Source: Solirubrobacterales bacterium (lineage in GTDB: Bacteria > Actinomycetota > Thermoleophilia > Solirubrobacterales > Solirubrobacteraceae). Taken from it: DNA of 36,896 nucleotides. The translations under genes and the position numbers were made by a program. This document shows positions 1 to 36,896 of this stretch, piece by piece (position 1 is the stretch's first letter; every line of letters starts with the position of its first letter). The stretch spans positions 1-36,896 of the forward strand of contig DAHUYL010000111.1 of assembly GCA_027315255.1 (NCBI GenBank). Direction: 5' to 3'. The notes beneath the pieces were generated by a model. The model was given only the letters and a program-made list of their open reading frames with translations. It ran no database searches and was not told the origin of the DNA.

Positions 1-1103
1 AGCCGACGGGGGAGCTCGACGGGGCCGCGGCCATCGAGGTCCACCGCGCGATCGCCGAGCTTGCGCGCGCCGCCGGGACGAGCGTGCTGCTCGTCAGCCA
101 CGATCCTGCCGCCGCCGCGTACGTCGACCGGACGGTCACGCTGCGCGACGGGCGGGTCGTCGAGGAGGGCCGCGGCGCCTCGCGGGCACTGGTCGTGTCG
201 GATTCCGGTTGGGTGCGCCTGCCCGACGGTCTGCGGTCACAGGTCGGGATCGGCGGGCGGGCGACGATCGCAGCGGGGACCGACGGGCTGACGCTGACCC
301 CGGCGGCGCCGTTCCCACAGACGGCGCCGCCGGCAGCCACTCCGGCGGTGGCGCCGCCGAGCGACGCCGGCTGGACACCGGCAACCGTCGAGCTGCGCGC
401 GCTCGAGCGCCGCTTCCGCGAGCCCGCCGGTACCCGCGTCGTGCTCGACGGGCTGTCCCACGCCTTCGCGGCCGGCGCGCTGACCGTCGTCACCGGGCCC
501 TCCGGGTCGGGCAAGACCACGCTGCTGCGGTTGCTCGCCGGACTCGACCGCCCCGACGGTGGTGCGGTCGTGCTCGACGGCCGCGCGCTCGCCGGCCTCG
601 ACGGCGAAGCGCTCGCGATGACCAGGCGCGAGCGCATCGGCGTGCTCGCGCAGGAGGCGCTGCTCGCCGGATTCCTCAGCGCCCGGGAGAACCTCGCCCT
701 CGCCCTCCAGATCCGCGGCCGCGCCTGCGCGGCGACGTTGCGCCGTGCGAGCGACCTGCTCGAGGAGCTCGGCCTGGCCGACCGCGCCGATCATCGTGCG
801 GCGACGCTCTCGGCCGGAGAGCTGCAGCGGCTCGGGCTCGCTCGGGCGCTGCTCTGCGGCCGCGGACTGGTGCTCGTCGACGAGCCGACCTCCCGACTGG
901 ACCGCGCCAACGCGGAGCTCGCGGCCGGCCGCCTGGCGCTGGCGGCGGCGCGGGATGCTCAGACGGTGATCTGCGCGACGCACGACCCGGCGCTGATCGC
1001 CGTGGCCCAGCACGAGCTCCGCCTGTCAGCCGTCGCCCCGCGAGCTACCGATCCGGATCGGGGGCGATCGGCGCAGGCAGCTCCGGCAGGCGGCCCGAGG
1101 TGA
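1..1103 (+). CDS. Tandem ABC transporter ATPase, 5' end outside window
   Basis: The open frame runs in from the left edge (codons from base 3) and begins inside a first ATPase domain: PTGELDG just after a Walker B site, then a LLVSHDP switch-histidine region. A linker with WVRLPDGLRSQVGI follows. A complete second ATPase domain comes next: Walker A GPSGSGKT near base 500, Q-loop around AQEALLAG, signature LSAGELQRLGLARALL, Walker B LVLVDEPTSRLD and ATHDP. Two nucleotide-binding domains in one chain with no membrane segment suggest the energising subunit of a LolD/MacB/FtsE-like exporter; that subfamily is inferred from motif style. Substrate is unknown and the permease is not in this window. 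The 3' end overlaps the convergent DUF4032 gene by 59 bases. Confidence 0.85.
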   Translation, partial: PTGELDGAAAIEVHRAIAELARAAGTSVLLVSHDPAAAAYVDRTVTLRDGRVVEEGRGASRALVVSDSGWVRLPDGLRSQVGIGGRATIAAGTDGLTLTPAAPFPQTAPPAATPAVAPPSDAGWTPATVELRALERRFREPAGTRVVLDGLSHAFAAGALTVVTGPSGSGKTTLLRLLAGLDRPDGGAVVLDGRALAGLDGEALAMTRRERIGVLAQEALLAGFLSARENLALALQIRGRACAATLRRASDLLEELGLADRADHRAATLSAGELQRLGLARALLCGRGLVLVDEPTSRLDRANAELAAGRLALAAARDAQTVICATHDPALIAVAQHELRLSAVAPRATDPDRGRSAQAAPAGGPR

Positions 1104-2301
1104 GCGCGTCGGGCACGGTCGGCAGGACGTCGGTCATGTACGACGCGGCCGCCGCCGCGGTGCCGACATCGCCACCGGCCTCCTCCGACAGGAACCACCG
1201 GTGCTCCAGCACCTCGTGGAACACCTCGACCGGGTCGAGCTTGTGCAGCAGTTGCTCCGGGATGCTCGTGACGACGGGCTGGTAGATCTCCTCGAGCCAG
1301 CGGTTCGCCGCGAGCGCCTTCGACACGGGCCGCCCGGTGCGCCGTTCGAGCATCGCCTGGAACGAGGCGATGTCGTCGAGCAGCCTGCGCGCCTGGTTCT
1401 CCTCGGCGACGAGCCCGACCCGCTGGTAGAGGCGCTGGCGGTAGTGACCGGGCTCGGACACGCGCGTCGTGACCCGCAGGCGGACCTGACCCGCGCCGGC
1501 CTCCTCGAGCTCGACCTCCTCGAGATCGAACCCGAGGTCGTTCAGGCGACGGACCCGCTTGGCGACGCGCTGCGAGACCTCGGTGATCGGGATCAGCCAT
1601 TCGCCGGTCAGCTCCTCCCACAGGGCGTCGTAGCGCTGCTCCATCCGCGTCACCACCTCGAGCGGATCGACGTCCTCGGGGAGCAGCTTGCCCGCCTGCA
1701 GGTCGAGCAGCTCGCCGGCCATGTTCAGGGTCGCCACCCCGACGTCCGTCCGCCGCTGCCCCGGGGACAGCTCGAGGTGCAGCTCGGCCGTCTCCGCATC
1801 GACCAGGTAAGCCGCCAGCTGCCCCGCGTCGAGCCGGAACAGCGTGTTCGAGAGCGAGCAATCGCCCCACCAGACGCCGCCCAGATGCAGCCGCGCAAGC
1901 AGCTCGACGAGCGCGTCGAGCAACCGCTGGCGCGGGTGCAGGCCGCGCGACTCGCTGAACAGCGCGCGGTACGTGGTGGAGTAGTCGAGATACCTGGTGA
2001 CGAGCGCAGCGTCGAGCTCGCCGCCGCGGTCGGCGACCACGGCGAGCACCGGCACGGCCGGGATCCCCAGGTCCGCGAGGTGCAGCAGCACGCGGTACTC
2101 GCGCAGCGCGAGCTCCTCCGGCAGCTCCTTGATCGCCAGGAGCTGCCCGTCGTCCTCCATGAAGCGCACGACGTGACGATGCAGCCCAGGCTGCCGTGGC
2201 GTCACGAGCCGCTCGCCGGTCCAGCCCGCGAGCGGCTCTGACCACGGCAGGTCGAACAGGTCGGCCGACCGTAGCGCGGCGGGAGCCAGCGTCACCCGCA
2301 T
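1045..2301 (-). CDS. DUF4032 protein with lipopolysaccharide-kinase-like domain
   Basis: 418 residues. The N-terminal half has protein-kinase-like features: ..LLAIKELPEE.. resembles the nucleotide-lysine strand, WWGDCSLSNTLF matches the GD-x4/5-N catalytic loop, and LVDAETAE matches the metal-binding Asp. This is the WaaP/Kdo-kinase-like fold. The C-terminal half (TRVSEPGHYRQRLYQR..., HEVLEHRWFLSE) is the DUF4032 region typical of actinobacterial proteins. The substrate is unknown. It is the last gene of the sugar-transport operon, starting 6 bases after the dehydrogenase stop, so it is probably co-transcribed with the transporter. A role in phosphorylating a sugar or envelope component is plausible but unproven. 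Start ATG at 2301. Confidence 0.8.
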   Translation of the reverse strand: MRVTLAPAALRSADLFDLPWSEPLAGWTGERLVTPRQPGLHRHVVRFMEDDGQLLAIKELPEELALREYRVLLHLADLGIPAVPVLAVVADRGGELDAALVTRYLDYSTTYRALFSESRGLHPRQRLLDALVELLARLHLGGVWWGDCSLSNTLFRLDAGQLAAYLVDAETAELHLELSPGQRRTDVGVATLNMAGELLDLQAGKLLPEDVDPLEVVTRMEQRYDALWEELTGEWLIPITEVSQRVAKRVRRLNDLGFDLEEVELEEAGAGQVRLRVTTRVSEPGHYRQRLYQRVGLVAEENQARRLLDDIASFQAMLERRTGRPVSKALAANRWLEEIYQPVVTSIPEQLLHKLDPVEVFHEVLEHRWFLSEEAGGDVGTAAAAASYMTDVLPTVPDALTSGRLPELPAPIAPDPDR

Positions 2302-2307
2302 CGCCCC

Positions 2308-3086
2308 TCAGCCCCGGATCGACCAGCCGCCGTCGGAGGCGATCACCTGACCGGTCACCCACGCGGCCTCGTCGCTCACCAGCCAGCCGACCAGCCGCGC
2401 GGCGTCCTCCGGACGCCCCCAGCGGCCTCCGGGCGTGCGGACGCTCACGGCTGCGCGCACCTCGTCGTCGGCGTAGCCGGTGTCGGTCGGGCCGGGATCG
2501 ATGCAGTTGACCGTGATCCCGCGCGGCATCAGCTCGGCGGCAAGCGAACCGGTCAGCTGGTGCAGCGCGCCCTTGGAGGCGATGTACGGCAGCTCGTCGG
2601 GCATCGCGCCGTGGTACTGGCCGGAGGTGAACAGCACGACGCGCCCGCCGGGCTCGTCGGCGCGGCCGGCGGCGAGCGCCTGGATCAGCAGCAGCGTCGC
2701 GCGCGTGTTGACTGCGAACGTGAGGTCGAGCTCCGCTGCGGTCAGCTGCGCGACCGACTGAAACGACGACCGCGCGTGGTTTGCGACCACGATGTCGAGT
2801 CGCCCGAACGCGCTGCGCGCGGCGCCGACCAGCTCCGCCGGCGCCTCTGGCTCGGCCAGATCGAGGCTCAGATGCTCGGCCCGTGTGCCGCCGGTGCGCA
2901 GCTCCTCGACCAGCGCAGCACCGCCACCTGGGTCGAGGGGTTGCTCGAGCTCGACGTCGTGGCGCTCCCACGAATGGACCAGCAGCGCAGCGCCGTCGGC
3001 AGCGAGCCGCCGCGCGATCGCGGCGCCGATCGCGAAGCGCCGGCTCGCACCGGTGACGAGCGCGACCCGCCCTTCGAGCCCGGCCA

Positions 3087-3087
<1 letters not shown>
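2308..3087 (-). CDS. Short-chain dehydrogenase/reductase (SDR)
   Basis: 259 residues, the usual classical SDR length. The frame stays open further upstream, but the start is best placed at GTG 3087: it shares one base with the TAG of the ATPase gene (TAGTG), and VAGLEGRVALVTGAS begins the Rossmann fold directly. Visible motifs are the TGASRR..IG dinucleotide loop, a VVANHA motif in place of the usual NNAG, Ser in FTSGQYHG and the Tyr-x3-Lys pair in PYIASK. NCIDPGPTDTGY and the C-terminal VTGQVIASDGGWS are typical. It catalyses an NAD(P)-dependent oxidation or reduction, substrate unknown. Its place between a sugar ATPase and DUF4032 suggests a sugar or polyol substrate (inference). Confidence 0.88.
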
Positions 3088-4274
<1,187 letters not shown>

Positions 4275-4295
4275 CGCCCTCATCCCTCCTGTTCG

Positions 4296-4309
4296 CGGGT
4301 GATCACCCG
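4296..4309. promoter_or_regulatory. 14-bp perfect palindrome upstream of the ATPase gene
   Basis: CGGGTGATCACCCG reads identically on both strands. It lies 22 bases upstream of the ATPase start, in the only sizeable gap between permease and ATPase. A second, 10-bp palindrome (ATGGCGCCAT) sits at 4326-4335. It could be an operator for internal control of the ATPase. Caution: GGTGATCACC also appears by codon usage inside coding DNA (near 12244). Confidence 0.3.
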
Positions 4310-4357
4310 ACCGGATTCACCGATCATGGCGCCATCCTGTCACGGTTGCGTCCGGGA

Positions 4358-5197
4358 CTATCCCTTGACCGCCCCGGCCGTAAGCCCCGACACGACCGAA
4401 CGGCGGAAGATCAGCACGAGGATCGCGATCGGCACGGCGGCCGCCGTGCTCGCGGCGAAGATCGTTCCGTACGGCGTCGTGAACTGCGAGCCGAACGTTG
4501 CGATCCCGACGGGAATCGTGCGGAAGTTGTCCTCGCTGTTGAACGACAGCGCCATCAGGAACTCGGTCCAGCACGCGGTGAAGGTGAACACGCCGGCCGT
4601 GAACAGCCCCGGCCTGGCCTGGGGCAGCACGATCGACCACAGCGCGCGCAGGGGTCCGGCGCCGTCGATCCGGCCGGTCTCCTCCATCTCCCGCGGGATC
4701 CCGAGCATGTAGTTGCGCATGATCCAGATCGCGAACGGCAGGTTGAACGCGGTGTAGGGGAAGATCAGCGCCTGATAGCTGTTCAGCCAGCCGATCTGCT
4801 TCATCAGCAGGAACAGCGGCGCGATCACCGCGATCGCGGGGAACACCGAGATCATCAGCAGGACGACCATCACCGGCAGCTTGCCCCGCATCGGGAGCCG
4901 GCCCAGCGCGTATCCGGCCATCGTCGACAGGATCAGCACGAGCGCGGTCGAGATGACCGCCACGACCACCGAGTTGAAGATGTAGCGGCCGAAGTTGTAG
5001 TTGGAGAAGGCGGTGTGGTAATTGAACGTGCTCGCGTCCTTCGGGATGAAGCTCGCGGTCGTGATCCCGGCCGGCCCCTTGAAGCTCGAGGAGATCATCC
5101 AGTACACCGGTACCAGCACGAACACGCACGTCAGCGTGGTTCCGATCGTGATCCCGTTGACGTACCGGCGCCAGCCGCTGCGTCTGCGATTGCGCAT
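4358..5197 (-). CDS. Carbohydrate ABC transporter permease, MalG/UgpE type
   Basis: 279 residues with six predicted membrane segments and the conserved cytoplasmic EAA loop in the form EMEETGRIDGAGPLRALWSIVLPQARPG. The MalG-like N-terminus (VFVLVPVYWMISSSFKGP) and C-terminus (SGLTAGAVKG) are typical of CUT1 inner-membrane partners. The start ATG 5197 shares one base with the stop of permease 1 (TGATG), and GAGGAGGGGAGC just upstream is a strong ribosome site, so the two subunits should be made in equal amounts. It forms the channel with the upstream permease and docks the ATPase through the EAA loop. Substrate is probably an oligosaccharide or alpha-glucoside given the neighbouring GH13 enzyme (inference). 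Confidence 0.93.
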   Translation of the reverse strand: MRNRRRSGWRRYVNGITIGTTLTCVFVLVPVYWMISSSFKGPAGITTASFIPKDASTFNYHTAFSNYNFGRYIFNSVVVAVISTALVLILSTMAGYALGRLPMRGKLPVMVVLLMISVFPAIAVIAPLFLLMKQIGWLNSYQALIFPYTAFNLPFAIWIMRNYMLGIPREMEETGRIDGAGPLRALWSIVLPQARPGLFTAGVFTFTACWTEFLMALSFNSEDNFRTIPVGIATFGSQFTTPYGTIFAASTAAAVPIAILVLIFRRSVVSGLTAGAVKG

Positions 5198-6153
5198 CAG
5201 CTCCCCTCCTCCCCGACCTGGGCCTTGAACACCTTCAGGAACGCCATGCAGCCGATCACGACGAGTACCGCGGTCGTGGTCGCGACCGCCGCGCCCGGGC
5301 CGAACGCCAGGTTCTGGAACATCGCCTGATAGCCGAGCACCGCGAGCGAGGTGGTCGCGTGGCCGGGTCCTCCCTGGGTGAGCACGAACGGGAGGTCGAA
5401 CAGCCCGAACGCCTGCAGCACCCGGAACAGGACCGCGAGCGCGATCGTCGGGCGCAGCAGCGGGAACGTGATCCGCCAGAAGGTCGACCAGTCCGACGAG
5501 CCGTCGACGTCGGCCGCCTCGTAGATCTCCTGCGGCAGCATCACGAGCCCGGCGAGCACGATGATCGCCACGAACGGCGTCGTCTTCCAGATATCGGCGA
5601 TGCACAGCGCGATGACCGCCGATGCGTTCGTGCCGAGGATCGTCGGATGCCCCAGCCCGAGCACCCCGAAGATCGAATCGGCGACGCCGAACGTCGGGTC
5701 GTAGATGTAGCCCCACAGCTCGGCCGAGATCACCGTGATCAGCGACCACGGGATCAGCAGCATCGCCATCATCCAGCCGCGGCCGGACGTCAGCCGCTCG
5801 AGCACGAGCGCGATCATCGTCCCGAGGATCAACTCGGCGATCACGGTCACGACCGTGTAGCCGAGCGTGAACGCGAGCGCGTAGTGCCACGTCGAGTTGC
5901 CGAGCACCAGTGAGTAGTTCGAGCTCGTCAGCCCGTTGAGCTGGAAGCCCGACCCGAGCACGTTGACGTGCTCGAAGCTGAGCAGCACCGAGAACCCGAT
6001 CGGGAACAGCGTCACCGCGCCGATGAACAGCAGCGCCGGGGCGGTGAACATCCAGCCCAGCCGCGCCATCCGCTTGCGGTGCTGGTCGGGGCGGCCCACC
6101 ACCTCGACGCTCGGCGCGTCAGGGGCGGGGGGTGCGGCGGTAACGGTGGCCAT
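5197..6153 (-). CDS. Carbohydrate ABC transporter permease, MalF/UgpA type
   Basis: 318 residues. A Pro/Ala-rich cytoplasmic N-terminus leads into the first helix (WMFTAPALLFIGAVTLFPIGFSVLLSF), with about five more membrane helices after it. The EAA loop is EIYEAADVDGSSDWSTFWRITFPLLRP, a close match to the MalF/UgpA consensus. It pairs with the MalG-type permease encoded directly downstream, with coupled stop and start. ATG 6153 has no obvious Shine-Dalgarno. A GC-rich stem-loop lies in the 90-base gap after the binding-protein gene, an arrangement often seen where the binding protein is made in excess over the permeases. Confidence 0.93.
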   Translation of the reverse strand: MATVTAAPPAPDAPSVEVVGRPDQHRKRMARLGWMFTAPALLFIGAVTLFPIGFSVLLSFEHVNVLGSGFQLNGLTSSNYSLVLGNSTWHYALAFTLGYTVVTVIAELILGTMIALVLERLTSGRGWMMAMLLIPWSLITVISAELWGYIYDPTFGVADSIFGVLGLGHPTILGTNASAVIALCIADIWKTTPFVAIIVLAGLVMLPQEIYEAADVDGSSDWSTFWRITFPLLRPTIALAVLFRVLQAFGLFDLPFVLTQGGPGHATTSLAVLGYQAMFQNLAFGPGAAVATTTAVLVVIGCMAFLKVFKAQVGEEGS

Positions 6154-6185
6154 GTCGGTTGACGCTCAGATGGCGGCGGCGGCCG

Positions 6186-6200
6186 CCCGCAGCAGGCGGG
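6186..6200 (-). other. Stem-loop between binding-protein and permease genes
   Basis: CCCGC-AGCAG-GCGGG forms a five-base-pair GC stem in the gap 6154-6243. In many sugar ABC operons a stem-loop here protects the upstream mRNA or lowers downstream expression. The stem is short and random GC pairing is possible. Confidence 0.3.
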
Positions 6201-6243
6201 AGGAGGTCAGCCCGCTGCGGACGGCCGGTGCTCTTCGGGGCGC

Positions 6244-7602
6244 CTACAGGCCCCCGCCCCCGAGGGCGCTGTTGACCGCCGAGTTCATCGAGTGCAGCGC
6301 TGCCGTCGGCGACGAGGTGCCGGACAGCGCGGCGCTGACGTTCTGGTAGATCGCCTGGCTGACCGCCGGGTAGTTCGGCGTCTGCGCCGGACGCGCCACC
6401 AGCCGCGTCCTGCCCACGATCGCCAGCACCGGGTTCTTCGCCTTGACCTGCGGCGCGTTGCGCACCGCGTTGATCGTCGGGATCTGCGAGAACTGGGTCG
6501 CCTGGATCGTCTGGGCCTGGACGCCCGTCATCCACTTGATGAACGTCAGGTCCGCGGCGATGTTCTTCGAGTGCGGGTTGATGTACAGGTTCCAGCCGCC
6601 GATGTTCGAGTAGCCCGGCTGGGACTGCCGGGCGAACGTCGGCATCGGCTCGACGCCGACCTTGCCGATCACCTTCGAGCCGGCTGCCTGCGAGGTCGAG
6701 TACGCGTAGTCCCAGTTGCGCAGGAACGCGGACTGGCCGTTCTGGAAGGCGGTCATCGCCTGCGGCTCCTGGTAGGTCGAGACGGCCGACGGGCTGACGC
6801 CGCTCGAGACCAGCGAGCGCATGAACGAGAGCGCCTTCAGCGCGCCGCCGTTGGCCAGCAGCGCCGACTTGGTACCGGCGCTGTTCAGCACGCTGCCGCC
6901 GGCATCGGTCAGGAACTCCATGAAATCGCAGGTCGCGCCCTCGTAGTCGGCGCCCTGGAACACGTAGCCGTACTGGACCTGCTTCTTGGCCTGCATCGTC
7001 TTGGCCTCGGAGACGACCTGCTCCCAGGTCGTCGGGACCGGCAGGTGATCCTTGGCGAGCAGGTCCTTGCGGTAGTAGAAGAAGCCCTGGTCCTCGAACA
7101 GCGGGGCCCCGTACACCTGTCCCTTGTACGTCGCGCCGGCGACCAGCCCGGGCGCGAACGTCGCCCAGTAGCTCGACGGCAGGTACTTGCTGAGCGGCAG
7201 CGCCAGCTGGTGGGCGCCGAACTGCGCCGGCCAGATCACGTCGCCCATGTAGACGTCGGGCCCCGCGCCGCCCGAGATCTGGGTCGTCAGCGTCGCCCGG
7301 TTCGTGTCGGTGCTGGTCGGGGCGCTGATCAGGTTGATCTTGATGTGCGGGTAGGCCTTCTCGAACGCCGTGATCCACACCTTGCGGACGTCCGGGCCGC
7401 TGGTCGAGATCGGGCTCGCCCACCAGGTGATCGTGCCCGACGTCGCGCTGCCCGGAGGCGACATGTGGCTGGTCTTGGCGGCCGCCGCGCTCGACCCGGC
7501 GAGGTCGAGCACGACCATCAAGGTTGCGAGCGACGCCGCCAGGCACAGGGCCGTCCCCAGCCGGCGCGTTGCACTCCGCTGGAGCGCATCTACTAGAGAC
7601 AC
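6244..7602 (-). CDS. Extracellular sugar-binding protein of ABC importer (SBP family 1)
   Basis: 452 residues if translation starts at GTG 7602; the frame is open to 7752, but that extension is polar and lacks signal-peptide character. From 7602 the protein begins with a basic stretch (LQRSATRRLG), a hydrophobic core and SSAAAAK, a secretion signal. The mature part opens with GTITWWASPISTSGPDVRKVWITAFEKAYPHIKI and contains GAGPDVYMGDVIWPAQF, YGAPLFEDQGFFYYRKDLL and VPTTWEQVVSEAKTM, hallmarks of the maltose/oligosaccharide-binding clan. I see no lipobox, which is unusual for a lineage whose binding proteins are normally lipid-anchored. First gene of the importer operon, divergent from the GH13 gene. 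Start codon uncertain. Confidence 0.88.
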   Translation of the reverse strand: MSLVDALQRSATRRLGTALCLAASLATLMVVLDLAGSSAAAAKTSHMSPPGSATSGTITWWASPISTSGPDVRKVWITAFEKAYPHIKINLISAPTSTDTNRATLTTQISGGAGPDVYMGDVIWPAQFGAHQLALPLSKYLPSSYWATFAPGLVAGATYKGQVYGAPLFEDQGFFYYRKDLLAKDHLPVPTTWEQVVSEAKTMQAKKQVQYGYVFQGADYEGATCDFMEFLTDAGGSVLNSAGTKSALLANGGALKALSFMRSLVSSGVSPSAVSTYQEPQAMTAFQNGQSAFLRNWDYAYSTSQAAGSKVIGKVGVEPMPTFARQSQPGYSNIGGWNLYINPHSKNIAADLTFIKWMTGVQAQTIQATQFSQIPTINAVRNAPQVKAKNPVLAIVGRTRLVARPAQTPNYPAVSQAIYQNVSAALSGTSSPTAALHSMNSAVNSALGGGGL

Positions 7603-7650
7603 TTGTGACTCGACTTTCTGATCGACGGTGAACGTGGTGGTCGAGGTGAG

Positions 7651-7697
7651 CCGACGCTCGAGCAGGCCGGAGCGGCGGGTCTGGTCCCGACGCTCGA
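7651..7697. promoter_or_regulatory. Pair of 11-bp direct repeats in the SBP/GH13 divergent region
   Basis: CCGACGCTCGA occurs at 7651-7661 and again at 7687-7697, 36 bases apart start to start, upstream of the binding-protein start. The region 7603-7854 is otherwise without a supported gene. The repeats could be binding sites for a regulator such as the nearby IclR protein. No convincing -35/-10 pair was found, so this is tentative. Confidence 0.25.
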
Positions 7698-7837
7698 TCT
7701 GACGGTTGTGCGCGTCCTCATCTCCCCTCGGCGCGATCTGCGCGCCCGGCATTCCTAGCGCCGGTGGCCGCCACTGCCCAGCGCTGTTCGGCTATGCCGG
7801 ACGGGCGCTGCCAAGACTGCGGCGCGAGCGCCTCGAC

Positions 7838-7848
7838 CGGTAAAACCG
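7838..7848. promoter_or_regulatory. Possible operator just upstream of the GH13 gene
   Basis: CGGT-AAA-ACCG is an inverted repeat ending 6 bases before ATG 7855. It is one of the few A-rich spots in the region. Short dyads of this kind are used by sugar regulators of the LacI and IclR families, but the arms are only four bases and the call is weak. Confidence 0.22.
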
Positions 7849-7854
7849 CGGCTG

Positions 7855-9603
7855 ATGACGATCCGACCGATGCCAGACCTCGAGCCACGTACCGGCGAGT
7901 TGCTCGCCGGCGGAGCTGCGCCCGCCGCTTCGCCGCACCCGCTCGCGCGTGACGCGCGTCGCCGCTGGTGGCGGAGCGCCGTCATCTACCAGATCTACAT
8001 CCGCAGCTTTGCGGACGGGAACGGCGACGGCGTCGGCGACATCGCCGGCATCCGCTCGAGGTTGGGCTACCTCGCCAGCCTCGGCATCGATGCCCTGTGG
8101 ATCAACCCCTGGTATCCGTCGCCGATGAAGGACGCGGGCTACGACGTCGCCGACCTGCGAGGTATCGATCCGCGGTTCGGGACGCTGGCCGAGGCGACCG
8201 CGATGATCGCCGAGGCTCACGAGCTGGGCCTGCGCGTCCTGCTCGACCTCGTCCCCAACCACCTCTCCTCGGAGCATCCGTGGTTTCAAGCGGCGCTCGC
8301 CGCCGGGCACGGCTCCGAGGAACGCGCGCGCTTCATCTTCCGCCCTGGTCGGGGCACGGATGGCAGCGAGCCTCCCAACGACTGGCAGAGCACGTTCGGC
8401 GGTCCCGCGTGGACACGTGTCACCGAACCCGACGGCGTCCCGGGGGATTGGTACCTGCATCTGTTCGCGCCCGAGCAGCCCGATCTCGACTGGTCGAGTC
8501 CCGACGTCCGCGCCGAGTTCGAGCGGACGATGCGGTTCTGGTTCGATCGCGGCGTCGATGGCTTCCGGATCGACGTCGCCCACGGCCTCGCGAAGGCGAA
8601 CGGCCTGCCCGACGTCGGTTCGCTCACCTGGCCGCCGACGCCCGGCGACCCGGTCGAGCACCCGCACTGGGACCTGGACGGGGTCCACGAGATCTACCGC
8701 GGCTGGCGGGCGCTGGCCGATTCCTACGCCGATCCGCGCGTGTTCGTGGCGGAGGCGTGGGTGATCGGCCGGCCCGAGCGGCTTGCCAGGTACGTACGCG
8801 CCGACGAGTTGCACACCGCGTTCAACTTCGACTTCCTGTTCACGCCGTGGCTGGCGGCGGATCTGCGCTCGACGATCGACGACGCGATCGCCGCGCACGA
8901 AGCGGTCGGCGCCGCGCCCACCTGGGTGCTGTCAAACCACGACGTCGCGCGCGAGGTCTCGCGCTACGCGCGGCCGCAGGGCGTCCGCCGGCTCAGGCAC
9001 CTGAGCGATCTGCTCGACCTGCCGGCCGATTTCCACCTGGGGATGCGCCGCGCGCGAGCGGCGGCCCTGCTGATGCTCGCGCTCCCGGGCAGCGCCTACG
9101 TCTACCAAGGCGAGGAGCTCGGCCTGCCCGAGGTCGAGGACATCCCCGACGAGCTCCTGCGCGATCCGACGTGGGAGCAGTCCGGGCGCAAGGACCGCGG
9201 TCGCGACGGCGCCCGCGTGCCGCTGCCCTGGTCCGGTGAGCAACCGCCGTACGGCTTCAGCCCCGCTGGGGCGACGGCCGCGCCGTGGCTCCCTCAGCCC
9301 GGATCGTGGCGCGAGCTGTCCGTGGAGGCACAGACCGGCCGGGTTCGCTCGATGCTCGAGCTGTACCGCGCAGCGCTCCGGATCCGGCGCCGGAACCCGG
9401 CGCTCGGCGACGGCCGGCTCAGCTGGTTGCCGTCGCCCGACGGTGTCCTCAGCTTCGCCCGGGAGCCGCATTTCACGTGCATCGTCAACCTCGGCGCCGA
9501 CCCGGTGCCGGTGCCGCCTGCCAGTCGCATGCTGCTCTGCAGCGGCGCGCTCACCTCGGCCGCGGAGTTGCCGTCGGATACGGCGATCTGGCTCGAGCGC
9601 TGA
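7855..9603 (+). CDS. GH13 alpha-glucosidase/alpha-amylase family enzyme
   Basis: 582 residues. The (beta/alpha)8 GH13 signatures are in order: AVIYQIYIRSFADGNGDGVGDIAG near residue 42, conserved region I DLVPNH (131-136), region II GFRIDVAH with nucleophile Asp240, region III VFVAEAW with acid/base Glu300, and region IV LSNHD with Asp363. The C-terminal part is a short beta domain. Length and the DGNGDGVGDIAGI motif fit oligo-1,6-glucosidase/alpha-glucosidase-like members rather than large secreted amylases. No signal peptide is seen, so it should hydrolyse imported alpha-glucosides in the cytoplasm. It is divergent from the sugar importer and followed by a convergent IclR regulator, which supports one catabolic unit. 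An alternative ATG lies at 7870. Confidence 0.92.
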   Translation: MTIRPMPDLEPRTGELLAGGAAPAASPHPLARDARRRWWRSAVIYQIYIRSFADGNGDGVGDIAGIRSRLGYLASLGIDALWINPWYPSPMKDAGYDVADLRGIDPRFGTLAEATAMIAEAHELGLRVLLDLVPNHLSSEHPWFQAALAAGHGSEERARFIFRPGRGTDGSEPPNDWQSTFGGPAWTRVTEPDGVPGDWYLHLFAPEQPDLDWSSPDVRAEFERTMRFWFDRGVDGFRIDVAHGLAKANGLPDVGSLTWPPTPGDPVEHPHWDLDGVHEIYRGWRALADSYADPRVFVAEAWVIGRPERLARYVRADELHTAFNFDFLFTPWLAADLRSTIDDAIAAHEAVGAAPTWVLSNHDVAREVSRYARPQGVRRLRHLSDLLDLPADFHLGMRRARAAALLMLALPGSAYVYQGEELGLPEVEDIPDELLRDPTWEQSGRKDRGRDGARVPLPWSGEQPPYGFSPAGATAAPWLPQPGSWRELSVEAQTGRVRSMLELYRAALRIRRRNPALGDGRLSWLPSPDGVLSFAREPHFTCIVNLGADPVPVPPASRMLLCSGALTSAAELPSDTAIWLER

Positions 9604-9969
9604 GCGGTGCGATCGAGGCGGGGCGCGGGGCGCGGGCGACGTCGACCGGCTCGCCCCCGGCCGCCGGCCGCCGGCCGGCACAACCGCGCCAGCACCGGCC
9701 CCGCGACCACACCGTGTGCAGCCACGCCCCCATACGCAGCCGATCCGCACCACCCCAACCGCAAACCTCGATGCTGTCGCGCTTGTGCGCTCTCGACGGG
9801 AGCCTCCGGACCCACCCGAACCCTGCGACGCCCCGCGACTCCCCCGGGCACCGTGCGACCCCGACCATCACGGATCACGGGCGTCCTCCTGACCCGCACG
9901 GTCCTCCCGGCACTCCACACCCGGCCGTGACCGGCGCCCACGACGGCGATCGACCCGACAGCGGACCTG
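9604..9969. other. 366-base gap between convergent GH13 and IclR genes
   Basis: No gene is supported here. Near 9656-9678 there is a GGCC/CCGG-rich run (overlapping GGCCGCC and CCGGCCGGC units) that could fold into a strong hairpin shared by both convergent transcripts, but no T-run follows. From about 9700 to 9960 the plus strand is markedly C-rich and G-poor, unlike the flanking genes. Confidence 0.4.
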
Positions 9970-10830
9970 TCAGGCCGCGAGTGCGTGGGAACGCATCGCG
10001 GCGGTGATCCTCGCCGCCGCGCCGACCGCGAGCTTGACCGTCCGGTACAGGTCGAGCGCCGGGCTCGCCGATCGCGCCACCACCGTCAGCGCGGCGGCGG
10101 CCTCGCCCGCGTCCTCCCTGACAGGGGCGGCGACGCACAGCGCGGCCGGCGAGCCTGCCGGCGGGTCGTACGCCCAGCCGCACCGCCTCACCCGTGCGAG
10201 CTCCGCCGACATGTCCGCGAGCGTCGCATGCCGCGTCAGCACGCGCCCCGTCTCCCACAGGTCAGCGACCTCGATGTCGGAGCGGGCTGCGAGCAGCACC
10301 CGCGAGGGCGCGCTGTCGTCGACCGGTGCGGTGCTTCCCGCCGGCCTGCCGCCGGCGGGCGCCCGGCCGCGATCGTCGCGTCCGTGACCGCGCTCGTAGC
10401 GGCCGACGCAGATGATCCGCCCTCGCTCCCAGGCGAACAGGCTGGCGGCAACTCCGTGAGCCTGCGCCAGCTCGCGGATGATCGGCCGCGCGTGGGCGCT
10501 GAGCCCGTCGGTACGGAGCAGCACCGTGGCGAGCGAGATGTTGCGCCAGCCGAGGCGGTAGCGCCCGTTGCCGACGCGCTGCAGGAGCCCGATCTCCGTG
10601 AGCGTCGCGAGCGCCTCGTGTGCGAGCGACTTGCCGATTCCGAGCCGCTGGGCGGCAGCCGTGACTCCCCACTCCGGCTCCTCGAGCGTGATCAGCTCGA
10701 GCACGTCACCGGCGCGAATCAGCGTTCCGAGCATCGCTTCACCATCGGTCGACCTGCGTGCTGCCACCTGCGCCTTCTCATCCCGCCTCCTCTCTCCGGC
10801 AGCCCGCAGCCAGTGGCTGAGGGCTGACAC
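9970..10830 (-). CDS. IclR-family transcriptional regulator
   Basis: 286 residues from GTG 10830, which follows AAGGAAGAA. The frame extends to TTG 10881, but that would run through a palindrome; ATG 10734 (MLGTLIRAGDVLELITLEEPE) would give the usual family length of about 254. The winged helix-turn-helix reads WGVTAAAQRLGIGKSLAHEALATLTEIGLLQRVGNGRYRLGWRNISLA. The C-terminal effector-binding domain follows (AHARPIIRELAQAHGVAASLFAWERGRIICVGRYERG ... YDPPAGSPAALCVAAPV). A low-complexity Arg/Gly/Pro insert sits in the middle. IclR proteins respond to small metabolites. Its location makes it a candidate regulator of the GH13 and importer genes, or of the divergent sigma operon (inference). Confidence 0.88.
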   Translation of the reverse strand: MSALSHWLRAAGERRRDEKAQVAARRSTDGEAMLGTLIRAGDVLELITLEEPEWGVTAAAQRLGIGKSLAHEALATLTEIGLLQRVGNGRYRLGWRNISLATVLLRTDGLSAHARPIIRELAQAHGVAASLFAWERGRIICVGRYERGHGRDDRGRAPAGGRPAGSTAPVDDSAPSRVLLAARSDIEVADLWETGRVLTRHATLADMSAELARVRRCGWAYDPPAGSPAALCVAAPVREDAGEAAAALTVVARSASPALDLYRTVKLAVGAAARITAAMRSHALAA

Positions 10831-10862
10831 TTCTTCCTTAAGGACGTCCGACGGGGCGCGGC

Positions 10863-10880
10863 TGACGACGCCTGTCGTCA
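10863..10880. promoter_or_regulatory. 18-bp inverted repeat between IclR and sigma genes
   Basis: TGACGAC-GCCT-GTCGTCA: two perfect 7-base arms around a 4-base spacer. It lies 21 bases upstream of the sigma gene's likely -10 element and about 33 bases upstream of the IclR start used here, a position suited to control of both divergent genes. The bound protein is unknown; IclR autoregulation is the simplest guess. Confidence 0.45.
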
Positions 10881-10900
10881 ATCCGGGCCCGCCGATCGTC

Positions 10901-10906
10901 TATAAG
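10901..10906 (+). promoter_or_regulatory. Likely -10 element for a near-leaderless sigma transcript
   Basis: TATAAG stands out in GC-rich DNA and ends 7 bases before ATG 10914. Transcription would therefore start at or next to the A of the start codon, giving a leaderless mRNA as is common in actinobacteria. No Shine-Dalgarno precedes ATG 10914, which agrees. The -35 is not clear. Confidence 0.45.
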
Positions 10907-10913
10907 TTCAAAC

Positions 10914-11897
10914 ATGCGCGATCCGGGGGAGGAGGACGGCGCCCTCGTCGAGGCTGCTCGCGAGGGCGATCGGCAGGCGTTCGCGCTGCTCTACCACCGC
11001 TACAAGCCAGACGTGTGGAACCTCGCCTACCTGACGCTGCGCGACACCGCGGAAGCTGAGGACTGCCTTCAGGAGACGTTCGTGAGAGCCCTGCGCTCGC
11101 TGGGCTCGGGGACCCCGGTCGAGGCGGCGAGGCCGTGGCTCTTGACGATCTGTCGCAATGCCTGCCTCGACCGGCTGCGATCGGCCAAGCGCCGGGGCTA
11201 CGTCTCGTTCGATGCCGAGGACGCGCCGGAGCCGCCGTTGCCGGCCATCGACGAGGACGCGCGCGTCGACCTGCACCGGGCGATCGCGCGGCTCGAGCCC
11301 GAGGATCGCGAGGCATTCGTGCTCGTCGACGTACTCGGCTACCGCAGCCACGAGGCGGCCCAGATCCTCGGCCTGGCCGCGCCGTCGACGCTGCGCTCGC
11401 GGTTGAGCCGCGCCCGCCGTCTGATCGCCCCCGCGCTGACCGGCGCGCGAGCGGACCCGGCCGCCGAGATCTGGGGCGTCTACCACCAGCCACCGGACAA
11501 TGCGGTCGTCGCGTGCTTCCGGTCCGGTCCCGGCCCTGGCGCGCGGACGGCGGCCGAGCAGATCGACCTCAGCAGCGAGCTCGAGCGCCTTCGCGAGTCG
11601 GCCGGTGCGGTCCGCGGCGCCGTCGGGCTCGTCGACTTCTTCGACCGCCTCGACGTTCGGATTCCGCCGATGCTGCGAGTGCTTGCGGTGATCGACGGCG
11701 CACTCGCGCGGACCCCCGCCAGTGCGCGCCACTGGCTGGCCGATCATCCACGCTGGCAGGTGCGCAGCGCCGGCTCGCACGCCGGCTGGCTGCTCGCGGT
11801 CGAGACCCTGTTGCGGGCCGCCGGCGCCGACCGAGACCAGGCCGCGCTCGACGCGCTCGACGCACCGACGCCGTTCCTGTGGACCCACGCCGGATGA
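10914..11897 (+). CDS. ECF sigma factor with C-terminal IS630-transposase-like domain
   Basis: 327 residues, versus about 170-200 for a plain ECF sigma. Region sigma-2 covers roughly residues 8-94 (AFALLYHRYKPDVWNLAYLTL, DTAEAEDCLQETFVRALRSL, WLLTICRNACLDRLRS). Region sigma-4 covers 115-172 (AIARLEPEDREAFVLVDVLGYRSHEAAQILGLAAPSTLRSRLSRARRLI). The rest, 183-302, aligns with the DDE domain of IS630-family transposases: GVYHQPPDNAVVAC matches GLYLxPPxxAVVLC, and RHWLADHPRW followed at the family spacing by GWLLAVE matches xxWLAxHPRW...SWLNxVE. The first catalytic Asp is lost (CFRSG for CVDEK); Asp261 and Glu297 remain. ATGA overlap with the anti-sigma gene. It should direct RNA polymerase to a small regulon when freed from the anti-sigma. 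Confidence 0.9.
   Translation: MRDPGEEDGALVEAAREGDRQAFALLYHRYKPDVWNLAYLTLRDTAEAEDCLQETFVRALRSLGSGTPVEAARPWLLTICRNACLDRLRSAKRRGYVSFDAEDAPEPPLPAIDEDARVDLHRAIARLEPEDREAFVLVDVLGYRSHEAAQILGLAAPSTLRSRLSRARRLIAPALTGARADPAAEIWGVYHQPPDNAVVACFRSGPGPGARTAAEQIDLSSELERLRESAGAVRGAVGLVDFFDRLDVRIPPMLRVLAVIDGALARTPASARHWLADHPRWQVRSAGSHAGWLLAVETLLRAAGADRDQAALDALDAPTPFLWTHAG
11460..11819 (+). mobile_element. IS630-transposase-derived segment fused in frame to the sigma gene
   Basis: This part of the sigma gene encodes residues 183-302. It resembles the C-terminal catalytic part of IS630/Tc1-mariner DDE transposases but is shortened by loss of most of the segment between the first and second catalytic Asp. I see no terminal inverted repeats or TA duplication around it, so it is not an insertion but an old, domesticated or decayed domain. 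The comparison is from memory of the family consensus, not a database search. Confidence 0.65.
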
Positions 11898-13539
11898 TCG
11901 ACCGCGACGATCATTGCTGGGAGGCCGCGCTCGACGGCGAGCTGACCGACGAGGTCCGGGCGCACCTGGCGAGCTGCACCGGCTGCTCGCGCGTGGTCGA
12001 TCGGGTCCTGAGTGCGACGATGGCGATCCAGTCGGAGATTCCCCCACCGCCGCCGGGGCTGGACGTGCGGGTGCTCGCCACGCTCGAGCGCGAGCGCTCG
12101 GACGCACTCGAGCTGGAGCGCGCCCGTCGGCCGCGCCGCGGGCTTCCGCGCGTGCCGGCGCTGCGGGTGCGCTCGCTCGGCGCCCCGGCGCGGCACGCGC
12201 TGGCGGTCGGGATCACCGCAGCAGCGGTGCTGATCGCCGCGCTGGTGATCACCCGTCCGTCCGGGCTGGTCGCCGGCAGCAGTCGTTCGGCCGTGCCGAT
12301 CACGCCGCTGTCGGCGCAGTGCTCCGGCGGCAGCCGCATCGTCGTCGCGGGCGCCTGGTACGGCGCCGAGGCAACCGAGTTCGCCAAGACGCTCGGCCGC
12401 TTCCAGGAGCAGACGGGGATCCAGGTGATCTACGCCTACGACACCCATTCGATCGCGACCGTGCTCGCGTCGCTCGTCAAGAGCGGCTGCGCGCCCGACG
12501 TCGCGCTGCTGCCGCAGCCGGGGACGATGGACGACTTCGTCCGCGCCGGCGAGCTGCAGCCGCTCGCGCCGATCGTCGGCGACCTCGTGCGCAGGAACTA
12601 CACGCCCGCGTGGGAGCAGCTCGGCAGCGTCGGCGGCAAGCTCTACGGTGTCTGGTTCAAGGGCGCGGCGAAGTCGATGATCTGGTACCGGCCGTCCGCA
12701 TTTCGCAGGGCCGGGATCGCGCACCCGCCGCGCACGTGGGCGCAGCTGCTCGCCGACGCGCGCAGGCTGCGGGCCGTCGGGATCCAGCCGTTCGCGATCG
12801 GCGGCGCCACCGGCTGGACGCTGACCGACTGGTTCGAGAACGTGTACCTGGCGACGGCCGGTCCGGTCCGTTACCAGGAGCTGGCCGACAACAGGCTCAA
12901 GTGGACCGATCCGAGCGTCACCCGGGCGCTGCGAGTGCTGGCGGAGATCTTCGGGAACCGGTCGCTGTCGGGGCCCCTGTCGGTCGCTGCGCGGACGACC
13001 TTCGCCGAGTCGGTCGACCAGGTCTTCGGCAGGCATCCGACCGCCGCGATGGTGTTCGAGGGCGACTTCGTCCGCAGCTACCTGCCCGCGTCGCTGCCGT
13101 CCGGTGGGGCTCGCTTCTTCGACTTCCCGGCGCCTGCGCCGACCGCGACGCCGGCGCTCGAGGTCGGCGGCGACGTGGCCGTGCTGTTCACGAAGCGGCC
13201 AGGCGCGGAGCGGCTGATCCGGTTCCTCGCGACGCCCGCCGCCGGGCAGATCTGGGCCCGCGACGGCGGCTTCATCTCGCCCAACCGCAACCTCCCGCTG
13301 GGCGACTATCCGGACCCGCTCAGCCGCAAGCTCGCCCAGCGGCTCGTGGACGCTGCGACCGTCCGGTTCGGGCTCTCGGATCAGGAGCCGACGGCGTTCG
13401 GCTCGGACCCCTACCAGGGGATGTGGCTGCTGTTCCAGCGGTTCCTCGCCGACCCGCGCGACATCGGCGGCCTCACGCGCGAGCTCGAGGCGGGCGCGAC
13501 CGCCGCCGCGGCCTGCGTCAAGGCAGTCGGCGGCGACTG

Positions 13540-13543
<4 letters not shown>
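11894..13543 (+). CDS. Anti-sigma factor fused to an extracellular ABC-type sugar-binding domain
   Basis: 549 residues from ATG 11894, overlapping the sigma stop. Residues 1-45 form a zinc-binding anti-sigma domain: Cys8, then LDGELTDEVRAHLASCTGC with His24, Cys28 and Cys31 (H-x3-C-x2-C). A Pro-rich and basic linker leads to a single membrane helix at about 101-120 (HALAVGITAAAVLIAALVIT). Residues 145-549 are a full solute-binding fold: AWYGAEATEFAKTLGRFQEQTGI, APDVALLPQPGTMDDFVRAGEL, GVWFKGAAKSMIWYRPSAFRRAGI, PRTWAQLLADARRLRAVGIQPFAIGG and AAMVFEGDFV. It probably holds the sigma at the membrane and responds to an external sugar or to contact with a permease. Four outer cysteines (SAQCSGG, KSGCAP, AACVKAV, final Cys) could form disulfides. 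Confidence 0.92.
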
Positions 13544-16539
<2,996 letters not shown>

Positions 16540-16697
16540 TCGGCGTCCGAACGGATCCTGGCCATCGGTGGCCTAGGCGATGCTCCCCTGGGGAACGGAC
16601 GGCCGCGTGAGCGCCGCAGCGCGTTCAGGTCTCCGGTGGTCTGAGTGTGGAGCGCGACAGCGTGATTCGTCGACATCAGCGGAGCGCGTGGCCAGCG

Positions 16698-17630
16698 TCA
16701 GGGGTCGGCCAGAAGCGGAGCGAGCGACGGCGTGCAGGCACAGGCCGCGTTGCGCAGCCGTGGCAAGCCGAGCAGGTCGTCGATCGTCTGAAGGACGGAG
16801 TAGTGGTCGACGGGCGTCTTCAGGGTCGCGTGGGCGCGGGCACCCGGGCCGGCGACGATCGTCACGATGCGTCCACCTGCGGCGAGCCGGCAGCAGCCGT
16901 CGTTCGTCGTGCCCTCGTCCCAGGTGAGGAACAGCAGCCCGTTGCGGCCGAGTTCCGCGAGCAGCGGGGGCACGAGCTGCGACAGGAAGCGGTCACCGGT
17001 CGTCACCGAGCAGTCGTGCATGTCGTTGCAGACGTTCGGGGTGATCCAGATGAACCGCGGCAGCGTGCGCGCGCCCTCGTCGGCCGCCAGCTCGCTGAGG
17101 GGTACGACGTGGCCGCACAGTCTGCGATCGGCGACCAGCGAGCGGTAGTAGACGAACGGGTCGTGGCGCTTGGCGTACTCGCCGGCGCCCGACCCGGTGA
17201 AGCAGGGCGCCGGGAGATCCTGCATGTAGGCCTTCCAGCTCACGCGCGCAGCGGTCATCTGGGTCACGATGCTTGACGCACCGACGCTGCAGTCCGTGCA
17301 GTCGCTGCTGATCCCAAAGGTGGATCCACCCGTCAGCGCCAGATAGTTGGGCAGCGACGGGTGGGTGATCCCGAACATCCGCGATGCCAGCGCGTAACGC
17401 TTCGCGAGGCCATTGATGAAAGGCGCCGAGCGCCTGCCGATCACGTCGCCGTACTCCTCGTTCTCCATTACGATTACCGCGATGTGCTCCGGCGCAGGGT
17501 CCATGCGCGCAACGGGCGACGCGTGTGTCTGGATCGGCCCCGCCCGTGACGCGTCGCCGCATGCGGCGAGCCCCGACACCGCCAGCGCGGCACAGCCGAT
17601 CACCAGACTCCCCGCTCGCAGCAGTCTCAC
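16698..17630 (-). CDS. Phosphoesterase-family lipoprotein (acid phosphatase/phospholipase C-like)
   Basis: 310 residues from GTG 17630, which overlaps the FemAB stop as GTGA. A lipoprotein signal is visible: LLRAGSLVIGCAALAVSGLAAC, with the LAAC lipobox giving an N-terminal lipid-Cys. The body matches the bacterial phosphoesterase family: HIAVIVMENEEYGDVIG near the N-terminus, APFINGLAKRYALASRMFGITHPSLPNYLALTGG, FIWITPNVCNDMHD, and LLFLTWDEGT near the C-terminus. These enzymes hydrolyse phosphomonoesters or phosphodiesters outside the membrane. As last gene of the glycopolymer operon it could trim phosphate from an exported lipid carrier or polymer (inference). Several Cys pairs (SSDCTDCS, DGCCRL, NAACACTPS) suggest disulfides. 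Confidence 0.85.
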   Translation of the reverse strand: MRLLRAGSLVIGCAALAVSGLAACGDASRAGPIQTHASPVARMDPAPEHIAVIVMENEEYGDVIGRRSAPFINGLAKRYALASRMFGITHPSLPNYLALTGGSTFGISSDCTDCSVGASSIVTQMTAARVSWKAYMQDLPAPCFTGSGAGEYAKRHDPFVYYRSLVADRRLCGHVVPLSELAADEGARTLPRFIWITPNVCNDMHDCSVTTGDRFLSQLVPPLLAELGRNGLLFLTWDEGTTNDGCCRLAAGGRIVTIVAGPGARAHATLKTPVDHYSVLQTIDDLLGLPRLRNAACACTPSLAPLLADP

Positions 17631-18718
17631 TGGACGCGACCATAGCGAGCGATCGGCACAGCGGATTTGCTGGCGGTCGGAACGTCGCGGAATCCGATCA
17701 CGCGTTTGACCGCCGCACGGAGCGCGCGATCGGCGGCAGTCAGCGGCAGACGTTCGATGTGATATTCGACGTACGGTTGCGGCCGGGCGCCGAAGCGTGT
17801 CTTGAACTGCGCCAACGGCGCCGATTGGCCGGTCTCGCCCATGTGGTACCACCGGCAGCCGGCCGCGCAGGCGTCTTCGATCGCGAGCCGCTGAAGCAGG
17901 TAGCTCGCTCGGGTTGGACCCGCAAGTTCGGGATCCATCGCGCCCCGCGTGTAGTTGGCGTTTCGGCCTTGTAGGACCATGATCGCGGCGGCCGGCCGGC
18001 CGGCGAGTGAAGCGACCCAGATGCAGCAGCGCTCGCCGAGCCGATCCGCGATCGCCTGGAGCTTGCTCTGCGGGTCGCGGCGGCGACCCCGCCAGCGCGC
18101 AAGCGACGGCGGCTCGTGCTGCCCTGCCGCCCAGCGGATCAGCGATAGCTCGAACAGCTCGTAGAACTGCGGCACGAGCCGACCAGTGGTGTCGCGCCGA
18201 ACTTCGAGCTCGCTGCGCTCGGCCCGGCGCACGGCGGTCCGAGCCGCGCCGGTGAAGCGTTCGTGCCACACGACATCGAAGCCCCCGTCGAGGTCGAGCG
18301 CGTGCGCGAGACGCGGCACGCCGACGACGCCGGCGGGCCGTGCTCTTTCCCACAGCGGACCGGCGAGCGGGTTTGGCCGGATCGAGGTCCGCAAGGCAGT
18401 GCGCTCGCTCAGCAGATCGGCGAACGCCACCTCCACGTCGGCCTGGCGAACGCCGCCGCTCGCGATCAGGCCCCCCATCCCCCACGCCGGCGGGAACGAC
18501 GCCTCGTGAACGGCACCGCCCAGCAGCCGCCTGCGGACCATCGGCAGCACGGCGGTGCGACCGTCCCCAAGCTCGTACAGACGGCTTGCGTCCTCGTATC
18601 CCAACCGCGAGCAGAGCAGATCGACCCACGCTGGCGAGTGGTAGACGAGGGCGTCAGGGTCGGCGCCGTAGGCCTCGAGCCACGCGGCGCGCGGAGCCGG
18701 ACTGCGCGCGCTCGTCAC
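17627..18718 (-). CDS. FemAB/GNAT-type aminoacyl- or acyltransferase
   Basis: 363 residues; GTG 18718 overlaps the flippase stop as GTGA. Features of the FemAB-like tandem GNAT fold are visible. The N-terminus is AAWLEAYGADPDALVYHSPAWVDLL. The middle has GFDVVWHERFTGAARTAVRRAERSELEV, like the 'R-x-IRKAxR' segment of this family. The C-terminal GNAT part reads LAGRPAAAIMVLQGRNANYTRGAMDPELAGPTRASYLLQRLAIEDACAAGCRWYHMGETG. Members transfer an amino acid from aminoacyl-tRNA, or an acyl group, to a peptidoglycan or glycan amine; exopolysaccharide clusters often contain one. Acceptor unknown. It sits between flippase/kinase and phosphoesterase genes with overlapping starts and stops on both sides. 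Confidence 0.82.
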   Translation of the reverse strand: MTSARSPAPRAAWLEAYGADPDALVYHSPAWVDLLCSRLGYEDASRLYELGDGRTAVLPMVRRRLLGGAVHEASFPPAWGMGGLIASGGVRQADVEVAFADLLSERTALRTSIRPNPLAGPLWERARPAGVVGVPRLAHALDLDGGFDVVWHERFTGAARTAVRRAERSELEVRRDTTGRLVPQFYELFELSLIRWAAGQHEPPSLARWRGRRRDPQSKLQAIADRLGERCCIWVASLAGRPAAAIMVLQGRNANYTRGAMDPELAGPTRASYLLQRLAIEDACAAGCRWYHMGETGQSAPLAQFKTRFGARPQPYVEYHIERLPLTAADRALRAAVKRVIGFRDVPTASKSAVPIARYGRVQ

Positions 18719-21027
18719 GGCGCCCCCCAGCGGTCGAGCACACCGTGGACGTTGTAGTGGTTCCACCACCGATGGCGGTCGTAACGCTCGCTTTTGGCGA
18801 GCAGGCTGGCAACGTGCCTGATCCAGGCCAGCAGCGCAAGCTGGCGTGCGTCGAGCACTGCGGCGATGTCGTCCGGCGCGGCCTGCGCGAGCGCCATTGC
18901 AAGCGATCCGTCGCCATTGCCGGCGAGCAGATCGGCGATGCACCGGCCAAGCTCGCGGCGCTCGACGAGTTGCTGGACCGCCAGCAGAAAGGCTGTCGTA
19001 TCGAGTGCGGGAAGGTCCCTCGGCTTAGCCATCTCCCAGTCGATGATGCCTGCGATCTCGTTCGTCCCCGTGTCGATCAGGACGTTGCCCGGCACGAAGT
19101 CACCATGGATCCAACCGATCTGCAACTGCCGCCGATCGAGCTGGCCGGCGAGCTCTGACTCCAACCTTCGCAGAGTGGTCGTCCGTCGCCGCGAGCCGCT
19201 CAGGATCGACTCGATCGCTCGGACCGGATCGCCGATCCAGCGGTCGAGCATGGCCGCGTCAACGGTCGCGAGCTCGGCTGTCCGCCGGTGCAGTCCGGCG
19301 ACCGCGTCGAGCGCACGGCGCGTCAGAGGCTGCCACGCGACGCCTCCGCCGATCAGCTTTGCGATGCTCACGCCACTCAGCTCCGTCTCGACGATGTAGT
19401 TGCGGCCGTCGAGCTCCCCGGTCGCCTGCAGTTGGGGGAGTGCGACCTCCCAATCACGAAGCCGTGGATCGACACGGAGATCCCTCAGCCTGACGGCCGT
19501 CGCTCGGAGGCTGTTGCTGGCGCGATCGCTGCTCGCAAGCTTGATCACGAGTCGCGCGCCGCCCGGCTCGCGAAACGCGCGACCGACTGCCACATCATTG
19601 ACCATCGGTTCGACCCCGTCCAGCTGGGTGCCGGCCGGTATGCAGCGCTCGAGCGCTGCCGAGTTGCGGGCGGCAGCACGCCGCGCTCGCAGCTGACGAA
19701 GCGAATCCGTCGCACCGACTCCGGTCGGATCGGCGACCATCAGGAATCCTGCGACGGCTGTCTGGCAGGCCAGCCAGGCGAGCCCGACCCCCGCGATGCC
19801 GATCAGCTCGAGCAGCAGCGGTGCCAGCAGCAGCACTGAGCCGCACAGCGCCGCCATCAACGCGACGAGCGTCCGCATCTGCCGGCGTACCCGGTAGATG
19901 CTGATGTGCAGCGCAGTGATCGCATTCGGAATCGCCGACAGCGCCAGCAGTGCCAGCGTCGGCGCTCCGTGCTCCGCGTACTGGCGGCCGAACAGACGGA
20001 GCACGTATGGGGCCAGAATCGCGATCGCGACCGCCGCCGGAACGACGAGTCGTGCGGTCTGGAGCAGGACCTGGCGGACGTACTCCGAGAGCCGACCCGG
20101 GTCGGCCGCGGCAGTGGCGACGAGCACTGTGCCCGGACCCGCGCTCATCGCGAGCAACGGCATCACGATCATCCACGACAGCGAGAAGAACGCGTTCGAG
20201 GTCGCTCCGGCGATCGAGATCACGATCACCGGCATCAGCGTGGTGGCGGCGAGCCACAGCAATGCCCCGAGGAGGTCAGGGGCGACGAACCGGGCGATCT
20301 CGCTGCCGGTCGGGACCTCTACGTCCGGCTCTCCGCGCGCGGCGCGACGGCGGCTGAGCGGACCGAAGATCAGCGCGTTGACCGGCAGGACGCACACGAC
20401 CAGCGCCGCCGTCCACGAGGCGAACACCCCGAACCGTGGCGAGACCGACAGCAGCGCCACCAGCAGCACGAGCTTGGCGATCCCGTACACCCCGTTCTCG
20501 ACGGGCACGAGCACAGCTGCCCCGAGCCCGGTCAGCGCACTGTCCTGGAGGTTGAAGATCGACCACGTCACGCACGCGGTGATGAACCAGATGACGATCG
20601 CCGGGCTTGAGCCGAACACGGCGAGCGCCGGCGCCCACACGCGAATACCGACCAGGAACACGGCCCCGCACGCCACCGCCGCAAGCCCGGCGACCAGATA
20701 GCAAGCGGCGATGAAGCGCCTGCGCCTGGTGCGGAGGATCGGCACGAACCGCACGAGCGCGCTCATCAGGTTGAGCTGCGCCAGCCCGGCAAGGAACATC
20801 ATTGCCGAGATCGCCGCAGTATTTACGCCGACCGCGTGGGCACTGTAGTTGCGCGCGGCCACCAGCCAGTAGACGAGGCCGAGCATCGCCGTGACGGCCG
20901 AGTTGAGTACGAGCGCATAGCCGTCACGCAGCAGCGGCACGTGGAGCTGCGCCGCCAACGTTGCGAGCCGAAGCGGTCGCGCCGGCAGCGCGACTCGATC
21001 GGCGCTGGACGAACGAGCGTGTCTCAT
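18715..21027 (-). CDS. Polysaccharide flippase (Wzx-like) fused to an APH-type kinase domain
   Basis: 770 residues; ATG 21027 overlaps the upstream stop as ATGA. Residues 1 to about 440 hold about 12 membrane helices in the pattern of PST/MATE-like oligosaccharide flippases (LRDGYALVLNSAVTAMLGLVYWLVAARNYSAHAVGVNTAAIS). About 40 residues of basic linker follow. A cytoplasmic aminoglycoside-phosphotransferase-like kinase covers about 490-770, with catalytic loop IHGDFVPGNVL (His641, Asp643, Asn648) and metal-binding IDWE (Asp663), all intact. A flippase moves lipid-linked glycans across the membrane. The fused kinase could phosphorylate the lipid, the glycan or a small regulatory substrate. The fusion ties phosphorylation to export. 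Fusion boundaries are estimated by eye. Confidence 0.85.
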   Translation of the reverse strand: MRHARSSSADRVALPARPLRLATLAAQLHVPLLRDGYALVLNSAVTAMLGLVYWLVAARNYSAHAVGVNTAAISAMMFLAGLAQLNLMSALVRFVPILRTRRRRFIAACYLVAGLAAVACGAVFLVGIRVWAPALAVFGSSPAIVIWFITACVTWSIFNLQDSALTGLGAAVLVPVENGVYGIAKLVLLVALLSVSPRFGVFASWTAALVVCVLPVNALIFGPLSRRRAARGEPDVEVPTGSEIARFVAPDLLGALLWLAATTLMPVIVISIAGATSNAFFSLSWMIVMPLLAMSAGPGTVLVATAAADPGRLSEYVRQVLLQTARLVVPAAVAIAILAPYVLRLFGRQYAEHGAPTLALLALSAIPNAITALHISIYRVRRQMRTLVALMAALCGSVLLLAPLLLELIGIAGVGLAWLACQTAVAGFLMVADPTGVGATDSLRQLRARRAAARNSAALERCIPAGTQLDGVEPMVNDVAVGRAFREPGGARLVIKLASSDRASNSLRATAVRLRDLRVDPRLRDWEVALPQLQATGELDGRNYIVETELSGVSIAKLIGGGVAWQPLTRRALDAVAGLHRRTAELATVDAAMLDRWIGDPVRAIESILSGSRRRTTTLRRLESELAGQLDRRQLQIGWIHGDFVPGNVLIDTGTNEIAGIIDWEMAKPRDLPALDTTAFLLAVQQLVERRELGRCIADLLAGNGDGSLAMALAQAAPDDIAAVLDARQLALLAWIRHVASLLAKSERYDRHRWWNHYNVHGVLDRWGAP

Positions 21028-23750
21028 GGCACCCGACGGGCGAGCCGGGCGGCACGGATGGCGAGCCTGGCTCGACCGTCGCCGGCGACGGACAGCAGGT
21101 CCAGCAGCAGCGCGCGGTCGCCGAGCGGCCTTGGGAGCCGGCACGAGGGGCACCCGCCGGGAGGATGTCCCAGCACCTGCCCCACCGCTTCCGCGAGACC
21201 GGCTTGATAAGGGCGCCTGACCCGTCTCGCCCCCGTGCGGGCGGCCAGCGCGTGCGCGTGGCCGGGGACGAATGCCGCGTGAGCGAGCGCGAGCATGGGA
21301 GCGTCGGCGGACGTGTCGCCGACCGCGACCGCGATCGGCCGATCCTCCACGATCCCGAGCGCCGCGGTCAACGCGCGCAGACCCGACCCCTTGTCGACGG
21401 CGGCGTCGACGAAGTCAGTCTGGCTGTCGCCGACGATCGCCCGCACTCCCCCGTCTGCGCCACACGATCGCAGGCAGTCGGCGGTCTCAGTGTCCTCGAG
21501 CGGCCGACGCCGACCGCCATCGCCAATGCGGTAGGCGCGCACGGCGTACCGAAAGGCGCGGTCAAGCCGCACGCCTTCGCGTGCGCGCAGCTCGGAGCGC
21601 AACCGCGCGAGCGCGCCCACGCCAGGTTCGTCGACCAGCCCGATCACGCGCGCGCCACCGTCGAGGCAGAGCGCCGCCCCGTACTCCGCGACGCCGGCCT
21701 CGAGGCCGTAGGCGCGGCAGCGGTCAGCCACCTCTCCGACGCTCCGGCCGGTGGCGAGCACCGGACGGAAGCCATGCGCGATCAATGCCCGCAAGGCTGC
21801 GGCGCTCGTTCGTGTGGGCGCCGCGAAGCCGAGGTGCTCGGTCTCCAGCACGCCGTCGATGTCGAGTGCGCACAGCGGTGCGCGCTCCCCGGCGCATCGA
21901 TCGAGATCGGCCAGGAACACACCGCCGAAGTAGCGCGCGACCGCACGAGCGCTCGCGTGCCGGACCTCCTGCTCGCGCTCCGGATCCTCGCGCAGCCGGC
22001 CCCATAGGTGGGCGAGCTCGTAGAGCAGCAGGCGCTCGCGTTCCACGCCTTCTCCGGTCTGCGCACGCCAGGCGGCGAGAACGCGCTCGACGAGATCTGG
22101 ATCATCACTTCCGGCACCGACCCCCGCGAGATCGAACGCCGGGTCCGCGCATGCCAGGCCGAGACTCCAGTCGGTTCGCTGAGTGAGGGTCACCTTGATG
22201 GCACCCGAGCCATCCTGCGAGGCGAACCAGTGGCCGGGCGACATGCTGCCGTCGATCACCGACGGCGACGACGTTCTCAGCAGTGACCGGGCGGCCCTGT
22301 CGACGAGCGCGACCCGGGCGAGCGGCGCCGCGCGGCCGAAGCTCCGGCCGAGGATGATCCCTGCCACCTCCCAGGCGGGTCGCTGACCGTGCAGGGCAAC
22401 GGTCTTGTCGCGCGCCAGCGGCAGTGCCCGGCGCCGCGCCGCCACGTACGCAGCGGCAGCATCCGGAAGCCGATCGGCACCGGCGCTGAGCCGGTGCCCG
22501 CCGGGGATCCATTCGCGGTACAGCACCCCGTCGTGGAGGCCGAACACACGTGGACCGAACGGCCCGAGTTCGCGTGCGACCGCGAGCTCGCGTGCGCCGA
22601 AGTAGCCGACGCCGACGCTCGTCGCCAGGATGTCGAGCTCGCGCTGACCGCGCCCGGACGGCTCGGTGCCGCTGACGCGATACAGCGCGCGGCGATGCCC
22701 GCGCCGGAACGCGGCATCGCCAAGCTCGACCCGCCGGATCGAAACGAGCTCGAGCTGATCTCTCAGCAGCCCTGCCAGCACATCTCTCGCCGCGCTGTCC
22801 TCGAGTCGTGCGTGCACCGACCACTCGTGTTCGGCGAGCAGGACCGCAGCGTAGCCCGACAGCGTGGCCGGGAGCATGCCGCCGCTCCGCTCGAGCGCAA
22901 GCAGGAGCACGATCCCATCGTGCGGGACGCCGTGGCGTTCGAGGCGGGTCGCCGCTGCGACGAGCGACGCACCGCTGACGGGCGGATCGTCGATCAGCAG
23001 TGCCTGGCCGCCGCTGCGCGCCAGCGACCGCAGCCGGCTTTGCTCGGCCCGGAGCAGCGCGCGGCCAGGACGCATCGTCAGCACTCCGGCAACGGGGGCG
23101 CCCCGAGCACGGAGCATCGCCGCGATCAACGGCGCCAGATAGCTACCCGAGGTTCGGACGCCCGCCACCAGCACAGGCCGCGGGCGATCGGTGCGTGCCG
23201 CGATGAAGCGCTCGGCCAGCAGTTCGAGGTCATCCGGTCGCTGGTCGAATTCGTGGAAGCACGCGGGCAGACGAACCACTGCTTGCCGGACCGCCTCAGG
23301 CAACGCTCGGGCCGCACGAGCGAGCTCCAGGCAGCGAGTCGCGAGCGCGTCGCCATCGTCCCGGTAGCCGAGGGCGGCATCGGCCAGCTCGTCGCACAGA
23401 TGCGCTGCCTCGAGCTGCCAGCGACGCAGATCGCGCGTCGATCGCCGGGCGGCGCCGGCGGCCACTGCGGCGTGGCTGCCGGCGGCGGCGAACCGGCCGG
23501 CCAGCCTGGCGGGCGCCGCGCGCGAGCGGCACAGCACAGACGCCGTGTCGTCGAGTGGGTAGGGTCCGTCATGCAGCCGGTCCTCGGCGATCTGGTTGAG
23601 CCCGGCGGCAATCAGAAAGGCGTCGAGCCAAGCTCGCGCGGAGGCTGCGCGCTCGAGCAGCTGGCTCAGCTCGTCGAGGTCATTGAGCAGGCTCGTCACA
23701 AGGAGCCTGGGGTCGGCCCCGATCGCGATGCTGGTATCAGCCGCCAGCAT
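21024..23750 (-). CDS. Three-part protein: PRTase-like, degenerate kinase-like and HAD phosphatase domains
   Basis: 908 residues from ATG 23750, overlapping the glycosyltransferase gene by 14 bases. Residues 1 to about 180 are helical and unrecognised. Residues about 190-320 look like a type I phosphoribosyltransferase: PVLVAGVRTSGSYLAPLIAAML, and ALLIDDPPVSGASL in the PRPP-loop position (254-262). Residues about 340-590 resemble an APH-type kinase, but the catalytic HGD is replaced (VIDGSMSPGHWF) while a TDWSLGLACADPAFDLAGV tail remains, so a pseudokinase is likely. Residues about 625-860 are a HAD IIB/Cof-like phosphatase: ALDIDGVLE nucleophile, LATGRS, VDKGSGLRAL lysine and VGDTSADAPML. 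A CPSC pair lies near the C-terminus. Substrate unknown; the context suggests a phosphorylated sugar or sugar-nucleotide step in surface polymer synthesis. Confidence 0.78.
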   Translation of the reverse strand: MLAADTSIAIGADPRLLVTSLLNDLDELSQLLERAASARAWLDAFLIAAGLNQIAEDRLHDGPYPLDDTASVLCRSRAAPARLAGRFAAAGSHAAVAAGAARRSTRDLRRWQLEAAHLCDELADAALGYRDDGDALATRCLELARAARALPEAVRQAVVRLPACFHEFDQRPDDLELLAERFIAARTDRPRPVLVAGVRTSGSYLAPLIAAMLRARGAPVAGVLTMRPGRALLRAEQSRLRSLARSGGQALLIDDPPVSGASLVAAATRLERHGVPHDGIVLLLALERSGGMLPATLSGYAAVLLAEHEWSVHARLEDSAARDVLAGLLRDQLELVSIRRVELGDAAFRRGHRRALYRVSGTEPSGRGQRELDILATSVGVGYFGARELAVARELGPFGPRVFGLHDGVLYREWIPGGHRLSAGADRLPDAAAAYVAARRRALPLARDKTVALHGQRPAWEVAGIILGRSFGRAAPLARVALVDRAARSLLRTSSPSVIDGSMSPGHWFASQDGSGAIKVTLTQRTDWSLGLACADPAFDLAGVGAGSDDPDLVERVLAAWRAQTGEGVERERLLLYELAHLWGRLREDPEREQEVRHASARAVARYFGGVFLADLDRCAGERAPLCALDIDGVLETEHLGFAAPTRTSAAALRALIAHGFRPVLATGRSVGEVADRCRAYGLEAGVAEYGAALCLDGGARVIGLVDEPGVGALARLRSELRAREGVRLDRAFRYAVRAYRIGDGGRRRPLEDTETADCLRSCGADGGVRAIVGDSQTDFVDAAVDKGSGLRALTAALGIVEDRPIAVAVGDTSADAPMLALAHAAFVPGHAHALAARTGARRVRRPYQAGLAEAVGQVLGHPPGGCPSCRLPRPLGDRALLLDLLSVAGDGRARLAIRAARLARRVP

Positions 23751-25032
23751 CGTTCCGTAGCCGCCGCTTCCCGCGCACGTATCCGATCGGCCCGTACAGC
23801 ATCCCTGCCCGCTCGGCTGCCAATAGGGCATGGGAGCCCGCGCCCGGGTCGAGGCTCTGACCCGAGCGCAGCGAACGGGCGCGCGCCAGGCCCGGACGAA
23901 CGAGGCGACCGAGCTCGCGCATGCGGCTCGGGCTGTCGAGCACGGTCTTCGTCAGGTACGCGGTCAGGCCGGCGCCGTATCCGAACGCCTGCCGGCGGAG
24001 CGCGCGATGGTCGCTGTGGTGCGCGTGCAGGACGAGTGCCGCGGGGTTGTAGACGAGGCGCTGCTCGCTCGCGATCACCGAGAAGAACGCGCTCAGATCA
24101 TCGCCGCCGCGAGCAGGGGTCCCGGCGCCGGTTGCGGGATCGAAGCCGCCAATCGCCTCAAGACCGGCGCGCGTGAACGCCATGTTGGCACCGGATCCGA
24201 ACTTGCCCGCCGCATACGGATAGAGCTTGTCGCCTGAGTCCGTCGAGGCGTCGAACACGCTTTCCGCGAAGCCCTTTCCCCAGCCCCAACGCTGCTCCGC
24301 GACCAGCTGTGCCGGAGTCTCGAGCTCGGCAGGAGCGATCAGCCCGGTCACGCATGCGACCCGGTCGGCGAGGGCGAAGCCGCGGGCCAGCTCGAGCAGC
24401 CACTGCCGGTCGACGATCACGTCGTCGTCTGTGAACGCAATCACGGCTCCGCGGGCCTCGCGCACGCCGCGATTGTGTGCCATCGCAAGCCCCGGTCGCG
24501 GCTCGTGTACGTACCTCACCCGGTCACGGAAGTCGCGCTGGAGGGTCTCGCGAGTGGCATCGGTCCGCGGCGCGTTGTCTACGACGACCACCTCGAAGCT
24601 CGGGTATTCGAGTCCGCAGACGGCGTCCAGACAGCGTCTGAGGCTGTCCGGTCGTTCGTGGGTCGCGACGACGACCGTTGCGAACGGAGCGTGCTGGCGC
24701 ACCCGGTCCAGCTCGGCAAGGCATCGCGGCTGCATCGATGGCGGCGAGGCAAGTCCCGCGGGCGTGAGCGAGTCCGGCATCTGCAGGCCGTCAGCCCGGA
24801 GATGCTCGCGGATGACGTGGGCGAGCTCGGACCAGACCCGCATCGCGATTCCCTCAGCGGTGACCTGCGCAGGCAGCCAGACGAACCCCAGCGGGTGTCG
24901 GTGCAGGCGGACGAGGCAGAGCGCCTGTGGGTAGCGGCGTGCAGCACCGGCGCTACCGGTGCCGATGCCGGTGGGGTCGAGCGCGCCAGAGATCTCGAGC
25001 TCGAGCAGTTTCACCGGAGCGCAGGCTGTCAA
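23737..25032 (-). CDS. Glycosyltransferase family 2 with N-terminal extension
   Basis: 431 residues. TTG 25032 has GAAGGG five bases upstream; GTG 25014 is an alternative without a good ribosome site. Residues 1-112 form an extra alpha/beta domain (YPQALCLVRLHRHPLGFVWLP ... AHVIREHLRADGL). The GT-A fold starts at about 116: FATVVVATHERPDSLRRCLDAV, VVVVDNAPR, GLAMAHNRGVREARGAVIAFTDDDVIVD with the DxD-type motif, and GANMAFTRAGLEAIGGFDPATGAGTPARGGDD containing the acceptor-site acidic pair. It should add a sugar from a nucleotide donor to a lipid- or protein-linked acceptor at the membrane face. First gene of the minus-strand operon, divergent from the membrane-protein operon. Confidence 0.88.
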   Translation of the reverse strand: MTACAPVKLLELEISGALDPTGIGTGSAGAARRYPQALCLVRLHRHPLGFVWLPAQVTAEGIAMRVWSELAHVIREHLRADGLQMPDSLTPAGLASPPSMQPRCLAELDRVRQHAPFATVVVATHERPDSLRRCLDAVCGLEYPSFEVVVVDNAPRTDATRETLQRDFRDRVRYVHEPRPGLAMAHNRGVREARGAVIAFTDDDVIVDRQWLLELARGFALADRVACVTGLIAPAELETPAQLVAEQRWGWGKGFAESVFDASTDSGDKLYPYAAGKFGSGANMAFTRAGLEAIGGFDPATGAGTPARGGDDLSAFFSVIASEQRLVYNPAALVLHAHHSDHRALRRQAFGYGAGLTAYLTKTVLDSPSRMRELGRLVRPGLARARSLRSGQSLDPGAGSHALLAAERAGMLYGPIGYVRGKRRLRNDAGG

Positions 25033-25130
25033 TGTCGCCCTTCCACAAGAGGAGCAACGGCTGGGTGCCCGCGCGTTTGTAGCAGCCGAGCAGGTAGGCA
25101 GCTGGGTGTTCGAGCAGATCGATGAGTTCT

Positions 25131-25277
25131 ACACCGTGGGCGGCTCCACGGTGTGCTCGGCCACCGCTCGCCGGGACGCCGGATCACGAGCGCCCAGCCC
25201 CGCACCACGGCGCGGGGAATCTCAGCGGACCGGAATCGGGTGTTGTGGCGCACCCGGCGACCTCGGGGGCGTCCCCC
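25131..25277. promoter_or_regulatory. Cluster of four stem-loops in the divergent intergenic region
   Basis: The 281-base gap 25033-25313 holds no supported gene but four inverted repeats: 25131-25154 (ACACCGTGG, 6-base loop, CCACGGTGT), 25198-25217 (CCCCGC, 8, GCGGGG), 25237-25256 (CGGGTG, 8, CACCCG) and 25265-25277 (GGGGG, 3, CCCCC). The first has perfect 9-base arms. They could be operators or a structured 5' leader for either operon. TAAAGT at 25284-25289 is a weak candidate -10 for the plus-strand operon, but no -35 was seen. Confidence 0.4.
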
Positions 25278-25313
25278 CACCGCTAAAGTCTTTGCGTCCG
25301 CCACTCCGCCTAC

Positions 25314-27227
25314 ATGCAGTCGACCACCTCAGCCCAACCCGTGCTAACGGAGCGGGGACCGTCGAGCGTGACCTTGACCGAGGTGGTTGATGGCCGCCTC
25401 CTGAGCGGCGGCATGCTCGCGGGAGCATCGAGGTCGTCGTTGTTCCATGTGGTGCTGATCGCGGGCGCTCTGACGCTGTGGGCGGCGACGCTTGGCGGTG
25501 TCGACCCGCACCGGATGACTGACTTTGGGCTGCTGTCGGTGCTGTCGCCGTGGTACTACGTCGCAATCGGCCTGGTCACCGCGAGCTTCTGCATCGCGCT
25601 CTACTCGGCCCCGCGCCAATGGGCACTCCTCGGGGCGCACGTGGTCGGGCTGCTCCTCATGCTGCATGGCAGCCCGGCGATCATCTACGGAACGTTGCGC
25701 TACGCCTGGGCGTGGAAGCACGTCGGGATCGTCGCCTACATCGTCGAGCACGGATCGGTCAACCCGAACATCGGTTACCTGACCGCATATCAGGACTGGC
25801 CAAGTTTCTTCGCGCTCGCCGCGCTGATCGTCCAAGCCGGTGGCTTCGGCGACGCCGCCGCATTCGCGTCCTGGGCGCCGCTGTTCAACAACCTGCTGTT
25901 CGCTGGCGCTGCGATGTTCCTGTTCAGGACGCTGACGAAAGATCGGAGGCAGGCCTGGCTGGCGGTGTGGCTCTTTTGCATCACCAACTGGGTCGGACAG
26001 GACTACTTCTCGCCGCAGGCCAACGCCTACTTCCTCTACCTGATCACGATCGGCATCTGCCTGTGCTGGCTGCGGCCGACCGGCCTGCCGCCGATCGCCT
26101 CGCTCAGGCGCTGGCTTCGCTCGGAACGCCTTGCGCAGACCGCGCGTCAGGTGATCGCGAGAGGACTCCCGCTGAACCAGGCAGGCATGCTGAAGCAGCC
26201 GCTTCCGGCAATGGCTGCGATCGTGTTCTTGCTCGCCGCGGCGATCGTCACCAGCCACCAACTCACGCCGTTCATGCTGATTCTCGCGATCTCGGCGCTC
26301 GTCGTCTTCAGGCTCTGCGTCCTGCGCGGCTTGCCGTTGCTGATCTTGGTGATGACCGCCGCCTGGGTCTGCTACATGGCAGTCACCTTCCTGAAGGGCA
26401 ACCTCTACTGGATCGTCGCGTCGATCGGTTCGCTCAATATCGGCAGCTCGACGCTCAGCAACCTGGCGGTCGCGAGCCACGACCATGTGATCGTTGCCGA
26501 GGTCGCACGGTTATTGACGGCGTCGGTCGGCGCAGTGGCCGCACTCGGGCTCTGGCGCCGCCTGCGCAAGGGTCGCGCCGACACCGCTGCGGTGCTGCTG
26601 GGCGTCACCAGCGTTCTGATGGTGTGGGGCAACGCGTATGGCGGCGAGATGCTGTTCAGGATCTACTTCTTCGCGCTGCCGTTCCTGTCGTTTCTCGCCG
26701 CCGGGCTGATCTTCCCTTCACCACGAGCCGGGCGAGCGAGGCTCACGCCCGCGGCGGCGATGCTCGTGTGCGCGCCGCTCCTTGCCGGCATGCTCGTCTC
26801 CTACTACGGCAATGAGCGAATGAACTACATCTCTCCCGACGAGGTGCGGGCCGAGCATTACCTGATCGCGCAAGCACCCCCCGGCTCGACGCTGGTATCG
26901 ATCAGCGCCGACTATCCGTGGGTGATGGGCGACTACGAGCGGTACAGGTTCGTGCAGGTGGTCGTCCTTCCGGTCTCCCAGCAGCGTGCGCTGATCGCCA
27001 ACCCAGCCGGCCAGGCCGCACGGCTGATGGGCGCGGGCTCTGGCCACGCCGGCTACATGATCTTCTCGAGCAGCCAGGCGGCCGAGGTCGAGATGACCGG
27101 CGAGCTGCCTGCTGGCAGCGTCACGCGGATCCGGGACGCGATGCTCCGCTCCCCGAGGTTCCGCGTGATCTACCGTGGCCCCGACTCGTTGATCTTCGCA
27201 CTTTCGACGCAAGCCGGTTCGGCATGA
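25314..27227 (+). CDS. Large polytopic membrane protein, polysaccharide-assembly context
   Basis: 637 residues with roughly 12-13 hydrophobic segments after a 40-residue cytoplasmic N-terminus, and a C-terminal outside domain of about 130 residues (ERMNYISPDEVRAEHYLIAQAPPGSTLVSISADYPW). The topology, with loop motif YLTAYQDWPSFFALAALI between early helices, is that of GT-C-type glycosyltransferases or O-antigen-polymerase-like proteins that use polyprenyl-linked sugars. I do not recognise a specific family and cannot see a decisive catalytic motif. It is the first gene of the plus-strand operon and overlaps the next gene by ATGA. A role in polymerising or modifying the exported glycan is inferred from neighbours only. 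Confidence 0.72.
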   Translation: MQSTTSAQPVLTERGPSSVTLTEVVDGRLLSGGMLAGASRSSLFHVVLIAGALTLWAATLGGVDPHRMTDFGLLSVLSPWYYVAIGLVTASFCIALYSAPRQWALLGAHVVGLLLMLHGSPAIIYGTLRYAWAWKHVGIVAYIVEHGSVNPNIGYLTAYQDWPSFFALAALIVQAGGFGDAAAFASWAPLFNNLLFAGAAMFLFRTLTKDRRQAWLAVWLFCITNWVGQDYFSPQANAYFLYLITIGICLCWLRPTGLPPIASLRRWLRSERLAQTARQVIARGLPLNQAGMLKQPLPAMAAIVFLLAAAIVTSHQLTPFMLILAISALVVFRLCVLRGLPLLILVMTAAWVCYMAVTFLKGNLYWIVASIGSLNIGSSTLSNLAVASHDHVIVAEVARLLTASVGAVAALGLWRRLRKGRADTAAVLLGVTSVLMVWGNAYGGEMLFRIYFFALPFLSFLAAGLIFPSPRAGRARLTPAAAMLVCAPLLAGMLVSYYGNERMNYISPDEVRAEHYLIAQAPPGSTLVSISADYPWVMGDYERYRFVQVVVLPVSQQRALIANPAGQAARLMGAGSGHAGYMIFSSSQAAEVEMTGELPAGSVTRIRDAMLRSPRFRVIYRGPDSLIFALSTQAGSA

Positions 27228-27571
27228 CCCACAGTGGACGGCCGTGGCCGCTGGTGATCGTCGTGTCGGCGGCCGCACTCACGGTAGCCGCCGGCTTGGC
27301 CGCTCCGAGCGCGGTCAGGGGACCGCTCGCGCTGTGGTTCTTCCTGTTCTGCCCGGGGATCGCGATCGTCGGGCTCTTGGAGATCGCCGACCCGCTCGCC
27401 GAGGTGATGATCGCGGTCGCGGTGAGCATCTCGATCGGAATGCTGCTGTCGCTGGCGATGGCGCTCACCGATACCTGGTCGTGGGTCGCGGCGAGCGTGA
27501 TCCTGATTGCGGTGAGCCTCGCCGGCGCGACCGCGCAGGCACGCCGCCGGTCCAATCGACAGAGGCAATGA
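27224..27571 (+). CDS. Small membrane protein (115 aa), function unknown
   Basis: Starts at ATG 27224, overlapping the upstream stop (ATGA), and ends in another ATGA overlap with the next gene. Three hydrophobic segments are visible (PLVIVVSAAALTVAAGLAA, PLALWFFLFCPGIAIVGLLEI, VMIAVAVSISIGMLLSLAMAL, then WSWVAASVILIAVSLAGA, so three or four helices) and a basic tail (QARRRSNRQRQ). LFCPGIAIVGLL..AD is reminiscent of N-terminal segments of membrane proteins in exopolysaccharide clusters. The tight overlaps on both sides make it a real gene, probably a partner subunit of the large membrane protein before it. Confidence 0.72.
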   Translation: MTHSGRPWPLVIVVSAAALTVAAGLAAPSAVRGPLALWFFLFCPGIAIVGLLEIADPLAEVMIAVAVSISIGMLLSLAMALTDTWSWVAASVILIAVSLAGATAQARRRSNRQRQ

Positions 27572-27783
27572 ACGAGCTTGGTGGTCCGACGGCCGTCAGC
27601 GCCGGCGTCGTCGCAATCGTCCTCCTGATCGTGCTGCTGGCCGAGCACGAGCTGCTGCGCGTCGCTGATCGCGAGATCCTCCGCAAGCGCAAGCGCTTCA
27701 TCGCGGTGGCTGTGGTGCCCTTGCTGGTCGCATGTGGGATCGTGGTCGTCGCGCGGTTGATCGACATCGCGTCGGTGCGTTGA
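27568..27783 (+). CDS. Very small membrane protein (71 aa), function unknown
   Basis: ATG 27568 overlaps the previous stop (ATGA), and its own stop shares a base with the next ATG (TGATG). Two hydrophobic helices (AGVVAIVLLIVLLAEHELL and FIAVAVVPLLVACGIVVVARLI) flank a short, strongly basic and acidic cytoplasmic loop (RVADREILRKRKR). It has no recognised family. Position and translational coupling, not homology, support it. A small accessory or assembly subunit of the surface-polymer membrane complex is a reasonable guess. Confidence 0.68.
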   Translation: MNELGGPTAVSAGVVAIVLLIVLLAEHELLRVADREILRKRKRFIAVAVVPLLVACGIVVVARLIDIASVR

Positions 27784-28556
27784 TGGCCCCTCGCGCGAAC
27801 GCCTTCGAACTCGCGGCAGTTTCACCATCGCTGTGTGTTGCGCTGATCGTCGTCGCCGACATCGTCGGCGCGGCTGCAGGCCCGCTTGCCGGCGCGGTCG
27901 TCGATGCCACCGTCGTGCTGCTGTTCATCAACGTGTGCGTGCTCCTCGACGATGGGCCACGGTCGCACGTGCCGCTCCTGCTGAGCGTGGTGGCGCTGTC
28001 GCAGCTGATCGCCTTCGCCCTTCCGGGACAGGACCTCGACCGCACTGCGCGCGATGCGCTCGCGGCCGTGCTGCTGCTGGGAGCGTTGGCGGTCGCCAGC
28101 CGGTACGTTCGGTTCGAGCGCAGGCTCCTGGACATCTCGCCGAACGGACTCGCGGCCCAACTCGCGATCGCCGCGGGCGGCCTCCCGGTTGGAATCGCAG
28201 GAGAGCAGTTGCTCAGCCCGCGGCCGCTTGCAGATCCGCACCAGCTCGCGGCCTTCGTCGTCGCGATCGCAGTCGCCGGCGGGCTGTCCGCGCCGGCGGT
28301 CGAGCTCGCTTTCCGCTGGCAGATGCAGACCGAGCTGGTCACGCGCTGCCGCCGTACCGGGCCAGTGCTGCTGAACGTGATGTTCGCGAGCCTTTACCTG
28401 GGGACGCACAACGCCGGGTACGTCGCGCTGATGGGAGTGGCAGGGCTCGGGCTGTCGCAGGCAGTGAAGCGAACAGGCACGATCTGGGGCGCGGTCGCCG
28501 CGCACAGTCTGATCAGCGTCGGCGTGCTGGTCGTGTGGCCGACGGTTCTCCGATGA
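27783..28556 (+). CDS. CPBP-like (Rce1-type) membrane protein with incomplete catalytic motif
   Basis: 257 residues, about eight membrane helices. The C-terminal third follows the layout of CPBP intramembrane proteases: VELAFRWQMQTEL at 173-185 matches the EExxxR helix but with one Glu (Glu174, Arg178). FASLYLGTHN has a His (209) four residues beyond the usual FxxxH position. GLSQAVKRTGTIWGAVAAHSLISV carries the final His241. With one Glu missing and the middle His displaced it may be inactive or act as a scaffold; assignment rests on pattern, not a search. Starts at ATG 27783 by TGATG coupling and overlaps the deacetylase gene by ATGA. Confidence 0.62.
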   Translation: MAPRANAFELAAVSPSLCVALIVVADIVGAAAGPLAGAVVDATVVLLFINVCVLLDDGPRSHVPLLLSVVALSQLIAFALPGQDLDRTARDALAAVLLLGALAVASRYVRFERRLLDISPNGLAAQLAIAAGGLPVGIAGEQLLSPRPLADPHQLAAFVVAIAVAGGLSAPAVELAFRWQMQTELVTRCRRTGPVLLNVMFASLYLGTHNAGYVALMGVAGLGLSQAVKRTGTIWGAVAAHSLISVGVLVVWPTVLR

Positions 28557-29320
28557 ATATCCCGATCCTCGCCTACCACTCGATCGCGCAGCAGCCCGCC
28601 GACTGGATCGCACCGTTTACGCTGACGCCTGAGGCATTTGCGGGGCACCTCGACGCGATTGCCAGCAGCGGCGCGACGATCCTGCCGGTGTCCGAACTGG
28701 CCGATGCTTGCGGAGGGGCGCTGCCCCAGCGCGTTGCCGTGCTGACATTCGACGACGGCTTCGCGGACTTCTACGAAGCCGCCGAGCCGATGATGGCGGT
28801 ACGCGGATTCCCGAGCACGTTGTACGTGGCGACCGCTTACGCGGAGTCGCAGCGCGGCCCCGGCGGCGAGGTGATGCTCGGCTTCGAGCAACTCGCCGAG
28901 CTGGCGCGGCGAGGCGTGGAGCTCGGCGCGCACAGCCACGACCACCTGGAGCTCGACACCGTCCCGCTGCCCGTCGCGGAGCATCAGATCGCGCACAGCA
29001 AGGCCCTCATCGAGCAGGCGCTCGGCAAGCGGGTCCGCTCGTTTGCGTATCCGTACGGATACTCGAGCACGCCGGTTCGGCGGCTCGTGCAGGCTGCAGG
29101 CTTCGACTCCGCGTGCGGTGTCGGCAACGCGTTCAGCCATCCGCACGACGACCGATACCGACTTGCACGGCTCCTGGTGCGCTCGACAACGTCTGCAGCA
29201 GAGATCGAGGCGTGGATCTGCGGCCGTGGCGCACCAACCGCGGTGCGTCGCGAACGCGCGAGGACACGTGTCTGGCGGCTGTACCGGCGCCTGGGAGTGC
29301 GGACCGGTGTGCGGCGCTGA
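28553..29320 (+). CDS. Polysaccharide deacetylase (NodB/CE4 family)
   Basis: 255 residues from ATG 28553 (ATGA overlap). NodB motifs are present: PILAYHSI near the N-terminus, VLTFDDGFADF (catalytic and metal Asp pair), GAHSHDHLELD (the H-x3-H zinc motif) and SFAYPYGYSS. No signal peptide or membrane segment is seen, so it should act in the cytoplasm or on a lipid-linked substrate at the inner face. This resembles the PssN/PelA/IcaB-like deacetylases only in chemistry: removal of N- or O-acetyl groups from a sugar polymer or glycolipid. It sits between the CPBP-like protein and a GT2 gene, which fits glycan modification before export. Confidence 0.88.
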   Translation: MNIPILAYHSIAQQPADWIAPFTLTPEAFAGHLDAIASSGATILPVSELADACGGALPQRVAVLTFDDGFADFYEAAEPMMAVRGFPSTLYVATAYAESQRGPGGEVMLGFEQLAELARRGVELGAHSHDHLELDTVPLPVAEHQIAHSKALIEQALGKRVRSFAYPYGYSSTPVRRLVQAAGFDSACGVGNAFSHPHDDRYRLARLLVRSTTSAAEIEAWICGRGAPTAVRRERARTRVWRLYRRLGVRTGVRR

Positions 29321-30299
29321 CGCCCCCGCCGGTTCGATTGGTGTGGTGATCTGCGCCTACTCCGAGGCCCGGTGGGAGCAGCTCAGAGCCGCGGTCGCCT
29401 CCGTGCAAGGACAGTCGCTCGCGCCGGCCGAGACGGTTGTCGTGATCGATCACAACGAGCGGCTGCGCGAACGCGCCCGCACCGAGCTCACGTCCCCGAG
29501 CACGCGCGTGATTGCAAGCACGGGTCGGCCCGGCCTGTCGGGCGCGCGCAACACCGGACTGCGGGCGCTCGAATCCGACCTCGTGGCGTTTCTCGACGAC
29601 GACGCACGTGCGACGGAGCCTTGGCTCGAGCAGCTCACTGCTCCATTCGCCCACGCTTCGGTGCTCGCCACCGGGGGGGTCGCCAAACCTGACTGGGAGG
29701 CAGCACCCGCCCGATGGTTATCACCGGAGCTGTACTGGGTCATCGGCTGCAGCTACCGAGGCCTGCCGGAGGACGTGGCCGAAATTCGCAACCCGATCGG
29801 GGCCAATATGGCGTTCCGGCGCGAGGCGCTACTCACCGTCGGTGGCTTCACCGAAGGCGTCGGCCGAGTCGAGGATCGGCCGCTCGGAGATGAGGAGACG
29901 GAGGTGTCGGTCCGGGTCCGCATGCGCTGGCCGGACGCGCAGATCCTGCACGTGCCGGCGGCGCTGGTCACGCACACCGTCCCGATGCGGCGAGCCAGCT
30001 GGAGCTACCTCGCCTCGCGGTGCTGGGCCGAGGGGCGCTCGAAGGCGCATCTCACGGGTGCGGTCGGCGCCGCTTCGGCGCTTGCGAGCGAGCGCCGGTA
30101 CGTAGCCCGCGTCCTGCCGGCCGGCGTCATCCGTGGACTGCTGGATGGAATCAGAGGCGATCTCGCCGGCTTGGCGCGCGCCGCCAGCATCGTCGCCGCA
30201 CTCGCCTTGACCTCGGCCGGCTACGGATACGGACGCGTCACCGCGCGACTCAACGGTAACCGACGGGAGACTCCCAGACGCGCACGTACGCGATCTTGA
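29307..30299 (+). CDS. Glycosyltransferase family 2
   Basis: 330 residues from GTG 29307, overlapping the deacetylase gene by 14 bases; GTG 29343 is a shorter alternative. The frame is open upstream, but that part is shadow. GT-A motifs are GVVICAYSEARWEQLRAAVASV, TVVVIDHNE, GRPGLSGARNTGLRALESDLVAFLDDDARA with the DDD metal site, and IGANMAFRREALLTVGGFTEG. The C-terminus has a weakly hydrophobic helix (LARAASIVAALALTSAGYGYG). It likely adds one sugar during surface glycan synthesis. Last gene of the plus-strand operon; its end overlaps the convergent GH16 gene by 50 bases. Confidence 0.88.
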   Translation: MCGADAPAGSIGVVICAYSEARWEQLRAAVASVQGQSLAPAETVVVIDHNERLRERARTELTSPSTRVIASTGRPGLSGARNTGLRALESDLVAFLDDDARATEPWLEQLTAPFAHASVLATGGVAKPDWEAAPARWLSPELYWVIGCSYRGLPEDVAEIRNPIGANMAFRREALLTVGGFTEGVGRVEDRPLGDEETEVSVRVRMRWPDAQILHVPAALVTHTVPMRRASWSYLASRCWAEGRSKAHLTGAVGAASALASERRYVARVLPAGVIRGLLDGIRGDLAGLARAASIVAALALTSAGYGYGRVTARLNGNRRETPRRARTRS

Positions 30300-31128
30300 G
30301 CACCGACGGTACCGACACGGGGCCGCCCGTGCCAGGATTGACGCTGTTGTCGAGGATCAGGAACATCGGCCTGCCCGTGATCCCGGAGCTGATCTTCCCG
30401 ACCTCGTGCCCGTCGTAGTAGTACGTCACGGCTCCGTGCTGCCAGTCGGCTCCGACGGTATGCCAGCCTGCCGCCCTGGGCAGCCGCACGCATCCTCCGG
30501 AGCTGCCGAGGTCACTGTGGAAGTGATACGACAGACCGGGCCCGCAGCTGTGAAGCACCTCCAGCACGTCGAGCTCGCCGGTGCTCGGCCAATGCCCCGT
30601 TCCGTCCGCCCAGACGGCCGGAAAGTTCACCGGCGTTCCGCCTTGGGCGGGCAGATCGACGCGGGCTTCGACGTAGCCGTATGTGAACCGGAACGAGTCA
30701 ACCGTCGTGACCACACCCGAGGCGTACCGATACCTCGTGCCGTTGTCCGCCGTGCACCGACGTCTGACCGCAGCCAATTCCAGCAGGCCACCGGCCACAG
30801 CGACCTGTGAGGGCGCGGCGCAACTTAGATCGGAGCTGTTCGGCGCTGGCGTCACGTCGCTAGCGGCCTCACCCAACCAGTTTGGCTGCCAAGTCGTGCG
30901 ATCAAGGCCGACGCCCGTGAACACGGCGTCGAACCGAAGCCGCCAATTGCCGGGCACGCCGAGCGGCATCACCGTCGCCTCGGCCAGCCCCTCGCTGTGG
31001 CCTACCGCGTAGGTCCGAGCGCCGAGGCTCGCGGCAGCCGAGACCGCGCTCTGGACCAGCACGAGCATGATCAGCGTCGAAGCTGACGCCCACAGCGCAC
31101 GCCAGAGCTGCGAAGGCATGCGGATCAC
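30250..31128 (-). CDS. Secreted glycoside hydrolase family 16 (endo-beta-glucanase-like)
   Basis: 292 residues from GTG 31128 (or 289 from ATG 31119). A signal sequence (ALWASASTLIMLVLVQSAVSAAASLGA) is followed by the GH16 jelly-roll: SGVVTTVDSFRFTYGYVEARVDLP, FPAVWADG, WPSTGELDVLEVL with the E-x-D-x-x-E catalytic set (Glu185, Asp187, Glu190 counted from 31128), and GWHTVGADWQHGAVTYYYDGHEVGKI. Family members cut beta-1,3/1,4-glucans, agar-like polymers or bacterial exopolysaccharides. In this context it may trim or release the polymer made by the flanking operons. Cys103, Cys125, Cys195 and the Cys in GGCVRL may form disulfides. Confidence 0.9.
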   Translation of the reverse strand: MIRMPSQLWRALWASASTLIMLVLVQSAVSAAASLGARTYAVGHSEGLAEATVMPLGVPGNWRLRFDAVFTGVGLDRTTWQPNWLGEAASDVTPAPNSSDLSCAAPSQVAVAGGLLELAAVRRRCTADNGTRYRYASGVVTTVDSFRFTYGYVEARVDLPAQGGTPVNFPAVWADGTGHWPSTGELDVLEVLHSCGPGLSYHFHSDLGSSGGCVRLPRAAGWHTVGADWQHGAVTYYYDGHEVGKISSGITGRPMFLILDNSVNPGTGGPVSVPSVLKIAYVRVWESPVGYR

Positions 31129-31204
31129 TACCTAAGGATATCGCTCGCGACCCGCTTCCGATCGAAACGCGTCGCACATCTGTCGAGGACTACGAAGGGA
31201 AGGT

Positions 31205-31232
31205 TTGCCGTCTTGCCAATATTGTGTATTCT
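31205..31232 (+). promoter_or_regulatory. Candidate promoter for the DPM-synthase-like gene
   Basis: TTGCCG (31205-31210) and TATTCT (31227-31232) with a 16-base spacer lie in a locally A/T-rich stretch, about 107 bases upstream of the TTG start. The -10 overlaps the palindrome that begins at 31230. Confidence 0.4.
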
Positions 31233-31249
31233 CTTATCTCGATAAGAGA
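31230..31249. promoter_or_regulatory. 20-bp near-perfect palindrome, likely operator
   Basis: TCTCTTATC-TC-GATAAGAGA: two perfect 9-base arms around 2 bases, in one of the few AT-rich stretches of the window. It overlaps the proposed -10, the classic place for a repressor site. The arms are too AT-rich to expect by chance in this genome. The regulator is unknown. Confidence 0.55.
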
Positions 31250-31339
31250 GCTTTCGGTCCGAGCCAAACCCAGACCGCGTTCATATTTCACGAGCCTGTG
31301 GACGGTGATGGTGGCGGGTAGGCATTAGGGGGTGTTCCC

Positions 31340-32308
31340 TTGCAGACGGGGCATGCTGCAACGGCGTATGTTCACAGGTGGGTTGGCCCTTCGGTGACCG
31401 CAGTGATCCCGACCTTCAACGAGCAGTACGGCATTGAATGGGTGCTGCGCAATATTCCCCCATGGGTTGAGGAGCTGGTGCTGATCGACGGCCTCTCGAC
31501 CGACCAGACGGAGGCGCTGGCTCGTGCGATCCAACCGAAGATCGTCGTCGTACACCAGCACGCCCGCGGCAAGGGTGCGGCTGTCCGTGCCGGCTTCGAG
31601 GCCGCCACGAGCGATATCGTCGTGATGCTCGACGCAGATGGCAGCACCGACCCGCGCGAGATCCCACGCTTCGTCGGGGCGCTCGTGGCGGGAGCTGATT
31701 TTGTCAAGGGGTCACGCAGCCTCGCGGGGGGCGGTTCGGACGACTTCACCCCGCTACGGCGGTTGGGAAACCGCTTCTTCGTTGCGCTCGTCAGAGTGCT
31801 GTTCGGCGTCCGGTTCACCGACTTGTGCTATGGGTACGTCGCCTTCTGGCGCCATCACCTCGACGCGCTCGAACTGACCTCGACGGGATTCGAACTGGAG
31901 ACGGCACTCGCGCTCGGGGCGGTGAAGGCTCGGCTTCAGATCCGGGAGGTGCCAAGCTACGAGCTCGCGCGTCGCGAGGGCAAATCGAATCTCCATGCGT
32001 TCGGCGATGGCTTGGGGGTGCTGCGCGAGATTCTCAAGCGACGCGTCACCAACCATCCGGACGTCCCGCGGATCGAGCTCGACGCGGTTGAGAAGCCTTC
32101 ACCGCAGGTCAGCCTGTCGTGGCTACCGGCCGGCCGGGATCGCAGGCGGGTTGACAGACGTCGAGCCAGCTGCGCAGCGTCCTGGTACCGCGGCCCTGAG
32201 CGCCGCGTCCATCAGCGCCGACAGCCTGTCCGCGACACCGTGACGGTGTACGTGGCTCGCACCGAGCACAGAGGTGCTCCGGCAGAGCACGCGGCGCGAG
32301 CCCACTGA
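31340..32308 (+). CDS. DPM-synthase-like glycosyltransferase family 2
   Basis: 322 residues. The start is TTG 31340, decided by AGGGGG at 31327-31332 with ideal 7-base spacing. GT-A motifs are VTAVIPTFNEQYGIEWVLRNIP, ELVLIDGLSTDQTEALA, GKGAAVRAGFEAATSDIVVMLDADGSTDP (DxD) and LRRLGNRFFVALVRVLFGVRFTDLCYGYVAFWR, the pattern of dolichyl/polyprenyl-phosphate mannose synthases and related undecaprenyl-phosphate transferases. There are no C-terminal membrane helices; instead a tail of about 60 residues is Arg-rich (GRDRRRVDRRR, RGPERRVHQRR). It would make a polyprenyl-phosphate sugar donor for GT-C enzymes such as the 25314 product (inference). Stand-alone gene with its own operator. Confidence 0.87.
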   Translation: MQTGHAATAYVHRWVGPSVTAVIPTFNEQYGIEWVLRNIPPWVEELVLIDGLSTDQTEALARAIQPKIVVVHQHARGKGAAVRAGFEAATSDIVVMLDADGSTDPREIPRFVGALVAGADFVKGSRSLAGGGSDDFTPLRRLGNRFFVALVRVLFGVRFTDLCYGYVAFWRHHLDALELTSTGFELETALALGAVKARLQIREVPSYELARREGKSNLHAFGDGLGVLREILKRRVTNHPDVPRIELDAVEKPSPQVSLSWLPAGRDRRRVDRRRASCAASWYRGPERRVHQRRQPVRDTVTVYVARTEHRGAPAEHAARAH

Positions 32309-32343
32309 CGCTTTCGCGGCAGGAGTCCGTGCTCAGCGGTGAA

Positions 32344-32362
32344 CGGTCATTCGACGTGACCG
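32344..32362 (+). terminator. Possible terminator hairpin between convergent genes
   Basis: CGGTCA-TTCGACG-TGACCG forms a 6-base-pair stem, 35 bases after the DPM-like stop and inside the 90-base gap before the radical SAM stop. Downstream plus-strand bases (GCGTTGTCTTG) give only a broken T-run, so termination would be weak. Confidence 0.3.
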
Positions 32363-32398
32363 CGGGCGTTGTCTTGCTGGTTCGGCACTACACGGCTG

Positions 32399-33646
32399 TC
32401 AGCTCGCGGTCGGCTCGGCCTCGCGTGTGCCGTTGCGCGGCACGATCTGGACGAAGTCGCCGAACCGCTCCGGCTCCTCGAGCCGGCAGGACCACACCAG
32501 CTCGCCGTTGTGGACGGTGATGTCCGGGCACCCGTCGCACATGTTCTGGTGACCGTCGGCGTAGACGTCGGCAGGCTGGATGATCATGATCGACTGGAAC
32601 CGCAGCGGCTCGCGCAGCCGCGAGGGCCGCCGCGCGACGTCGCGCAGGTAGCGACGCGCGATCGGCCGCAGCCGCTCGTCGGCAACGCCCAGGGCCAGCA
32701 TCGCGCGGCCGCGGCCGAGCATCGCCGGGCTCGCGTACGCCAGGTAGCGGCCCGTCCACAGATGGTGGGCGGTCTGGACGAGCTCCATCGAGCGCGGCCC
32801 GACGTAACCGTAGATCCGCTCACGGGTTCCGAGGCGGCCGCTCAGCAGCCACTTGAGCGTGTCCGGACGCTCGGTGCCGTTCAGGTACGCCGCCGGGGCG
32901 AAGTCGGGATGGCGCTTGCGGATCTCCGCGACGATGTCGGTCGACTGCAGCTCGTGACGAGTCTGGTCGTCGGTCGCGTACGGCATCGTCCCGAAGTCGA
33001 CCGGGTTGCCGCGGACCAGGTACTCGAAGTCGCCGCCCACCACCCCTGTGCGGAACGCGATGAACACGATGTTGTCGACGATGTCGATGTGGCGCTGGGC
33101 CCAGTCGACCACGTCCGGGACCTGCGCGAGCGTGTCCTCGTACACGGTCGCGTTGAACGAGCACGCGAGCCCGCCGGCGTCCGCGACCATCTTCGCGAGC
33201 TGCAGGCGCAGGTCGCACAGCGCGACCTCGTCGGCGTGCTTCCACTTCGGACGGCCCTGCTTGGAGTCGATGTGAAACGTGAACCCGGTGGCGCCGGCGA
33301 GCTTCAGGTCTGCCAGCAGCCGCTCGGTCAGGGCCAGCCCGTTGGTGTTGACGATCGGCTTCAGCCCGCGCTCGGCGACCATCGCGACGATCTCGACGAT
33401 CTCCGGGTGCACGAGCGGGTCGCCGCCGGCGATCGAGATGCCGTCGACGGTGCGGTAGCGCATGAACACGTCGAGGTCGTCGGCCACCTCGGCCAGCGTC
33501 TTGTGGCCGCGCGGATCGTTCTCGCGGTAGCAGCCGAGGCAGGCGAGGTTGCACTTCTTGGTTGGCTCGAGCCACGCGATCGCGTTGTCGGGCAGCGACC
33601 ACGGCAGCCGGTACAGCTGGCGGTGGTCGACGGTGGCGGTGCTCAC
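32399..33646 (-). CDS. Radical SAM enzyme with C-terminal cysteine cluster
   Basis: 415 residues from GTG 33646; in-frame GTG codons at 33664 and 33682 are alternative starts in an 18-base repeat. The [4Fe-4S]/SAM motif KCNLACLGCYREN has Cys32, Cys36 and Cys39 (C-x3-C-x2-C). ISIAGGDPLVHPEIVEI is the GGE-like SAM-binding strand, and GLKPIVNTNGLALT follows. The C-terminal part holds MCDGCPDITVHNGELVWSCRLEE, three more cysteines that could bind an auxiliary cluster as in SPASM-type or related enzymes. Layout recalls PqqE/NirJ/AhbD-like proteins, but I cannot assign the reaction. Last gene of the YceI / AKR-Cld / radical SAM operon, so it may modify a tetrapyrrole, peptide or other cofactor. Confidence 0.85.
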   Translation of the reverse strand: MSTATVDHRQLYRLPWSLPDNAIAWLEPTKKCNLACLGCYRENDPRGHKTLAEVADDLDVFMRYRTVDGISIAGGDPLVHPEIVEIVAMVAERGLKPIVNTNGLALTERLLADLKLAGATGFTFHIDSKQGRPKWKHADEVALCDLRLQLAKMVADAGGLACSFNATVYEDTLAQVPDVVDWAQRHIDIVDNIVFIAFRTGVVGGDFEYLVRGNPVDFGTMPYATDDQTRHELQSTDIVAEIRKRHPDFAPAAYLNGTERPDTLKWLLSGRLGTRERIYGYVGPRSMELVQTAHHLWTGRYLAYASPAMLGRGRAMLALGVADERLRPIARRYLRDVARRPSRLREPLRFQSIMIIQPADVYADGHQNMCDGCPDITVHNGELVWSCRLEEPERFGDFVQIVPRNGTREAEPTAS

Positions 33647-33687
33647 AGCGGACTCTCCTCTCACAGCGGACTCTCCTCTCACAGCGG
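33643..33687 (-). repeat. 18-bp tandem repeat carrying ribosome site and start codon of the radical SAM gene
   Basis: Two perfect copies of an 18-base unit (33643-33660 and 33661-33678, plus-strand TCACAGCGGACTCTCCTC) and a 9-base partial third (33679-33687). On the coding strand each unit gives GAGGAG, eight bases, then GTG, so ribosome site and start are duplicated in frame (VRGESA per unit). Confidence 0.8.
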
Positions 33688-33690
33688 CTC

Positions 33691-35577
33691 TCACAGGACG
33701 ATCGTGTGTCCGGCCCGGCGGCCGACGAAGAACGGTCCCAACCGCTCGATGTAGCGGGCCGTCTGCTCGCTCGAGCGCATCGCCTTGACGAGCCGGCTGA
33801 GCTGGTCGGGACGTGGCCCCAGCAGCCCGATCACGAACTCGTTGTCGGCACGGTCGAGGCCGAAGCACTCGAGCCGGATGTCGTCGGCGTAGCCGGCCTG
33901 CGCGAACGCCGCGCCGATGCGGCCGTGCTCGCCGAGGATTCGCGCCCGCTCGCTCCCGGGCAGCCGGTAGAAGTCGGCGGTCCGGCGCAGCGGGTACCAG
34001 ACAGCCCAGCTCGATCGCGCCGCGACGAGCTTGCGTCGCGGCGCCTCGAGCAGCCAGTCCTCCAGCGCCGGCTCGTGGCCCGAGCCGTACGTCCGGCCCA
34101 GCATCGCCAGTCCGGAGTCCGGCCGAAGTCCGATCCCGGACGTCTCGGCGGCGAGCTCGCGGACCGTCGAGACGAGCCGGTCGGGGTCCTCGCTGATGAC
34201 CAGCACGGCCGTCGTGCAGACGTCGGTCGCGCTCTCGTACACGACCCCCTCGGCGCCGCTGCGCCGCAGCGCGGTCAGCAGCTCCGCCGATGACGCCGGG
34301 CCCGTGAACGCCTGCAGCTCGATGAACAGCCGCCGGTCGAGCGCCTGCACCGAGCCGTCGGCGAGCATCGCGCCACGCTCGCGCGCGTCGCGCGGGTCGC
34401 CTGCGCAGTAGAGGTCGCGATCGGGCGCGATCCCCCAGCGGCGGGCGACCGCCTCGAGCTGGGTGGTGACCGGCCACTGGTCGGCGCGGGGCTCGCCCGA
34501 GTACTGGCGGCTCGCGCCCTTCAGCGGCACGGTGCCCGTGTTGTCGCCGACCCGACTGATCGCCTCGACCTCATCGCCGGTCAGGAGCTCGCCTGAGGGG
34601 ACGCCTGCGAGCTCCGCACGCTTGTCCTCGACCGGGCGCCCCTCGGGCCCCGGTTCCTGGACGAGCGTCGGGACCACACACGCGACCGGCTCGTGCGCGA
34701 GGTTCCACGCGCACGCCAGTTGCAGCGGCGTCAAACCGTGGCGGGCGCCGATCTCGCGGATCTGCTCGAGCTTGGCGTGGGCGGCCTCGACCCAGCCCGC
34801 CGGCCGGAAGCTGCGGTGGTCGCCGGCGGGGAAGCGATGCCCCGGCCGCACATCGCCCCAGAACACGCCCCCGTGGTCGACCACGCGCGTGATCACCCCG
34901 ACTCCGTGCGCCGCGGCCGCGGGCAGCGCCAGCGTCGCCGGCCACGGCTCGAGCGGGTTGAGGATCACCATCGCCCAGTCGATCAGCTCGCCGAACCGCT
35001 CGAAGCATCCGATCAGGTCGAGCACGAAGCCGTTGTCCGGACCGGGCGCGATCCCCAGCCGGCGGGTCAGGCCGGCGTCGCGCAGCGCCTGCATCCCCAT
35101 CCAGACCGCCTCGCTCTCATACCCGATGCGGTCGGGGTTGTGCAGCAGCAGCACGTCGAACGAGTCGACCCCGCACCGTGCGAGGCTCTGCTCGGCCGCC
35201 ATCCGCAGGTAGCCGGCGTACTGGCCGTGGCCGCGCAGCTTCGGGTCGGTGAACCGCTGGTAGCCGGCGGCGCCCTCCCGCCGCCCGTCGTAGAAGTCGT
35301 GTCCGACGGCGCCGATCAGGCAGTAGGAGTCGCGCGCGACGCCCTCGAGCGCGCGGCCGAGCATCCGATCGGCCTCGCCGCAGCCGTACACGTCCGAGGT
35401 GAGCACCGTCTTGACGTCGGGTCCCGGGCGCAGCAGCCGGGCGAGACGGTCGGGCTCGAGCGGCACGCCGAACGGCATGAACCCGCTCCACGCGCCGATC
35501 GCCGTGGTGGTCGGCTCGAGGCCGCCGTCGGCGCGATCGGCCGCAACGGCGCCGGGCGACGCCTGTACTGGATTCAT
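33691..35577 (-). CDS. Aldo/keto-reductase-like domain fused to a chlorite-dismutase/HemQ-like domain
   Basis: 628 residues from ATG 35577. Residues about 22-350 are an AKR barrel: TSDVYGCGEADRMLGRAL, SFDVLLLHNPDRIGY, GVITRVVDHGG and LTPLQLACAWNLAHEPVACVVPT. Of the AKR tetrad, Tyr64 and His146 are in place, but the Asp five residues before Tyr is Leu and the usual Lys position reads LIGAVGH, so normal carbonyl reduction is doubtful. Residues about 412-628 match the Cld/HemQ family: WYPLRRTADFYRLP, ERARILGEHGRIG with His551 as probable heme ligand, ECFGLDRADNEFVIGL and ARYIERLGPFFVGRRA. HemQ enzymes decarboxylate coproheme to heme; other members act on chlorite or peroxide. The fused substrate is unknown. 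It starts 13 bases after YceI. Confidence 0.82.
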   Translation of the reverse strand: MNPVQASPGAVAADRADGGLEPTTTAIGAWSGFMPFGVPLEPDRLARLLRPGPDVKTVLTSDVYGCGEADRMLGRALEGVARDSYCLIGAVGHDFYDGRREGAAGYQRFTDPKLRGHGQYAGYLRMAAEQSLARCGVDSFDVLLLHNPDRIGYESEAVWMGMQALRDAGLTRRLGIAPGPDNGFVLDLIGCFERFGELIDWAMVILNPLEPWPATLALPAAAAHGVGVITRVVDHGGVFWGDVRPGHRFPAGDHRSFRPAGWVEAAHAKLEQIREIGARHGLTPLQLACAWNLAHEPVACVVPTLVQEPGPEGRPVEDKRAELAGVPSGELLTGDEVEAISRVGDNTGTVPLKGASRQYSGEPRADQWPVTTQLEAVARRWGIAPDRDLYCAGDPRDARERGAMLADGSVQALDRRLFIELQAFTGPASSAELLTALRRSGAEGVVYESATDVCTTAVLVISEDPDRLVSTVRELAAETSGIGLRPDSGLAMLGRTYGSGHEPALEDWLLEAPRRKLVAARSSWAVWYPLRRTADFYRLPGSERARILGEHGRIGAAFAQAGYADDIRLECFGLDRADNEFVIGLLGPRPDQLSRLVKAMRSSEQTARYIERLGPFFVGRRAGHTIVL

Positions 35578-35590
35578 CGTCTCTGCACTC

Positions 35591-36169
35591 TCACTCGTCG
35601 TCGATCCTCACCGCGGACAGCGCGACCGCGATCTTCACCTGGTCCGACAGCGCGGCGCCGACCCGCTCGAGCAGGCCGCCGCCGGTGACGCCGAACTCGC
35701 TGCGGCTGATCGTCCCACGGGCTGAGAGCGCCAGTCGCTGCGGCTCGCCCGGTCCCACCGCTGCCGGCTCGACCACGCCGGTCAGGATGACCTCGCGGCG
35801 AGCACCGCGGATCGTCAGCTCGCCGTCGACCTGCACGGCGCCCCGCGCGTTCTGGATCCGGCGCGAGTCGAACCTGATCTGCGGGTGCCCCTCGACGTCG
35901 AGGAACCCCTTCCCGAGCAGCACCTCGTCGCGCCGCCGCTCGCCCGTGTACAGGCTGTCGACCTCGACCGTGCCGCCGGCGGCGCACAGCCCGGCTGGCC
36001 CGGTCTCGAGCTCGCCCGCGAACCGGTCGAACGCGCCGGCGACGGTCGCCACCGCCATGTGCCTGATCGTGAACGAGACCGACGAGTGGCTGCGATCGAC
36101 CTCCCACCGGGCCTGCTCGAAGCCCCGGGTCGCCGGAGGAACGGGACTGTTGTTCGGCATCGCGGGCAT
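35591..36169 (-). CDS. YceI-family lipid-binding protein
   Basis: 192 residues from ATG 36169, preceded by GAGG at 8 bases; ATG 36160 is possible. The YceI lipocalin-like fold is clear: WEVDRSHSSVSFTIRHMAVATVAGAF at the N-terminus, GTVEVDSLYTGERRRDEVLLGKGFLDVEGHPQIRFDSRRI, DGELTIRGARREVILTGVVEP and ISRSEFGVTGGGLLERVGAALSDQVKIAVALSAVRI. There is no signal peptide, so it is cytoplasmic. YceI proteins bind long isoprenoids or amphiphiles in a hydrophobic tube. As first gene of the redox operon it could carry a prenyl or quinone-like substrate for the downstream enzymes (inference). Confidence 0.92.
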   Translation of the reverse strand: MPAMPNNSPVPPATRGFEQARWEVDRSHSSVSFTIRHMAVATVAGAFDRFAGELETGPAGLCAAGGTVEVDSLYTGERRRDEVLLGKGFLDVEGHPQIRFDSRRIQNARGAVQVDGELTIRGARREVILTGVVEPAAVGPGEPQRLALSARGTISRSEFGVTGGGLLERVGAALSDQVKIAVALSAVRIDDE

Positions 36170-36264
36170 CCGGTCGGCCTCAAGCTAGTTCGCCTGCGGA
36201 CCCGGAGCATCCGGGCAAAACACCGGAGCGGCATCGGGACCCTTCCGCCGCCGCCACGGCAGAG

Positions 36265-36300
36265 CGGCGGGACGGCCTGCCCTGAGAGACCGTCCCGCCG
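36265..36300 (-). terminator. Strong GC hairpin between membrane-protein gene and yceI-type gene
   Basis: CGGCGGGACGG-N14-CCGTCCCGCCG: perfect 11-base arms, 13 bases after the stop of the membrane-protein gene. No T-run follows on the minus strand. It probably ends or protects the upstream transcript, separating that gene from the YceI operon. Confidence 0.5.
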
Positions 36301-36313
36301 AGGGTGAACCAGC

Positions 36314-36896
36314 TCAGCTCGTGCCGCCCAGCTTGCCGATGTGGCCGACCCGGAGGTGCGGCCGCTGGCTGGGCTTGCCGACCGCGCCGGTCCGCAGCGC
36401 GCCCCACCAGATCGTCGCGAGCATCGTCAGCCCGACGACTACGAGCCCGGCCGTCGTGATCGCATAGCCGGAGCCGTGGCGGGCCGGGTCGGCGAACACG
36501 TAGATCACCGAGCCGATGTACATGACCGAGACGCCGACGACCAGCGTGCGGCCGATCGCCTCGTGGAAGCGCCGGGCGACGAACCGCTCGACCACCACCA
36601 TCACCAGCACCAGCGCGGGCAGCAGGAACAGCCCCAGATCCTGGTGCAGCCAGGTGAACACGGCGTCCTTCGTCGCGCCCGCGGCGTGCGGGTCACCGGC
36701 GCCGTAGTAGCTCGTGTCGAGCTCGATCGAGTAGCCGGCGATCGCGACGGTGCCGATGCTCAGCAGCCACGACCACGCTGCGGCCGCACGGACCGGCAGC
36801 TGCGCCAGCGAGCGCAGGTGGCCGGCGGCGAGCGCGCCCATCACCAGCGGTCCCCCGCCCATCACGGACACCCCCGTGAGCACGTCGTCGGACGCG
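36314..36896 (-). CDS. Polytopic membrane protein, cut by the window edge
   Basis: The frame is open to the window end; a possible start at GTG 36883-36881 would give about 189 residues, but the true start may lie outside. Five hydrophobic segments are visible (GGGPLVMGALAAGHL, AAAWSWLLSIGTVAIAGYSI, LGLFLLPALVLVMVVVERFVA, TLVVGVSVMYIGSVIYVF, AITTAGLVVVGLTMLATIWWGAL) with a short basic C-terminus. No family recognised. A hairpin after its stop suggests it is transcribed separately from the YceI operon. Confidence 0.65.
   Translation of the reverse strand, partial: ASDDVLTGVSVMGGGPLVMGALAAGHLRSLAQLPVRAAAAWSWLLSIGTVAIAGYSIELDTSYYGAGDPHAAGATKDAVFTWLHQDLGLFLLPALVLVMVVVERFVARRFHEAIGRTLVVGVSVMYIGSVIYVFADPARHGSGYAITTAGLVVVGLTMLATIWWGALRTGAVGKPSQRPHLRVGHIGKLGGTS

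Follow-up and report, generated by a model that had tools for sequence, protein, structure and literature searches.

The stretch of DNA analysed here (the window, 36,896 nucleotides from a Solirubrobacterales bacterium) carries a gene in which an anti-sigma-like domain, one membrane helix and a whole solute-binding protein (SBP) are joined in one chain. This architecture is real: as a first-pass annotation of the window had claimed, the three parts form a single protein, which is paired with an ECF sigma factor and conserved at eight loci. It is likely that an SBP captured from a transporter senses a sugar and frees the sigma factor, which then induces its own operon and sugar-uptake genes. 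This reading draws on the architecture, the fold, the SBP clade, the cysteine pattern, the gene overlap and the promoter sites (Table 1), and the overall interpretation given in the first-pass annotation is supported.

Table 1. Features of the sigma/fusion locus and its neighbourhood, in positions of the window
Feature	Position	Strand	Basis
Neighbouring sugar ABC operon: ATPase, two permeases and own SBP, of another family than the sensor SBP	3087..7752	-	SBP_bac_1 3.6e-36 for 6244-7752; ATPase and permeases assigned from similar operons in relatives
GH13 alpha-glucosidase-like enzyme	7855..9603	+	Alpha-amylase 9.9e-96; 47% identity to L033 8823-10715; counterpart near sigma gene in G068
IclR-type regulator; start by eye at GTG 10830 (mechanical ORF from 10881)	9970..10830	-	IclR_C 6.3e-13, HTH_IclR 1.1e-9; start inferred from intergenic reading
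Putative divergent promoter, TCGTCAGC-N14-CGTC, toward IclR-type gene	10843..10868	-	Pattern scans
Putative sigma-dependent promoter of sigma operon, TCGTCAAT-N14-CGTC	10875..10900	+	Intergenic reading and pattern scans
ECF sigma factor, 327 aa, with C-terminal extension	10914..11897	+	Sigma70_r2 1.8e-17, Sigma70_r4_2 5.3e-11; full-length relatives in 4/232 genomes of order
Sigma extension, residues 184-327 (144 residues), resembling a degenerate IS630 transposase DDE domain	11463..11894	+	hhalign E 9.3e-14, probability 98.1
Anti-sigma/membrane helix/SBP fusion protein, 549 aa	11894..13543	+	Single open frame, profiles, AlphaFold model
Anti-sigma-like domain (N-terminal, cytoplasmic; residues 1-97) carrying C8 and H24-x3-C28-x2-C31	11894..12184	+	NF052375 1.7e-8 over 12-110; zf-HC2 0.0038, sub-threshold
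Membrane helix, residues 98-120	12185..12253	+	Model helix 98-118; hydropathy peak 102-120
Span from Cys143 (12320-12322) to Cys199 (12488-12490), which may form a disulfide joining the post-helix strap to the first SBP lobe	12320..12490	+	Both Cys in 5/5 fusions of alignment A3; Cys199 in 8 fusion proteins, 0/130 other rows
Complete sugar-type solute-binding domain, residues 149-549	12338..13540	+	SBP_bac_1 2.5e-20; Foldseek; 64/71 strongly conserved family columns

Architecture of the fusion protein

The reading frame of the fusion is open over 549 codons, and its start ATG overlaps the TGA of the upstream ECF sigma gene, an overlap found in the window and in a relative, G068. The outer region had been claimed to be a complete sugar-type SBP, with the fear that it might not fold as one. 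In Pfam, SBP_bac_1 covers residues 163-451 with 74.1 bits against a cut-off of 26, and SBP_bac_8 (1.9e-9) is also above its cut-off. The AlphaFold model, built from an alignment of 48 sequences, has a mean pLDDT of 85.0, with residues 131-549 mostly above 90, and its outer part is modelled as an SBP; the top Foldseek match was the glucose/galactose-binding protein 2b3b (E 3.4e-22), and further top matches were AcbH and SBPs for chitin oligosaccharides and xylobiose. The claim was thus confirmed and the fear was not borne out. When strongly conserved columns were defined by a conservation of 95% or more among 43 standalone SBPs, the fusion of the window kept 64 of 71, and the other four fusions kept 65/71, 64/71, 60/66 and 62/71.

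The zinc-finger anti-sigma domain that had been proposed for the N-terminus was upheld in part. C8, H24, C28 and C31 are all present exactly as claimed, and equivalents of the last three are present in the G068 fusion. However, the zf-HC2 match stayed under its cut-off (17.7 versus 22.2 bits), and the NCBIfam model NF052375, 'antisigma', which also matched the G068 ortholog at 2e-9, gave the fusion of the window 34.7 bits against an equivalog cut-off of 100. Because these profile cut-offs for class I anti-sigma factors were not reached, the domain is called anti-sigma-like here; the Hx3Cx2C motif and the position next to an ECF sigma gene, both features of class I, were found in the window and in G068. 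Furthermore, the zinc ligands are dispensable among the fusions, because neither the N-terminus of the relative G038 nor the fusions of Acidimicrobiales (L064, L191, L192) have them, and a zinc finger was thus rejected as a necessary feature. No RsgI domain was detected in the fusion with Pfam at E up to 1, and the partner sigma factor matched ECF models, which places the pair outside the RsgI family.

The membrane helix, ahead of which the helices of the model are of low confidence, has a hydropathy peak of 2.54, with five lysines and arginines in the 20 residues before it and two in the 20 after it. The same excess ahead of the membrane stretch was found in all six fusions in which this stretch is complete (the window, L033, L034, L064, L191 and L192; L153 and L203 end at contig ends), and it therefore suggests that the N-terminus is inside and the C-terminus outside, so that the SBP would face the outside of the cell.

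Distribution and origin of the fusion

The fusion is not a lone oddity, since eight fusion proteins were found in two actinobacterial orders, a count that covers relatives of this SBP family. In the order of the window, an SBP profile matched 18 of 232 genomes, and four of these (that of the window, G000, together with G068, G038 and G174) carry the fusion; the same four of the 232 carry the full-length sigma factor. The fused gene of G068 encodes a protein 64% identical to the fusion of the window over residues 4-549. In G038, the sigma and fusion genes are split between two contigs with 62 bases in common at their ends, and the N-terminus read there is the one without the zinc motif. In G174, each of the two genes sits at the end of its own contig, no overlap between the contigs was found, and the N-terminus falls outside the sequence. 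Four further fusions came from a contig scan for SBP relatives, which covered the best 80 of 569 relatives, and from a search of the order to which G455 belongs (298 genomes, 13 matching). These are L064 (G455, Acidimicrobiales), L191 (G725), L192 (G522, C-terminus cut) and L203 (G591, N-terminus cut). The genome searches scored the best few candidates per genome, and the class and the phylum were sampled; the phylum sample of 396 genomes (24 matching) yielded no additional fusion, and no relative was found on virus contigs.

Of these four loci, the three with a visible start (L064, L191 and L192) each have a sigma-like gene immediately ahead of the fusion. It is weakly recognised by Pfam: Sigma70_r2 matched at 3.2e-7 in L064, and the matches were sub-threshold for regions 2 and 4 in L191 and for region 4 in L192. 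The N-terminal domains of these three fusions are of another kind and had no Pfam match.

In a tree built from 52 SBP domains, a single branch separated all eight fusions from the rest (support 100/98, recovered in 100% of 200 bootstrap trees), and the support was 98 in a quick tree of 55 rows. The standalone SBP nearest to them, L100, comes from the same genome as L064. A transporter SBP was probably captured as a sensor once. The fusions are also marked by a cysteine at position 199. In a survey of 279 loci with 141 distinct SBP rows, this cysteine was present in 9 of the 139 rows covering the position, which correspond to eight proteins (two of the nine rows are one G068 gene), namely the eight fusions, and in none of the other 130 rows. 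Cys143 and Cys199 occur together in all five fusions of alignment A3, where 37 of 43 standalone rows have a gap at position 143, and both were read by eye in L191, L192 and L203. In an automated alignment, a different residue was aligned to position 143 for L191, and L064 was not covered there; one standalone SBP, L056, has a cysteine at 143 without Cys199. Because the two cysteines shortly precede two strands of the first lobe in the AlphaFold model (149-153 and 203-206), a disulfide between them is plausible.

The sigma factor and its putative promoters

Sigma regions 2 and 4 were both found in the product of the upstream gene, consistent with ECF membership. A profile made from three of these sigma factors matched, at E up to 1e-30, 4 of the 232 genomes of the order, again G000, G068, G038 and G174. 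In a sample of the class, searched at E up to 1e-25, it matched 36 of 399 genomes, the four and 32 others, and the matches in those 32 end by profile position 194, that is, they cover the ECF core only. The extension beyond the core resembles a transposase domain. When three sigma tails were compared jointly by hhalign with IS630 transposases of related genomes, the match given in Table 1 was obtained, and single tails gave 1.3e-11, 7.8e-12 and 1.9e-5, compared with 0.032 for the best of 30 column shuffles and 0.87 for the sigma core. Against such an origin, Pfam had no match over the tail, and DDE_3 was not detected in the three members at E up to 10. The D-D-E triad is incomplete, as the first D is missing from all three tails at the positions which we take to be catalytic. 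The transposase origin was neither borne out nor refuted by the poor AlphaFold model of the sigma factor (mean pLDDT 66.2) or by the Foldseek search made with it, in which no transposase was among the 50 matches listed. From these comparisons we are moderately sure that the tail is a decayed IS630 transposase domain; no paper on such a domain on an ECF sigma factor was found in the literature searched.

In four intergenic regions, TCGTCAAT-N14-CGTC or near forms of it point toward the sigma gene and, on the opposite strand, toward the divergent gene. The shared form TCGTCA-N16-CGTC was present at 8 of 8 expected positions, ahead of both divergent genes at 4 of 4 loci; other spacings of TCGTCA and CGTC from 8 to 24 gave one match in these regions, at 9, and the motif on both strands was seen in none of 5000 shuffles of each region, statistics that are descriptive, as visual inspection of these regions had revealed the motif ahead of any test. 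A loose promoter pattern was too unspecific genome-wide, with 72 matches in G000 versus 17 for its reversed form (at least two loose sites occurred anywhere in 6 of 100 shuffles of the window), and the strict form TCGTCAAT-N14-CGTC was used instead. It occurs once in the 4.3-Mb genome G000, at the sigma promoter site, twice in G038, both times at the sigma locus, and once in G174, toward the ABC operon, where the site toward the sigma gene reads TCGTCAAA. G068 has six strict sites: ahead of the sigma gene, the ABC operon and the GH13 start, within the GH13 coding sequence, and two on other contigs. At the GH13 start, an ATG in the GH13 frame follows 11 nt on. The reversed strict pattern was absent from all four genomes, and no such promoter site was found at the Acidimicrobiales fusion loci.

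The sigma genes of G068, G038 and G174 each face away from a divergently transcribed ABC operon that includes a standalone, paralogous SBP from the family of the sensor. The operon was identified by the ATPase in Pfam for G174 and by similarity of a permease and the ATPase for G068 and G038. The sites would link the sigma factor to its own operon and, in these three relatives, to the divergent sugar ABC operon. The ABC operon and the GH13 gene of the window had no match to the site, and the sigma factor may therefore act there through the IclR-type regulator. It is also not supported that the window's own ABC operon is the transporter of the sensor family, as the best other SBP in the genome is 28% identical, and the local permeases are just 25-35% identical to those of the relatives. 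Among the family loci scanned (80 loci, the best of 569 relatives, with flanks of up to 9 kb), 5 had a relative of the GH13 enzyme, and a general linkage of the SBP family to GH13 was rejected. The GH13 neighbours in the window, G068, a Streptomyces relative and a Ruegeria relative hint at alpha-glucosides as the ligand, a hint that is weak because of this low number of loci.

Proposed signalling and comparison with known systems

An ABC-transporter SBP, captured probably once, would do the sensing outside the cell for a membrane anti-sigma factor. With no signal, the N-terminal domain would keep the ECF sigma factor bound at the membrane. Once a sugar is bound, for which an alpha-glucoside is a candidate, the SBP would change, and this change could reach the membrane helix via a short strap tied to the first lobe by the Cys143-Cys199 disulfide. 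The sigma factor would then be freed by a conformational change or by regulated proteolysis, the latter being possible as described for RsgI (PMC12203970). Once freed, it would transcribe from promoters of the TCGTCAAT-N14-CGTC type, which would be those of its own operon everywhere and, in addition, those of the divergent ABC uptake operon (three relatives), the GH13 gene (G068) and the divergent IclR-type gene (the window). The earlier proposal that the signal passes without a transporter or two-component kinase holds in that a transporter is not needed for signalling, but the system seems built to control one. The chances are about even for the fuller picture of a self-contained nutrient-sensing module, in which the SBP was captured once and given a lineage-specific disulfide strap, sugar binding directly releases a sigma factor that uses one promoter type to express its own operon and, in relatives, the genes for transporter and enzyme, one lineage took up a dead IS630 domain, and the same sensor works with another N-terminal domain and sigma factor in Acidimicrobiales.

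The sequence does not fix the polarity of the switch, and a predicted regulon that is an uptake system would also suit the opposite arrangement, in which ligand on the SBP would make the sigma/anti-sigma complex more stable, and the sigma factor would be freed for scavenging uptake once the sugar is gone. We regard this as unlikely, as in G068 the same site stands ahead of GH13, a degradative gene, which would fit substrate induction better. It is also conceivable that the SBP part reports on a transporter, docking on an ABC permease like its transport paralogs so that transport activity sets the state of the anti-sigma factor. In agreement with such docking, three of four relatives have the sigma gene next to an ABC operon that encodes a paralogous SBP; docking nevertheless appears improbable given the low identities of the other SBP and the local permeases in the genome of the window.

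Loss of the zinc motif in G038 and in the Acidimicrobiales fusions could mean that the fusion is a mere membrane-anchored transport SBP, whose N-terminus no longer controls a sigma factor. This is very improbable, because the fusion start overlaps the sigma stop in two genomes, the two genes are kept together in all four genomes of the order, and a sigma-like gene is upstream in all three Acidimicrobiales loci with a visible start; moreover, zinc and non-zinc members are mixed among class I anti-sigma factors, and non-zinc members are common, according to PMC7406223. A frameshift or assembly error joining two genes near 12300, as feared in the first-pass annotation, is hardly credible and was rejected. 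The genome is a draft of 231 contigs with a completeness of 92.2, but G068 has the same fused gene, the frames are fused in L064, L191 and L192 as well, and the codon-position GC is even along the gene, with 0.90-0.97 at position 3 throughout. Sensing by a captured SBP followed by release of the sigma factor is the reading that we prefer. Several points speak against it: the sub-threshold zf-HC2 match and the low-confidence model of the N-terminus, the missing sites at the window's own ABC operon and GH13 gene together with the differing family of its transporter SBP, the few loci with a GH13 relative, the strict G068 sites on other contigs and within a coding sequence, and, in Acidimicrobiales, the other N-terminal domain, the weakly recognised sigma-like gene and the lack of the site.

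If it is true, binding of a small molecule outside the cell would lead directly to release of the sigma factor, the signal passing through neither a transporter nor a kinase, and an outside sugar may switch genes on directly in a soil bacterium through an importer-type binding protein. For many sigma/anti-sigma pairs the inputs are not known, whereas the sensor here has a fold that is well understood and can be purified, with the conserved residues of its family, and the regulon beside it can be predicted from sequence, so that input and output are both testable. It would be a transport protein turned receptor, with standalone relatives at hand for comparison, and possibly a biosensor scaffold with an exchangeable binding protein.

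SBP-type sensors are known on histidine kinases and chemoreceptors, which likewise use a binding-protein fold as the outer sensor, but their output is phosphorylation or chemotaxis, while it would be a sigma factor here. The standalone ABC SBPs of the same family, from Streptomyces and other Actinomycetota, share the fold and most of the strongly conserved residues, and two of them adjoin GH13 or alpha-glucosidase genes; in contrast to the fusions, they are transport proteins, mostly with a lipoprotein-like start as judged by eye, and lack Cys199. The architecture had been called undescribed, and no SBP on an anti-sigma factor was found in the literature searched, including the available parts of PMC7406223, PMC8999054, PMC10880074 and PMC8103513; the main ECF re-classification paper may still hold a description. 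Class I ECF anti-sigma factors, with or without zinc, resemble the fusion in the Hx3Cx2C motif, the single membrane helix and a gene right behind the ECF sigma gene; its outer part, however, is a complete SBP, for which no counterpart was found in the available text of PMC7406223. ECF52 (SCO4117) is, according to PMC8999054, another ECF system with an outer carbohydrate-binding part, but this domain is located on the sigma factor itself and not, as the SBP is here, on the anti-sigma factor. RsgI/SigI of Clostridium thermocellum also combines a membrane anti-sigma factor, an outer sugar-related sensor, a sigma partner and proteolytic release (PMC12203970); RsgI sensors bind polysaccharides and their partner is of the SigI type, whereas the system described here joins a whole ABC-type SBP to the partner of an ECF sigma factor.

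Tail of the sigma factor and C-terminal cysteines of the fusion

The tail of the ECF sigma factor resembles in sequence a degenerate DDE-like domain of an IS630 transposase, and the same IS630-like tail is present in the sigma orthologs of G068 and G038, two genomes of the window's order. The first catalytic Asp of the DDE domain is gone from the tail. The fusion protein (P0001) carries a second, C-terminal cysteine pair (Cys541 and Cys549), which in the alignment, where many rows of standalone solute-binding proteins are trimmed ahead of this region, was found only in the fusions of the window, G068, and G174, another genome of the order.

Surroundings of the Acidimicrobiales fusions

An SPFH/Band_7 gene is divergent from the sigma-like/fusion gene pair in L064 and L192, and the arrangement in L191 appears by eye to be alike. 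By eye, GGGGTTGC-N15-AACGAC was observed with identical spacing 5' of the sigma-like genes of L191 and L192, two related loci, and this sequence is possibly a separate promoter type of these genes.

Other genes of the window

One protein (13540-16539), which matches a nucleoside hydrolase domain and an Ig-like AIR9 repeat, appears to be secreted. Elsewhere, a single frame encodes an aldo/keto reductase domain followed by a chlorite-dismutase-like domain, a pairing that is unusual.

Coordinates of the features and the matches on which they rest
Feature	Location	Coordinates	Strand	Match
ECF sigma tail, residues 184-327	window	11463-11894	+	IS630 DDE likeness
Nucleoside hydrolase domain (IU_nuc_hydro)	window	in 13540-16539	-	1.6e-10
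Ig-like AIR9 repeat	window	in 13540-16539	-	1.6e-17
Aldo/keto reductase domain	window	in 33691-35577	-	3.7e-19
Chlorite-dismutase-like domain	window	in 33691-35577	-	9.2e-18
SPFH/Band_7 gene	L064	6768-7922	-	Pfam, 1.3e-9
SPFH/Band_7 gene	L192	2144-3265	+	Pfam, 2.1e-7
SPFH/Band_7-like gene	L191	10478-11412		same divergent arrangement, judged by eye
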